Below are positions 1 through 54,727 of a DNA stretch of 54,727 nt, in pieces. The notes beneath the pieces are model-generated. The model was not told where the DNA came from. It searched no databases and worked only from the letters and a program-made list of their open reading frames with translations. Source of the stretch: an uncultured Armatimonadota bacterium (lineage in GTDB: Bacteria > Armatimonadota > Armatimonadia > Armatimonadales > Armatimonadaceae); NCBI GenBank assembly GCA_903910385.1, contig CAIVZM010000039.1, positions 1-54,727 on the forward strand, read 5' to 3'. Position 1 is the stretch's first letter. Each line of letters starts with the position of its first letter. The translations under genes and the position numbers were made by a program.

Positions 1-45
1 GGCGGCGGCTTCGGCGGCGGTGGCGGCGGTGGCCTTGGTCGGTAA
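1..45 (+). CDS. 3' end of a Gly-rich protein (partial)
   Basis: Frame 1 reads a glycine-rich tail (GGGFGGGGGGGLGR) ending in TAA at 43-45. Only the last 14 codons are in the window, so the family cannot be named. The same Gly/Phe-rich style recurs inside the secretin that follows, which suggests (inference) that this is another protein of the same pilus or secretion operon. Confidence 0.6.
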   Translation, partial: GGGFGGGGGGGLGR

Positions 46-75
46 TATCTAACTCTTTACCACCAAAGCTATTAT

Positions 76-99
76 GGAAGGAAGCTTCCGCTTCCTTCC
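76..99. repeat. Perfect 10-bp stem-loop
   Basis: GGAAGGAAGC (76-85) pairs perfectly with GCTTCCTTCC (90-99) around a TTCC loop. It lies 31 bp after the stop of the upstream gene. No T-tract follows on the plus strand, so it is either a weak terminator, an mRNA 3'-end stabiliser or a processing site. Confidence 0.55.
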
Positions 100-112
100 G
101 GAACTTTGATGT

Positions 113-138
113 CAAAAAAAGCCCCCGAAAGAGGGGCT
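113..138 (-). terminator. Intrinsic terminator reading on the minus strand
   Basis: AGCCCC (120-125) pairs with GGGGCT (133-138). The A-run at 114-119 becomes a U-tract only on the minus-strand transcript. On the plus strand the hairpin is followed by ACAATATTT, a poor tail. Both flanking genes are on the plus strand, so the element is oriented to stop antisense transcription entering the upstream gene. Confidence 0.6.
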
Positions 139-230
139 ACAATATTTACGATAATAACACTTTCGGACAGATAGTACGGTTCTGCACGCAATTACTGACT
201 AAGGTAAGCGCAGACCGGGAGGACATTGAT

Positions 231-1898
231 ATGCAGCTCGATTCGCGCCGGAGCGGTCAACGCACGTTCCTGGCAACCTGCGCTCTGGTTTCCACGCTTT
301 TGCTTGGAATGACCCCGGCAGTGCGGGCGCAGACGACATCAAAGGATGTCAGTGGCGAAACCCTGGTAACCATTGATGTACGCGAAGCGGGATTGATGGG
401 GGCTGTTCAGATGCTGAGCGCCAGTAACGGTCTTGATAATGTCGTCGTTCGCAAGCCCAAGGGACGTGATTACAATCCGATTACCATGCGGTTGACGGAC
501 AAACCGTTGCGCACTGTGCTCAACGCTATTGCAACCGCTGCCGGAGCGGTTCTACAGGAACGTGACAGTATTTTCTATCTTATTCCACCAGAAGATGTAG
601 TATCCACTGCGCCTGCTGTGGCTCCGACTGTTGCAGTAACTCCCGCTCCAGCGGCAAAGCCCAGAGGTAATCACCAGTGGACTCGGATCAAGCTGGCTTA
701 CATTCTGCCTTCTGTTTGCAAGAACATTATCGATGATCCGCAATGGCGTCCGATTCTGGAAGCGGCTCCGAACCCGATCAGCGTCGTTCCTGTTCCCAGT
801 TCCGCTACCCGTGACTTAGTTGCACCTGCTAACAATAACGGAGCAGGTGGTGGTGCAGGTTCCGCTGCGGGACGAGATTCCAATTCCGTTGACAGCGCGG
901 GCGCTCGTGGTCAGGGAATCGGTGCAGGTGGGCGTGGTGGCTTTGGCGGCGGCGGCGGTTTCGGCGGTCAGGGTGGCGGTGGTGGTTTCGGTGGTCAGGG
1001 CGCCGGCGGTCAAGGCGCTGGCGGTCAGGGAGCCGGTAGCCTGCGTCCCCAGGGAATCAATACGATTGTTTCCAATGATGCGGACAACTCCCTGCTGATC
1101 GATGCGGAAGATGTAGAAAGCGTCGACCGATTGCGTGATCTTATCCGCTTACTGGATATCAAGCCCAAGCAAGTTCTGATTCGTGTAGAGTTCGTTTCGG
1201 TCAATATTGCGGATGCAGACAGCTTCGGCATTGACTGGCGATTCTCACCGGCGGGTAATATCGATGTTCAAATACCTCCCGCGAACTCGTCCGCTCCTTC
1301 CATTACGCTTGCCTATGCGTCCGGTAACGCAGTGGCGAACCTGCGGGCTTCGTTGGTCCGAACGACGCAGAACGTATTTCAGGCTCCAATTATCACGACT
1401 CTGAACAACGTCGAAGGTTCGATCAACTTCCAGAGCGCTATTTCCGTTCCACAAGCGACCAACATCGTCAACAACAACGGAATCGTTACCGGAAATACCT
1501 TTGTCACCTTCAACGCGCAGAACGGTATCAATGTCGTCCCGCATATCAACGGCGACGGCTCGATTACTATGGCTCTGCGACCTGTTCTCGCAAGCGTCCA
1601 ACCGGCGGCGGACGGTAGTATCCAGCAGTCGTTCCAGCAGGTACAGACCACGCGAATCGTTCAGAACGGTGAAACGATGGTACTGGGCGGGTTCATCACC
1701 AAGCAGTATACCAATGCCGTCAACAAGGTTCCGATCCTGGGCGATCTGCCGATCATCGGAAACCTATTCACTCAGCGGAACCGCGTTCAAACCGGAGCGG
1801 AAACGCTGGTATTCGTAACGCCGACGATTATCGAAGATCGCTCGCAAGGTACGGTGGGTACGCTCGGCTCTGGCGGTCAGTCATCTCCGACGCCGTAA
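231..1898 (+). CDS. pilQ: Type IV pilus/type II secretion secretin (PilQ/GspD-like)
   Basis: Outer-membrane secretin expected to form the gated ring through which a pilus or secreted substrate passes. A signal peptide spans about residues 1-34 (hydrophobic core, then AVRA-Q). An N0/STN-like domain follows at about 45-120. A second small domain (NTIVSNDADNSLLID) sits at about 275-320. The C-terminal secretin domain ends with the hallmark VPILGDLPIIGNLF and a final beta segment (ETLVFVTPTII). At 555 aa it is short for PilQ, with one rather than several N domains. An unusual Gly/Gln/Ala insert (about 200-270) carries GGFGG and GGQGA repeats. The start is fixed by GGGAGGA at 217-223. It is followed by aroC, aroK and aroB, the known pilQ-aroK-aroB context. 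GspD remains possible. Confidence 0.9.
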   Translation: MQLDSRRSGQRTFLATCALVSTLLLGMTPAVRAQTTSKDVSGETLVTIDVREAGLMGAVQMLSASNGLDNVVVRKPKGRDYNPITMRLTDKPLRTVLNAIATAAGAVLQERDSIFYLIPPEDVVSTAPAVAPTVAVTPAPAAKPRGNHQWTRIKLAYILPSVCKNIIDDPQWRPILEAAPNPISVVPVPSSATRDLVAPANNNGAGGGAGSAAGRDSNSVDSAGARGQGIGAGGRGGFGGGGGFGGQGGGGGFGGQGAGGQGAGGQGAGSLRPQGINTIVSNDADNSLLIDAEDVESVDRLRDLIRLLDIKPKQVLIRVEFVSVNIADADSFGIDWRFSPAGNIDVQIPPANSSAPSITLAYASGNAVANLRASLVRTTQNVFQAPIITTLNNVEGSINFQSAISVPQATNIVNNNGIVTGNTFVTFNAQNGINVVPHINGDGSITMALRPVLASVQPAADGSIQQSFQQVQTTRIVQNGETMVLGGFITKQYTNAVNKVPILGDLPIIGNLFTQRNRVQTGAETLVFVTPTIIEDRSQGTVGTLGSGGQSSPTP

Positions 1899-1920
1899 GA
1901 TAGTCGGCGTTCTTGCCCTG

Positions 1921-1955
1921 AAAACGGCGGTCACGTGCTTCGTGACCGCCGTTTT
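1921..1955 (+). terminator. Strong intrinsic terminator after the secretin gene
   Basis: AAAACGGCGGTCACG (1921-1935) pairs perfectly with 1941-1955 around a TGCTT loop, and the 3' arm ends in TTTT followed by CTTC. This 15-bp stem should end secretin transcription. Its 3' arm overlaps the -35 region proposed for aroC. Confidence 0.85.
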
Positions 1956-1971
1956 CTTCATGCGGTACAAT
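1942..1971 (+). promoter_or_regulatory. aroC promoter, probably giving a leaderless mRNA
   Basis: A -10 box TACAAT lies at 1966-1971 with a -35-like GTGACC at 1942-1947 (18-bp spacer). The aroC ATG at 1980 is only 8 nt past the -10 box, and there is no Shine-Dalgarno, so transcription would begin at or within 1-3 nt of the start codon. The -35 lies in the preceding terminator stem. Confidence 0.55.
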
Positions 1972-1979
1972 TAACCCGT

Positions 1980-3170
1980 ATGTCATTCCGCTTTTTAACT
2001 GCCGGTGAGTCTCATGGCCCGGCTCTAGTGACGATTATTGAAGGGCTTCCTGCCGGAATGCCGCTTGTCGCAGAACCTATCAATGAACAATTGAGACGGC
2101 GACAGGGGGGATATGGTCGTGGAGCTCGGATGAAAATCGAGTCCGACTCCGTCCAGATACTTACCGGCGTGCGCTTTGGCAAAACGCTTGGTTCTCCTGT
2201 CACGTTTGTGATAGCGAACCGTGACTGGGAAAACCGCAAGGCGATGATGCAGATCGAACCTGCGGGACAAGGCGGGGAGGAACCCCCCAAAATCACGGTG
2301 CCAAGACCCGGTCATGCCGATTATGTGGGCATGGTCAAATACGGGACGGATGATTTGCGTAATATCTTAGAGCGCTCGTCCGCCCGAAATACCGCGACTC
2401 TGGTCGCCGTAGGGGCGGTCGCTCGTGAGATGTTGGGACGCTTCGGAATCCAGATCGTTTCGCATATCACGCGTATCGGCGAAGTGGAAGCTCCCGAAGC
2501 GATCAATCTGACGGCAGAAGAAATCGATGAGCGTACGGAGAATTCGCCCGTGCGCTGTATCGATGCGGAATCCTCCGAAAAGATGGTGGCATTGATTGAT
2601 GGCGCGAAGCGGCGCGGCGACACTCTTGGCGGCGTCTTCGAAGTCATTGCCTTCGGTCTGCCTGTCGGATTAGGATCGCATACGCATTGGGACAAAAAAC
2701 TCGACGGGCGTTTGGCGCAGGCGATCCTGTCTATCAATGCGATCAAGGGAGTCGAGATCGGCATGGGATTTGGAGTGGCGGCGACACCCGGTTCCAGAGT
2801 TCACGATGAATTCACTCCTGGCGGTCCGACGGGCGTCTCCCGATTGACCAATCGCGCCGGAGGAACCGAAGGAGGCATGAGCAATGGTGAACCGCTTGTC
2901 GTGCGGGCGGCAATGAAGCCTATCGCAACTCTCATGCGACAGTTGGGTTCGGTCGATCTTGCGACGGGTGAAGCGCGACCCGCTTTTGCAGAGCGATCCG
3001 ATGTCTGTGCGGTTCCCGCAGCAGGGGTTATTGGCGAAGCGATGGTCGCGATTGTTCTGGCGCAGGCGTTTCAGGAAAAGTTCGGTGGCGATTCCTTCGA
3101 AGAGATGACTAGTAACTATGACGCCTACCAGAAAAGTTACCGAGGGATCGGAGCGGGAACCGAAGCGTAA
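1980..3170 (+). CDS. aroC: Chorismate synthase
   Basis: Converts 5-enolpyruvylshikimate-3-phosphate to chorismate, the last shikimate-pathway step, using reduced FMN; cytoplasmic. The protein (396 aa, usual length) opens with FRFLTAGESHG and shows the family signatures around residues 120-140 (LERSSARNTA) and 295-315 (GGTEGGMSNG). The frame is open upstream to 1935, but the conserved N-terminus and the TACAAT box 8 nt upstream place the start at ATG 1980. It is followed at 115 bp by aroK and then aroB, forming a shikimate cluster downstream of the secretin. Confidence 0.97.
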   Translation: MSFRFLTAGESHGPALVTIIEGLPAGMPLVAEPINEQLRRRQGGYGRGARMKIESDSVQILTGVRFGKTLGSPVTFVIANRDWENRKAMMQIEPAGQGGEEPPKITVPRPGHADYVGMVKYGTDDLRNILERSSARNTATLVAVGAVAREMLGRFGIQIVSHITRIGEVEAPEAINLTAEEIDERTENSPVRCIDAESSEKMVALIDGAKRRGDTLGGVFEVIAFGLPVGLGSHTHWDKKLDGRLAQAILSINAIKGVEIGMGFGVAATPGSRVHDEFTPGGPTGVSRLTNRAGGTEGGMSNGEPLVVRAAMKPIATLMRQLGSVDLATGEARPAFAERSDVCAVPAAGVIGEAMVAIVLAQAFQEKFGGDSFEEMTSNYDAYQKSYRGIGAGTEA

Positions 3171-3285
3171 TCCGAAGCGAAAAGCAATATTCTTACGGAT
3201 GGCGTGAGATTTGGTCTGCACGATATAGCGGAACTTTCTGATGTAACATTTTTATGACATCTTACTTGTTGTGTGAATTTTAGTA

Positions 3286-3825
3286 ATGGAAAATATCGCT
3301 CTCATAGGCTTCATGGGAAGCGGCAAAACGACGACGGGTAAACTGCTGGCGGAACGTCTGGGGTGGCGTTTCACGGATACGGATACCCTGATCGAGAATG
3401 CAGCGGGACGTTCCATTCCCGATATTTTCGCAAATGAAGGCGAAGTCGCTTTTCGAAATAGAGAAACCGCCGCTATACAGGAAGCGTGTCGGGGGTTCTG
3501 TCAGGTGATAGCGACCGGCGGCGGAGCGATTCTACGTCCGGATAATATTGTGGAGCTTCGTGGCTCTTCCTTGATAATATGGTTGACCGCTCGCCCGGAG
3601 GTGGTTGTCGCCCGAACGGAAAAAGCGGCGCAGTCGAGACCTTTACTTGTCCGGCGCGACGATGATTTGTTCAGTCATATATTGAAAATGCTGGGCGAAC
3701 GTGGGCCGCTTTATCAGTCCGCCGCGCATCTGATTATCGATACATCAGACCGATCCCCGGATGCGGTTGCCGTAGAGATCCAGCGCAAATGGGAACGTCG
3801 CCATCAAGAGGGAATCGCAACCTGA
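3286..3825 (+). CDS. aroK: Shikimate kinase
   Basis: Phosphorylates shikimate at the 3-hydroxyl with ATP; cytoplasmic. The 179-aa protein has a Walker A loop GFMGSGKTT (residues 8-16), the shikimate-binding DTD at about 32-34, the second substrate motif ATGGGAI at about 76-82, and a lid arginine region (QSRPLL) at about 118. The length is typical. The start follows the conserved MENIALIGFMGSGK N-terminus; no good Shine-Dalgarno is visible. It lies between aroC and aroB, 82 bp before the latter. Confidence 0.96.
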   Translation: MENIALIGFMGSGKTTTGKLLAERLGWRFTDTDTLIENAAGRSIPDIFANEGEVAFRNRETAAIQEACRGFCQVIATGGGAILRPDNIVELRGSSLIIWLTARPEVVVARTEKAAQSRPLLVRRDDDLFSHILKMLGERGPLYQSAAHLIIDTSDRSPDAVAVEIQRKWERRHQEGIAT

Positions 3826-3871
3826 TTCGGGAGACCGCTTTTTGTTCGGATTCGCTGTTCGGGAGGCCAGA

Positions 3872-3899
3872 TTTCCAAAAGCCTGTCAAATGGTACAAT
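3872..3899 (+). promoter_or_regulatory. aroB promoter, probably giving a leaderless mRNA
   Basis: TACAAT at 3894-3899 with TTTCCA at 3872-3877 as a -35-like element (16-bp spacer). The start ATG at 3908 is 8 nt past the -10 box, the same distance as for aroC and the GH51 gene. Confidence 0.55.
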
Positions 3900-3907
3900 C
3901 TGAACAT

Positions 3908-5014
3908 ATGTCCTTACGATTGAACGTGCCTCTATCGGGCGGGCGAGAATACGATATCCATGTGGGCGACGGTACGTTGGTCACGGATGCGGGAACAGTA
4001 TTGGCTCAGGTCGCTCGATCCAAACGTGCAATCGTGATTACTCAACCGAAGATCGCAGCGCTGTGGGGAGCAAAATTGGTATCCTCGCTGTTTGTAGCCG
4101 GCTTTGATTCTCCTGCTATTGTCACATTCCCGCATGGCGAACGTTATAAAAATTTAAAAGCGGTGACTCAACTATGCGACTCGCTTTACGATTTATCCCC
4201 TGCAATAGATCGTAAAACCCTGATTATCGCTCTGGGCGGGGGAGTGGTAGGTGATGTTGCGGGGTTTGTCGCATCGCTGTATTTACGTGGACTGGATTAT
4301 GTGCAGGTTCCCACAACGTTGCTGGCAATGGTGGATTCTTCTGTCGGCGGTAAAACGGGTGTCGATTTTCGTGAAGGGAAAAACCTCATAGGAGCTTTTT
4401 ATCAGCCCCGTTCCGTCCTGATCGATGTCGAAACGTTATCTACACTACCGGTAAGGGAGCGAAGGGCGGGAATAGCGGAAGTCATCAAGTATGGTGTGAT
4501 TCGTGAACCTTCTATCCTGTCGTTACTGTCAGCAAGAGAGATGACATACCGGGATGCGGCAGTCCTGTCTGATCTGATTCAACGATCCTGCATCATCAAA
4601 GCGGATGTGGTTTCCCGTGATGAATATGAAACTACGGGACTAAGAGCTATTCTGAACTTCGGGCATACTGTCGGGCATGCATTGGAGTCGGCGACAAATT
4701 ATCGTCGCTACAAACATGGCGAGGCTGTAGCGATCGGTATGATGGCGGCGGCGGCGATTGGCGAAGCGCACGGAGTAACGCCACCAGAGGTTCGAACTGC
4801 GATTGAAAAAGCGCTGATAGCGCAAAAACTCCCGACCGGGTTTCCGCCGGAGATGGATGTGGAAACAATCTTGCCGTTGATGGCGCGGGATAAAAAAGCG
4901 GAGGGCGGTAAAGCCCGGTTTGTACTGGCGACATCCATAGGCTCGACCAAAGTATTTTCTGATGTCGAAGAATCAGCGATTCGAGAAGGAATTCGACGTG
5001 TCACACGGCATTGA
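3908..5014 (+). CDS. aroB: 3-dehydroquinate synthase
   Basis: Converts DAHP to 3-dehydroquinate using NAD and a divalent metal; cytoplasmic. From ATG 3908 it is 368 aa, typical of the family. Motifs seen: GGGVVGDVAGF (NAD-binding), VPTTLLAMVDSSVGGKTG (substrate and metal region), EVIKYGVI, and GHTVGHALE with the metal-binding His. The open frame extends to 3842, but those 22 codons do not resemble the family and the TACAAT box supports the inner start. The last 17 nt overlap the next small gene, so the two are probably co-translated. Confidence 0.96.
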   Translation: MSLRLNVPLSGGREYDIHVGDGTLVTDAGTVLAQVARSKRAIVITQPKIAALWGAKLVSSLFVAGFDSPAIVTFPHGERYKNLKAVTQLCDSLYDLSPAIDRKTLIIALGGGVVGDVAGFVASLYLRGLDYVQVPTTLLAMVDSSVGGKTGVDFREGKNLIGAFYQPRSVLIDVETLSTLPVRERRAGIAEVIKYGVIREPSILSLLSAREMTYRDAAVLSDLIQRSCIIKADVVSRDEYETTGLRAILNFGHTVGHALESATNYRRYKHGEAVAIGMMAAAAIGEAHGVTPPEVRTAIEKALIAQKLPTGFPPEMDVETILPLMARDKKAEGGKARFVLATSIGSTKVFSDVEESAIREGIRRVTRH

Positions 5015-5255
5015 GGCGCTCATCTGCCTTTGGATAACGCTTTGCGCGCTCGCTTTCTGGGGGCCGTATGGAGGCATTACGCTTTCGCCTGGCTTGGCGA
5101 ATGCACTGTACGCCTCCTTCCTCTTGACCGTCATCGCAATCGTTCTGGTGCGGTGGCTCAAAAGCAGGACGGAAGCGGAAAAAGCGTTAAGTGCATCTGG
5201 CAGAGCGATAAGCGAAACGAAAGGTGACGAGGAAAGCGGCAATGGCGGAAGTTGA
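4998..5255 (+). CDS. Small membrane protein of unknown function
   Basis: About 85 aa from GTG 4998, chosen because GAGAAGGA lies 7 nt upstream (4983-4990). An ATG at 4962 would add 12 residues without a ribosome-binding site. Two hydrophobic segments (ALICLWITLCALAFW and LYASFLLTVIAIVLV) are followed by a charged C-terminal tail. It overlaps aroB by 17 nt and the pseudokinase gene by 14 nt, so it sits inside one operon. No family recognised. It may be a membrane partner of the downstream pseudokinase, which is an inference from position only. Confidence 0.65.
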   Translation: MSHGIEALICLWITLCALAFWGPYGGITLSPGLANALYASFLLTVIAIVLVRWLKSRTEAEKALSASGRAISETKGDEESGNGGS

Positions 5256-7284
5256 GGATAATCCGGTTCAACGCGGTGGCTCTGGAAGCTTTATCAATCG
5301 TATCCTTGGCGGGCGTTACGAAGCAATGGAAACGCTGGGGCAGGGGCCGTTACTCGCCGCCTACCGCGCCCGTGACCGGCAACAAAATCGCATTGTGACG
5401 GTGAAAACGTTGTTGCCTGCCTTCGCGCATCGTCCCGAGGTTTTGGAATCATTGCGTATCGGACTGGGTCAAACGCTCTCCCTCTCGCATCCGAATATTA
5501 CCCGAACCTTCGATGTCGGTAAAGATGAAAGCTCCGATACGCTGTTTCTTGTTGAGGAGTTTGTGCGTGGTATTGATCTAAAGGAGCGAATTCGCCGGGC
5601 TGCGCCTTTTCAATTGACCGCCGCCACAGAAACCGCTATCAGTGTCGCAGAGGGTCTGGAATTCGCGCACTCCCGAAATGTCGCCCATGGGGACGTTCGT
5701 CCGCAGAATATTCGTATGGCGCCCGAGGGGCAGGTCAAGTTGACTAACTTCGGCATCGCCCCTGCACAGTGTCAGGCAATCGCTGGCGATGCTGTCCAAT
5801 GGCGGCGCGTCGCGGATTATCACGCTCCGGAAATAGGGGTGAATTCCGCTCCGACCGCCTCGGCGGATTTATATGCCCTCGGAGTTGTCCTGTTCGAAAT
5901 GTTAACGGGCGAGACTCCGTATCCGGCGGATGATCCTGCGGAAATCGCTCGGCGACGTATGCAGGAACCGGTTCCATCACCGAGAAGCGTTAATGCGGCT
6001 GTTCCTACGGCTCTGGACGGCATCACGCGCAAAGCGTTAAGTAAAACTCCGGAAGAACGTTATGCTACCGCTACCGAACTTCTACGAGATTTGCGGCAGG
6101 TCAGAGACGCCTTGCGGTTCGGGAAATCGCTTTCATGGTCTCCCTTAACAGACGAAACCAGAACGGAAGCGGCAGTACGAGTGGTCGCGCCTCCTCGCGC
6201 CTTCGAGGCCGAGGATGAGGATTTGACCGTGGTTCAACGTCCTGCGTCTGCCTCGAAGAATCAGGGTTCGACCCTGCCACCACCTGTCACAGCGCCTCCG
6301 CCATCGCGGATAGAGACTATAGAGACGGTTTCCCGGTCCGCCACTCCGGTTGATGCCATTACGGTTGCGAAGGCTGGTAAAGGTGACGATCGAATAGCGG
6401 AAAAGAAAGAGAGCGAAAATTTGACTTCGGCTCCGAGTAGTGGGGGAGGACGCTGGCTGACAGCGCTCATCTGGACAGCGGCGTTGGGTTTTGTCTGCGC
6501 TTTGTGCTTTCTCGCGTTTATCATATTGCAATTTCTAAAACCGACGAGCGATGTAGTTGTGCCCAATCTGGTGGGTAAACCTCTAGCGGAAGCGCAAAAT
6601 ATCGCTACGCAAACCCGATTCAATCTTGCCATTGTAGACAAACAGTATCGGGACGCTGAGCCGGAAGGTGTCATCTACCAGATGGGAACGACGCCGGGTC
6701 GTCATATCAAGGAAGGAAGAGATGTTCAGATATGGGTTTCCAAAGGTCCGCGACTGGTGGAAATTCCGGATTTGATCGGAATGGACTTTGAAAAAGCCCG
6801 CAAAAAGCTGGAAAGCGTCGGTCTGAGGCTCGGAGACTACAAAGGGGAATATGATTACAGTTCGGCGAAGGGGACAGTCATCCGGCAAAAGCCCAGTTCC
6901 GGGGAAAACGCAGCACGAGGCGCCCGTATCGATCTGACAATCTCCAAAGGAGAAGAGCCAACGCCAACGCCGGAACCGATTCCGACACCGGATATGTCGA
7001 CCCCCGCTCCCGAAACGACTCCTTCCGCCAATCTGACAGGAGAGTCCGATAGCGCGAAAACGCGAACGTTCGATATCACCTACCCGCCCAATGGGCCGCT
7101 GACAAACGAGGGCGCTCCGCATCAAATCCGCATCGATGTCATTGATGACCGGGGAGCGAACACCGTTTACAATGAACTGAAACCTGCCGGTTCGACAGTG
7201 AAATTCCGGGCGGAAGCGGTTGGGAAAAAGGTTTCGATCAAGCTCTATGACAACGATGACCTGAAGGCGGAGGTCAACAAGTGA
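5242..7284 (+). CDS. PASTA-domain Ser/Thr kinase homologue, probable pseudokinase
   Basis: Membrane protein of the PknB/StkP architecture: kinase fold at about residues 25-295, disordered linker, one transmembrane helix (405-432), two PASTA domains (437-502 and 506-570), a Pro/Thr-rich linker and an extra C-terminal beta domain (about 610-680). PASTA domains bind peptidoglycan fragments. The catalytic core is degenerate. The Gly-rich loop reads GQGPLLAAY. The alpha-C Glu position appears to be Gly. HRD is HGD (149-151), the following Lys is Arg, and DFG is NFG (169-171). The ATP Lys (VTVK, K55), the HGD Asp and Asn156 remain. It is therefore likely a scaffold or sensor rather than an active kinase. 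Start ATG 5242 has GAGGAAA 6 nt upstream. It overlaps rpe by 4 nt (GTGA). Confidence 0.88.
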   Translation: MAEVEDNPVQRGGSGSFINRILGGRYEAMETLGQGPLLAAYRARDRQQNRIVTVKTLLPAFAHRPEVLESLRIGLGQTLSLSHPNITRTFDVGKDESSDTLFLVEEFVRGIDLKERIRRAAPFQLTAATETAISVAEGLEFAHSRNVAHGDVRPQNIRMAPEGQVKLTNFGIAPAQCQAIAGDAVQWRRVADYHAPEIGVNSAPTASADLYALGVVLFEMLTGETPYPADDPAEIARRRMQEPVPSPRSVNAAVPTALDGITRKALSKTPEERYATATELLRDLRQVRDALRFGKSLSWSPLTDETRTEAAVRVVAPPRAFEAEDEDLTVVQRPASASKNQGSTLPPPVTAPPPSRIETIETVSRSATPVDAITVAKAGKGDDRIAEKKESENLTSAPSSGGGRWLTALIWTAALGFVCALCFLAFIILQFLKPTSDVVVPNLVGKPLAEAQNIATQTRFNLAIVDKQYRDAEPEGVIYQMGTTPGRHIKEGRDVQIWVSKGPRLVEIPDLIGMDFEKARKKLESVGLRLGDYKGEYDYSSAKGTVIRQKPSSGENAARGARIDLTISKGEEPTPTPEPIPTPDMSTPAPETTPSANLTGESDSAKTRTFDITYPPNGPLTNEGAPHQIRIDVIDDRGANTVYNELKPAGSTVKFRAEAVGKKVSIKLYDNDDLKAEVNK

Positions 7285-7985
7285 GCGATATCATCGTTAA
7301 TCTGAAACGTCGCCCTGCCGGGGAAATCCGTGTCGCCCCATCGTTGCTGGCGGCGGATTTCGCTCATTTTGGGAGCGATGTCGCGTCCGCTATCGAAGCG
7401 GGAGCGGACTGGTTGCATTTTGACATTATGGATGGTCATTTTGTCCCCAATCTTTCCTTCAGCGCTGACCTGGTCCGCGCCGTCCGTCCGGCGCAATCAG
7501 GCGTCCCCTTCGATGTTCATCTGATGGTGGAGCGTCCGGAAGATTACATTGGCGCGTTTGCTGATGCTGGCGCGAACCTGATTACGATCCATCCCGAATC
7601 CACCGTCCATCTTCAGCGCAATCTGGCGATGATTCGGGCGCATGGTTGCCGCGCCGGAGTCGCCCTGAACCCGGCGACCACGCCGGAGGTTTTGCGCTAT
7701 GTACTGCCCGATATCGATCTGGTTCTGGTCATGACGGTCAACCCCGGATTCGGAGGGCAGAAGTTTTTGCCTGTCGCCGGGAAAAAGGTGGCGGAACTGG
7801 ATCGGATTCGACAGGAGACGGAATCAGGTTATCTGATTTCTGTGGACGGCGGAGTCGATGCCGGTGTGGCGGCGCAATTGTCGCAGGACGGCGCCGATGT
7901 ACTGGTGGCAGGGTCGTCTGTTTTTCATCATCCGATGGGAGTCACCGAAGGGGTCTCTGCCTTGCGGAACTCCGTACGTCAGTAA
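7281..7985 (+). CDS. rpe: Ribulose-phosphate 3-epimerase
   Basis: Interconverts ribulose-5-phosphate and xylulose-5-phosphate in the pentose phosphate pathway; cytoplasmic TIM barrel. The sequence shows APSLLAADF, the metal-binding HFDIMDGHFVPN, FDVHLMVERPE, the loop VNPGFGGQKF and the phosphate-binding VDGGVD. The length of 234 aa is slightly above typical because of about 15 extra N-terminal residues. The GTG start overlaps the stop of the pseudokinase gene (GTGA), implying translational coupling. Ribulose-5-phosphate is also the RibB substrate, so proximity to the rib genes is metabolically sensible. Confidence 0.96.
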   Translation: MSDIIVNLKRRPAGEIRVAPSLLAADFAHFGSDVASAIEAGADWLHFDIMDGHFVPNLSFSADLVRAVRPAQSGVPFDVHLMVERPEDYIGAFADAGANLITIHPESTVHLQRNLAMIRAHGCRAGVALNPATTPEVLRYVLPDIDLVLVMTVNPGFGGQKFLPVAGKKVAELDRIRQETESGYLISVDGGVDAGVAAQLSQDGADVLVAGSSVFHHPMGVTEGVSALRNSVRQ

Positions 7986-8069
7986 AGGGTAAGAGAATTG
8001 TCAGGATAGTGACGATCCGATAGGCGAAACGGGAAAGCGAACTTTGGAAGTGGGAGGAGCGATAGTACG

Positions 8070-8474
8070 ATGACGGCAACGCAATTTTTACTCGGAACGT
8101 TGCTCGCTTTTGCGCTGGGCTATACTGTCCTGGGTTATCCGCACAAGTATGGTGCGTTGTCCGGGCGTTCGCGATTGTACCGTACTGTCGGACTCTGCGT
8201 TCTCGACCTGCTATTGATCCTTGTATTCTTCGGAACCTTCGCTGACTTCGATTCCGGTCCCGATGAGCGTGTCGCGCGGATTCGGTACCTGTTGTACCTG
8301 ATGTCCTGCCTGACGCTGTGTCTGACGTTGCCTCTGATCGCCGCTCTGGACGCTCTGGAATCATACTCCGCAGTGCGCCGGGAACGCCGCGAGTACCTGA
8401 ACAAGATTCTGGAAGAGGAACGCGAGCGAATCCAGCGCAAGAAATCGGATGCTGATGTGGAAAAGCGCCCGTGA
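8070..8474 (+). CDS. Membrane protein with C-terminal coiled coil, unknown
   Basis: 134 aa. Three hydrophobic segments (FLLGTLLAFALGYTVLG, LCVLDLLLILVFFGTF, YLLYLMSCLTLCLTLPLIAAL) are followed by a highly charged helical tail (RREYLNKILEEERERIQRKK) likely to form a cytoplasmic coiled coil. ATG 8070 is preceded by GGGAGGAG. Its stop overlaps the GTG start of ribD by 4 nt, so it is co-translated with ribD. I recognise no family and do not assign a role. Confidence 0.75.
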   Translation: MTATQFLLGTLLAFALGYTVLGYPHKYGALSGRSRLYRTVGLCVLDLLLILVFFGTFADFDSGPDERVARIRYLLYLMSCLTLCLTLPLIAALDALESYSAVRRERREYLNKILEEERERIQRKKSDADVEKRP

Positions 8475-9610
8475 CCCGCATTATCGGTGCTACGGCGGAT
8501 GATGTTCGCTTCATGCGTCGCGCTCTGACTCTGGCATCACGCGGCAAGCATACGCATCCGAATCCTGCCGTCGGCGCGGTTATTGTGCGAAACAATGCTA
8601 TTGTTGGCGAAGGCTGGCACCGGGGGGTAGGGTCGCCGCATGCGGAGGCGGTGGCGCTCGCAGATGCGCTGGCGAAAAATCCGACAGGGTTACGCGGGGC
8701 GACGATATACACAACGCTGGAACCCTGCAGTCATTACGTTCGTGCGGACGGTACGAATCGCATACCCTGCGTCCTGCGATGTGTTGAAGCCGGGATCACT
8801 CGTGTCGTTTCCGCGATGCAAGACCCCGATACACAGGTCAGTGGACAGGGCTTTGCGGCGTTACGAGCGGCGGGCGTCGTGGTGACGGTGGGCGTTGAGG
8901 AACTACAAGCGCGGGCGCAGATTCTTCCCTATATCCATCATCGACAGACCGGGCTTTCTTATATCACTCATAAGGCGGCGATGACGCTGGACGGTAAAAT
9001 CGCGTCGGTCAGTGGCGATTCCCGCTGGGTCACGGGTGAAAAAGCGCGTTTATATGTCCATCGTCTCCGTAATCGGGTAGATGCAGTTGTCGTCGGCGTC
9101 GGGACGATTCTTTCTGATGACCCGCAATTGACAACGCGCCTCGCCGGGGTACGGAACGTACATGACCCAATTCGTGTCATTATAGATAGCGCACTCCGAA
9201 CGCCGCTCACCGCGAGGGCGGCTCTACCGGGGACGATAGTCTTGACGATTATTGAGGACTCCCTGCAAAAAAAAGCGTTAGCGGAGCGTGGAGTCGAGGT
9301 GTGCACGCTTCCCGCAGACGAAACGGGCAGAGTGGATGTTACCGCCGTGGTGCAATTTCTGGCGAACCGTGGGGCGCTGGACGTTCTTCTGGAAAGCGGG
9401 GGGGCGCTTGCCGCATCGTTCTGGAAAGCGGGACTGGTGAATCACGCCCTGTTTTTCATTGCGCCCAAAGTAATCGGCGGCTCGGCGGCTCCGACACCGA
9501 TCGATGGAACAGGGATTGCGTCTCGTATGGCGGAAGCCGTACAATTGGGCAAGCTTCGGATGCGCCGCTTCGGAATAGATATCGCAGTAGAGGGAGAGGT
9601 AATCGGGTAA
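8471..9610 (+). CDS. ribD: Bifunctional riboflavin deaminase/reductase
   Basis: Catalyses the second and third steps of riboflavin synthesis: deamination of the pyrimidine from GTP cyclohydrolase II, then side-chain reduction with NADPH. The N-terminal zinc deaminase domain (about 1-150) has HPNPAVGAVIV, HAEAVAL and the PCSH...PC zinc ligands. The C-terminal reductase domain (about 155-378) has GDSRWVTG, DAVVVGVGTILSDDP and a late LLESGG. The length of 379 aa is typical. The GTG start overlaps the upstream membrane-protein gene by 4 nt, and ribE follows after 3 nt. No FMN riboswitch precedes it. Confidence 0.96.
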   Translation: MTRIIGATADDVRFMRRALTLASRGKHTHPNPAVGAVIVRNNAIVGEGWHRGVGSPHAEAVALADALAKNPTGLRGATIYTTLEPCSHYVRADGTNRIPCVLRCVEAGITRVVSAMQDPDTQVSGQGFAALRAAGVVVTVGVEELQARAQILPYIHHRQTGLSYITHKAAMTLDGKIASVSGDSRWVTGEKARLYVHRLRNRVDAVVVGVGTILSDDPQLTTRLAGVRNVHDPIRVIIDSALRTPLTARAALPGTIVLTIIEDSLQKKALAERGVEVCTLPADETGRVDVTAVVQFLANRGALDVLLESGGALAASFWKAGLVNHALFFIAPKVIGGSAAPTPIDGTGIASRMAEAVQLGKLRMRRFGIDIAVEGEVIG

Positions 9611-9613
9611 ACG

Positions 9614-10312
9614 ATGTTTACAGGCATTATTGAAACGCTGGGGAAGGCATCTCGGATCGAGCAGCAGGGAGAATCTATCAAACTGTCAGTCTCCGCAGGT
9701 TTTATCGCCGAAGATGTGGCGCTGGGCGATTCCGTTTCCGTCAATGGAGTCTGCCTTACCGTTACCGAAATCAAGCCCCCGCATATTACCTTTGACGCCG
9801 TTTATGAGACTATGCGTCGCACGACCCTGGGCGATCTGCATATCGGTGATAGCGTCAATCTGGAGCGCTCTGTGCCTGTCAATGGGCGTCTGGGTGGTCA
9901 TATCGTGCAGGGGCATGTAGATGGAACTGGTCGGATCGCTTCGATTCGTTCGATAGATAATTCGTGGTTCGTTTATATCGATGCGTCTCCAGAGTTGATG
10001 CGTTACATCGTCACAAAGGGTTCGGTGGCTGTCGATGGGATATCGCTGACGGTAGCAGAGTCTGCAGATCGCACCTTCGCCCTTTCGATCATTCCACATA
10101 CCTGGGATAATACGACCCTCCGCGATAAGCGGGCGGGCGATCCGGTGAATATCGAATGCGATATTCTGGGGAAGTATGTCGAGAAGCTTCTCGGCGGGCA
10201 TCTGGCGGGCGTTGATCGCGCTAAGGACAAGGGCGGCGTTTCGATGGATTTGTTGACCCGTGCAGGTTATGTCGCTACGGCTACGGAAACGGACGACTCA
10301 GGTCACTGGTAA
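9614..10312 (+). CDS. ribE: Riboflavin synthase, alpha subunit
   Basis: Dismutates two 6,7-dimethyl-8-ribityllumazine molecules to riboflavin. Two tandem lumazine-binding domains are visible, marked by SVNGVCLTV (first) and AVDGISLTV (second), with the start motif MFTGIIE and the inter-repeat GHIVQGHVDGTG. The 232 aa include a C-terminal extension of roughly 30 residues beyond typical. It lies 3 nt after ribD. A strong terminator follows at 10338. ribH (lumazine synthase) is not in the window. Confidence 0.96.
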   Translation: MFTGIIETLGKASRIEQQGESIKLSVSAGFIAEDVALGDSVSVNGVCLTVTEIKPPHITFDAVYETMRRTTLGDLHIGDSVNLERSVPVNGRLGGHIVQGHVDGTGRIASIRSIDNSWFVYIDASPELMRYIVTKGSVAVDGISLTVAESADRTFALSIIPHTWDNTTLRDKRAGDPVNIECDILGKYVEKLLGGHLAGVDRAKDKGGVSMDLLTRAGYVATATETDDSGHW

Positions 10313-10337
10313 AATCGCTGAGGGTTTAAGTTATTAC

Positions 10338-10366
10338 AGCGGACGAGGCTTATAGCCTCGTCCGCT
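10338..10366. terminator. Bidirectional terminator between ribE and the zinc peptidase
   Basis: AGCGGACGAGGC (10338-10349) pairs perfectly with 10355-10366 around TTATA. The plus-strand tail is TTGTCATT. It lies between convergent genes, so it probably serves both, better for ribE. Confidence 0.8.
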
Positions 10367-10382
10367 TTGTCATTCTAATGTG

Positions 10383-11063
10383 TTATTCGCGTCGGGAGCG
10401 GTTCATCAGTGAGACATAGTACAGAAGCGTGAGGATGCTCTGTGCTGCAGCGGCGACATAGGTCAATGCGGCGGCATCCAGCACCTTTTTCGCGCCGATG
10501 ATTTCATCGCCGACCAGAAGGCCAGACGATTCCAGATTCCGCAGGGCGCGACGGCTGGCATCGAACTCTACAGGAAGCGTGACCAGCGCGAAAACCGCTG
10601 CCATGGCGAAGCAGACAACGCCCGTCCATGCCAGCGTTCGGTTCGCCAGAAACAGACCTCCCATGAACATCAGCGGTCCCAGCCAGGAAGCCGCCTGCAC
10701 CGCCGGGACGATTCCGCCACGCAACTTCAACGGTCCATAGTTCTGGGCGTCCTGTTCCGCATGCCCCAGTTCGTGCGCGACGACCGCTACCGAAGCGACC
10801 GAGTTATCTACCGAAGTGTCGGACAGACGGATGACCTTAGCGCGTGGATCATAATGATCGGTCATAGCGCCGGGGATACGCTCGACGCCGACCCGCAGGT
10901 TCTGTGCCGTCATCAATTGACGCGCCGCTTCCTGCCCGTTTATCCCGCGCCTTGTCGGTATCTGTGCATAATGAGCGAACGTGCTCTTGACTTTCCATTG
11001 CGCCCACATTGCCAGCGCCAGACCCGGCAGGGCGAAGACCATATAGAGGGGATCGAAATACAT
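10383..11063 (-). CDS. Membrane zinc metallopeptidase, YugP-like
   Basis: 226 aa, length and layout of the YugP/Zn_peptidase_2 family of putative neutral zinc proteases. An N-terminal membrane helix (MYFDPLYMVFALPGLALAMW) precedes the catalytic motif VVAHELGHAEQD, in which HExxH supplies zinc ligands and the general base. Two further hydrophobic segments follow (LGPLMFMGGLFLANRTLAW and VVCFAMAAVFALVTLPV) with an alpha-helical C-terminus. Substrates in this family are not established. It is transcribed against the rib genes that flank it. TACAAA lies 6 nt before its ATG, so it may be leaderless. Confidence 0.85.
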   Translation of the reverse strand: MYFDPLYMVFALPGLALAMWAQWKVKSTFAHYAQIPTRRGINGQEAARQLMTAQNLRVGVERIPGAMTDHYDPRAKVIRLSDTSVDNSVASVAVVAHELGHAEQDAQNYGPLKLRGGIVPAVQAASWLGPLMFMGGLFLANRTLAWTGVVCFAMAAVFALVTLPVEFDASRRALRNLESSGLLVGDEIIGAKKVLDAAALTYVAAAAQSILTLLYYVSLMNRSRRE

Positions 11064-11240
11064 TTTTCTTTTGTAGCCTCAACAGTTATAAATATGCGAA
11101 ATTAGCATCGTGTGTTCCCGTCAAGAAGCGCCGGGAAGTGGGCGAATACCAACAACCCTGACGGACGGTTACGCTTCACAGGGAACGCAGACGGCGCAGG
11201 GTGGTTACACAAGATAGAATATCAGAGGAGGCGGGAAAAC

Positions 11241-12479
11241 GTGGATTCTGTTACAGATACACCGGTGGAATTCGCTCGCATTGAGGAAATAATCGCGGAT
11301 TTGCGCGATGGTAAGATGATTATCCTCGTGGACGATGAAGACCGAGAGAACGAAGGCGATTTCGTGATGGCGGCGGAATTTGTCACGCCTGAAGCGATTA
11401 CGCTCATGACTCGTCACGCCAGCGGCATCATTACCAATCCAATGCCGTATGATCGCCTGCAGGCGTTGCATCTGGATTTGATGGTTTCGGACAATAATGA
11501 GGCGATGCGAACAGCATTCACCGTCACCGTAGATGCTCGTGAAGGCACTTCCACGGGAAGCAGCGCGGCGGATCGTGCGCATACCATGCGGAAACTGGCG
11601 AACCCCGATGCGCGACCGGGGGATTTCAATCGTCCCGGACACGTGAACCCCCTGATGGCTCGCAATGGCGGCGTTCTCAAACGCGCCGGACATACGGAAG
11701 CCACGGTCGATCTGATGCGTTTCGCAGGACTACAACCTGTCGGCGTAATCTGCGAGATTATGGGCGACGATGGCGAAATGGCGCGACTGCCGGAGTTGAT
11801 TCCGCTGGCGGAAAAGTTCAATGTCAAGATTGCGACAATCGCAGATTTGATCAAGTATCGCCGTCGTACAGAAAAACTCATCAAAAAGATGGCGGTCGCC
11901 AAAATGCCCACCCGCTATGGCGACTTCGTCGCGCATGCGTATTTGTCCGAGGTAGACAATAATGAGTATGTCGCATTTGTCATGGGGGATATCAGCGACG
12001 CCGAACCTACCCTGTGCCGTATCCATTCTTCCTGCGTGACCGGCGATTTATTTGAATCGTTGCGTTGCGATTGCGGCGACCAGTTGCATCTTGCTCTGGA
12101 GAAAATCGCCTCCGAAAACCGGGGCGTTCTCCTTTATATAGAACAGGAAGGTCGAGGAATCGGACTGGTCAATAAGATGCGCGCCTATGAATTGCAGGAT
12201 GCGGGAGCCGATACGGTAGAGGCGAACCTGATGCTGGGCATGAAGGCGGATTTACGAGACTATGGCATCGGCGCGCAAATTCTTTCCGATCTGGGCGTGC
12301 GTAAAATCCGGTATATGACCAATAATCCAGCGAAACTGGCGGGACTGGATGGCTACAATCTGGAAATTACTGAGACCGTCCCGATGCGAACGCCTACCAA
12401 CCCGCACAACGCTCGCTACATGGCGACGAAACGGGATAAAATGGGACATCTGTTACCGGCGGAGCAGGAAGAACAATAA
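11241..12479 (+). CDS. ribBA: Bifunctional DHBP synthase / GTP cyclohydrolase II
   Basis: Supplies both precursors of riboflavin. The N-terminal RibB half (about 1-205) makes dihydroxybutanone phosphate from ribulose-5-phosphate; it has DDEDRENEGDF and the TSTGSSAADRA stretch. The C-terminal RibA half opens the GTP imidazole ring; it has zinc cysteines in SSCVTGDLFESLRCDCG and the EQEGRGIGLVNK motif. GTG 11241 is chosen because AGAGGAGG lies 9 nt upstream (11224-11231), giving 412 aa; the open frame extends to 11112 without family similarity. It is separated from ribD-ribE by a convergent peptidase gene. I see no FMN riboswitch in the leader. Confidence 0.95.
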   Translation: MDSVTDTPVEFARIEEIIADLRDGKMIILVDDEDRENEGDFVMAAEFVTPEAITLMTRHASGIITNPMPYDRLQALHLDLMVSDNNEAMRTAFTVTVDAREGTSTGSSAADRAHTMRKLANPDARPGDFNRPGHVNPLMARNGGVLKRAGHTEATVDLMRFAGLQPVGVICEIMGDDGEMARLPELIPLAEKFNVKIATIADLIKYRRRTEKLIKKMAVAKMPTRYGDFVAHAYLSEVDNNEYVAFVMGDISDAEPTLCRIHSSCVTGDLFESLRCDCGDQLHLALEKIASENRGVLLYIEQEGRGIGLVNKMRAYELQDAGADTVEANLMLGMKADLRDYGIGAQILSDLGVRKIRYMTNNPAKLAGLDGYNLEITETVPMRTPTNPHNARYMATKRDKMGHLLPAEQEEQ

Positions 12480-12583
12480 AATCCGTTCCTTCTCCGGTCT
12501 CCCTTCGCAATCACCCGCTTTTTTGAAGGAGAACGCTGTAACAATCGGGGTGAGAAATCTCTGAAAATGAGGAAGATAAAGTA

Positions 12584-13450
12584 ATGACGACACGTGCAGG
12601 TTTGATGCGAGGTTTCTGTACAGTTGCGACAACAGTGGTAGCAGTGGTAGCAGTCACTTCCAGCGTTTGGGCGGATGTAACGGTAGTTTCCGAGATAACG
12701 ACAAAGGGGTTGCCTGCCGGAATCAAAGGAAACGCCGCATCCTCCAGCGGAAAACCGACTATTGCGACGACTTACTACAAAGGCGATAAACAACGGGTCG
12801 AGACCGGTGATTCGATTACGATCACGGATTATACGACGGGCAAGACCACCGCTTTAGACGTAAAAAAGAAGACATACACCATTCGTAACGCGGAGAAAGT
12901 GGAAGGTAACCCTTTCCTCGAAGCGATGAAAATGGAAGTAACGGCGGATATGAAAGCGACCGCCGAAAAAAAGACCATCGTCGAAAAGAACGCCCGGCGT
13001 TACGACTATAACGCGGTTATGAAGATGACCATGGAAGGCGTCGATCCGACAATCGCCAGCATGTTGCCGACCATTATGATCAGCGGTCAGCAATGGACGA
13101 CGGAGGATATTCCTTACAAGATGGATGTCGCCAAAGTCGCTCGCGTTACTATGTTGCGATCCCTGCCGCCGATGATGGCGAAGGGTGTCAAGGAAATCAG
13201 CGAGAAACTGGCGATGATGAAAGGATTCCCTCTATCGTCCGTCGTGACGCTGAAATTCGCTCTTTCCAAGGACGCACCCGCCGAGTTCGCTTCACGAATT
13301 CCCAAAGACGCTATCGTCACCACGACGGAGGTCAAGTCGATCGTGCAGACTCCGCTGGATGAGGCTTTGTTTACTATTCCGGAAGGCTATAGCGAAGTGA
13401 AAGATGTCGCGCCTGACTTTGGGCCGAGCGGACCGAACGGGCCGCAATAA
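12584..13450 (+). CDS. Secreted DUF4412-like protein
   Basis: 288 aa. A signal peptide (residues 1-30, VAVVAVTSSVWA-D) is followed by an exported beta-rich domain. The pattern 'YYKGDKQRVETGDSITITDYTTGKTTALDVKKKTYTI' in the first third, which describes a reporter-like measured compound in DUF4412 proteins, and 'EALFTIPEGYSEV' at the C-terminus are typical of DUF4412 and LolA-like outer-membrane proteins. The start has GAGGAAG upstream. It is monocistronic as far as can be seen, ending in a likely terminator. The function is unknown. Confidence 0.7.
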   Translation: MTTRAGLMRGFCTVATTVVAVVAVTSSVWADVTVVSEITTKGLPAGIKGNAASSSGKPTIATTYYKGDKQRVETGDSITITDYTTGKTTALDVKKKTYTIRNAEKVEGNPFLEAMKMEVTADMKATAEKKTIVEKNARRYDYNAVMKMTMEGVDPTIASMLPTIMISGQQWTTEDIPYKMDVAKVARVTMLRSLPPMMAKGVKEISEKLAMMKGFPLSSVVTLKFALSKDAPAEFASRIPKDAIVTTTEVKSIVQTPLDEALFTIPEGYSEVKDVAPDFGPSGPNGPQ

Positions 13451-13470
13451 CGCGCCCTTTTCTCTTTTTT
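13439..13470 (+). terminator. Terminator overlapping the stop of the DUF4412-like gene
   Basis: GGGC-C-GC (13439-13445, one bulged C) pairs with GCGCCC (13452-13457), and a TTTTCTCTTTTTT tail follows at once. The TAA stop is in the loop. Confidence 0.5.
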
Positions 13471-13520
13471 CCTGCTCTGGAACAATATTCTGAAATAGTT
13501 GGGTTCCGAAGGCAAAAGAC

Positions 13521-14645
13521 GTGCGAATAGACTGCCCGAATTGTGGTCAGACCAACCGCCTGCCGGATAATGCTACGGCGGGCGGAGCTTTTATCTGCGG
13601 TAAATGTAAAGAAAAGCTACCGACCGCTCCTTCGGCGAAATTTTCTATTGGACGTTTGCCCTGGTGGCTCAGTCTGCTGACGATCCCGTATGTTCTGGTT
13701 CTCCTGATACTTACCGTCATGAACCTGATCGGGCCGGAACGATGGTGGTTTACATCATTCAATCTGTATATGCCTCAATGGGTATATGCATTGCCTGCCG
13801 CACCGCTCTTCCTGCTTTTTCTTTTTGGCGCCTGGCGCTGGGCGTGGGCGCCAGTTGCCTTCGGGTTATGGGCGCTGGGGCCTCTCATGGGACTGCAATG
13901 GCATCCTATACCACCGGTGACTCCTCCGGGTAGCGTCAAAATCCGGGTCATGACCTACAATGTCAAATGGGGAATGAGAAACGGGTCGGAACTCGCTGCG
14001 GAAATCCGACGCTGGAACCCGGATATCATTCAGATGCAGGACTCCACCTCGGTACTGAAATCCGATGTCGGAGTGGCTCTGAGCGGGTGGAATATCCGGA
14101 CGAGCGGTCAGTATATCATCGCCTCTCGACTGCCATTATCCGAGCCGGAACGGGTGGAAATCGGCTGGCCCGGTTCAAGCCATCATGCGACCCGTGTTCA
14201 GGTGCGTGTCGGGGATATCGATGTTGCGCTTTTCAATGTCCATCTTCTCTCACCCCGTTTCGGATTGATTTCCGTGCGCCGTCGTGATCTGGACGCGATG
14301 ATCACTAATGCCGAACATCGTCTCCATGAAGCCGATAAACTGGTTGGGGCTATTGCCCGGGAGCGTGGGCCTGTTATTCTTACCGGGGACTTGAACGCGC
14401 CGAATCAATCTCTGGTCTGTCGCACGTTTTTCGCCGCGAATCTGGAAGATTCATTTTCCGCTGTCGGCAATGGATATGGCTATACCTATGGTCGCTTCAC
14501 CAAGATTCAGCATTCCTATGTTCGTATCGACCATATACTCTTCAATAACCGGTTCATCGCGTTGACATCGGATGTCGGGACGGAGGAGGCTTCAGACCAT
14601 GCGCCCGTCATCGCGGACCTCGCCTTGCTTCCGCAAAAGCCCTGA
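13521..14645 (+). CDS. Membrane-anchored endonuclease/exonuclease/phosphatase-family protein with zinc ribbon
   Basis: 374 aa. An N-terminal CPNC...CGKC zinc ribbon (residues 4-34) is followed by hydrophobic segments (about 50-130). A C-terminal EEP (DNase I-like) domain (about 145-370) follows with MTYNVKWG, VHLLSPRFG, ILTGDLNAPNQ, IDHILFNN and the terminal SDHAPV. The usual metal-binding Glu of the LQE motif is Asp here (IQMQDS). With two or three helices after the zinc ribbon, the EEP domain should face the outside. It could be a nuclease or a phosphodiesterase acting on lipids; the sequence does not decide. The start is GTG 13521 with GAAGGC upstream. It converges on the PilC-like gene with a 6-bp gap. 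Confidence 0.8.
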   Translation: MRIDCPNCGQTNRLPDNATAGGAFICGKCKEKLPTAPSAKFSIGRLPWWLSLLTIPYVLVLLILTVMNLIGPERWWFTSFNLYMPQWVYALPAAPLFLLFLFGAWRWAWAPVAFGLWALGPLMGLQWHPIPPVTPPGSVKIRVMTYNVKWGMRNGSELAAEIRRWNPDIIQMQDSTSVLKSDVGVALSGWNIRTSGQYIIASRLPLSEPERVEIGWPGSSHHATRVQVRVGDIDVALFNVHLLSPRFGLISVRRRDLDAMITNAEHRLHEADKLVGAIARERGPVILTGDLNAPNQSLVCRTFFAANLEDSFSAVGNGYGYTYGRFTKIQHSYVRIDHILFNNRFIALTSDVGTEEASDHAPVIADLALLPQKP

Positions 14646-14651
14646 ACCGCA

Positions 14652-15941
14652 TTAACCGCCCGCCGCACTGGTCGCTCCCGCCATCATGCCGCCGTAGAAG
14701 GAAATGGCGATGATAAAGACAACGATTCCGGCGATAATAAGCGCGGCGACTCCCAGGAAAGTCGCCAGTTGGTGCGCTTTGGCATCCGCTTCGCTTTCCA
14801 GATAATCACTGACTTTGTCCATCATGATATCCAGAGAACCGGTCTGTTCCCCGGTACGCGCCATCTGCACCGCCGAAGGGGAAAGCAGACCAGACGAGGC
14901 GAGAAACTCACTGAGCGGTTTGCCTTCGTTGAGTTCAGGCGCTCGTCGTGTCATGGTTTCCTCTATCGCTCGGTTACCGCAGGCGCGGGCGGAGATCAGC
15001 ACGGCGTTCGTCAGAAGGATGCCCGAACCGTATAAAACGCCCAGCGCTCGGGTGAATCGCGCCGTTGCATAGCGTCGGGCGACCCCTCCTGTACCCGGAA
15101 TCAGAAGCCGGATATTATCGAACATTGCGCCAATCGCCGGATACTGGTCGGCATAGCGCCAGAGCCACCAGAGTCCGAAGCCGATCCCGGCGACCGTCAT
15201 TCCCCAGATCACTAACGCGATAGCGCCGTCCTGCCCCGCTTTGAGGAAGGTTAGCAATAGGATCACGCACCCGGCGACAGAGAGGACAATTTTAGGATAC
15301 AGAGTCTCCCGCTGAATTTTGCGGCGGATTTCCACTTCTCTCTCGATATAGGCGGAAAGGCGATTGCACATCGAATCGAGCATTCCGGTCGTTTCCGCTG
15401 CCTTGATCATCTCATAGTGCATCTGGGGGAAAACGCTGGGATACTTTACCATCGTTTCTGAAATGGGACTTCCCTGACCGATGCTTGTTGCCATCTCGCG
15501 CAGTATTCCAGCCAGTCGCCCGTTTCTGGTCTGCTCCGCCAGAGTGGACATTGATTGCACCATTGGCACGCCCGCCTGCAGCAAGGTCGCTAACTGCCGG
15601 TACATCACCGCCATATCCGGTAAAGGGACGCTTTCCAGAAATGGCGCAACGGAGGGGGAAGCCGTATGCCTTTCGGAACCGATAATTCCGTTAGCCGGGG
15701 GGAGAGTATTTGAAGGCGGCGCTTCCCTGCCGCCAGTTCGTCCCTCGGTGACGGTATCTAAAACAGGAGCATTAACCGGCGTAAAGGGAACCAGAACCGG
15801 CGCGGATTGGAGACGCAACGACCGGGGATAGTAGCCCTTCGCCGTTAACGCTGCCTTCGCCGCAACATCGTCCGCCGCCTCCAGTACGCCGGAGACGACA
15901 TTTCCACGCGGGTCTTCCGCCTGATAATCAAAGGTTGGCAT
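14652..15941 (-). CDS. Type II secretion/type IV pilus inner-membrane platform protein F (copy 2)
   Basis: 429 aa. PilC/GspF family, the polytopic platform that couples the assembly ATPase to pseudopilin polymerisation. The N-terminal PilZ-free motif FDYQAEDPRGNVVSGVLEA is typical. A Pro/Thr-rich linker spans about 45-95. Two T2SSF repeats follow (about 100-230 and 300-420) with MYRQLATLLQAGVPM and FTRALGVLYGSGI at their starts. Each ends in membrane helices, the last near the C-terminus (FLGVAALIIAGIVVFIIAIS). It is the third gene of a minus-strand trio, 1 nt after the stop of an unknown bitopic protein. No ATPase or major pilin is adjacent. Confidence 0.9.
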   Translation of the reverse strand: MPTFDYQAEDPRGNVVSGVLEAADDVAAKAALTAKGYYPRSLRLQSAPVLVPFTPVNAPVLDTVTEGRTGGREAPPSNTLPPANGIIGSERHTASPSVAPFLESVPLPDMAVMYRQLATLLQAGVPMVQSMSTLAEQTRNGRLAGILREMATSIGQGSPISETMVKYPSVFPQMHYEMIKAAETTGMLDSMCNRLSAYIEREVEIRRKIQRETLYPKIVLSVAGCVILLLTFLKAGQDGAIALVIWGMTVAGIGFGLWWLWRYADQYPAIGAMFDNIRLLIPGTGGVARRYATARFTRALGVLYGSGILLTNAVLISARACGNRAIEETMTRRAPELNEGKPLSEFLASSGLLSPSAVQMARTGEQTGSLDIMMDKVSDYLESEADAKAHQLATFLGVAALIIAGIVVFIIAISFYGGMMAGATSAAGG

Positions 15942-15942
15942 T

Positions 15943-16416
15943 TCAGTACTTTGCGGTCTCCAGAGAGGGAGGGGGAGTGTCAGAGAACTGCGGACGATAG
16001 TAAAGGGCGTCGATCTGCGCTCCCTTGATCGGGGCGTCGGATTGCCGTCCGCCTTCGCTTCGCCAATCCAGCGCTTCGATTTCCTTCCGGGAAATCTCTA
16101 CCGATTCCGAATCTATAATGATGCGGGAATTCGGTAGAAGCGCGGCAATACGATTTCCTTGCGGTGAGATGCTCCACAGATGGGTGATAACGACCACGCC
16201 TCTTAGAGTGGAAAAACGGACGTTACCCGAAGTATCGACAGAAGCGCGGACTTTTTCCATATCATTGTGGAGCCAACTCAGAAAAAACGCTCCCGCTCCC
16301 ATCGTCAGGGCGAGTAGCAGAGTGGCTACATAAATCTGCGCCCAAAAGTGGTTCCAGCGCATTGCAGTGTAATACTGCGCTTTCCAATCTATATCCGCAG
16401 GAGGGGATGAAATCAT
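15943..16416 (-). CDS. Unknown bitopic membrane protein between two PilC-like genes
   Basis: 157 aa from ATG 16416, which overlaps the stop of the upstream GspF-like gene by 4 nt (ATGA). The open frame runs further upstream, but only inside the neighbour. One transmembrane helix (about 26-50, IYVATLLLALTMGAGAFFLSWL) is followed by a periplasmic domain of roughly 105 residues with no recognised motif and a Pro-rich end. The position and 4-nt/1-nt spacing on both sides strongly imply a stoichiometric role in the same assembly machine. A PilN/PilO/GspM-like role is possible but unsupported by motif. Confidence 0.7.
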   Translation of the reverse strand: MISSPPADIDWKAQYYTAMRWNHFWAQIYVATLLLALTMGAGAFFLSWLHNDMEKVRASVDTSGNVRFSTLRGVVVITHLWSISPQGNRIAALLPNSRIIIDSESVEISRKEIEALDWRSEGGRQSDAPIKGAQIDALYYRPQFSDTPPPSLETAKY

Positions 16417-17660
16417 TCTGTCCACCCCTCGGTGTATTTGAATCCGAGCGTCATCAGCCCGATGAAAAGACCTATGGTAACGTATGCTGTCGAAAGGACA
16501 GTGATAAACCATGCCAGTCGCTTTTGCGCCGCTTTTGCGGCATCGGTGGCGCGGACAGCCTCTTCCTGATAGTAGGAGGCGATTCGATCCAGCATTTCGG
16601 CGAACTGACCTGTTTTCTGCCCGGTGATGAGCAACTGCATGGGGTCATGCCCGAACATACCGGTCGCGGAAATAGCCTCATCCATGCCGCCGCCATTGCG
16701 AATCACTGTGATGCCGGGCGATAATCGCTCCCGAAGAGCAGCATTAGGCACGGACGATACCGCCGCCGCGAACGCCGGTTCCGCCGAAACGCCCGACAGA
16801 AGCAAGCGCCGTAATACCCGTGTGAACGCCGCTAACGCCCGCGCCTTCGCCAGATTCGCCATAACGGGAAGACGCAACGAAATACGGTCAAAGGTCGCCC
16901 GGTATGCCGGTTGATGTCGCATCCGCCCTAACAGCCATGCGGTCAGGTGTATCAGCAGACCGAGCGGTATACACACCAGCATGATCCAGCGCCCGTAAGT
17001 CACCACGCTACCGATCAGGTTATTCAGGTTCAGAGACGGAAACATCGGGGCGAATAACAGGATAGACCAGATGGACTGCCACCATAGGAAGATTGGCAAC
17101 CACATGCCCTGCCGTAGCGCCGCGTCCTGCTCCGCTCCGAGAGCGATTTCTTCGAAGGAGAACTCGACAAAACCTCCCTGTTCCCCGGCAGAAACCAACC
17201 CGACAACATGCGGCGCAAAGATAGTGGGATAACGGGACATTTCATCGGCAAGCGATGCGCCATTGACCACATTTTGCGCCATGGCTTTCGCCGCCGCGCT
17301 CAATCCGCGATGCCGTGTCCTCACTCCCAAATCTGACAGGGCGTTTCCGATGGTGAAGCCCGCATGTAGCAGGGACGCCATTTGCCGAAAAAACAGAGCG
17401 ATGTCTTCCGGACTTGGGGCGCCGCCTCGCAGTTGCGCCGCCGTCGCGACCGCTCCTGAAGGAAGAGGAACCCGACGAGCCTGGTCAGCAGGGTTGGCAG
17501 AAAGGTGGACTCCATGACGCTCCGTCTGCCCTTCCACCCTTACATGCTGATAGCCACGTTCGGTCAGACGGCGAGAGACATCCTGAACGCTGATTGCATC
17601 CATCGCGCCACGCAGGATTTTACCGTTAGCATCCGCCGCTTCGTAACGAAAAATAGGCAT
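16413..17660 (-). CDS. Type II secretion/type IV pilus inner-membrane platform protein F (copy 1)
   Basis: 415 aa, PilC/GspF family. The start FRYEAADANGKILRGAMDA matches the family N-terminus. Two T2SSF repeats begin at about 90 (ALFFRQMASLLHAGFTIGNAL) and 270 (AFTRVLRRLLLSGVSAEPAF), each followed by helices. It is diverged from copy 2, so the two are probably not a recent duplication. Only weak translation signals precede the ATG. It leads the trio, 42 bp after the glycosidase-like gene, and may be transcribed with it. Confidence 0.9.
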   Translation of the reverse strand: MPIFRYEAADANGKILRGAMDAISVQDVSRRLTERGYQHVRVEGQTERHGVHLSANPADQARRVPLPSGAVATAAQLRGGAPSPEDIALFFRQMASLLHAGFTIGNALSDLGVRTRHRGLSAAAKAMAQNVVNGASLADEMSRYPTIFAPHVVGLVSAGEQGGFVEFSFEEIALGAEQDAALRQGMWLPIFLWWQSIWSILLFAPMFPSLNLNNLIGSVVTYGRWIMLVCIPLGLLIHLTAWLLGRMRHQPAYRATFDRISLRLPVMANLAKARALAAFTRVLRRLLLSGVSAEPAFAAAVSSVPNAALRERLSPGITVIRNGGGMDEAISATGMFGHDPMQLLITGQKTGQFAEMLDRIASYYQEEAVRATDAAKAAQKRLAWFITVLSTAYVTIGLFIGLMTLGFKYTEGWTE

Positions 17661-17702
17661 TTCTTATAACTCTTTAACGTTTGATAGCAGGCGAAGGTTT
17701 CG

Positions 17703-19196
17703 TCATGCGGGAAATACTTTCCATTCGACCGCTTCGGAACTCTCCAGAGATTTACCGTCCTGCGCCTGACGAATTCGCCATGCCCGTATGGCAAAGCGTT
17801 CTTCGCCAACGCGCAGGGCGTCATGCGCTTCCATCTGCGAGTGGCGCATATAAAATCCGAGCGGCGGCAGAGAAAACTCTTCCGTCTCATAAATCTCCGA
17901 TTCGCTCTGGTTAATGATGACACGGGTTTTGTCGGAATAGATCGCTTCTTCCACTTTGTAATCTGGCGTCAGAAAGCGATGTGCGGTCAGAAACGCGGAG
18001 AAGGTGAGATGGTACGCGCTTTTCAGAAGGCGCACGGCATCGCGCCCTCTTTCCATTGTTTCCCCGTCAGGCACGGAATCGATCCGGGGAAGCGCCAAAT
18101 GAACCAGTGCGCGGAGTAAATCCTGCGTTGCAAAGGGATGCCGGAGAGGCGCAAAGGGAACCACGCAATCCCGGTATATGGTCGCGAGCAACGGCAGGGT
18201 CGCCTGCAGCGCCGGGGTCAATTGCGCATCGGTAACGTTCGTTTCGCAAAGCCATCCATCCGCTGCTATAGCAGCCCAATCCTGCACTCGATCGAGGACG
18301 ATAAGCTGGTTTTGTGCGTGAAACTGCGCTATTTCGCTCAGACGCTCTTCCATCGCCTCCCATCGGTTCGTTCTATCCTCCGGGGAAAGATGATGGGCTA
18401 CCGGAATAAAATCTCCCACGCCGCCCTCCAGAAAATCGTGGAGAGCGATTGACTCACGAGATTTCTTTCTCAGAGTGATATGTCCATTTTCGGCGATAAT
18501 TTTTTCCCGGTAAGCGCGGGCGATACTGAGGGAATCGCCCTGGGGGAATATGAGACAACGAAGGTCGAGGCGGCGGCGTTCCGGGTCACGTCTGTAGATC
18601 AGTTCGATATCCTGCCGATGGATGCTAACGTCGAGATACGCGGAATCGGTGAATAATCCGAGGGCTGATTGTATTCCCGGCGCAGACTTTCGCACGGCGC
18701 CGATGAAGGGCATCGCTAGTTCTTCCCAATTGCGGTAGATGCGGTCTGAATCCGCGTTCGACGACAGAAGGTAAGTCGCCTGTGTGAATGGGACGATGCG
18801 GTAACCATCCGTGTCTTCGGCAACGGAACAGAGACCGGGAAGAAGGCCGAACGCGGAAATCCTGTGAGTCTTGCTATCGCGGTTCGCTTCCAGTTGGATC
18901 TGAATTTCTCGCTGTGAACAGATTAGGTAAAGATCGATAGGGATGCCGTGAATATCGAGACCGAACAAAATGCGCTTGCCTTGCGGTCCGGATTTTTCAG
19001 AGACGGAAAGACAACGCAATGCTCCGAAGTCATAGCGGGAGACTGCCGCCGTTTCCCGATCTTCCAGTTCGATCCAACCGAGCGGGAGATCGTTCGCCCA
19101 CAGGGTCTGCGTTTTTGTCTCGGTCAGTTGATAAGTAAGCGAGCGTCTGTCAACGATCAACTCGTAGTCGGCATAAGCTATAGACCAGATGGACAT
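17703..19196 (-). CDS. Probable glycoside-hydrolase-like protein (DUF5696/GH101-like layout)
   Basis: 497 aa, no signal peptide. The N-terminal third is beta-rich, resembling a galactose-mutarotase-like sandwich (YELIVDRRSLTYQLT). The middle contains 'YRIVPFTQATYLLSS' and 'AIARAYREKI'-like sequence (LSIARAYREKI) seen in DUF5696/GH101-type proteins, followed by a barrel-like region with aspartates in short beta-end motifs (LIVLDRVQDW, LCETNVTDAQLTP). The C-terminus is a beta domain (VRVIINQSESEIYE-like). I could not identify catalytic residues with confidence. The family call rests on overall style, so treat it as tentative. It precedes the PilC trio on the same strand. Confidence 0.45.
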   Translation of the reverse strand: MSIWSIAYADYELIVDRRSLTYQLTETKTQTLWANDLPLGWIELEDRETAAVSRYDFGALRCLSVSEKSGPQGKRILFGLDIHGIPIDLYLICSQREIQIQLEANRDSKTHRISAFGLLPGLCSVAEDTDGYRIVPFTQATYLLSSNADSDRIYRNWEELAMPFIGAVRKSAPGIQSALGLFTDSAYLDVSIHRQDIELIYRRDPERRRLDLRCLIFPQGDSLSIARAYREKIIAENGHITLRKKSRESIALHDFLEGGVGDFIPVAHHLSPEDRTNRWEAMEERLSEIAQFHAQNQLIVLDRVQDWAAIAADGWLCETNVTDAQLTPALQATLPLLATIYRDCVVPFAPLRHPFATQDLLRALVHLALPRIDSVPDGETMERGRDAVRLLKSAYHLTFSAFLTAHRFLTPDYKVEEAIYSDKTRVIINQSESEIYETEEFSLPPLGFYMRHSQMEAHDALRVGEERFAIRAWRIRQAQDGKSLESSEAVEWKVFPA

Positions 19197-19284
19197 GATT
19201 GATTCCAGTGTATCCTGCTCTCGTGCGAATACCCTCCGGCTATGTCTGTTTACGCACCAATTCCTCTTGCACCATTGATTTCCG

Positions 19285-19320
19285 AAACAAAAAATGGTCG
19301 GGGATCACTCCCCGACCATT
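19285..19320 (-). terminator. Strong terminator downstream of the aldolase gene (minus strand)
   Basis: On the minus strand the arm 19320-19310 (AATGGTCGGGG) pairs with 19303-19293 (CCCCGACCATT) around AGTGAT, followed by TTTTTGTTT. This is an 11-bp perfect stem with a good U-tract. It ends transcription coming from the aldolase gene. Confidence 0.85.
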
Positions 19321-19346
19321 TACCGTAGTCTGGTTTCTTCGTTGAC

Positions 19347-19448
19347 CTATGCGCTACGTTTTCGACGCGCCTTCAAGGCAAGTCTGACCATCGTTGCGGA
19401 AAGAATGTCGGCAAAAGCGTTCGCTTCCGGTTCCGGGACGACGGTCAC
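19347..19448 (-). CDS. Possible micro-ORF with a PEP-CTERM-like tail
   Basis: A 33-codon frame (GTG 19448 to TAG) between the aldolase gene and its terminator reads VPEPEANAFADILSA, a short segment of moderate hydrophobicity, then KARRKR. That order (VPEP, hydrophobic, basic cluster) mimics a PEP-CTERM sorting tail, but the hydrophobic part is too polar and no ribosome-binding site is evident. It may be chance or the last piece of a lost gene. Confidence 0.2.
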   Translation of the reverse strand: MTVVPEPEANAFADILSATMVRLALKARRKRSA

Positions 19449-19465
19449 AGAACCCGGTTAAAAGA

Positions 19466-20122
19466 TCAGTCGAAGTTTAGACCGGACTTTTTCCAATCTT
19501 CGGTAAAACGTTCGATGCCGGAGGTGGTCAAGGGATGCTGATACATCTGCTCCAGAACTTTGAAAGGGATTGTCGCGATATGCGCCCCGGCGCGAACCGC
19601 TTCGACAATATGTTGCGGAGAGCGAACAGAAGCGACCAACACTTCGCTTTTAAACTCGTATTCATGCACCATATTGACGGAGTCACGGACGGCGACCATG
19701 CCTTCTCCACTGATATCATCCACCCGTCCTACAAAGTTGCTGAGGAAGGTCGCGCCCGCTTTAGCAGCGATCAACGCTTGTGTCAGAGTGAACAGCACGG
19801 TGACATTGGTCTTGATGCCTTCAGCGGTAAGCTTCTTGACGACCTTCATTCCTTCCGGTCCGAATGGCACCTTGACGACGACATTGGGATGCCAGGAAGA
19901 AACAATATGAGCTTCTTTAAGCATTTCCTCCGCCGATGTGGCGCTGACGACCTCCGCCGATACCGGGCCATCCACAATCGAGCAGATTTCCTGAATCGTG
20001 GTCTTGAAGCCTTTGCCTTCTTTTGCCAGCAACGTAGGATTCGTCGTGACGCCATCGACCAATCCCATCTCCGCTACTTTTCGAATCTCGTCCAGATTCG
20101 CCGAGTCGATAAAAAATTTCAT
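19466..20122 (-). CDS. Transaldolase-like / fructose-6-phosphate aldolase (TalC/FSA family)
   Basis: Class I aldolase of the short transaldolase family, acting in the pentose phosphate or fructose-6-phosphate node; cytoplasmic TIM barrel. From ATG 20122 it is 218 aa, the FSA/TalC length. Motifs: MKFFIDSANLDEI at the start, DGVTTNPTLLAKEG, VVVKVPFGPEG with the Schiff-base Lys, and GRVDDISGEG. Seven extra codons upstream lack family similarity. GTAGGAG lies before the ATG, and a possible -10 (TATACT, 20178-20173) lies about 50 nt upstream. Whether it is a true transaldolase or an aldolase cannot be decided from motifs alone. Confidence 0.92.
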   Translation of the reverse strand: MKFFIDSANLDEIRKVAEMGLVDGVTTNPTLLAKEGKGFKTTIQEICSIVDGPVSAEVVSATSAEEMLKEAHIVSSWHPNVVVKVPFGPEGMKVVKKLTAEGIKTNVTVLFTLTQALIAAKAGATFLSNFVGRVDDISGEGMVAVRDSVNMVHEYEFKSEVLVASVRSPQHIVEAVRAGAHIATIPFKVLEQMYQHPLTTSGIERFTEDWKKSGLNFD

Positions 20123-20262
20123 GCAGATTTCTCCTACTTTCACTGCGCCTGCGGCGCTCTATATTCTTACTGAGTATACCTGTGAGGCGGTAGGAAGGTT
20201 CGCTCTCCTACTGATAAAACCTTCACAGGCAAAAATGGGGGAGCAATCGATTTTACGTGAGG

Positions 20263-21603
20263 TTATTTGCCCCATTCCGGGAAAGCCGCGAGGGCGTCCA
20301 TATAGTTGTGAATCTTGTCGGTATGAGCATCCTCCTGCCATCCGCCTCGGCGTGGTCGCAGTGCATTCTGACCGGGACATCCATCGTCGTTTGTAGCGTA
20401 TAGCCCGTAGGTCAGAGCCTGATACGCAAGTCCCTTATATTCCTCGGTATGTGTCGCGGCGCTATAGACTGCCAGAGTCGCCCCGTAAGTTGATAACGCC
20501 CCGCCCCATGGGTCTTTATCGTCGTCTTGTTCGCCACAGACCGGGACACCGGAACGAATGCTCGTAAAATGAAGGATAACGAACTCAATTAGCGTTTTGC
20601 TGTCCTGGCGCCACTCCGGGTCGATAGCGTCGCGCTTTTCCAGCAGGTAACGCGCCAGATGTAGCGGCGACCACGAGTTGCGGTTTTTGTCCAGATTGTA
20701 ATCTTCGTGGAACTGTGTCCACAAAAGCCCGTCCTTCGTTGCGCTGGGAATCTGATATGTCTTGATCCAGCGCCACAATCGCTCACGGGGCGACTGAAAC
20801 TCCCCGTATCCCGAAGCGATCAGACCATCGAAAAGACGCAGAATGAAGCTCATGTTGGCGGAAATATCGCCCCGTCCTTGCCCGGTGCGGTAATCGGCGC
20901 GGAAAGGCCAGGGCGAATGAGTATTATCGCCCTCCTGCATCGTTGCGGCGAGGACGCGGGCGTTATGCAGGGCTTGCTCGCGATACTTTTCCGATTTGGT
21001 CGCCTCATAGAGTCGCAACAAGGCGTATCCGGCGATGCCGCCTTTATCCGGCTCAATCTCGTAGGGACTATCTCCCTGACTGCCACAGTCCGACGCCTGC
21101 GGGAATCCGCCGACCCGCCCGGTAGAACGTGTGAAACGAGGGTATTTGCCTGTATCCGGTGTATTACACTCGGTAATGAGGTAATCGCCCATAGCGCGGG
21201 CGGTATTTAGAATACGCAGATTACGGCGGTGGGTAAATTCATCATATTTCAGATAGGACAGGATGCCCATGCCATTTTGCATCGCCGGGATGGTATCGTT
21301 ACGCTTCGGGTCGGGATGATAGGCGCCATCCATAAAGGTCACAGTTATGAACTGAGGGTATCCATGGTCAAGCGGGCAACGGCTGTACCAATCCATTTCC
21401 CGCTTCAGCGCGTCATTCCATGAGGTCCAACCAAGCAGAAATCCGTTTTTGTCGTATCGGGCGGCATGATTTCCAATTTTGAAGACATCATTCGCCGCCT
21501 TCTCTTGCGCCAGAACCGGGCGGGAGGGGGCAATAATCGCCGCGACGAGTGCGTATGCTAGAACGCAGACCGCCACTGCCTTGCGCATTCCCGCCCGTCT
21601 CAT
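20263..21603 (-). CDS. Secreted alpha/alpha-barrel protein, possible polysaccharide lyase or hydrolase
   Basis: About 446 aa. A signal peptide (AVAVCVLAYALVAAIIAPSRPVLAQ) is followed by an all-helical domain rich in Trp, Tyr and repeated 'YALLRLYEATKSEKYREQAL' helices. This is characteristic of (alpha/alpha)6 toroids such as polysaccharide lyases and C5-epimerase-like proteins. A Cys-containing region (SDCGSQGDSPYE) and DYNLDKNRNSWSPLHLARYLL look surface-exposed. The specific family was not identified. The TTG at 21627 would overlap the upstream phosphodiesterase gene by 14 nt. ATG 21603 and ATG 21588 are alternatives, the first having GGCGG upstream. It is co-transcribed with the phosphodiesterase. 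Confidence 0.6.
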   Translation of the reverse strand: MRRAGMRKAVAVCVLAYALVAAIIAPSRPVLAQEKAANDVFKIGNHAARYDKNGFLLGWTSWNDALKREMDWYSRCPLDHGYPQFITVTFMDGAYHPDPKRNDTIPAMQNGMGILSYLKYDEFTHRRNLRILNTARAMGDYLITECNTPDTGKYPRFTRSTGRVGGFPQASDCGSQGDSPYEIEPDKGGIAGYALLRLYEATKSEKYREQALHNARVLAATMQEGDNTHSPWPFRADYRTGQGRGDISANMSFILRLFDGLIASGYGEFQSPRERLWRWIKTYQIPSATKDGLLWTQFHEDYNLDKNRNSWSPLHLARYLLEKRDAIDPEWRQDSKTLIEFVILHFTSIRSGVPVCGEQDDDKDPWGGALSTYGATLAVYSAATHTEEYKGLAYQALTYGLYATNDDGCPGQNALRPRRGGWQEDAHTDKIHNYMDALAAFPEWGK

Positions 21604-21613
21604 CTCCGCCCGC

Positions 21614-22420
21614 CTATCGTTTGCCAATGGATTTCATGTAGTTGACGAGGGCGCCGGGATGGTCGGATTGTAGTCCCTTGACGCCCATACGAATCGAAGG
21701 CTCCCATTGCGAGGGGTTTTCGCCGGGGTTCTGTATGTCAGGCCAGACGACCGCGCCCCACTGATGTGCGGCAGTCACCATCTCGGCGGTGTAACCCAGA
21801 GCGGAACCGTCCAAAATTTCGACGGAATCGCGCCGCCAGAACTCTTCCAGCGCATCCGGGGTCTTGATCGTGCGTGGGAAACTGGTCATCACCGGGATTT
21901 CCGGCGCGACTTTTTTCCAGGCGCGGCAACCGTCCAATCCGTCATAGGCGACGCAATTACGCTCCATCTTATACTTGACCAGCAAGTCCATCACCTGTCG
22001 GGGATCAATTTCCTTACAATCGAGATAAAAATTCAGTTTTTCACGCTTGGCGGCGTCCAGCATCTCCTCAAAAGTAGGTACTGTTTCTGTTTTCACCGAT
22101 TCGGGCGGTCGGTTGGAGCGTCGGTCGATGATTTTCAGCGCTTTAATTTCCCGCAGCGTCATTTCAGCGATTTTGCCCTTGCCGTCGGTCATGCGGTCTA
22201 CATCATCATCGTGCATGATCACTATTTGCCCGTCACGAGTGGTGCGTAAATCCAGTTCCATATAATCCGCGCCACATTTTTTCGTGTTGTGGAGAGCGGT
22301 CAGGGTATTCTCCGGGGCGGCGGTATGGTCGCCGCGATGGGCGATTACGACGAAACGGTTTTTGAGCGCTGGCAGTTTCGCCAGAGGCCAGGAAGTCGAT
22401 GGATTTTGTTGTAAGAACAT
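21614..22420 (-). CDS. Glycerophosphodiester phosphodiesterase
   Basis: 268 aa, GDPD family (GlpQ/UgpQ type). Hydrolyses glycerophosphodiesters to an alcohol and glycerol-3-phosphate. Catalytic pattern: VIAHRGDHTAAPENTLTAL near residue 25, then MELDLRTTRDGQIVIMHDDDVDRMT with the metal-binding Glu/Asp and second His. Later conserved segments are LNFYLDCKE and YDGLDGCRAW. No clear signal peptide, so cytosolic placement is likely, although residues 1-20 are unusual (FLQQNPSTSWPLAKLPALKN). It follows the small lipoprotein gene by 26 bp. Confidence 0.93.
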   Translation of the reverse strand: MFLQQNPSTSWPLAKLPALKNRFVVIAHRGDHTAAPENTLTALHNTKKCGADYMELDLRTTRDGQIVIMHDDDVDRMTDGKGKIAEMTLREIKALKIIDRRSNRPPESVKTETVPTFEEMLDAAKREKLNFYLDCKEIDPRQVMDLLVKYKMERNCVAYDGLDGCRAWKKVAPEIPVMTSFPRTIKTPDALEEFWRRDSVEILDGSALGYTAEMVTAAHQWGAVVWPDIQNPGENPSQWEPSIRMGVKGLQSDHPGALVNYMKSIGKR

Positions 22421-22446
22421 ATCGTTAATGTCGGGCAGTCTGACGC

Positions 22447-22617
22447 CTACTCCCCCTTATTGAAGCCCTTTTTGGAAGTCAATCCCAATTCGGACATTTT
22501 TTTTGCGGCGTCTTCTTTGGTTTCGTTGGTTACCACAGGATTCTTAGCGGCGCAACCGGTCAAAAATGCGGTGAGTAAAGGCAAAAGGCATAGAGTGAGG
22601 CGAAATTGACGGTTCAT
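22447..22617 (-). CDS. Small lipoprotein
   Basis: About 56 aa from ATG 22617. Signal peptide with the lipobox LTGC (lipidated Cys at about 22), then a short charged tail (KNPVVTNETKEDAAKKMSELG). No ribosome-binding site is obvious for this ATG or for the one 18 nt upstream. It heads the phosphodiesterase operon. Function unknown. Confidence 0.6.
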   Translation of the reverse strand: MNRQFRLTLCLLPLLTAFLTGCAAKNPVVTNETKEDAAKKMSELGLTSKKGFNKGE

Positions 22618-22683
22618 CAAGAAGCGGAATATCATGTTAACGTTTCAACTTTTAGCGATTTAGCGACCTGACGACTCGGTGAT

Positions 22684-22714
22684 AGGGCGGGAAGAAAGAG
22701 CTTCTTCCCGCCCT
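22684..22714. terminator. 13-bp perfect stem-loop downstream of the first pseudopilin gene
   Basis: The arms AGGGCGGGAAGAA (22684-22696) and 22702-22714 are fully complementary, loop AGAGC. There is no clear U-tract on the minus strand, so it may act as a factor-assisted terminator or a 3'-end stabiliser. Confidence 0.5.
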
Positions 22715-22729
22715 GATAGGGACGGATGT

Positions 22730-23566
22730 TTAGTTTGACCAGGTTATGGCGGCGTCAATCGACTTGATGTAATCACGGCAGGTGACAGACTGACCGGTCG
22801 CGGTTCCATCGGGATCGAGGCAGTATTTGATCTGGTCTTCCGCTCGCTTGGGCAGACCGAATACATCGGTTCCAAGCGTACCAACCTTCCACGCCATCGC
22901 CTTGGCATGACCATCGACAAAGGAGACATTCAGCATACCGCTATGGCGGATCGAAGTGGATTTCGTTCCCGGCATTTCATACTGGAAGATGTAGTTCGCG
23001 CAGATTGTGTAGCGCGGGCTATCGCCGGTATCGGCGAACGCCATCATATCGGCGGGGGCGGCGATTGCGGCGAGGGCGACGCCCGGTTCGATATTATAGT
23101 TTTTCTCTCCACGGATTCGGATGCGATTTCCGGTCAGTCCGTAGCGATAGCCGGAAGTCGGTCCCCAGTTATAACCGTATCCGATACAGCGTGCGCCCGA
23201 TTCGGCGTTAATAGAGTCATCACAGGGGTCGGGGTTATAAGGACCGGTTTTGGAATCCGTTCTGTCGGGGCAGAAGAACATCTGGAGATTTTTGCTATAG
23301 GGCTGCACCAGAGAATAAAAGTCTTGATTCGGGACGCCACCGCCCACAATAATAGAGGGCGTGGTCTCGTCGAAGTCCTGAATATACATCTGCATCGCCG
23401 TGCCGATTTGCCGGACATTGGAAAGGCAAGATATCGCACGAGCTTTTGCTCGCGCCTGTGCAAAGACCGGGAAAAGAATCGCTGCAAGAATAGCGATAAT
23501 CGCTATGACAACGAGCAACTCGATAAGGGTAAAAGCGTTACCCTGGGATACTGAAGAACGGCGCAT
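22730..23566 (-). CDS. DUF1559 pseudopilin-like protein
   Basis: 278 aa. Prepilin signal [32 protein letters not shown] with an unusual Ala at the -1 cleavage position (GNA-FTLIE), processed by a prepilin peptidase and inserted in the inner membrane. The DUF1559 globular domain follows, with '[21 protein letters not shown]' and the terminal H-x9-DG motif (HSG...VDG). Such proteins are very common in Planctomycetes and Armatimonadota, and their role beyond pilus or secretion assembly is unknown. GGAGG lies upstream of the ATG. The region upstream contains 11-bp-spaced repeats and faces the divergent glmL gene. Confidence 0.92.
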
Positions 23567-23635
23567 AATTTCCTCCGAAATGGTCGGGATTATCTGTTAG
23601 TATAGAGAGGAAACGATAAGGTTATGTTAAAGTGG

Positions 23636-23664
23636 GATTAAGTTTTGATTAAGTTTTGATTAAG
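23636..23664. repeat. Three direct repeats with 11-bp spacing
   Basis: GATTAAG occurs at 23636-23642, 23647-23653 and 23658-23664, each separated by TTTT. The period of 11 bp matches one DNA turn. The array lies about 70 bp upstream of the pseudopilin start and about 110 bp upstream of glmL. It looks like an operator for a winged-helix response regulator of the OmpR/PhoB type, which bind such tandem half-sites. Confidence 0.5.
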
Positions 23665-23736
23665 AATATCGTTATTGCAATGAGCCCGGAGATGCTTGAT
23701 TGCGCTTTCTGCTAATTTTCTCTGTCTAAACTATGC

Positions 23737-23764
23737 TACAATGGCGATAATATTCCGAGAGGAT
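23737..23764 (+). promoter_or_regulatory. glmL promoter and ribosome-binding site
   Basis: TACAAT at 23737-23742 is a candidate -10 (GATAAT at 23746-23751 is an alternative). GAGAGGA at 23758-23764 lies 8 nt before the TTG start 23773. A convincing -35 was not found. Confidence 0.45.
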
Positions 23765-23772
23765 AGCGCCCA

Positions 23773-25575
23773 TTGTCTTCACCTTTTACGTTTTCATCCG
23801 AAGTTCGTTCCATTGTTGCAACCGACTGCGGTTCCACGACGACCAAGGCTATCCTGATCGAGAAGCAAGCTGGAGGCGAATACCGTCTGGTATCTCGCGG
23901 AGAAGCCCCTACCACGGTCGAGGCTCCGTTCGATGACGTGACGGTCGGGGTGACGAATGCTCTGCGGGAACTGGAGGAATTGACCGGGAAGACAATTCTG
24001 GACGCAAACGGCAAGCCTCTGACGCCGACGCAACCGGATGGAACGGGCATCGATCTGTACCTTTCCACCTCGTCGGCGGGCGGCGGACTTCAGATGACAG
24101 TCGCCGGAGTCGTGAAGGAAATGTCGGCGGAATCGGCGTCACGCGCCGCGCTGGGCGCAGGCGCGATTGTGGTGGATACGGTCGCGATCAATGACGGGCG
24201 CAAAGACCACCAGAAAATCGAGCGATTACGCGCTCTTCGTCCGGACATGATTCTCATGGCGGGCGGCACGGACGATGGCGGACTTGTTCCTCAGGTGCAG
24301 GAAATTGCCGAACTGCTACGTTCCGCTGACCCTCGCCCTCGTCTGGGAGTGGGTCTAAAACTTCCGGTCATCTTTGCGGGAAGCGAGAAGATGCGTGGCG
24401 CGGTGGAATCCACTCTCGGCGACACGGTGGATGTCCGGATTATCGAAAATGTTCGTCCGTCCCTGGACCGGGAAGACCTGTATCCGGCGCGGGAAGCCAT
24501 CCATGAGCTTTTCCTCGAACACGTGATGCAACAGGCGCCCGGTTACGCGAAATTAACGACCTGGACCAGCGCCGGAGTCATGTCCACCCCCAACGCCGTC
24601 GGGAAAATCATGGAGACCATCGCACGGCAACGCGGCATCAATATTCTGGGCGTCGATATCGGCGGCGCTACGACAGATGTCTTTTCGGTCTTTGCCGGAA
24701 TCTATACCCGCACCGTTTCCGCCAACCTCGGAATGTCTTACTCGATCTGTAACGTCCTCACCGAAGCGGGACTGCCCAATATCAAGCGCTGGTTGCCGTT
24801 CGAAGAAACGGATGCCTATATCCGTAACCAGCTACGAAACAAGATGATCCGCCCGACCACTATTCCGCAAGATTTGCGGGATTTGCAGATCGAGCAGGCG
24901 GCGTCCCGTGAGGCGCTCCGATTGGCGTTCGATCATCACAAATCGCTGGCGCGGGAGATGGTGGGCGTTCAGCAGGAACGTTCGGTGGGAGATATCTTCG
25001 AACAACGTGGCTCCGGGGGGACGCTGGTCAACATGCTGGCGCTCGATATGATCATCGGGTCTGGTGGCGTCCTCGCTCATGCTCCCGAAATGGCGCAGAC
25101 CGCCCTGATGATGATGGACGCCTATGCGCCGGAAGGCTTGACGACGCTTGCCAAGGACTCTATCTTCATGATGCCGCAGTTGGGCATTTTATCGACGCTC
25201 CTGCCGGAAGCGGCGACGCAGGTATTTGAGCGGGACTGCCTCATCCGCCTTGGCGATTGCATCGCTCCGATTGGAACGGCGAAGGAAGGCGAGGAGTGTC
25301 TGACCCTTCGCATCAATGGCGATACCGTTTCTGTGCGTTTCGGCGAACTGCGTCTTTTGCCTCTCACTCTCGGTCAGAAGGTTGCGATTGAGGTTCAACC
25401 TGCCCGAGCTTTCGATATGGGTGCGGGCAAGGGCAAGGCGGTGACGATAACGGCGGAAGGCGGCACGGTCGGTTTATTGATCGACTGCCGTGGGCGACCT
25501 ATCGCTCTGCCTTCGTCGGATGCCACTCGCGCCGCGAAAATGCGCGAATGGTCAAAAGCCTTGGGACTGGCGTAA
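23773..25575 (+). CDS. GlmL/MutL-family protein (glutamate mutase accessory protein L)
   Basis: 600 aa, ASKHA-fold ATPase. The N-terminal phosphate-1 motif is ATDCGSTTTKAILI, and a second motif GVDIGGATTDVFSVF is at about 293. GlmL-type proteins are predicted chaperones or reactivases of B12-dependent carbon-skeleton mutases such as glutamate mutase and are usually encoded beside the mutase subunits. No mutase or B12-binding subunit is found here, so this copy is an orphan in the window. The start is TTG 23773 with GAGAGGA upstream. It is divergent from the pseudopilin gene. The length is a little above that of clostridial GlmL (about 460-480 aa). Confidence 0.85.
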   Translation: MSSPFTFSSEVRSIVATDCGSTTTKAILIEKQAGGEYRLVSRGEAPTTVEAPFDDVTVGVTNALRELEELTGKTILDANGKPLTPTQPDGTGIDLYLSTSSAGGGLQMTVAGVVKEMSAESASRAALGAGAIVVDTVAINDGRKDHQKIERLRALRPDMILMAGGTDDGGLVPQVQEIAELLRSADPRPRLGVGLKLPVIFAGSEKMRGAVESTLGDTVDVRIIENVRPSLDREDLYPAREAIHELFLEHVMQQAPGYAKLTTWTSAGVMSTPNAVGKIMETIARQRGINILGVDIGGATTDVFSVFAGIYTRTVSANLGMSYSICNVLTEAGLPNIKRWLPFEETDAYIRNQLRNKMIRPTTIPQDLRDLQIEQAASREALRLAFDHHKSLAREMVGVQQERSVGDIFEQRGSGGTLVNMLALDMIIGSGGVLAHAPEMAQTALMMMDAYAPEGLTTLAKDSIFMMPQLGILSTLLPEAATQVFERDCLIRLGDCIAPIGTAKEGEECLTLRINGDTVSVRFGELRLLPLTLGQKVAIEVQPARAFDMGAGKGKAVTITAEGGTVGLLIDCRGRPIALPSSDATRAAKMREWSKALGLA

Positions 25576-25691
25576 CGTAATATTTTCAAAAAATCGAATA
25601 GTAAAAACTCAGGAAAAACAGGCTCCCCTGTAGAATCCCCCTGCGGTCGGGAATTCTGCAAAATCAATCCTGACCGGAACGGAAGCGTGTC

Positions 25692-26069
25692 ATGACTCCT
25701 GGTCGTATCATTTCCATTATCGGACTTGTTTTTGTTCTTGCGATTGTCGCAGTAGGGGGGTATTCACTGGCAAATCCCACATCGACCGCGCAGGTGAAAA
25801 TCACGGTGAAGCAGGCTCCTGCGGATGATGCCTCTCTCAAGCAGTGGTTGTCAACGCAGTCCGAAATATCGAATCCTATCGTCACTCGTAGCGGAAACGG
25901 AACGGATTCCGTTGTGGTGGTCGAATACACAACGCCAAACTATCATGCCGGCGATTACTCCATTAAACTGATTGAGCAATGTAAGCAACTCGGCTATGCA
26001 TTGGTCAGTTATTCCTGTATCTCCAATGGAAACCCGTTCCGCGAATACGGCACCGAATGGCGAAAATGA
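25692..26069 (+). CDS. Small membrane-anchored protein, unknown
   Basis: 125 aa. One N-terminal membrane helix (IISIIGLVFVLAIVAVGGYSL) is followed by a small extracytoplasmic domain with hydrophobic beta-like stretches (VKITVKQ, SVVVVEYTT) and two Cys (CKQ, SCISN). GGAACGGAAG upstream supports ATG 25692. Unrecognised; located between glmL and the PSCyt1 gene, each with its own upstream gap. Confidence 0.7.
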   Translation: MTPGRIISIIGLVFVLAIVAVGGYSLANPTSTAQVKITVKQAPADDASLKQWLSTQSEISNPIVTRSGNGTDSVVVVEYTTPNYHAGDYSIKLIEQCKQLGYALVSYSCISNGNPFREYGTEWRK

Positions 26070-26218
26070 TCCTCCCTGCCCTTCTCCTGTCGGTTGATTA
26101 TCGGGAAGGGAAGGAAAGGGGATAACGCCTGTGAAATTCTCAAATTGTTGATTTTGCAGGAATTAAGCGGTCGGGCAACGTATTGGCGTATACCAGACTC
26201 AGGTTTTCGGAGTTCGTT

Positions 26219-29200
26219 ATGAAAAGACTTACGCGGTACGGTGTGTGGATACTGGTTCCGGTAATAGCGTTCTCGGCGCTATCCGGGCTTGCGGCGCCAA
26301 AGGAAAAGCGGAAGTCCTCGCCGCAGTTCAACCGCGATATTCGCCCGATCCTCAGTGAAAACTGCTTCGCCTGCCATGGGCCGGATCAGAACAAGCGAAT
26401 GGCGAATCTTCGTCTGGATGTACGTGAGGATGCCATTAAGCACGGCGCTATTACGCCGGGAAACCCACAAAAGAGCGCACTGATTTCCCGTGTCTTTTCC
26501 ACTGCGGATGCGAAGATCATGCCGCCGCCTTACTCACACAAACAGTTGACACCGTCCCAAAAAGAAACTTTGCGACAGTGGGTTCAGGATGGCGCGATCT
26601 ACGAACGTCACTGGTCGTTTGTTCCTCTGCCTCTCGTTGTCCCCGCTCCGGTGGTGAAAAATGCGGCATGGTCTCGTAACGAGATCGATCTTTTCGTTTT
26701 GTCCCGTCTGGAAAAAGAGAATATAAAACCGTCGCCGGACGCCAGTCGCGACATCTGGCTACGTCGCGTTACGCTGGATCTGACCGGCATTCCTCCCACT
26801 CTGAAAGAGAGGGACGCCTTTCTGGCGGATACCACACCCAATGCTTACGAAAAAGCGGTCGACCGACTCCTGGCAAGCCCGCGCTACGGCGAGCGGATGG
26901 CTCTGCCCTGGCTCGATGTGGCGCGATATGCCGACAGTTATGGCTACCAGAGCGACCAACTCTGCCCGACATGGCCGTACCGCGACTGGGTCGTGAAGGC
27001 GTTCAATAACAATACTCCCTACAATCAATTTATAACGGAGCAACTCGCGGGAGATTTACTGCCCAATCCTACACAGGAGACGCGCCTCGCGACAGCGTTC
27101 AACCGCCTGCACCGTATGACAAATGAAGGTGGCAGCGTTGCCGAGGAATGGCGCGAAGAGGGCGTCGCTGACCGTGTGAAGACGTTCGGAACGGCTTTTC
27201 TGGGGTTGACGACGGAATGCGCCCGTTGCCATGATCATAAGTATGACCCCATATCGCAACGAGACTTCTATGCGTTGACCGCCTTCTTTAATAGCATCAA
27301 CGAACATGGGCTTTATGATCAGGGAGGAATCGTCCCGACGCCGTCCCTTTTACTTCCGACGTCGGAACAGGCGAACGTGATGGCGAAAGCGCGAACAACC
27401 GTCGCGGAAGGCGAGAAAAAGCTGGCGGACGTTCGCCGGGAGCGGGAGTCCGAATTTCAATCGTGGCGCGCGCAGACAAAGACGGCGGTTGTCGCCGACC
27501 GGATCGGGGCGTTCGATTTCGAGCGATTTGATGGCTCGAAATTGCCGAATCTGGTTCCCGGCGCGACTTCCGGCGGGGAACTGAGCGACGCGGTTCGTCT
27601 GGTGCAAGGCAAGAGTGGGAAAGCGGCGCAGTTTGATGGCGAGTGTAATTTGAACTTTCCGGGAATCGCACGATTTACCCGTTATACGCCGTTCACTATC
27701 GCTTTCTGGATGCAGGATGCCCGACAGACGGATGGTGACGCCGTTATCTATCAGGCGTGCGCCGGAACCGATACCGGACCTTACGGCTATGACCTGACCA
27801 TCGATAAAGGGCGTTTGACCGCCCGCATGATGCGGCACTGGCCCGGAAACGCGATTGCCATTCGCACGGTAAATACGGTTCCTGCCAATGTCTGGACGTC
27901 TGTCGCGGTCACCTATGATGGTTCAAGCCGCGCTTCCGGACTTCGGATTTATATCAATGGCAAACCCGCTCCGTCTACAGTTATCGTGGATAAATTGTAT
28001 AAAGGCGTCGGCGTACAGACCCTCGTCTTTGGGCAACGATTCCGTGATAGAGGTTTCAAGGGCGGGCGTCTGGACAACCTCAATCTTTTCGCCCGAAGCC
28101 TTGCTCCGGTTGAAGTGGCGCAACTGTCTTACGAACGTTCGCCATCAGATACGCTGGCGTTATCTTCCCTGAGCGAAGCTGATCTGCGCCAATACTATTT
28201 CTCCGCCATCGATCCTGCGGCGCGACAGGCGACTAAAGCGTTGATGGACGCCCGAATGGCGCTGGTCAACGCGGAGGATGGGCAGTACGAGATTTCGGTA
28301 ATGGAAGAAACACCATCGCCGCGTCCGACTTATGTTTTGTCGCGGGGGCGTTACGATGCGTCAAAAACCGCCGCCAATCTGGTAGGGCGAGAAACTCCGG
28401 CGGGCATCTATCCCTTCCCAAAAAACCTGCGGCGTGACCGTCTCGGCCTGGCGCAATGGCTGACATTGCCGAACCATCCGCTCACTGCGCGGGTAGAAGT
28501 CAATAGGATGTGGTCAATTTTCTTCGGGAGGGGACTCACGGAGACTGTGGAAGATTTCGGGGTTCAGGGGAAAGCGCCGACGCATCCGGAACTTCTCGAT
28601 TTTCTCGCCCGTGACTTCATTCAGACCGGATGGAATGTCAAGCGTATGATGAAGAAAATCGCGCTTTCCCGCACCTATCGGCAGGCGTCCGCATTGAGAC
28701 CGGAACTGCGGGAGCGTGACCCGCAGAATATCCTGCTCGCTCGTGGGCCGAGTCAGCGTCTGAATGCGGAAGCGATTCGGGATTCCGCGCTATCGGCGGG
28801 CGGATTACTGGCAGGGAATCTGGGCGGTCCGCCGGTCAGTCCGTACCAACCGGGTGACTTATGGCGCGAGAGCAACTCCATGAGTCCTGCATACCAGCAA
28901 GGCAAAGGGCAGGAATTATACCGTCGGAGCCTTTACACCGTCTGGAAGCGCACTGCGCCGATGCCGAACATGATGGCGTTCGATGCCGCCAGCCGCGAGG
29001 TCTGCACAGCGCGTCGTGGCTCTACCAATACCCCGCTACAGGCGCTGATCCTGCTGAATGACCCGCAGTTTGTCGAAGCGGCGCGGGCAGTGGGGCAACG
29101 AACGCTCAAGGAAGCGGGTTCGGATGATACGATGCGCGTCCGCTTTGCCTTCCGGTTGCTGGCGGTGCGCGAACCGACAGCTCAGGAACAGAAGTTATTG

Positions 29201-29377
29201 ACCGATATGTATGCCGATCAGAGAGCATCCTTCGCACAGGAACCGGAAGCGGCGGCGAAACTGATTGCAGTCGGGGAAAGTAAAGCGGATGCCTCCCTGC
29301 CGCCCGTAGAACTTGCCGCCGCTACCGCGCTTGCGCAGACCATTTTGAATCTGGACGCTACGGTCTGGAAACGATAA
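26219..29377 (+). CDS. PSCyt1-LamG-PSD1 (DUF1549/DUF1553) cytochrome protein
   Basis: 1052 aa from ATG 26219 (CGGAG upstream); a signal peptide ends at about residue 26. Domain order: PSCyt1 with haem motif CFACH (49-53) and a probable axial Met in KIMPPP; PSCyt2/DUF1549 (about 165-380), which includes a second CARCH; a LamG/concanavalin-like sugar-binding domain (about 440-640); PSD1/DUF1553 (about 760-1040). Such proteins are common in Planctomycetes and are usually paired with a DUF1501 protein, as here (28-bp gap). The function is unknown; extracytoplasmic oxidation or binding of polysaccharides is a common hypothesis. Confidence 0.9.
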   Translation: MKRLTRYGVWILVPVIAFSALSGLAAPKEKRKSSPQFNRDIRPILSENCFACHGPDQNKRMANLRLDVREDAIKHGAITPGNPQKSALISRVFSTADAKIMPPPYSHKQLTPSQKETLRQWVQDGAIYERHWSFVPLPLVVPAPVVKNAAWSRNEIDLFVLSRLEKENIKPSPDASRDIWLRRVTLDLTGIPPTLKERDAFLADTTPNAYEKAVDRLLASPRYGERMALPWLDVARYADSYGYQSDQLCPTWPYRDWVVKAFNNNTPYNQFITEQLAGDLLPNPTQETRLATAFNRLHRMTNEGGSVAEEWREEGVADRVKTFGTAFLGLTTECARCHDHKYDPISQRDFYALTAFFNSINEHGLYDQGGIVPTPSLLLPTSEQANVMAKARTTVAEGEKKLADVRRERESEFQSWRAQTKTAVVADRIGAFDFERFDGSKLPNLVPGATSGGELSDAVRLVQGKSGKAAQFDGECNLNFPGIARFTRYTPFTIAFWMQDARQTDGDAVIYQACAGTDTGPYGYDLTIDKGRLTARMMRHWPGNAIAIRTVNTVPANVWTSVAVTYDGSSRASGLRIYINGKPAPSTVIVDKLYKGVGVQTLVFGQRFRDRGFKGGRLDNLNLFARSLAPVEVAQLSYERSPSDTLALSSLSEADLRQYYFSAIDPAARQATKALMDARMALVNAEDGQYEISVMEETPSPRPTYVLSRGRYDASKTAANLVGRETPAGIYPFPKNLRRDRLGLAQWLTLPNHPLTARVEVNRMWSIFFGRGLTETVEDFGVQGKAPTHPELLDFLARDFIQTGWNVKRMMKKIALSRTYRQASALRPELRERDPQNILLARGPSQRLNAEAIRDSALSAGGLLAGNLGGPPVSPYQPGDLWRESNSMSPAYQQGKGQELYRRSLYTVWKRTAPMPNMMAFDAASREVCTARRGSTNTPLQALILLNDPQFVEAARAVGQRTLKEAGSDDTMRVRFAFRLLAVREPTAQEQKLLTDMYADQRASFAQEPEAAAKLIAVGESKADASLPPVELAAATALAQTILNLDATVWKR

Positions 29378-29405
29378 TTCGGGAAAGAAAGTCCAGAGAT
29401 AAACC

Positions 29406-30896
29406 ATGGAAGAGTTTGACCCGCTGACATTGACCCGTCGCCATTTCCTATCCCGCGCAACACTGGGGCTGGGAACGCTGGGACTGCACTCCCTGTTCGG
29501 AGGAGAGGCGCTGGCAGCTCCCCCTGTCCTCAAAGCGACGGGTGGGCTGCCCGGTATTCCGCAGTTTCCGCCAAAAGTGCGCCGTGTGATCTACCTTTTC
29601 CAGAGCGGAGGTCCGGCGCAACAGGACCTGTTCGATTACAAGCCGCTATTGAATGAGAAATTCGGCGAATCGTTGCCGGATTCCGTGCGCGGAACCCAGC
29701 GGCTGACTGGGATGAGCGGAAATCAGGCGACGTTGCCGCTGGCAGGCTCTGCATTCAAATTCAACCGGTATGGAAAGGGAGGGGCATGGGTCAGCGAACT
29801 AATGCCTCATATCGCCAGCGCCGCCGACGATATCTGCTTCGTGAAGTCGGTCTGGACAGAGGCGATCAACCATGACCCTGCCATCACCTTTTTTCAGACC
29901 GGTTCACAAATCGCCGGTCGTCCCTCGATGGGTTCCTGGGTGACATACGGATTGGGATCGATGAACGCGAACCTACCCGCTTTTGTCGTTCTGGTGACGG
30001 CGGGCGGCGGCGACCAACCACTGTACTCGCGTCTCTGGGGAAGCGGTTTTCTGGATTCTCGTTATCAGGGAGTCCAATTCCGTTCGGGGAAGGAACCAGT
30101 TCTGTACCTTTCTAACCCGGAAGGCGTCTCGCCGCATCGCCGCCGTGCGGTTCTAGATGCCATGAAGGCGCTCAATGGATTGCAGGCGCAACGCGAACTT
30201 GATCCCGAGATCGAATCACGGGTGGCGCAGTACGAACTGGCGTACCGCATGCAGACCAGCGTCCCCGATGTCACTGACCTTTCCCGTGAACCGGACAGTA
30301 TTTTCTCCCTTTATGGCGAGGACGCTCGCAAGCCAGGCACTTTTGCGGCAAACTGTCTGCTGGCGCGTCGCCTTGCGGAACGCGGCGTGCGTTTTATACA
30401 ACTGTACCATCAGGGCTGGGATCATCATGGCGATTTGCCCAATAACATACGCGCTCAGGCGAAGAATACCGATCAGGCAAGCGCGGCGCTGCTCACGGAT
30501 TTGAAACAGCGGGGAATGCTGGACGACACGCTTATTGTGTGGGGGGGAGAGTTTGGGCGCACTTCCTACTCTCAGGGCAAGCTGAGCAAAGACAATTACG
30601 GTCGTGACCACCATCCGCGTTGTTTCACGGTTTGGATGGCGGGTGGCGGCGTCAAGGGGGGATTCTCCTACGGACAGACAGACGCTTATGGTTATAACAT
30701 CGCGGATGCTTCCGGCAACGCGATGACTCCAACGAAGGATGAGTTCACGCCCGGCGCGGTTCACGTCCATGATTTGCAAGCGACTATCTTGCACCTGCTG
30801 GGTGTAGACCATACCCGGTTGATCAACCGGTTCCAGGGCAGGGATTTCCGACTGACCGATGTTCATGGTCATGTGGTCAAAGATATCCTGTCGTAG
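29406..30896 (+). CDS. DUF1501 protein (sulfatase-like fold)
   Basis: 496 aa. Begins with an RR-type (Tat) signal (LTRRHFLSRATLGLGTLGL). The DUF1501 domain has the alkaline-phosphatase-like core FLFQSGGPAQQDLFD, LVVWGGEFGRT-like (TLIVWGGEFGRTSYSQG) and GRDHHPRCFTVWMAGGG. It is the usual partner of PSCyt1/PSD1 proteins, and the two are likely exported and act together. The start is ATG 29406 with AGAGAT upstream. The gene's stop lies in a hairpin that separates it from the convergent GH51 gene. Confidence 0.9.
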   Translation: MEEFDPLTLTRRHFLSRATLGLGTLGLHSLFGGEALAAPPVLKATGGLPGIPQFPPKVRRVIYLFQSGGPAQQDLFDYKPLLNEKFGESLPDSVRGTQRLTGMSGNQATLPLAGSAFKFNRYGKGGAWVSELMPHIASAADDICFVKSVWTEAINHDPAITFFQTGSQIAGRPSMGSWVTYGLGSMNANLPAFVVLVTAGGGDQPLYSRLWGSGFLDSRYQGVQFRSGKEPVLYLSNPEGVSPHRRRAVLDAMKALNGLQAQRELDPEIESRVAQYELAYRMQTSVPDVTDLSREPDSIFSLYGEDARKPGTFAANCLLARRLAERGVRFIQLYHQGWDHHGDLPNNIRAQAKNTDQASAALLTDLKQRGMLDDTLIVWGGEFGRTSYSQGKLSKDNYGRDHHPRCFTVWMAGGGVKGGFSYGQTDAYGYNIADASGNAMTPTKDEFTPGAVHVHDLQATILHLLGVDHTRLINRFQGRDFRLTDVHGHVVKDILS

Positions 30897-30917
30897 CGGC
30901 TTTGCCGCTACGACAGG
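30887..30917. terminator. 14-bp perfect hairpin containing the DUF1501 stop codon
   Basis: CCTGTCGTAGCGGC (30887-30900) pairs with GCCGCTACGACAGG (30904-30917), loop TTT. It lies between convergent genes and probably acts as a bidirectional terminator, although its U-tract is poor. It resembles an intergenic REP-like palindrome. Confidence 0.55.
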
Positions 30918-30925
30918 GTTACAGG

Positions 30926-32398
30926 CTACGACAAGCTGAGCGTCACGACGGAATGGGCGGGTATCTCAACGATAATGTCGCTGTCGGAGAGCTGGGCTTC
31001 TGAGAAGTCGCGCGGCGTCAGAGCGTCCGGATTGTCGAAGGTATTGTGGGCTGTCAGGGCGTCGGAAGTGAGGATACGTCCGGTCACGGTCTGGAAAGCG
31101 TTCCCCCGCAGTCGGATTGTCAGCGATTGAGCCTCCGTTGCATGTGTGTTGCAGAGCGAAATGTGAACCACGCCATCGCTATTTCGGGATGCTGAGACGC
31201 TCAGCGCCGGAATCTTCTTGTCTCCGAACGTATAATCCGACGTTTTCAGGGTCACCGGTATCAATGTTGCATCTTGATGGACTTTGTACATTTCAAAGAT
31301 GTGGAACGTCGGCGTTTTCACCAGACGGGGACCGTCGGTCAGGAGGACAGACTGCAAGACATTGATCGTCTGTGCAAGGTTCGCCATATGCACACGGTGC
31401 GCGTGATTATTGAAAATATTGAGGGTCAGACCTGCGATCAGGGCATCCCGAAGGGAGTTTTGCTGGTACAGGAAGCCAGGGTTCGTTCCCGGTTCGACGG
31501 CATACCAGGCGCCCCATTCATCCACAATCAAGCCAATGCGTCGTTGCGGATCGTGGAAATCCATGATCGCGCCGTGTTTGGTCAACAGCGTATCCATGCG
31601 GAGGGCGAGTTCCATCTGTCGGAACCACTTATCTTCGCCGAAATCGGTGGCGGATAATACCGGCGGCCAATCGGTGGCGTAATAGTGCAGAGAAATTCCC
31701 TGCATCATGTGGAGGGGGACGTTCTTCATGAGCGTCTCCGTCCAGTGGTAATCGTCTACATTGGGGCCGCCGGCGATTTTATACAGAGCGGGATCGCCAT
31801 AATTACGGCAGTAGGTGGCGTAGCGACGGTACTGGTCGGCGTAGAATTCCGCCCGCATGTTACCGCCGCAACCCCAGTTTTCATTGCCGACGCCGAAATA
31901 CTTGACCTTCCATGCCTTTTCGCGACCGTTAGTGCGTCGTTCGTCTGCACGGGGCGAGACGCCATCGAAGTTCAGGTATTCAACCCACTCCGCCATCTCC
32001 TGCACCGTTCCGCTACCGACATTTCCACAGATATAGGGTTCGCAATCCAGTTGTTCGCAGACATCAAGGAATTCATGCGTCCCAAAGTGATTGTTTTCGG
32101 TGACGCCGCCCCAGTGCGTGTTGATCATCGACGGGCGTGTTTCTCGTGAGCCGATGCCGTCGCGCCAGTGATACTCATCGGCGAAGCATCCGCCGGGCCA
32201 GCGAAGGTTGGGAATCTGAAGTTCCTTTAACGCCGCGATGACATCACTGCGGATGCCACGTGCGTTAGGGATCGAAGCGTCATCGCCCGCCCAGAATCCG
32301 CCATAGATACAGCGGCCTAGATGCTCGGCGAAATGCCCGTAGATATGCCGGGAAATTTGTGTATTTCCCTGGTCGGCGTTGAGAATAAGTTCGTTCAC
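30926..32398 (-). CDS. Alpha-L-arabinofuranosidase, GH51
   Basis: 490 aa. Releases terminal alpha-L-arabinofuranosyl groups from arabinan or arabinoxylan oligosaccharides; retaining mechanism. GH51 layout: (beta/alpha)8 barrel with the acid/base Glu in GNENWGCGG and the nucleophile Glu in VDEWGAWY, then a C-terminal beta-sandwich. The start region '[26 protein letters not shown]' matches the family. GTG 32398 is chosen over the open frame's 32449 because TACAAT lies 8 nt upstream, implying a leaderless mRNA, and the extra 17 residues do not match GH51. No signal peptide, so it acts inside the cell on imported oligosaccharides. Confidence 0.95.
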
Positions 32399-32554
32399 AG
32401 GGAGACATTGTACGACGCTGGGGAATTTTCCTTCCCCGGTTGCTGGCAAATCGCCTCACAGTGAAAAAGCGACTGTTAGAATGATGGTTGTCTCTGTTTT
32501 GAGAGTGCAGAGGGAAATCCCTGCCTTCGGACGTTAACTACTCGCATTCAGGAC
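32399..32554. other. Divergent intergenic region between GH51 and the nucleotidyltransferase leader
   Basis: This 156-bp stretch holds the GH51 -10 box and, near its right end, the TTAACT-like -35 (32534-32539) of the leader promoter. A short AGGGAAATCCCT palindrome lies just upstream of it. I see no coding potential. Confidence 0.5.
32407..32412 (-). promoter_or_regulatory. -10 box of the GH51 gene
   Basis: TACAAT on the minus strand, exactly 8 nt before the GTG start 32398. No good -35 was found. Confidence 0.5.
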
Positions 32555-32719
32555 TATAATGCTGTACAGTTTCTCCGATGACGACGAGGGTTCACGCTTT
32601 TGGCGAGGCGCGGACTACCGCTCGATGAACCTGACTGCAGGGAGGAAATTGACTCCTGCACGAGGAATACGCCTTCGCTGGAAACGCCTTAAGACGCTCT
32701 CCAGCGGAGGTTTCTTTTT
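32555..32719 (+). promoter_or_regulatory. Promoter and structured leader of the nucleotidyltransferase gene (candidate riboswitch/attenuator)
   Basis: The -10 box TATAAT is at 32555-32560. The predicted leader is about 150 nt. Three hairpins can be drawn. The first pairs GGTTCA (32589-32594) with TGAACC (32626-32631) and encloses GCGG-ACTA-CCGC (32610-32621) plus CGA/TCG. The second is TGCAG-g-GAG (32636-32644) with CTCCTGCA (32653-32660). The third is CCTTCGCTGGA (32672-32682) with 32700-32710, followed by TTTCTTTTTTTT. The third is an intrinsic terminator whose 3' arm also holds the GGAGG ribosome-binding site of the TTG start at 32720. GCGAGGC (32603-32609) could pair with GCCTTCGC (32671-32678) as an anti-terminator. 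It matches no riboswitch class I know. Confidence 0.6.
32672..32719 (+). terminator. Leader terminator that also sequesters the ribosome-binding site
   Basis: An 11-bp stem (one G-U), loop of 17 nt (32683-32699), then a T-tract at 32711-32721. GGAGG (32706-32710) is in the stem, 9 nt before TTG 32720. Confidence 0.7.
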
Positions 32720-33571
32720 TTGCGAATCCGTAAAGCTGTTATTACCGCCGCCGCGCCCGGACAGCGCGATTTACCTTTACAGACTCTGGTCGACCGGGAT
32801 GGAGTGCGTAAGTCCATTCTTGCGCTTCAAGTCGCTGAGATGGCGGCAGCGGGTGCGGAAGAAGTCTGCATCGTTATCGCGCCGGATGCCGGGGACGCTT
32901 ACCGAACGGCGGCGGCGGACTTTTCTGTACAGGTACGCTTCGTAACCCAACCTGAACCTCGGGGATACGGGCATGCCCTGTGGTGCGCTCGTGAATTCGT
33001 CGCCAGCGAACCGTTTCTCCATCAGGTCGGTGACCATATCTTCATTGGTCCGACCGGGACGCCGCCCGCCGCTGCACAGATCGCTGAGGCGGCGCGAGAG
33101 AATGAATGCGCCATTTCCGGTGTCCAACCCACCCGCGAGAATTTGCTGACATCATTTGGCGCGATTGGCGGACAACGGATGCGCGAAACAGGGGCAAGGG
33201 ATGTTTATGCTATCGAATGCGTTGCGGAGAAGCCGACGCCGACAGAGGCGGAGCAATCCTTGCTGATACCCGGACTGCGAGCCGGGTACTACCTGTGTTT
33301 CATGGGGGCGCACGTTCTGACTCCCGTCGTGATGGAGGCGCTGGATGCTGCGGTGCGGGATGCCGTTCTGACAGGGACGAAAGTGGGGTTGTCGCCGGTG
33401 CTGGATGGACTGGCGCAGCGGGAGAAATATCTTGCCGTGGCAGTTACGGGGCGCCGTTACCATCTGGATGCCCGCTACGGGTTATTGCAGGCTCAGTTAG
33501 CCCTCGCCCTGAGCGGTGAGGATCGCGATATGGTTTTGACGGAGTTAGTCGCGCTTCTGGCGAAACAATAA
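32720..33571 (+). CDS. GalU-like sugar-phosphate nucleotidyltransferase
   Basis: 283 aa. Rossmann-like nucleotidyltransferase that would join a sugar-1-phosphate to UTP or another NTP. The N-terminus (IRKAVITAAAPGQRDLPLQ) aligns with the GalU signature IRKAVIPAAGLGTRFLPAT but lacks the GxGTR loop. QPEPRGYGHALWCAREF resembles the nucleotide-contact segment and DHIF the metal-binding Asp. VAEKPTP is the conserved EKP motif. The loop change suggests altered nucleotide or substrate preference or reduced activity. The start is TTG 32720, inside the T-tract of the leader terminator, with GGAGG 9 nt upstream. Glucose-1-phosphate uridylylation is a guess. Confidence 0.75.
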   Translation: MRIRKAVITAAAPGQRDLPLQTLVDRDGVRKSILALQVAEMAAAGAEEVCIVIAPDAGDAYRTAAADFSVQVRFVTQPEPRGYGHALWCAREFVASEPFLHQVGDHIFIGPTGTPPAAAQIAEAARENECAISGVQPTRENLLTSFGAIGGQRMRETGARDVYAIECVAEKPTPTEAEQSLLIPGLRAGYYLCFMGAHVLTPVVMEALDAAVRDAVLTGTKVGLSPVLDGLAQREKYLAVAVTGRRYHLDARYGLLQAQLALALSGEDRDMVLTELVALLAKQ

Positions 33572-33624
33572 TCAGACCCGACGTTTCCGGGTTCAGGAAA
33601 TTCCCGATTTCCACTCATTATGGG

Positions 33625-33668
33625 AAACTTCCCGCCGTTGTCCTCGAAAGGATGACGGCGGGGAGTTT
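33625..33668. terminator. Long bidirectional hairpin between convergent genes
   Basis: AAACT...CCCGCCGT...TCCT pairs with AGGA...ACGGCGGG...AGTTT around CGAA, with a mismatched centre. It lies between the nucleotidyltransferase (plus) and the small anchored protein (minus). Confidence 0.6.
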
Positions 33669-33704
33669 ACATTAGGGCGACGAATTGCGGTGCGTCACTT
33701 TTCG

Positions 33705-33908
33705 CTATTTGGGCTGACCCGTCTGACCGGACGAACCGCCGACTTTCCCCTGATTTTTATAGAATTCCGCCATGTTCTGATGCTCTGGCGCGGCAAGCGC
33801 CGGATCAGGGTCTTTGCTCTTGAAGTTCAGGCTATACATGCCGTACAGCAACGCTCCGAGGGCGACGACGGCGCCGATTATTGCGGCGGGACCAATTTGT
33901 TTTTTCAT
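33705..33908 (-). CDS. Small membrane-anchored protein, unknown
   Basis: 67 aa. One N-terminal helix (AAIIGAVVALGALLYGMYSL) is followed by a polar 40-residue tail ending in Gly/Ser/Gln. GAGAGGC precedes ATG 33908. Upstream is a perfect AGAACGTTCT palindrome at 33991-34000. It is the last gene of the LacI-led minus-strand group. No family recognised. Confidence 0.7.
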   Translation of the reverse strand: MKKQIGPAAIIGAVVALGALLYGMYSLNFKSKDPDPALAAPEHQNMAEFYKNQGKVGGSSGQTGQPK

Positions 33909-33990
33909 TATATGCCTCTCATATTATCGATATAGGAGCGGTTACATCCGCTTACCGTAAGGATTTGTTGTGATATTTGGTTCTCGTTTT

Positions 33991-34000
33991 AGAACGTTCT
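33991..34000. promoter_or_regulatory. Palindromic site AGAACGTTCT
   Basis: A perfect 10-bp palindrome between the TPR-protein gene and the small anchored protein gene, about 83 bp before the latter's start. Possible operator; a chance palindrome of this length is not rare. Confidence 0.3.
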
Positions 34001-34015
34001 TGAGGATAGGCGCTT

Positions 34016-36178
34016 CTACCGGGAGCTGTTTCCGTTCTTGTGGGAAGAGTCAAAGCGACGATTCATGATTTCACGCAACTTGGACGCTTCTTCGGTGCGA
34101 CCATTGCGATCATAGTACTCCGCCAGTTTACGGTAGGAATCCGGCTCATCGGGCTTCTGGCTGATGTTGCTCTGAAGTCCGAATTCTTCCCGATTGAGTT
34201 TCTGCCGACTCTCGTATTCCGCAAGCGCTTTCTCCGCTGCTTTAGCGTCGCCGCTCATGCGATACGCTTGCGACAGCTTGTAAAAGGTGACATCCGCCGC
34301 CGGGTCTAATCGCGCCGCTTCCGAGAGTTCCATGACCGCTGTCTGACCATCATTCCGGTGCAGGGCGAGAAGTCCCATTCCGTAGTGGCGCTGTGCGGTC
34401 ATCGCGGGATCGTTTCTGGCTTCATTGAGAAACAGTTCCGCTTCGTGAAACTGTGCAGGGGTAGAGGCGCGATCCGCCAGCATTACTCCCAGAAGCATCT
34501 GCGTTTTTGCATCGTTCGGGGTTATTTCGACAATCCGCCGCGCCGTTGCAATGGCTTCATTGATCTTTTTCGCGCCGAATTGCAATGTCAGCAATAATTT
34601 CATATAAACGATGTTGCCGTCTTCAAGCGCGTTTGCCTTTTCCGCCAGTTCGAGGGCGCGTGTGGGCGTCCGTCGCAGACCGATCTGTCCGTTGATCAGT
34701 CCCAGCGCTTCCCGGTACGCCTGCTCTGCCAGTGTAATGGATTGCGGGTGTGCGGCGGCATAGCGATCTACCCGCTTCTGAATTTCCGGGGCGCGATTGG
34801 GTTGATGGTTCGTGGTGAAATTGTATTGCGCGATGGCTTCGTTGAGACGCCCGCTTTGTAAAAGAGCGTCGCCGAATGCTTCATGCGCTTCCGGACTACG
34901 CGGGCCTTTGGCGACCGCTTGTTCCGCCAGGGGAATAGCGCGGTCTGCAAACCCGCCTTCGGTGAGGTCACGGGCGGCGGCGGTCAATGTCTGTACGGAA
35001 TCTATCGGGCGACGTAACGCCATGGCGTAATTCCGTAGAGAGCCATCTACATCGCCATGCGTCCCCAGCAAACGCGCCAGTTGCTGGCGCAGTTCGCGTG
35101 AATTCGGCGTTGCGCCGAGTCGGAAATACAGGTCTTGCCGACGAGAAATATAGTCCTGTCGTGACTTCCAGAGCGCTTCCCATTTCGCGCTTTCCGCCGT
35201 ATTTCCCAGAGTGGCATAGGTTTGAAAGAGCATCTGTGACGGAGCCGGGTCTTCGGGGATCCGTTTCGCCGCTTCCAATAGAGGCGTGATAGCATCCGCC
35301 TGTTTTCCTGCATCGCGTAGAAGCCGTCCCAGTAACAGATAGGACGCCCCGTCATTGGTATCGAGAGACAGCGCTTTCCGTACCTCCACCTCACTCTTTG
35401 CGCGCCCTGCGGGGTCTGAGGAGTGTTTGTACAGCCAGGCGGCGTATTGTTGATGGGTCGCCGCGTTATCCGGGGCGAGTTCTACGGCGCGGGCGAATTC
35501 CTGTCCTGCTTCCTCCGGGTGATTGGTCGGTTCCAGAAGTGATGCCAGCAAAAGGCGGTAACCCGCCACCTTCGGAGCCAACTCGACCGCTTTGCGTGCG
35601 GCTTCCAGCGGTCTCTCCGGCACGTTCAACTGACCGGTCGCCTGTGACAGATATGCCCATGCCTCCGCATTAGCGGGATCGAGGGCGACCGCTTTTTCGA
35701 GCTCTTCGCGAGAGCGTTGTAACGACTTGAGAGTGAAATAAAATTTTCCCAGATTCGTATGCCCGGGGGATGAGTTTGGATGTGCTCCGGTAAACTGATG
35801 TAACTGGTTGAATGCTTCGGTAACGGCGCCGGTTCCTAGCTGAGAACGCGCCCATTCATCGCGCAGACGCGGGGAGTCCGGGTCAATGCCGACAGCACGG
35901 CGTAAATTGCTTTCCGCCTCGGCAAAACGCCCTTCCTGATTCAATCGATACCCAATGTGATAGAGGAGACGGGAATCGCCGGAGAGGGAACCGCGCTCTT
36001 TGAGCAATTCCGGCAGAGAAGCGCGACTCAATCGCCATTCCTGCACCGTCGGGGTAAACCAGGCTAATCGCGCTCCCGCGACTAAAAGGGCGCAGACGGC
36101 GCAAATCACTATAACGGTGCGGCGAAGATCGCCCGTTTTGTGTGAAGGTGTAACTGCTGTCGCTATCGATTCCATCAT
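34016..36178 (-). CDS. Membrane-anchored TPR-repeat protein
   Basis: 720 aa. One transmembrane helix near the N-terminus (VIVICAVCALLVAGARLAWF, about 20-40), then at least twelve TPR-like units with the A/G-x3-A-P signature (for example SLRNYAMALRRPIDSVQTLTAAAR and GMGLLALHRNDGQTAVMELSEAARLDP) and a charged C-terminus. TPR arrays build protein-protein scaffolds. It is third in the LacI-led operon after a pseudopilin, so a role in an assembly or secretion complex is plausible. Two ATGs in tandem (36178, 36175) make the start ambiguous by one residue. No Shine-Dalgarno is evident. Confidence 0.88.
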   Translation of the reverse strand: MMESIATAVTPSHKTGDLRRTVIVICAVCALLVAGARLAWFTPTVQEWRLSRASLPELLKERGSLSGDSRLLYHIGYRLNQEGRFAEAESNLRRAVGIDPDSPRLRDEWARSQLGTGAVTEAFNQLHQFTGAHPNSSPGHTNLGKFYFTLKSLQRSREELEKAVALDPANAEAWAYLSQATGQLNVPERPLEAARKAVELAPKVAGYRLLLASLLEPTNHPEEAGQEFARAVELAPDNAATHQQYAAWLYKHSSDPAGRAKSEVEVRKALSLDTNDGASYLLLGRLLRDAGKQADAITPLLEAAKRIPEDPAPSQMLFQTYATLGNTAESAKWEALWKSRQDYISRRQDLYFRLGATPNSRELRQQLARLLGTHGDVDGSLRNYAMALRRPIDSVQTLTAAARDLTEGGFADRAIPLAEQAVAKGPRSPEAHEAFGDALLQSGRLNEAIAQYNFTTNHQPNRAPEIQKRVDRYAAAHPQSITLAEQAYREALGLINGQIGLRRTPTRALELAEKANALEDGNIVYMKLLLTLQFGAKKINEAIATARRIVEITPNDAKTQMLLGVMLADRASTPAQFHEAELFLNEARNDPAMTAQRHYGMGLLALHRNDGQTAVMELSEAARLDPAADVTFYKLSQAYRMSGDAKAAEKALAEYESRQKLNREEFGLQSNISQKPDEPDSYRKLAEYYDRNGRTEEASKLREIMNRRFDSSHKNGNSSR

Positions 36179-36210
36179 TTATCCGCGAATTTGTCTTCTG
36201 AGAAAAGGAG

Positions 36211-36232
36211 AGGAGCGGCGTTAGCCGCTCCT
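36211..36232 (-). terminator. Hairpin between the second pseudopilin and the TPR gene (minus strand)
   Basis: AGGAGCGGC (36232-36224 on the minus strand) pairs with GCCGCTCCT around TAAC. The minus-strand tail is CTCCTTTTCTC. This is a possible attenuator within the operon. Confidence 0.5.
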
Positions 36233-36262
36233 TCCTTGCCCCAGCGCCTCCGGGAGGCTACC

Positions 36263-37150
36263 TTAGTCGTGGTTGTGGAAAATATCTTCCGCGCTTCCGA
36301 CCTTAGCGTTCAAAGCTCCTGCTTTGGTGAACTTGGCATGACCGTCAATGAAGGTAATGTTGATACCGCCACTGTGACGCGCCATCGGGCGGCGTCCGCC
36401 GTCCGAACCCGGATTCCAGCGATCTGTGGTTCCCGGAACAGCGAACGTCCAGTCCGGGCTCCATCGCTCCTGCCAAACTTCCGGCTTGAAGTTGTAGGGG
36501 CCGCAGTCGCCTATACCGGTTTCGACGACGCAGTCATTACCGCCGCCCTGCATATAGTTCGGGTCTGCCTTGATGTTCGCATCCGTGGAACCGTTGCCCG
36601 TTTCACCGGAGTCGGCGAAGGCGGCAAGGGAGGCGGGGCGCTTGATCGCGGCAAGCGAAAGGCCCGGATAAACGTGCAGGCCGTTCACAACCGCCGCATC
36701 GCTCCAGTTACCATGATAAGCGGTCAGTTCGCTGTTGTTGTATCCGTAGCTGGTGGGGCCGTAACCCGGACCCGCCGGTTTGTCGGGGCAGGAGAGGACG
36801 CCAGTGTTACCGTATTTGGTATCGTTGTAACCCGCCTGACCATTGTCGCCTAATTGTCCAGAATACTTCTGGATATAAGGAAGCAGGGCGATGCGCCAGA
36901 TAGTGGAACCAGCCTGGGGGCCGTCGCCCCAGCCACAGGTAAGGCTTTCGTCATAATCCTGCGCGTACATCTGGTTTGCGATTCCCAGTTGCTTCAGGTT
37001 AGAGAGGCAGGAGATGGCGCGAGCCTTCTCACGGGCCTGGGCGAAGACAGGAAACAGGATCGCAGCCAGAATGGCGATAATGGCGATAACGACGAGGAGT
37101 TCGATGAGCGTAAAGCCCTTCGTGCTCGGTTTGTAGCCTGAGTTATACAT
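36263..37150 (-). CDS. DUF1559 pseudopilin-like protein
   Basis: 295 aa. Prepilin signal with Gly at -1 ([11 protein letters not shown]) and the same hydrophobic helix and [12 protein letters not shown] stretch as the other pseudopilin in the window. The DUF1559 domain follows with [21 protein letters not shown] and the terminal H-x9-DG motif (HSG...IDG). It is probably cleaved and N-methylated by a prepilin peptidase. It lies in an operon with a LacI regulator and a TPR protein rather than with the PilC trio. GGAAGAAAG precedes the ATG. Confidence 0.92.
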
Positions 37151-37241
37151 TTTTACTTTCTTCCATAAGAGTGGATTGGATGACGATTCGCTCTTTATAA
37201 GTTTTTGAATTCTATAAAAGAGTCAGAGTAAGCCGGTAACC

Positions 37242-37601
37242 TTACGGCGTCGGCGTTGGGACGTTCTTTCCTGTGCGAGATTTTAGATCCTTAACGGTCT
37301 TCGCCAGTAATTCCCGACCATGCCCCATGGCAATGGAATTCAGCATAATCTTGTCATTATCGCTGAGTTTATCAAAATCGTTGCCATAACTCTGCGCTAA
37401 TTTTTCAATATGCGCCATGCCCGCCTTCGGGTCTGCAAATGGGTCTGGGGGAAGCGCCTGAGCGGGCGGCGGCGCGGCGGGCATTCCAAACCAGAGAATG
37501 AGACCAATGAGCAGGCAAAAGCCCGTGAACCCAAAAAAATAGGGAAACAGAGGATGCTTCGTTACGTCTGTAGTTCTTGAAGAATTTGGGAATACGCTCA
37601 T
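37242..37601 (-). CDS. Small bitopic protein co-translated with a LacI regulator
   Basis: 119 aa. One transmembrane helix (YFFGFTGFCLLIGLILWFGM), a Pro-rich linker (PAAPPPAQALPPDPFADP), then a helical tail (IEKLAQSYGNDFDKLSDNDKIML). Its ATG overlaps the LacI stop by 4 nt (ATGA), so the two are coupled. It precedes the pseudopilin by 91 bp. Unrecognised; probably part of the same envelope-associated complex. Confidence 0.75.
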   Translation of the reverse strand: MSVFPNSSRTTDVTKHPLFPYFFGFTGFCLLIGLILWFGMPAAPPPAQALPPDPFADPKAGMAHIEKLAQSYGNDFDKLSDNDKIMLNSIAMGHGRELLAKTVKDLKSRTGKNVPTPTP

Positions 37602-38656
37602 AATACTTGTCTCCTTTCGCCTATTGGCAGACTGGTCTCACGTTCGATAAGTTTCATCGGTAACCGAGTGGAGATTCGTTCCCGATCACTGTTGTCGCGA
37701 TCACGCCCTGACAGTTTCTTCAGGAATTGCGCCGTGGACTGCGCCGCCAGTTCATAGATATCCTGTCGCATCGTTGTCAGTGGCGGTGTCGCTCTTTCGG
37801 CAAGTCCAGTATCGTCGACGCCGATAAGGGAAAAATCGCCTGGCACTGTCAGTCCGGCATCCTGAATAGTGGTCATTGCGGCAATCGCCATCGTGTCATT
37901 TGCGCTAAAGAGGGCGGTTGGACGGTCAGTAGCCGGGCGTTTGAGTAGTTCCTTTACGGCGGATGCCGTGATCGTAGCCTCGTAGTCGCCCGGGAGGATA
38001 TCTTCCGGGCGAAGGGGGATTCGCGCGCGTTCCAGCGCCATATCGTATCCCTTACGTCTTTCCTGTGCCGAAGCGTGGGTATCTGGCCCGCTCAGGAATC
38101 CGATGCGCCGATGACCCAGTCCAATCAGGTAGTAGGTGGCGTCGAACCCGCACCGGACATCGTCGTAGCCCGTATAATCTAGTTCCGGCAGATCCGGACG
38201 CGCCCCATTGATCAGCAATGCCGGGTGGCTCATTGCGGCAACTTCTTTCAGATATTCCTGATTCAATCGTGGTGTGGCGACAATCAGCCCATCCGCTGAC
38301 TTGCGGATAAAGAGATCTTCCCACAACCTCTGCTCCACAAAACGCTCATCGGCGATTTCCAGCGACATTCGGTAGCAAGAGTCACGCACTGCCTCCAGAA
38401 CGCCACGTAGCAAGTTCATGTAATAAGGGTCATTGAGCGAGTCCAGATCGGGCGGCATGACCAGAGCGACCGCTTCGGAACGGCGCGAAGAAAAGCTCCG
38501 GGCGAGAGCGTCCGGCTTATAGTTAACCTCATTGATGACGCGCCTGACTCTCTCACGGGTATCCGTTGAGATTCCAGGGGCATTATTGAGAACGAGCGAA
38601 ACCGTTGCTGGCGACACCCGCGCTTCTCTGGCTACATCTTTGATAGTCACACGCAC
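37598..38656 (-). CDS. LacI-family transcriptional regulator
   Basis: 352 aa. Helix-turn-helix and hinge: VTIKDVAREARVSPATVSLVLNN at the N-terminus, followed by a periplasmic-binding-protein-like ligand domain (LLINGARPDL, GHRRIGFLSGPDTHAS, PTALFSANDTMAIAAM, IGVDDTGLAERATPPLTTM). LacI proteins bind palindromic operators and release on sugar binding. A near-palindromic TAAACCGATTTA (38707-38718) about 50 bp upstream is a candidate own operator. The start is GTG 38656. It heads a minus-strand operon with a bitopic protein, a pseudopilin and a TPR protein. Confidence 0.95.
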   Translation of the reverse strand: MRVTIKDVAREARVSPATVSLVLNNAPGISTDTRERVRRVINEVNYKPDALARSFSSRRSEAVALVMPPDLDSLNDPYYMNLLRGVLEAVRDSCYRMSLEIADERFVEQRLWEDLFIRKSADGLIVATPRLNQEYLKEVAAMSHPALLINGARPDLPELDYTGYDDVRCGFDATYYLIGLGHRRIGFLSGPDTHASAQERRKGYDMALERARIPLRPEDILPGDYEATITASAVKELLKRPATDRPTALFSANDTMAIAAMTTIQDAGLTVPGDFSLIGVDDTGLAERATPPLTTMRQDIYELAAQSTAQFLKKLSGRDRDNSDRERISTRLPMKLIERETSLPIGERRQVL

Positions 38657-38706
38657 TTTTAAAACTCGGCATCGTTGTTATTAACACATTGTTTGAATCG
38701 ATCCAC

Positions 38707-38718
38707 TAAACCGATTTA
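38707..38718. promoter_or_regulatory. Candidate LacI-type operator
   Basis: TAAACCGATTTA is palindromic at ten of twelve positions and centred on CG, the usual layout for LacI-family sites. It lies 51-62 bp upstream of the LacI start. Confidence 0.45.
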
Positions 38719-38770
38719 ATAACGAGCCAAAACAAAGATATCAGTTAATTTATGTGGTGTCAATGCAACC

Positions 38771-39058
38771 TCAGGGGGAAACGGTCTTTTTTTCCGCCGC
38801 GCCAGCAGGCGCTGATTGTACGCCTGGTTTTGCTGCCGACATTTCGGCTTCTTTACGTTTCTTTTCCGCCAACTGTGCCTGTCGCTTTTCAAAGGCGTCC
38901 ATCGCTACGGAACGCTCTTTCTTATTATCCTTTTGAAAGTTTTCCCATCTCTTCTGGTTGGCGCTGTCCACGACCGCAGGAGGAGTGGAGGAACACCCGG
39001 CGGTCAGAAGGCAGGAAGCGACTATAAGAGCAAGGGATAAAAATAAAAAACTTCGCAT
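38771..39058 (-). CDS. Lipoprotein with charged coiled tail
   Basis: 95 aa from ATG 39058. Lipobox LTAGC with a signal helix (FLFLSLALIVASCLL), then a basic/acidic helical segment (RWENFQKDNKKERSVAMDAF, KRQAQLAEKKRKEAE) and a Pro/Ala end. An ATG at 39091 is possible but has no signal-like sequence before it. It lies between the ligase-type gene and LacI. Unknown function. Confidence 0.65.
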   Translation of the reverse strand: MRSFLFLSLALIVASCLLTAGCSSTPPAVVDSANQKRWENFQKDNKKERSVAMDAFEKRQAQLAEKKRKEAEMSAAKPGVQSAPAGAAEKKTVSP

Positions 39059-39153
39059 ATTTGAGGTTGATTTCAATACCATGATTTGCATTCCGAATTT
39101 CCAGGATGCCCGTAATTATAGCAGAGACACGGCAAGGATAAATGCGTCTCCCG

Positions 39154-41451
39154 TCAGGGTGATAACGGTGGAACGGCGGAGGTAGAACCAAAAGCTGCAA
39201 GGCGACTCAGGGTTTCCTCACGGCGAGCGGCAAGTTCCGTCGCTTTGTCGGGCGCGAGCCGACTCCACTGTTCGATTATCTGGCGGTAGAGTTTGGTGAG
39301 TTCCTCGCGACGGACGGCGGTGTTTACCCCGGTCACTATCGCATTGGCGATTTCGACCTGCTGGTATGTTTCGTTAGTTCTGGAATATTCCTCAATGACA
39401 TTCGCCGCCTTTCCCCAATTTTTCAGGGCTTCTGCATTATTGTTCCGTTTTTCGTCGTTACTCGCAAGGGCGGCGTAGGCGAAAGCGGCATGGGTTTCCG
39501 GAAGTTCCGGAATGGCACGGTACAGACCGACCGGACCTTCCTGTCGTTTGACCAGTTCACGCCATGCTTCCATTGCGCCGTCGATATTGCCGATCTGCGT
39601 TTGAAATTCCGCCAGTTTACGCCAGGACTGCAGGGAGGTTGGCTCCGCTTCCAGAGACTTTTTGATCGCCTCAATCGCTTCCGGCATTTTGTCGCGATCC
39701 GCATACAGGCGACCCAACTGGTAAAACCGCTTACCGGTAGGCTCTATGCGGGTGGCATCCTCCAGTTTTCGCGCATAGTAGTACAGGTTCGGGTCGGCGG
39801 GCCAACGGGAAGTGTCGATAGTGGGCAGGGGCGGTGTCTTCATGGCGGCGATAATCTCTTCGCGGTAAACGGCGCCTCGCCATAATACGGCGCTCAATGA
39901 TAGCGCTACCATCAGGACGATTCCTACAAGGCCACGGGTAAGAATCCCCCTTCCACCCTCAGACGCTTGTTTCTGTCCGGTGTGAACGTTAGCGTCAGTG
40001 ACGAGCGAAGGCATTATGCCGCTGGCGATTCCGGCGATCGCCCAGAAAGGCAGGGCATTACCCAGCAGAGACCACTCGGAGTCGAATGCGTTATGTACGA
40101 CCGCCGCCAGAATCCCGCCTGTCACCCCGCACAGAAGCAGAGTCAGGCTATCCTCTCGATTATCACGCGCCTGTTTGAGATTGCGGCCCGCCGCGCCGAA
40201 AGCGGCGATCAGCGCCAGTCCGACGATCAGCAGTACAGGGAACCCCTGTTCGGCGGCGATTTGCAGATAGGAAGAATGCGCCAGATCGGTGCGGGCGACC
40301 AGAGCGTAACGGGGATAGACATAAGAGAAAGTCCCCGGTCCGGTTCCCAGCAGGGGATTCGCCTGCGCCATCGCCTGAGTTCCACGCCATGTCCAGGAAC
40401 GAAATTCGCCGGAATGCTCCTGCGTCACTGCCCCCCCGGAGACACGATTGAAAATCGGGCCCCGGAACGCCAGTGCGAACACGAGCAATATCGCGATCAC
40501 CGTCCCGATGCGTGTCCACGGCAGGCCGGAAAAGCCGCGTGCAAACAGGAACAGGGCGAACGCTACCGCCAAACCAACCAGAGCCAGAACGATGCCGGAA
40601 CGCGACCCTGTGACAAACAGTCCCGCCGCCGATAGTCCCACGGCAATGCCGAAGAGATAGGCGTAACGCTTCGAAGGAGCCGACACATAGGCGGCGACGG
40701 TCACCGGAAGCGTCAGCGCCAGGAATCCGGCGAGGAAGTTGGGCGAGAAGAATGCTCCCTGCGCCCGGTTCGCCGGGGCGCTTACCGTTACCTCGAAGAG
40801 ACGGATAAACCAGGCGACAACGGCGACGCGATAATCCCGTTCTGCGCCTGCCAGAGCGTTCAGAGTGCCGAGATATGAATCTACTGCTGTCAATGCAACC
40901 CAACCGGCGCCAATCGCCAGGGCGATAATCATTCCCCGGCGGGCGTGCGGATTTGCGGCATAACGCAACGCCACGGCGAAGACCGTAAAGTAGCTCAGCC
41001 AATCCAGGGTCGCCGGGAGCATAGCGAATAAAAGCGTATCCGAAGTCAGGAAGCGCGAATGTATGAGCAGAGATAGCGCTGTCAGCCCGGCGCTCGCTCC
41101 GAGCGCCAGTTCCGCTGTCCTGCCCATTCCCGATGTCGCGCCACGGGGCGGCGCCAGAACCAGTAGAATAAAGCCGGAAAGAAGGATGAGCAACCGGAGA
41201 ACGGACAGCGATACATCGGCGCCATAAGTAGCCCCTGCCGGATATCCCCCGATGGCAGGAGACAGTACTAACGCCAGATACAGCGCTCCCAGTCCTGCCC
41301 ATTCCATCAGGGACAATGCCGAAGGTGCGGCTTCGACTTCCCGCCTGGATGCAGGAGTGTTTCTGTTTTCTCTGATGCTTCCTTCCGCATTCTGTGATCG
41401 TTCTCTGCGGCGGCGTTCAGAGCGCGTTTCTGCGCTAACGTGCCTGTTCAT
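39154..41451 (-). CDS. O-antigen ligase/polymerase-type membrane protein with C-terminal TPRs
   Basis: 765 aa from ATG 41451. About twelve predicted membrane helices (residues 45-450) contain the Wzy_C/O-antigen-ligase-type pattern with LLGTGPGTFSYVYPRYA and a following LAHSSYLQIAAEQG motif. A soluble C-terminal domain with TPR repeats (FYQLGRLYADRDKMPEAIEAIKKSLEAEP) ends the protein. It probably polymerises or ligates polysaccharide repeat units made with the two GT2 enzymes encoded upstream; substrate unknown. The start overlaps the upstream glycosyltransferase by 17 nt. A longer frame to 41550 is unlikely because it lies within that gene. Confidence 0.85.
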   Translation of the reverse strand: MNRHVSAETRSERRRRERSQNAEGSIRENRNTPASRREVEAAPSALSLMEWAGLGALYLALVLSPAIGGYPAGATYGADVSLSVLRLLILLSGFILLVLAPPRGATSGMGRTAELALGASAGLTALSLLIHSRFLTSDTLLFAMLPATLDWLSYFTVFAVALRYAANPHARRGMIIALAIGAGWVALTAVDSYLGTLNALAGAERDYRVAVVAWFIRLFEVTVSAPANRAQGAFFSPNFLAGFLALTLPVTVAAYVSAPSKRYAYLFGIAVGLSAAGLFVTGSRSGIVLALVGLAVAFALFLFARGFSGLPWTRIGTVIAILLVFALAFRGPIFNRVSGGAVTQEHSGEFRSWTWRGTQAMAQANPLLGTGPGTFSYVYPRYALVARTDLAHSSYLQIAAEQGFPVLLIVGLALIAAFGAAGRNLKQARDNREDSLTLLLCGVTGGILAAVVHNAFDSEWSLLGNALPFWAIAGIASGIMPSLVTDANVHTGQKQASEGGRGILTRGLVGIVLMVALSLSAVLWRGAVYREEIIAAMKTPPLPTIDTSRWPADPNLYYYARKLEDATRIEPTGKRFYQLGRLYADRDKMPEAIEAIKKSLEAEPTSLQSWRKLAEFQTQIGNIDGAMEAWRELVKRQEGPVGLYRAIPELPETHAAFAYAALASNDEKRNNNAEALKNWGKAANVIEEYSRTNETYQQVEIANAIVTGVNTAVRREELTKLYRQIIEQWSRLAPDKATELAARREETLSRLAAFGSTSAVPPLSP

Positions 41452-42379
41452 GAGCGGGCCTCCGGCGACGGAAAATATTAAAGATCGGATTGATATAGCG
41501 TCGCCTTGCGATACGGACATACGCTCGTGCAAAAATTCCTGCCGGGACAAAAGGACGCATCAGGGCAGGCACTTTGTCCTGAAAAAACTTCTGATGCTTT
41601 CGGTAGAACTTCAACATCGAGCGGCTGTGCTCCAGAATCATCTTCTCGGCGGCGTTATCCGAGGATTTCCCAATCGCATGGGTGACGACGGCTCCGGGAA
41701 AATAAGTGACCTGCCACCCCGCCTGCGCCGCACGGAGAGACCAGTCCATATCTTCGCAGTAAAAGAAGAAGGTCTTGTCGTCTAACGTGCCGATTTGCTC
41801 CATGCACTTGCTCCGGATGACCAGAGCGCAACCGGACAGCCAGTCCACCTCCCGCGTTTCCGCATGATCGAAGTCCTGCATCAAATAATCGGCGGCGGGC
41901 TTGTTGTTGGGAAAGAGTTTGCCGAGGTAGACATTGCGGAACATCCCTGCCGCGAAGGTCGGCCAGCGGCGGCAGGAGTATTGCAGGCTGCCATCCGGGT
42001 TCAATACTTTCGGGCCGAATAGTCCTACCTTCGGGTTTTCGTCGCCAAACTGGATCAGTTTATCGATTGCGCCGGGATGACAGGCGGCATCGGAATTCAG
42101 CAGGAACGCGTAATCAGCGGTCATACCCTCGAAGGCGATATTGTTTCCGCCCGAAAAGCCGGTATTGACCGCGCTACGTATCAGGGTGACGCCCGGAAAC
42201 TCCGCCGCAACCATGTCGGCGCTGCCATCTGAAGAAGCGTTGTCTACGACCACCGTTTCGAAAACGGATGTGTCACGCGCCGCGATTTCCAGACTGCGCA
42301 GACATTCCCGCAGATCGTTTTTCGCGTTCCAACTCAGTATGCAAACTCTCAGGCGTGGTTTCGCCTCCGTCTTTGCCAA
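41435..42379 (-). CDS. GT2 glycosyltransferase
   Basis: 314 aa. GT-A fold of family 2 with VCILSWN at the start, the nucleotide-binding VVDNASSDGSADMV and the acidic metal site NSD (LLNSDAACHPGAI), then the acceptor region ENRKTFFFYCEDMDWSLR-like (FFFYCEDMDWSLRAAQAG). Resembles WbbL-type rhamnosyltransferases in layout; the donor is not decided. The TTG start at 42379 with GGGGAG upstream makes a 107-nt overlap with the preceding gene, unusually long but needed to keep the conserved N-terminus. Confidence 0.88.
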   Translation of the reverse strand: MAKTEAKPRLRVCILSWNAKNDLRECLRSLEIAARDTSVFETVVVDNASSDGSADMVAAEFPGVTLIRSAVNTGFSGGNNIAFEGMTADYAFLLNSDAACHPGAIDKLIQFGDENPKVGLFGPKVLNPDGSLQYSCRRWPTFAAGMFRNVYLGKLFPNNKPAADYLMQDFDHAETREVDWLSGCALVIRSKCMEQIGTLDDKTFFFYCEDMDWSLRAAQAGWQVTYFPGAVVTHAIGKSSDNAAEKMILEHSRSMLKFYRKHQKFFQDKVPALMRPFVPAGIFARAYVRIARRRYINPIFNIFRRRRPAHEQAR

Positions 42380-43238
42380 GCGACTCCCCCCAGCGTCCCG
42401 TCCTCACCCATGCGCCTATCGTTACGAGATTCGTAATCAAGGCGTAAAGAAGTGACGGCGTCTTTCCTTTGTAATGTTTCGCATAGAGACGAAGCAGAGC
42501 GCGATGCGATTCCCACACTGCCGCTTTGCGGACGCGCTTTGTCGTCCCGCCGCCTCCATGTATCACTACGGCTTTCGGCTCATACCAGATTCCGAACCCG
42601 GCGTCCTGACAGCGCAGGCACCAATCGACATCATTGAAGTAGAGAGGAAACCGCTCATCCATACCACCGACGGTTTCGTAGGCTTCCCGTGAAATCAGAA
42701 AGCAGGACGCCATCGGTTGCGGGGCGGGTTGCGCCTTCTCGTAATCAAAGAACGTTTGCCGGTATGCTGCAAAAGTCGGTGACTTCGGAAAAACCTTGCT
42801 CAAGCCGACAATATCATACAGCACGGCGACCGGGTAGGGAAATCCGCGCACGGACGCCTGCACATACCCGTCTTCGAAAACCAGTTTTGCGGCGACAGCC
42901 CCCGTTCGTGGCAGAGGATTGGAGAAGCCGGCGATCAGGTGATCCAATGCTCCCGGCGTCACCTGTGCATCCGGATTCAGCAGGAGCAGGTAATCTCCGG
43001 CGGCGGCGGCAAGCGCTTGATTGGTTCCATGGGCGAAGTTGGCGTTTGTGCGGTTGGCAATCAGGTGCGCGGAAGGAAATTCGGCGGCGACCATCTCTGC
43101 GGACTGATCAGCGGAAGCGTTATCGACGACGATAACCTCCTGATCGCCTCCAGTGATCGGGTTTACGTGCAATGCGGCAAGGCATTCCCGTAAATCCTCA
43201 CGGGTGTTCCAGTTGACGACACAGACAGACAGGCGCAC
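42273..43238 (-). CDS. GT2 glycosyltransferase
   Basis: 321 aa. Family 2: LSVCVVNWN, VVDNASADQSAEMV, NPD metal site (LLLNPDAQVTPGAL) and LYFNDVDWCLRCQDAGF. Highly similar in layout to the next gene; the pair probably arose by duplication and adds consecutive sugars to a polysaccharide unit. The start is GTG 43238, 6 nt after TAAAAT (minus strand 43250-43245), so a leaderless mRNA is possible. It leads the operon with the second transferase and the ligase-type protein. Confidence 0.9.
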   Translation of the reverse strand: MRLSVCVVNWNTREDLRECLAALHVNPITGGDQEVIVVDNASADQSAEMVAAEFPSAHLIANRTNANFAHGTNQALAAAAGDYLLLLNPDAQVTPGALDHLIAGFSNPLPRTGAVAAKLVFEDGYVQASVRGFPYPVAVLYDIVGLSKVFPKSPTFAAYRQTFFDYEKAQPAPQPMASCFLISREAYETVGGMDERFPLYFNDVDWCLRCQDAGFGIWYEPKAVVIHGGGGTTKRVRKAAVWESHRALLRLYAKHYKGKTPSLLYALITNLVTIGAWVRTGRWGESLGKDGGETTPESLHTELEREKRSAGMSAQSGNRGA

Positions 43239-43416
43239 GGACTCATTTTAACACGCCTCGCCGGATTACACTTTTCGATCTTTTGCGAGTAACCGGGAAT
43301 GTGATCTGTGTCGTCAAAAACTTGTGCAATCCTTCACTCTATCGGTGTGGAATTCATCACAATAGTATAAGTTGGCGGTCGGTTTATACAGGGGAAACGA
43401 GGAGGGCAGGGAGCAT

Positions 43417-43448
43417 TGTTCGGAAACGTCCGAATCAGTTTCCGGACA
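43417..43448. repeat. 11-bp inverted repeat upstream of rlmG
   Basis: TGTTCGGAAAC (43417-43427) pairs with GTTTCCGGACA (43438-43448) with one T-G mismatch and a 10-nt spacer. It lies about 60 bp before the rlmG start. Candidate operator or leader hairpin. Confidence 0.45.
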
Positions 43449-43505
43449 TGGTAGAGTGAACGATGTCAGCCCATGTCCTCTGTGTCCCCTGCGTATCCTG
43501 ATCCC

Positions 43506-44633
43506 ATGACAACCCTACACTGTTTTTCGGGTGATTTTCTTCTGGTGCGGAGGCCGCCGGAGCCTAATCGACCGCTTCAAGCCTGGGATGCCGCCGATGA
43601 ATATTTGATAGATTCCTTCGCGGAGATAAGCCCCCGACCGGAACGCGTATTGATCCTGAACGATCAATTCGGCGCCCTTACGGTCGCCTTACACGCAAAC
43701 AACCCCCAGAACTGGGGCGATTCTTTTACTTCTCGCCTTGCGATAGAGGAGAATCTACGACTAAACCATCTGCCAGATTCTGTCGCTTATACGCCTTCCA
43801 CAGCGATTCCGCCGTTGCCCGCCTATGAGGCTATCCTCGGAAGGATTCCCAAGTCGCTCGCGTTCTGGCGACAACAACTCGCATTACTGAGACCGCTGTT
43901 ACAGGAAAATACGGTTCTGTTGCTGGCAGGAATGGTGAAGCATCTATCGTCCGATGCGAAGGAGATCCTGACCGGATTGGGGACAGTAGAAGTGTTCCCT
44001 GTCAGGAAAAAGGCGTTGCTCTTTCGGGTAACGCCGCACAAGGACGCGTCGCTTCTGCCCTCGCCGCCGGAAACGATACTGTCTCTGTCGGAATACTCTC
44101 TGGAAATTGGCGGCGGACCGAATGTTTTCGCACGAGAGAAAATTGATGAGGGGACGCAATTACTCCTCGATCAACTTCCCCGGATGCCTGTGAGCTCCCA
44201 TATCGCTGATCTCGGGTGCGGGAATGGTCTGCTTGGTCTGGTTGCGAAACGCTTACAGCCAGCAGCGGCGCTTTACTTCTTCGATGAGTCTTATCAGGCG
44301 GTCGCCGCCGCAGAGGAGAATTACTCCCGGAATAATTTATCCTCTCAGGAACCTGCGGCGCTCTTTTCGGTGGACGATGGCTTTAGCCACTACGAAGGGG
44401 AATTGTTCGATCTGATTCTGTGCAATCCGCCGTTTCATCAGGGGCATGTCATCGGGGATCAGATTGCCTGGCAAATGTTTACGCAGAGCAAGCGGCAGTT
44501 GCGTCCGGGCGGCGAATTGTGGATTGTTGGCAATCGCCATCTGAACTACCATATCAAGCTGAAGCGCATTTTCGGAAACTGCCGTCAGATTGCGGCGAAT
44601 CCCCGTTTCGTCGTGCTATCGGCGCGACGTTAA
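43506..44633 (+). CDS. rlmG: 23S rRNA guanine-N2 methyltransferase, RlmG-type
   Basis: 375 aa, the E. coli RlmG length. RlmG makes m2G1835 in 23S rRNA; the related RsmC acts on 16S rRNA. The N-terminal half begins LQAWDAADEYL and VLILNDQFGALTVAL, as in RlmG. The C-terminal SAM-dependent domain has DLGCGNGLLGLVA and the catalytic LILCNPPFHQGH motif (NPPF). ATG 43506 is chosen over 43473 by the family N-terminus. TATCCT lies 6 nt upstream, so it may be leaderless. It is divergent from the glycosyltransferases. Confidence 0.9.
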   Translation: MTTLHCFSGDFLLVRRPPEPNRPLQAWDAADEYLIDSFAEISPRPERVLILNDQFGALTVALHANNPQNWGDSFTSRLAIEENLRLNHLPDSVAYTPSTAIPPLPAYEAILGRIPKSLAFWRQQLALLRPLLQENTVLLLAGMVKHLSSDAKEILTGLGTVEVFPVRKKALLFRVTPHKDASLLPSPPETILSLSEYSLEIGGGPNVFAREKIDEGTQLLLDQLPRMPVSSHIADLGCGNGLLGLVAKRLQPAAALYFFDESYQAVAAAEENYSRNNLSSQEPAALFSVDDGFSHYEGELFDLILCNPPFHQGHVIGDQIAWQMFTQSKRQLRPGGELWIVGNRHLNYHIKLKRIFGNCRQIAANPRFVVLSARR

Positions 44634-44647
44634 CGGGGTTTCTCCGG

Positions 44648-47575
44648 CTAATCTTCCTCCTGCGCGGCGCGGCGTTTCGCGTCCAGCAATCGGGAACGGT
44701 AATCGCTGGACGAGGATGCGCCCGAAGCGGGTTTATCACCCGACGGAGAAGTCGGGGCGGATTGTGGCGCATTCCCTCCGGTCACACCACTCCCGCCGCG
44801 AACCGGGGAGGGGATCGGCGTCGGTTTTTGAGCCTCGGCGTCTTCCGCTTCCAGTTGCGCTTTTCGCTCACGTAATCTGGTGACGGAAGCGTTGCGGGTT
44901 GTACTCTGGGCAGCCTGACGTTGCAGGGCGCGTTCGCCCCATTTTTCCCGAAACGCTGTCGCCAGATTCGCTAATTGACCGTCAGTCCATGCAAGGCGAC
45001 GGTTGGCGATATCGAAGGGAAGCAAAAGTAATGCCAAACCCAGAAGCGAAAGCGCCAGCGGGAAGGGAAGCGAGCGCGTCCGTCGTTCTCGAAAGACGTT
45101 TTCTGCGTCGGTCAGAACCTTACCGCCGGAAATTTCCGCGATACGGGCAAGAAGCGCCGTATCGGGCGATAACGCGGCATACTCCGGCGAATACGGGACG
45201 GAAAGCCCGGTCGTCGTGACCCTGCCGACTCCACTCGGCGAAACCGTCGAAACGGTCGCAATATAGGAACCGACCTTTGGAGCATCGAAGGTTCCGACAT
45301 AGCGTCCGGGGGCTGTCTGACTCAGGCGAAGGGTCTGGACATTGCCGTCCGGGCCGACCACTTTCCCCTTCGCTTCCAGAAAGTTGACAAAACCACCCGT
45401 TTTATCGTCCACGGCGTCCAGTGTCAGACGCGCCTTGGCGCCGTCCCGGTCGATACCGCTCTGATAACTGCCAGTCTCTGAACGGCGAAGGCTCCAGCGG
45501 ATGATTTGCGCCCAGAAGGGCGGGTATCCGTTCCATGTCACCCACTGCGCCCCCCAGCGGGCGCGGGCGTCGGAGGTGAAGGCGACCGATTTTCCCAGCC
45601 CATAGCGCCAGGTCGCCAGTATGGGGTCACCTTTGTGGGACGACAACGCCACTTCCGCTGTGGGACGCGCCACCACGACATCGTACCCCAGCAGAGGAGG
45701 GACATTATCCAGCGGTAGCCCGGTCAGAAGCGGACTGCTCGCCGTCGCGATACGCGGTGTAAACGGTTCCTCCACGACCGGAGGACGACTGATAGTCTGC
45801 ACTTCGCGCAGGTAGATTTTTGGGATTTCGGCGGCGTCCCGCACCCGATAGAATCGTCCTCCGGTTCGGTCGGCGATCCGCTTCAGGGGAAGAATGCCCG
45901 CATCCGCCTGGCCTTCGTCGATTAGAACAAGAGAAAAAGTGATTTTCTTTTCCTGCATCGCTTCGATCAGGTCGCCGTAATCGTAGGGACCCGTCTCGCC
46001 GTCGGTTACCAGAATCGCGTGTTTGACTTTGGCGTCCGCTTTTGCCAGCATTTCATAGCAACCGCGCACCGCCGCCGACATTTCCGTGCCGCCGCCGCCG
46101 TAAATCGCGCCGATTCCGGCATGGATATCCTTTTTGTTGGTGACATACTGCAGGGGGACGACGATATTCGCCTGTGTGTCCACGGCAAGGACGCCCACCT
46201 GATCCTGCGGGCTCAAAGCATCCACCGAGCGATGCGCGGCTTCCTGAGCCAGTTCCAGTTTGCTCTGCCCCGTTCCTCGCTGAGTGGTCATGTTCATGGA
46301 ACCGGAGTAATCGATTGCCATCGCCAGAGCGACTCCCGGCAGGCGACGCATCTTGCGGATATCCATCTCGACGGGTAGTGTCTCTTCGATGGGCGTCTGA
46401 TAGTAGCCGCCCGATCCGAAGGACTTCGCTCCGCCGATCATGATCAACCCCAGACCGAGATCGTGCACTGCCGCCTGTATCAGTTTTTGCTGGGTTGCTG
46501 TCAGGGATTCCGCCGGGACATCCGAGAGGATGATGCCGTCATAGTTCAGTAACCCGGCTGCCTGCTGGGGCATCTGGTTCGGAGTCATTTCGATAACGTC
46601 CACATTCTGCGCGGCGAGAGCTTGCGGCAGGAACGTTTCCGGGATGATATCCGGGGCGGAAGCGGGATGTACGAGCAATACCCTCGGCTTCCCTTCCACA
46701 CGGACAAAAGAAGCGGCGCGATTGTTTTCCTCGAACGTGTCCTCGTTTTGCGGCAGAGTCAATCGCGCTTCGTAGGTGTAAAATCCCGGCGCGTCCGCCT
46801 GTTGTGTCATCGTGATCTGATTCTTGCCGGGGCGCAAGTCCACCGGTTGTCGCCCTACAGCGACCCCGTTGCGGTAAAGCGTCACCACACCTTTTCCGCC
46901 TCGACGCGATTCAGCGAGAATCTGGACGGGGAAGGGTTCGCCGCGTTTGGCGTTGGGCGGTGTCAGCATACGACTCAGTAATGTCTCATTATCCGGTGCG
47001 GAACCGATGGAGATGGTATCGACAGGGACATCATCCGCCGCCGCCGAACGCGCCGCTTCGACGGCGGAACCGGCGGTTTCATTGCCATCGGAGATCAGGA
47101 CAATTCGCTTTGCAGCGTCATCCGGGAAGTAGGAAAGCGCAGACGCGATGCCACGAGAAAGGTTAGTCTGTCCGCTGTCCGGTGCGGAGAGATCCGCTTT
47201 GACGACGCCTTTTTCGGTGGGCGCGAAGGCGAGACGCGTTTCCCCTGCGACAGTCAGGACGCCGATTCGGTCGCGTCCCTGCATTGCGCCAGTGGCGTTA
47301 TTGACCAGATCCAACTCCTTAAGCCGGTCGTTTCGTGCAACGGAAGAGGAACAGTCGAGAACGAATAACACGCACTGCGAAGCGCTTCGACGCACGATAT
47401 TGATGCCGGAAAGCGCCAGAATGAGCGATGTCACCAGAAGCGATCGCAGAAGAATCGCTATCAAGCGGCGCAAGGGATCGAGGGATGTCAGAGAGAAACG
47501 CGCCGCCAGCCAGAAAAGCGGCAACAAAAGAAGACCGAGAAGGTAATAGGGTTGGTCGAACGAAACCGTCGGCAA
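44648..47575 (-). CDS. Membrane protein with two VWA-type domains and a GATase1-like domain
   Basis: 975 aa. Two N-terminal helices (LLLLPLFWLAARF, LLVTSLILALSGIN) are followed by a VWA-type domain with MIDAS DCSSS (about 74-78). A CARDB-like beta region and a GATase1-like fold (VDVIEMTPNQMPQ, IILSDVPAES, LIMIGGAKSFGSGGY) follow. A second VWA domain (MAIDYSGSMNM) has its own MIDAS. Further helices close the C-terminus, then a charged, Pro-rich tail. This architecture is known in uncharacterised membrane proteins of many phyla; the GATase1 catalytic Cys was not located, so enzyme activity is doubtful. TTG 47575 has AAGGGG upstream. Confidence 0.82.
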   Translation of the reverse strand: MPTVSFDQPYYLLGLLLLPLFWLAARFSLTSLDPLRRLIAILLRSLLVTSLILALSGINIVRRSASQCVLFVLDCSSSVARNDRLKELDLVNNATGAMQGRDRIGVLTVAGETRLAFAPTEKGVVKADLSAPDSGQTNLSRGIASALSYFPDDAAKRIVLISDGNETAGSAVEAARSAAADDVPVDTISIGSAPDNETLLSRMLTPPNAKRGEPFPVQILAESRRGGKGVVTLYRNGVAVGRQPVDLRPGKNQITMTQQADAPGFYTYEARLTLPQNEDTFEENNRAASFVRVEGKPRVLLVHPASAPDIIPETFLPQALAAQNVDVIEMTPNQMPQQAAGLLNYDGIILSDVPAESLTATQQKLIQAAVHDLGLGLIMIGGAKSFGSGGYYQTPIEETLPVEMDIRKMRRLPGVALAMAIDYSGSMNMTTQRGTGQSKLELAQEAAHRSVDALSPQDQVGVLAVDTQANIVVPLQYVTNKKDIHAGIGAIYGGGGTEMSAAVRGCYEMLAKADAKVKHAILVTDGETGPYDYGDLIEAMQEKKITFSLVLIDEGQADAGILPLKRIADRTGGRFYRVRDAAEIPKIYLREVQTISRPPVVEEPFTPRIATASSPLLTGLPLDNVPPLLGYDVVVARPTAEVALSSHKGDPILATWRYGLGKSVAFTSDARARWGAQWVTWNGYPPFWAQIIRWSLRRSETGSYQSGIDRDGAKARLTLDAVDDKTGGFVNFLEAKGKVVGPDGNVQTLRLSQTAPGRYVGTFDAPKVGSYIATVSTVSPSGVGRVTTTGLSVPYSPEYAALSPDTALLARIAEISGGKVLTDAENVFRERRTRSLPFPLALSLLGLALLLLPFDIANRRLAWTDGQLANLATAFREKWGERALQRQAAQSTTRNASVTRLRERKAQLEAEDAEAQKPTPIPSPVRGGSGVTGGNAPQSAPTSPSGDKPASGASSSSDYRSRLLDAKRRAAQEED

Positions 47576-47751
47576 TGCGGCCCCTTTCCCCTATAAGTGT
47601 ACCATAACAGGCTAATCTCCGGTCTAAAAAGGGCTAGACGACTTTACCTCCCTGCCCCACGATACAGCGAGGCAGAGAAGATGTGAATCGTCTATATGAA
47701 GGTTCGCAATGTCGAAACGTATTCGTTGCGATGGGGTTCTCTATAGTTCCT

Positions 47752-49404
47752 CTACATCCCTGTGGTGCGGGCGCGTAGAAAGATATTGAACGACACCGGG
47801 TTAGACCCATAAGAATCCTTCAGGGAAGAAGGGAATGCGTAAGCGGAGACGCTACCGCCGATTCCGAATTCCGCGCCGGAGTATCTACCGACATTCTTGA
47901 TGCCGCCAATCGTGAACTTGTGGATATTGTATTTCGGATGCCCTGCCGCTCCGGGAAAGAGTTCGTCCTTATCGACATTTTCGTAGCGACCGAAGGCGGT
48001 ATATCCCGGCGTCAGGTAGGCGCTTTCCAGCAGATAGGCATCCCCGATGCGGCGATGACCGTCCGGTTCATACAGGCGTTTCCTCGCCCATCCCGCCATT
48101 ACGGCAAGATGAACGCTGCCAGATAGGGATTTGCCGTAACTGGCGGTTAATGTCGTCCGTTGTTCGTTCGTTCCCGGTTCGAGCGCCTCCGGGCTTTTGA
48201 GGAACCCGTGACTGATTTGCGCTGACCAGTTCCGCGATGGATTGATTGTCACGCGCCCCGAATAGGAATCGAAGCGCATTTTGTCCCATTTCCAGCGGTT
48301 CTCATCCGGTTCTCGCCCAGTGAAGATACTGCCTTCTAACTTGACAGCGTTCGTCGCTGCGCCGAGAGTGGCGACGCCATAGGTGATGTGCGTGGAATCG
48401 AACCAGTGGTGACCCAGAGTCGCCTCCGGATTATCGAGCGCCGAAGGACGGTGCGGGAACGCGGTGGGGCCAAGCGCAGGCTCTCCAACAGGCGCGAGAT
48501 ACGCCGAAACGATGCCGCCTTTTTCCGTCAGTTTATGTGCATAGGTTCCTGCCAGTTCCATTGTGAAGTCGTGCGGGTGCTGGGCATCCACCAGCGGTTT
48601 GCCGTGCGCGGTCTCCCCGGTTTGAAAGAGTAAGGGGTATCCCTTCTCGCCAACCAGTAAGGGGTCGAGCGAGAACATCGCTCTCAGGCCGAACACATGG
48701 TTTCCCTCGCGCTTCGACGCCATACCCATGACCTGAGTGGGAACGAAAAACTGGTTGTCGCCGCGCTTCCCGCCCTGATCGGTGTAAACGCTGTAACCGT
48801 ACCCCTGAAACATCGTCTCCCATTCGCTCAACTGCGCCATCTTCATATACATGGGGCTATCATCAGGAACCCAGGAGGTGCCTGATGCTTCACGAGACAT
48901 CGACCAATCGCCCATCGTTCCCGGATGAATCCCCTGCATTCCCGCCATGCGCTCCATCGGCGCCAGTTTGACTTCCGAAAGGGGGATGCCCTCGAATGCG
49001 CCTTCGCCTTTTTTCCAGCCGTCGTAGCAGGTTTTACAGACGCCGGAACCTTCCTTGCCCTCGGAGAGTTCCTGACCGCAGGGACAGGACATCTCCATCG
49101 TGCATTCTTCGCAACCGCCCTTGATACAACAGGCGTAACGTCCCTCGGAAATCAGCGTCCGCTTTGCGTTGTTCAAGAGTTCAATGATACGCGCATCCCG
49201 CGCCGCATCCTGCTTACCGTCCTTTTTCGCCTGATCTCTCAGACGTCGCACTTCTTTTAAATCCGCCGCCGCTTTGGAGGGAGGGAGTTTCGCTCCTTTC
49301 GCCGGTGGATGCGCCATAGCGGGAAGGGTAATGCACATGCAGAGGGTTGAGAGGATGCCATAAAGCGTCCCTCGGGTCATCCGGGAAGACGTAAGTTTTC
49401 TCAT
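47752..49404 (-). CDS. Exported Cys-rich protein with a beta-barrel-like C-terminal region (metal-related)
   Basis: 550 aa. Signal peptide (LYGILSTLCMCITLPAMA). Residues 92-126 contain eight Cys (92, 93, 98, 101, 107, 109, 123, 126), including CxxC and CPC motifs, which is a likely metal-binding or redox module. The remainder is rich in Gly, Tyr and Trp with alternating beta strands (LTASYGKSLSGSVHLAVMAGWARK) and a final aromatic-Met pattern, suggesting an outer-membrane barrel. It overlaps the next gene by 4 nt. I recognise this layout only as a family of hypothetical proteins; a copper or other metal role is inferred from Cys content and neighbours. Confidence 0.65.
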   Translation of the reverse strand: MRKLTSSRMTRGTLYGILSTLCMCITLPAMAHPPAKGAKLPPSKAAADLKEVRRLRDQAKKDGKQDAARDARIIELLNNAKRTLISEGRYACCIKGGCEECTMEMSCPCGQELSEGKEGSGVCKTCYDGWKKGEGAFEGIPLSEVKLAPMERMAGMQGIHPGTMGDWSMSREASGTSWVPDDSPMYMKMAQLSEWETMFQGYGYSVYTDQGGKRGDNQFFVPTQVMGMASKREGNHVFGLRAMFSLDPLLVGEKGYPLLFQTGETAHGKPLVDAQHPHDFTMELAGTYAHKLTEKGGIVSAYLAPVGEPALGPTAFPHRPSALDNPEATLGHHWFDSTHITYGVATLGAATNAVKLEGSIFTGREPDENRWKWDKMRFDSYSGRVTINPSRNWSAQISHGFLKSPEALEPGTNEQRTTLTASYGKSLSGSVHLAVMAGWARKRLYEPDGHRRIGDAYLLESAYLTPGYTAFGRYENVDKDELFPGAAGHPKYNIHKFTIGGIKNVGRYSGAEFGIGGSVSAYAFPSSLKDSYGSNPVSFNIFLRARTTGM

Positions 49405-50612
49405 TTCGTTCCTCCTTCCGGCACACGGACGACGAAAGGAATGGTCGTGATCGCGTTATTGCGCTGAAACTGGGTCCAGCCTTTGTAGAGACCGGGCTTC
49501 GGGAAACGCACCAGAAAAGTAAGCGTTCCGTTGCGTCCGTTTGTCGGGATGGTTTCATCGGGGTGCGAGTGGACAAACGTCTGAGCATCGCTTTCGATCA
49601 AGATAAGGTGCGCCATCGCGCCCAGCCAGGGTTGTAAATCCGTGACCGGCGAACCATCGGCGGCGACCAGAGAGAAAGTCAACGGTAACGTCTTTCCAAC
49701 GACCAAGCCGGTCGTTTTGCGCGTCAATGTCAGGTTATCGGGTGTCGTTACCGCAAGCGAAGTCGGGATCAGCGGCGCAGGAGTGGGCTTGTCCCCGGAA
49801 ACCGTCACTGTTGCGGAGGTGACCTGAGAACCGGCGCCCGCCGGGGCGGAATCGGCAAACAAACGCCATGTCCCGGCAGTGGGGAAGGTGAACGTATGGG
49901 TAAAGGTTCCGTCCGCGTTGGGTGTTGGGTGTTCGTGGAAGAACGATCCTAAATCCGTGCGGGCGATCAGCAGGTGCATCCGTTGCTCATGGACAATGTC
50001 GAAATCTCGGATGTTCTTTCCGGTGGCGCGGTCACGTATCGCCAGCGTGATGGTGACGGGTTGTCCGGCGACCGGGCGGGATGGCTCGTTTTTCGTTTCC
50101 AGCGTGAACGGCGCAGGGGATTTCTTCCGCTTGCTGGTCGATTCCGCATCATTAACAGGAACGGTAAACGCCACAGTGAATGGTTGCGTCCCGGCAGGCG
50201 GGGTGACGTTCAGGGTAATGAGAAAATCGCCGCCGTGTGCGAAGTTTACGACCATGCCGTAGTCACCCGGAACGCCTTCGGCGTGAATTTTGGGAATCAC
50301 AGGAGGCATTCCTGCCATCGTGGGCATGGTGACCTTACCGGAAATTTTCGCCCGAATGACGCCGGGGGCGCCCAGAACCAGATCCTGTCGCGAAGTGTCG
50401 GTAATGCGAAACTCAATATCCGTCTCTTCACCGGCGAATAGTCCGTCTTTGGGAACGCGCAATTCGACAGCATACTTCCCGGTTTTCTGCACGGGATTGC
50501 CTGCTGGCGCGACTGACTGCCCGAATGCCGGCGATAATGTGGCGGAAAATGCGGCAATTGCCACACAAAACGCGCCAACGCTTATAGCGTGACGCCAATC
50601 AGGGAAAAACAT
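49401..50612 (-). CDS. Exported His-motif beta-sandwich protein (YtkA/FixH-like)
   Basis: 403 aa. Signal peptide (AFCVAIAAFSATLSPAFG-Q). Two beta-sandwich regions with repeated His/Met motifs: VHEQRMHLLIARTDLGSFFHEHP (about 215-240) and LGAMAHLILIESDAQTFVHSHP (about 330-355). These H-x-HP motifs and the 'YGMVVNFAHGGDF' stretch resemble YtkA-like proteins and copper-handling proteins. TATTCT lies 8 nt before the ATG (minus 50626-50621), so it may be leaderless. It overlaps the Cys-rich gene by 4 nt, forming one transcript. Confidence 0.65.
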   Translation of the reverse strand: MFFPDWRHAISVGAFCVAIAAFSATLSPAFGQSVAPAGNPVQKTGKYAVELRVPKDGLFAGEETDIEFRITDTSRQDLVLGAPGVIRAKISGKVTMPTMAGMPPVIPKIHAEGVPGDYGMVVNFAHGGDFLITLNVTPPAGTQPFTVAFTVPVNDAESTSKRKKSPAPFTLETKNEPSRPVAGQPVTITLAIRDRATGKNIRDFDIVHEQRMHLLIARTDLGSFFHEHPTPNADGTFTHTFTFPTAGTWRLFADSAPAGAGSQVTSATVTVSGDKPTPAPLIPTSLAVTTPDNLTLTRKTTGLVVGKTLPLTFSLVAADGSPVTDLQPWLGAMAHLILIESDAQTFVHSHPDETIPTNGRNGTLTFLVRFPKPGLYKGWTQFQRNNAITTIPFVVRVPEGGTK

Positions 50613-50708
50613 GAATGAAAAGAATACCTTTCTGACTCAGAACCAGCGACGAAAACCGCCTCTCAGTAGGCGCAGCGGTGAGGTTCCTGCGAAAATCGTT
50701 CGCAGCAG

Positions 50709-51194
50709 TCAGAAGGTGGGTGGGGCGCGTCCGGCATCAGCGGCGAGGGCAACCGAACGTGGCGGAGCATGGCTCCCGACCGGCGGAGTCGCCGCTTCGG
50801 GAAAGAAGACACTGGCATAAGCGGTGACGATGGGCAGAGGAGCGACATAGAGAACCACCGGCGCTACGATACTCGAAACTGGCGCGGATGGCGTCGCGGG
50901 AGCGGGCGTCACATTACAGGCGCACCGACCTTTCGCCATTTCCGCTTTAGCGGAGGCGGCCTTATGGGCGTCGTTTCCATCCGCTTTCTTATCACCGCTC
51001 TGCGCCGCGATTTTATCGCCATCTGCATTATGGCAACAGCCACACCCGAGCTGACGTGTCATCGCACAAAAAGTCTTGGCAGACCTTGTCAGAGAAGAAT
51101 CCATGTTCGCAACGGCGGCAAGTGGCGTCGCCCCAACGTTGAACGTCAGGAACGCCATAACCAGCAACAATGTCCGTCGGAAGTGATATCGCAT
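50709..51194 (-). CDS. Small exported Cys-rich protein
   Basis: 161 aa from ATG 51194, selected because the signal peptide (RRTLLLVMAFLTFNVGATPLAA) begins here; the frame is open to 51386 without a signal. Cys 43, 51, 53 and 54 with His 55 (CGCCH), and a second pair at 91 and 93, are likely metal or disulfide sites. The C-terminal half is a Pro/Ala-rich hydrophobic stretch (VAPVVLYVAPLPIV). It lies 96 bp before the YtkA-like gene on the same strand. No Shine-Dalgarno found. Confidence 0.6.
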   Translation of the reverse strand: MRYHFRRTLLLVMAFLTFNVGATPLAAVANMDSSLTRSAKTFCAMTRQLGCGCCHNADGDKIAAQSGDKKADGNDAHKAASAKAEMAKGRCACNVTPAPATPSAPVSSIVAPVVLYVAPLPIVTAYASVFFPEAATPPVGSHAPPRSVALAADAGRAPPTF

Positions 51195-51244
51195 AAAAGA
51201 CTCTGCTGTAAATGGTACGCTTTTGCAGGCGCTCTCGTTCCCTG

Positions 51245-51363
51245 TAGGGCGGATGCTCCGTCGTCCGCCGATTATCAGACATCGAATATAAGGCAGCATA
51301 ATGTGCGTTGATACACCCTCTTTTTGTGGGTATGCATCGGCGGGCGACGGAGCGTCCGCCCTA
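51245..51363. repeat. REPIN-like inverted-repeat element
   Basis: A 26-bp arm (51245-51270, starting TAGGGCGGA) and its inverted copy (51338-51363) differ at two positions and enclose 67 bp. Each arm can itself fold, GGCGG with CCGCC. Two inverted REPs with a short spacer is the REPIN layout. A RAYT gene lies about 2.6 kb away, but its own flanking repeats are of a different sequence. Confidence 0.6.
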
Positions 51364-51412
51364 CGAGAGGCGTGTGGCGACTTCATGCGAATCGCTATAC
51401 AGACTTTTGACG

Positions 51413-52378
51413 TTACGACACCACATTCTGAGGGGTTCCAGACAGGAATGTGGAGAGGTTGGCGACGCTGATAGTAAGCATTCGTTCGCGGGCGGAGCGG
51501 CTAGTCCAGGCGTAGTGCGGAGTGAGAATGGTTCGGGGTGCGGTGATCAGTGGATTATCGGCGGAAGGAGGCTCGGCGCTCATAACGTCGGCGGCATAGC
51601 CCCCGAGATTGCCAGAGGTGAGAGATGCAGCGACGGCGGTTTCATCCACGAGGGGGCCGCGTCCGGTGTTGATCAGGAATGCTCCCTGCTTGAGCAGGGC
51701 GAGGCGTTTCTCATTCATCAGATGGCGTGTCTCGGGGGTCAACGGACAGTGAAGGGAGACGGCGTCTGCATGACGCAGAGCGTCCAGAAGGGGAACCCGG
51801 TCGGTGTCGGGGGGATAGGAACGTCCGGGGATTTGCGCCGGAATGACGTTCATGCCCAGTGCGGACGCCACCGCGGCGACGCGGCTTCCAATAGCGCCCA
51901 TGCCGACAATCACCAGCGTTTTACCATCAAGTTCGACCGCGCCTTCGTTCCACCAAGACCAGATGCCTCGTCGCGTCCATTCGCCTTCCCGCACCTTCGC
52001 CGCATGGTCACCGACATGATTTGCCAGTTCGAGCAGCAGGGCGATGGCGGTCTGTGCGGTGGAGGGGGTGGAATAGCCCGGGACATTACAGACTGTGACG
52101 CCGTGCGCCCGCGCCGCCGCAATATCGACGATATCAAAACCCGTCGAAAGCGTACTGACAAACTTCAGGGAAGGCGATGCGGCGAACTCCGCTTCTCCCA
52201 ACCGCACCTTGTTGGTGTATGCCGCTGTCACTCCGGCAAGCCTCGCGATGGTCTCGGAGGCGGGGGTTTGCGCGTGCAGGGTCAGGTCACCGATTTCGCG
52301 CAGGGGCGTCCAGTCTAAATCTCTGTCCGCATCCAGTGGCGTTGCATCCAGAACTGCGATTTTCACCGATTTTTCCAT
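51413..52378 (-). CDS. D-2-hydroxyacid dehydrogenase
   Basis: 321 aa, NAD(P)-dependent. Rossmann motif VGMGAIGSRVA at about 150, NTGRGPLVDE (catalytic loop) near 240, and HYAWTSRSARERM containing the catalytic His near the C-terminus. Formate/glycerate/D-lactate dehydrogenase family; substrate unknown, a glycerate- or glyoxylate-type role is likely. ATG 52378 is 7 nt after TACACT (52391-52386, minus strand), so leaderless transcription is likely. A cytochrome c remnant begins within 45 bp on the other strand. Confidence 0.92.
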   Translation of the reverse strand: MEKSVKIAVLDATPLDADRDLDWTPLREIGDLTLHAQTPASETIARLAGVTAAYTNKVRLGEAEFAASPSLKFVSTLSTGFDIVDIAAARAHGVTVCNVPGYSTPSTAQTAIALLLELANHVGDHAAKVREGEWTRRGIWSWWNEGAVELDGKTLVIVGMGAIGSRVAAVASALGMNVIPAQIPGRSYPPDTDRVPLLDALRHADAVSLHCPLTPETRHLMNEKRLALLKQGAFLINTGRGPLVDETAVAASLTSGNLGGYAADVMSAEPPSADNPLITAPRTILTPHYAWTSRSARERMLTISVANLSTFLSGTPQNVVS

Positions 52379-52385
52379 AGACTAC

Positions 52386-52391
52386 AGTGTA
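52386..52391 (-). promoter_or_regulatory. -10 box of the dehydrogenase gene
   Basis: TACACT on the minus strand, 7 nt before ATG 52378. -35 not clear. Confidence 0.45.
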
Positions 52392-52414
52392 CCTTTTCCG
52401 AGAGGGAAACCTGC

Positions 52415-52530
52415 TTCTGCTTGTTGAAAAACCCCGGTTCCCGGATGCCGTCATTCGGTAATCACATCAGTGATGCAGACCTTGCCAAACTCCGCGCCTA
52501 CCTTGCCAACTTAAATAGACACGCTTCGTC
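52415..52530 (+). pseudogene. Remnant of a c-type cytochrome C-terminus
   Basis: The frame reads LLKNPGSRMPSFGNHISD then ADLAKLRAYLANL, the characteristic C-terminal part of a haem c domain (axial Met in RMPSF and the last helix). The CxxCH part is absent; the upstream 50 bp do not continue the fold, and it lies against the start of the dehydrogenase gene. In frame it runs on through a terminator to 52612, whereas a +1 shift would stop at the TAG of 'AAATAG' soon after LANL. It is thus truncated at the 5' end and probably frameshifted at the 3' end. Confidence 0.65.
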
Positions 52531-52551
52531 GATCGTTCTGCAAAATCGTCC

Positions 52552-52586
52552 CGGTTTGGGAAGGCGTTTTGCGCCTTCCCAAACCG
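52552..52586. terminator. 15-bp perfect terminator hairpin
   Basis: CGGTTTGGGAAGGCG (52552-52566) pairs with 52572-52586 around TTTTG, followed on plus by TTTGTCTCC. It stops the former cytochrome transcript and lies downstream of phyH on minus. Confidence 0.75.
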
Positions 52587-52632
52587 TTTGTCTCCTGATA
52601 ATCTCGCCGTGAAATCTCCTGAAGCAGGGAGG

Positions 52633-53469
52633 TTATCCCCGTGACGGCTCTTTCATTCGTTCTCGTGCGGCGCGGGAAAGTTCGGCAAGGTGACCATCGT
52701 TTTGTAGCACCTGCTCCAGATGACGTTGCCGTTCCTCACCTGCTGTAGCGATCATCGCTTCGCCAAAAGCCCGGTCTATCCAGAATCGTGCGGCGCCTGA
52801 GAGATAATCGCGCAATTCTGCCAGTTTCTCCTCTGGGTAACGCTGGCAGAGATTGATCGTAAACATCCTGCGCCGCGACCCACCGCCGAATGCTGCATGT
52901 TTGGTGTTGTGGTTGAAGACAACGATATCCCCCGGCTGCGTCTCCAGTGCGACTGCCGGAACCTCGCGCCCGGCGACGCCCCAGCGTTCCGCGCTTTTCC
53001 CGATTTCTTGCTGTAGCTGATTGGCGTACCCTTCGCCGAGACGATGGCTACCGGGAATGACGCGCAATGCCCCAGTATCGCGGGTCAGTGGATCGAGATA
53101 AAAGGCGATCTTGATATGGCGTATTTCCGAATGCCAGCCATCGGAGTGCCAGCCAGTATCACCGACATAGTAGTTGCCATCGCTGCCCATATAATTGAAA
53201 TCATCGCCGCAGAGCGTCTTTGCAATGGCGAGAATACGCGGGTCATCCAGCAGGCTTGCCAATCGGGCGTCCTGATCGATAAAGGGGACGATACAGGAAC
53301 GCGCCGCGCCATCGTGCGGCCTCCCAAAATGTCCTCCGCCCTGTCGCTCCCATACCTCTTCAAAGACCGCTTGAATTTCTGCGATGCGATCCGATAACAG
53401 CCCCGGAAAACCCAGATAACCGAATGTCTCAAAAAACGCGCTTTCCTTATCGCTTAAACGATGCGTCAT
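52633..53469 (-). CDS. Phytanoyl-CoA dioxygenase-family (PhyH) protein
   Basis: 278 aa. Fe(II)/2-oxoglutarate oxygenase of the PhyH family; cupin fold. The Fe ligands are in WHSDGWHSE (HxD) with the distal His in VFNHNTKHAAFGG; the 2-oxoglutarate Arg is probably in RRRMFTINLCQRY. Substrates vary widely, from lipids to small metabolites. GGAGGGACATTACC precedes ATG 53469. It is monocistronic between a terminator and the REP-rich region. Confidence 0.9.
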   Translation of the reverse strand: MTHRLSDKESAFFETFGYLGFPGLLSDRIAEIQAVFEEVWERQGGGHFGRPHDGAARSCIVPFIDQDARLASLLDDPRILAIAKTLCGDDFNYMGSDGNYYVGDTGWHSDGWHSEIRHIKIAFYLDPLTRDTGALRVIPGSHRLGEGYANQLQQEIGKSAERWGVAGREVPAVALETQPGDIVVFNHNTKHAAFGGGSRRRMFTINLCQRYPEEKLAELRDYLSGAARFWIDRAFGEAMIATAGEERQRHLEQVLQNDGHLAELSRAARERMKEPSRG

Positions 53470-53748
53470 GGTAATGTCCCTCCGTCGGGTGCAATAATAC
53501 CCGATGATTGTTTCCTATATCGAAGGATGAGAATCTCGTTACCGCATTCGTGGTATGGAGCCAGAAATCCTTTTTGTTCTGTGAGGAACGACGCAATCCT
53601 TTGCGGAAACCGTAAACATTTCTTCCTGTCCCGTCTGCGAACGCTCGTCAATACAGCGAAAAACGGACCTGTCTCGCAACGTGCGCCAATGCAATGGAAT
53701 ATCGCCCAACCCCCGTGACTGCCAATGTTTTGCGTGTATATCAATGAC
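53470..53748. other. Intergenic stretch before the left REP array
   Basis: About 280 bp with short open frames on both strands but no recognised protein. A CGGGT...ACCCG hairpin lies near 53498-53515 upstream of phyH. The rest shows no structure I can name and may be old decayed sequence. Confidence 0.35.
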
Positions 53749-53962
53749 GTAGGGGCAAACCCCCGTGTTTGCCCGTCCCCCACCGTGTGGACACGGGGCG
53801 TTCGGGCGGGAATGAAGGGCAAATGTGGGGGTGGCGTAGGAAATCAAGGGCAAATGTGGGGTGGCGTAGGGAAATCAAGGGCAAATGTGGGGGTGGCGTA
53901 GAAATCAAGGGCAAATGTGGGGTGGCGTAGAAATCAAGGGCAAACACGGGGGTTTGCCCCTA
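53749..53962. repeat. Left RAYT-flanking REP-like array
   Basis: The array starts with an inverted hairpin: GGGCAAAC (53753-53760) with GTTTGCCC (53767-53774), preceded by GTAG. Four tandem units then start at 53817, 53848, 53879 and 53909 (periods 31, 31, 30 and 29 bp, all opening GGGCAAATGTGG and ending in AAATCAA). A terminal hairpin GGGCAAAC/GTTTGCCC with loop ACGGGG (53938-53959) ends in CCTAC. The RAYT stop codon lies in the last bases. Confidence 0.8.
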
Positions 53963-54577
53963 CGGGGTTCGGAACGTTGTGGGATAGGGAACGGCGTCTC
54001 TATCCACCGTTGCGTCCGTTTGACCATCGCGTTGCCGCAAATCGTTTTCGGCGTCTTCAGCCCATCGCGCCGGGTTACGATAAATGTATTCCCGAATCGC
54101 ATTCAGGGCGCGTTCGTCACGGATGATGAGTTCGTAATAATTTCGTTGCCACAAACGCCCCGGAAACGGAGGCCATTCTCCGGCATGAACCCGATCCGAA
54201 TATCGTTTCGTCGTCAATGATTTAAACCGTTGCACCATATCACCCACCGAAAATGGGCGGGCGACCCCCTGTGGTTGCCCCCCATCCAAAATGATAATGC
54301 CATGAATGTGATTCGGCATGACGACAAACGCATCCACATCTACGCCGGGGTAATGCAACGGTATCGCGTCCCATATCTCCTGTATCATGCGCCCCACGTC
54401 ATTCAGCCGCATCGTCTCACTGTCAATATCGCCAAAGAGACAGGTGCGATTCTCGGCGCAAATGGTAATGAAATACGCCCCGGCACAGGTATAATCGTAT
54501 CCCTTTAACCGAATTGACCGCCGATGCCGCCCCCACGCTGGTTCCGGCGCGTCATTCGATATATTGCCATTTCCCAT
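53960..54577 (-). CDS. REP-associated tyrosine transposase (RAYT, IS200/IS605-like)
   Basis: 205 aa, Y1 HUH nuclease. Motifs: FITICAENRTCLFGD at the N-terminus, the HUH signature in VVMPNHIHGIII, then RLWQRNYYELIIRDERALNAIREYIYRNPARW, which is characteristic of RAYT proteins and includes the catalytic Tyr region. RAYTs act on REP/REPIN hairpins, and here REP-like arrays touch both ends. The stop TAG overlaps the left array by 3 nt. AGGGGATG precedes ATG 54577. Full length, no frameshift seen. Confidence 0.9.
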   Translation of the reverse strand: MGNGNISNDAPEPAWGRHRRSIRLKGYDYTCAGAYFITICAENRTCLFGDIDSETMRLNDVGRMIQEIWDAIPLHYPGVDVDAFVVMPNHIHGIIILDGGQPQGVARPFSVGDMVQRFKSLTTKRYSDRVHAGEWPPFPGRLWQRNYYELIIRDERALNAIREYIYRNPARWAEDAENDLRQRDGQTDATVDRDAVPYPTTFRTP

Positions 54578-54578
54578 A

Positions 54579-54614
54579 AAATCATCCCCTAATACATGAA
54601 ATCATCCCCTAATA
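54579..54614. repeat. Direct repeat pair upstream of the RAYT gene
   Basis: AAATCATCCCCTAATA occurs at 54579-54594 and 54599-54614, period 20 bp, immediately upstream of the RAYT start. Candidate operator or transposase-binding site. Confidence 0.5.
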
Positions 54615-54617
54615 GAA

Positions 54618-54727
54618 GGGCAGACACGGTGGGATGAAGGGCAGACACGGTGGGATGAAGGGCGGACACGGTGGGGTGAAGGGCAGACACGGTGGGGTGA
54701 AGGGCAGACACGGGGGTCTGCCCCTAC
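54618..54727. repeat. Right RAYT-flanking REP-like array
   Basis: Units of exactly 21 bp opening GGGCAGACACGG start at 54618, 54639, 54660 and 54681. A fifth start at 54702 forms the terminal hairpin GGGCAGAC (54702-54709), loop ACGGGG, GTCTGCCC (54716-54723), then CTAC to the window edge. It may continue beyond the window. Confidence 0.8.

Follow-up and report, generated by a model that had tools for sequence, protein, structure and literature searches.

Tandem half-REP arrays trail almost only the 3' side of GTAG hairpins, at a group 4 RAYT locus and across many genomes

Introduction

Near the end of contig CAIVZM010000039.1 of an uncultured Armatimonadota bacterium (assembly GCA_903910385.1), a transposase gene is bracketed by two short tandem arrays, each ending in a hairpin. 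Which part of the hairpin is repeated, on which side of it, and could the transposase have made the repeats? The spread of REPs and the role of RAYTs in vivo are open questions, most knowledge of RAYT cleavage coming from in vitro work; repeats with a direction set by GTAG would be a genomic trace of RAYT action. The window analysed here is the entire contig (54,727 nucleotides; C39 of an 84-contig draft of 4.47 Mb). The right hairpin forms its final 26 bases, and the assembly thus truncates the right flank.

Results

Anatomy of the locus

Both arrays, ending in hairpins with an ACGGGG loop, were found as initially annotated. TRF reported tandem repeats at 53811-53944 (period about 31, score 220) and 54615-54713 (period 21, score 177), and exact matches were obtained for the left hairpin, GGGCAAAC-ACGGGG-GTTTGCCC (53938-53959), and the right hairpin, GGGCAGAC-ACGGGG-GTCTGCCC (54702-54723), each of which forms an 8-bp stem as ssDNA (z = -3.4 and -4.3, respectively, against shuffles). 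The CCTAC that follows each hairpin is the GTAG tag in reverse complement, and the functional orientation is that of the minus strand, as for the RAYT gene, with GTAG followed by the 8-bp stem and 6-nt loop. Read on this strand, opposite to that of the initial annotation, the element has the form GTAG-GGGCRRAC-N6-GTYYGCCC, a short palindrome with GTAG at its 5' foot, bearing out its identification as a REP. The change of strand also reverses the earlier statement that only the 5' half of the hairpin repeats: what repeats is the 3' half, made up of loop end, 3' arm and spacer, each unit comprising the GTAG-distal half of the REP, from the loop through the 3' arm, and the 3' flanking spacer (Table 1). 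The arm in the left units is ATTTGCCC, with one mismatch relative to the hairpin arm GTTTGCCC, while the hairpin arm is exact in three of the four right units.

The two hairpins first described are joined by a third perfect one at 53749-53774 (+), which had been overlooked within the same region and is the exact inverse of 53938-53963. The left array therefore lies inside an inverted REP pair with GTAG outside. This pair (53749/53963) has REPIN geometry, but is single-copy, with the array as its spacer. The TAG stop codon of the RAYT gene (53962-53960) lies inside the GTAG tag of the downstream REP (53938..53963); the same arrangement recurs in unrelated RAYTs, at loci L099 and L276. The locus is a REPtron, in which cognate GTAG-REPs enclose a RAYT gene of group 4 (subclass 2.4).

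Table 1. Features of the REPtron at the right end of the window.
Feature	Position	Strand	Details
GTAG-REP GTAGGGGCAAACCCCCGTGTTTGCCC	53749..53774	+	Inverted partner of the 53938-53963 REP; fold z -2.7
Degenerate half unit TTCATTCCCGCCCGAACGCCCCGTGTCC	53789..53816	-	Resembles the C25 33-bp unit (by eye)
Left half-REP array	53817..53937	-	4 units of 29, 30, 31 and 31 bp; trails the 3' side of the REP
Left-array unit composition			Spacer TTGATTTC..TACGCCAC + CCCACATTTGCCC
GTAG-REP 3' of RAYT gene	53938..53963	-	Fold z -3.4
RAYT gene	53960..54577	-	205 aa; group 4 / subclass 2.4; HUH H90/H92, putative catalytic Y164
Decayed REP-like palindrome within RAYT gene	54259..54280	-	Encodes GGQPQGVARP; 3 mismatches; fold z only -1.8
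Right half-REP array	54618..54701	-	4 units of 21 bp (TTCAYCCCACCGTGTCYGCCC); between REP and RAYT start
GTAG-REP GTAGGGGCAGACCCCCGTGTCTGCCC upstream of RAYT gene	54702..54727	-	Contig end; fold z -4.3

The transposase is a group 4 RAYT

The product of 53960-54577 (-) is a REP-associated tyrosine transposase (RAYT), a small domesticated transposase of a known type, group 4 / subclass 2.4, in agreement with the initial annotation of the gene. It matches the Y1_Tnp domain (E 6e-6) and the NCBIfam family NF047646 (REP-associated transposase; 61 bits, below the curated cut-off of 80). Its motifs NHIH, WQ and YIYRNP are near the subclass 2.4 TnpA_REP signature (NH[IFV]H, WQ, YIxNNP), with R replacing N at one place in YIYRNP, and GTAG REPs flank the gene, as in that subclass, at 53963 and 54727. 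Subclass 2.4 of TnpA_REP (Quentin et al. 2018, PMC6006769) corresponds to RAYT group 4 of Bertels. A phmmer search against the PDB gave no matches. An AlphaFold model built from three sequences (pLDDT 67, pTM 0.64) matched IS200/IS605 transposases; the E. coli TnpA_REP-REP complex 4er8 was also matched, at an rmsd of 2.9 over 144 columns. The decayed palindrome within the gene aligns with the linker site at which relatives hold in-frame REPs.

The REP is scarce in its own genome and widespread elsewhere

The own draft genome contains four perfect REP copies, three in the window and one on contig C25. REPs had been described as amplified beside their transposase; with a single further perfect copy, near a contig end, the genome does not bear this out, and does not show the many dispersed copies typical of GTAG REPs. 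The C25 hairpin ends 28 bp short of the contig end and carries 33-bp half units on its 3' side. The contig itself (G000:C25:39799-39917) terminates in GTAGGGGCA, the start of an inverted REP. As C25 and C39 both end at GTAG-REPs, REPs evidently interrupt the assembly, and these contig ends may adjoin in the genome.

A wider search for GTAGGGGCNNACN6GTNNGCCC gave matches in 46 of 291 genomes of the phylum, with up to 71 copies per genome, and the reversed-pattern control gave 0 matches in all 291. The search of the whole genome and of relatives that the initial annotation had proposed thus recovered the hairpins in relatives; absence there, which it had named as grounds for doubt, was not what was found. 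Given up to 71 copies in relatives, the REP sequence family qualifies as dispersed, and it is the own genome that shows no amplification. One other genus of the same family carries the stem GGGCGGAC/GTCCGCCC in many copies, and dispersed inverted REP pairs occur in genomes G164, G174 and G275. Matches listed in a genome-contig scan came from Chlorobium, Bacteroidetes, Oscillospiraceae, Cyanobacteria, Acidobacteria, Deltaproteobacteria, Gammaproteobacteria, Chloroflexi, Armatimonadetes, Nitrospirae, Planctomycetota, WOR-3 and others, placing the same REP in a dozen or more phyla, with the stem kept by compensatory changes. The bases at the two free stem positions complement each other in 102/109 hairpins, and in 104/105 of the cross-phylum sample, with at least five pair types present (AG/CT, GG/CC, GA/TC, GC/GC and AA/TT). 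Stem variants therefore still pair, as initially proposed from the left and right hairpins. Tandem arrays of whole REPs, with periods of 44 and 33 bp, were also seen in G204:C78 (L101, L443) and in G172:C29 and C35, that in G204 lying directly upstream of a group 4 RAYT.

REPs and arrays are associated with group 4 RAYTs

Group 4 RAYTs (E <= 1e-20) were detected in 18/46 genomes with the hairpin and in 5/34 hand-picked hairpin-free genomes (p = 0.024). When RAYT loci were selected on the protein alone, perfect GT[AG]G hairpins were present inside the gene in 17/32 gene hits, and in the 1-kb flanks of 19/32, some of these hits being overlapping loci. Hairpin density was 0.87 per kb at RAYT loci versus 0.22 at other Y1 loci, with none in shuffled sequence. 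The arrays follow the same trend, with a group 4 RAYT in 7/8 array genomes versus 11/38 others (p = 0.004), and 4/14 arrays near RAYT genes versus about 30/455 (p = 0.014), these being hand counts from few genomes. G164 has arrays and gave no group 4 RAYT match at E <= 1e-20.

The in-gene REP, GTAGGGGCAGACCTGCGTGTCTGCCC, is read in frame as VGADLRVCP and lies in the linker between HUH and the C-terminal half. An in-frame REP within the RAYT gene is clear in L420, L421, L424 and L425, whereas the window gene has only the decayed palindrome. VGADLRVCP-like linkers from in-frame REPs were observed in L134 (Bacteroidota), L113 (Pedobacter), L420-L425 and L435, and tandem half units lengthen this linker. 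Where in-gene half-unit periods are clear, they are 15, 21, 24 and 27 bp (L429, L420, L421 and L082), all multiples of three.

Half-REP arrays trail the 3' side of the GTAG hairpin

Across many genomes, half-REP arrays lie almost exclusively 3' of the GTAG hairpin. Polarity was counted as exact copies of the hairpin's own arm outside full hairpins, using mirrored 3' and 5' patterns and symmetric counting. Among the matches listed for the phylum, 14 loci in 8 genomes had copies on the 3' side and 0 on the 5' side, counts that for the richest genomes are to be read as "at least"; a single 5' candidate, G275:C43, was taken to be a degenerate full hairpin, being at the limit of three mismatches. 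In viral contigs, for which both scans were complete, 10 loci had 3'-side and 3 had 5'-side copies, and the genome-contig hairpin-only sample gave 5 versus 0 among the matches listed. Combined at equal stringency, again among the matches listed, the ratio was 29:3 by loci (p = 2.6e-6) and 22:3 by genomes or contigs (p = 1.6e-4), the latter being the safer figure because some loci are related and not fully independent. Two or more half copies were found at 10 pooled loci of the GGGC-stem class on the 3' side and at 0 on the 5' side. Other GTAG hairpins gave 8 versus 4, all 4 from one CCCCGACC-stem family. In this family, the GTAG hairpins at L382 and L395, on viral contigs, carry 5'-side tandem copies, the polarity opposite to that of all other arrays seen.

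The duplication starts in the loop in 28/36 cases and 1-4 nt into the 5' arm in 8/36, half-unit periods range from 9 to 59 bp, and no constant CT was noticed at unit boundaries. An inverted partner accompanies 10/32 arrays and 212/717 array-free REPs, ruling out the idea that arrays need one; for 17/32 arrays, no REP partner lies within 250 nt. G164 has five scattered copies (L450-L454) of an inverted REP pair followed on the 3' side by one or two half units, and this tail thus seems to travel with the REP while varying in length.

Relation to known systems

The locus shares with subclass 2.4 REPtrons (Quentin et al. 2018, PMC6006769) its protein motifs, long perfect GTAG REPs whose stem base consists of three G-C pairs, and REPs flanking the gene; in-frame REPs between HUH and Tyr and a wide taxonomic scatter, seen in the relatives here, are likewise reported there. 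An in-frame REP inside a RAYT is accordingly not new, having been published for subclass 2.4 in 2018 (PMC6006769). That paper mentions short repeats in the variable domain, but its main text says nothing of half-REP arrays or of the side of GTAG on which they lie. The GTAG-tagged REP superfamily (Di Nocera et al. 2013, PMC3733652) is alike in its GTAG tag and perfect hairpin, compensatory stem variants, inverted dimers, TAG stops from GTAG and REPs inside genes, so that a stop codon supplied by GTAG is also already published. Clusters there are whole REPs or dimers in tandem, and the text consulted does not describe half-hairpin units.

REPIN clusters of Pseudomonas fluorescens SBW25 (Bertels and Rainey 2011, PMC3116915) similarly place tandem REP units beside RAYT genes, and a second mechanism of REP cluster formation was suggested there. 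In SBW25, however, whole REPs or REPINs of about 70-180 bp make up the unit, whereas here it is a half REP of about 9-59 bp, and one-sided. E. coli TnpA_REP bound to its REP (4er8) has the same HUH single-tyrosine fold and a GTAG-hairpin substrate, but is a group 2 protein with bulged REPs, whereas the window RAYT belongs to group 4; the literature searched yielded no assay of a group 4 protein. The main texts of the open-licence literature yielded nothing relevant on half-REP arrays, their side or the VGADLRV peptide, and no description of RAYT linkers lengthened by half units. The geometry of the tandem units relative to GTAG is thus seemingly previously unreported.

Proposed mechanism and alternatives

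The initial annotation had offered slippage or RAYT activity as the origin of the arrays, without choosing between them. The one-sidedness argues for a GTAG-dependent process, without proving one. In a near-symmetric hairpin, passive slippage should duplicate either half, with no preferred side. GTAG breaks this symmetry and is read by TnpA_REP; together with the lack of a partner effect and the association with RAYTs, this favours 3' nicking. The best explanation, which we put forward tentatively, is that RAYT nicks 3' of the GTAG hairpin, and that the freed end slips back and re-primes. TnpA_REP recognises GTAG in a strand-specific manner, and its cut at CT, on either the 5' or the 3' side of the REP, leaves a 3'-OH (PMC8266576), which could serve as a primer for synthesis. 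From the anatomy and statistics observed, we infer each of the following steps. RAYT would bind the folded single strand via GTAG and the hairpin, and nick it 3' of the REP 3' arm. The freed 3'-OH end, carrying the 3' arm and some spacer, would slip back to the loop region on the complementary strand, and be extended again through the loop, 3' arm and spacer before rejoining. Each round would add one unit, always on the 3' side, with the nick position setting the array period. Half-REP arrays would then arise as by-products when REPs are cleaved in order to move, and could travel with them. E. coli TnpA_REP cuts both sides of the REP in vitro (PMC8266576); exclusive action on the 3' side is therefore not automatic, which counts against this model. 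The lack of a constant CT at unit boundaries, the arrays of G164, where no group 4 RAYT was matched at E <= 1e-20, and the 5'-side copies of the CCCCGACC-stem family weigh against it as well.

The main rival to the 3'-nick model is a replication-orientation bias, in which passive fork-polar slippage would proceed without RAYT and the GTAG polarity would be only apparent, REPs lying mostly in one orientation to the fork. IS200/IS605 elements show such an orientation preference, for the lagging-strand template; hairpins are well-known sites of slippage, and the units are indeed plain tandem duplications of varying period, one end of which lies in the loop. We nevertheless find this explanation possible but somewhat less likely, as REPs occur in both orientations within inverted pairs, the left array of the window sits between two opposite REPs, and arrays are commoner in genomes with a group 4 RAYT. 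Survivorship, with duplication on both sides followed by loss or resolution of 5'-side copies, is unlikely: a 5'-side unit would indeed hold GTAG and the 5' arm, the part read by RAYT, so that such copies would present several RAYT substrates, yet the whole-REP tandem arrays in G172 and G204 carry several GTAG tags and persist.

Template switching between the arms of inverted REP pairs (REPINs) would also give apparent polarity, "inside" being the 3' side of both REPs, and the left array of the window and those of L420 and L421 do lie inside inverted pairs. The 17/32 arrays lacking a nearby partner, and the equal frequency of inverted partners at array-free REPs, make it highly improbable. That chance or an assembly artefact produced the pattern is hardly conceivable even with the right hairpin at a contig end, in view of the empty reversed-pattern control in 291 genomes, the stem covariation, and the concentration of hairpins at protein-chosen RAYT loci relative to other Y1 loci and shuffled sequence.

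If the 3'-nick model holds, the arrays may be a genomic footprint of RAYT catalysis, a directional form of repeat-making that operates in many phyla and drives in-frame growth of the group 4 RAYT's own linker. Directional repeat-making would also explain how the variable linker of these proteins grows. A simple assay would follow, with units counted on either side of a REP, with versus without enzyme.

Other features of the locus

At the RAYT start, window positions 54575-54614 contain a duplicated 20-bp sequence with the ribosome-binding-like AGGGGATGATT and ATG; given the duplication length of 20 bp, the upstream ATG is out of frame with the RAYT gene. The adjoining gene, 52633-53469 (-), encodes a member of the phytanoyl-CoA dioxygenase (PhyH) family, apparently bearing no relation to the RAYT locus.
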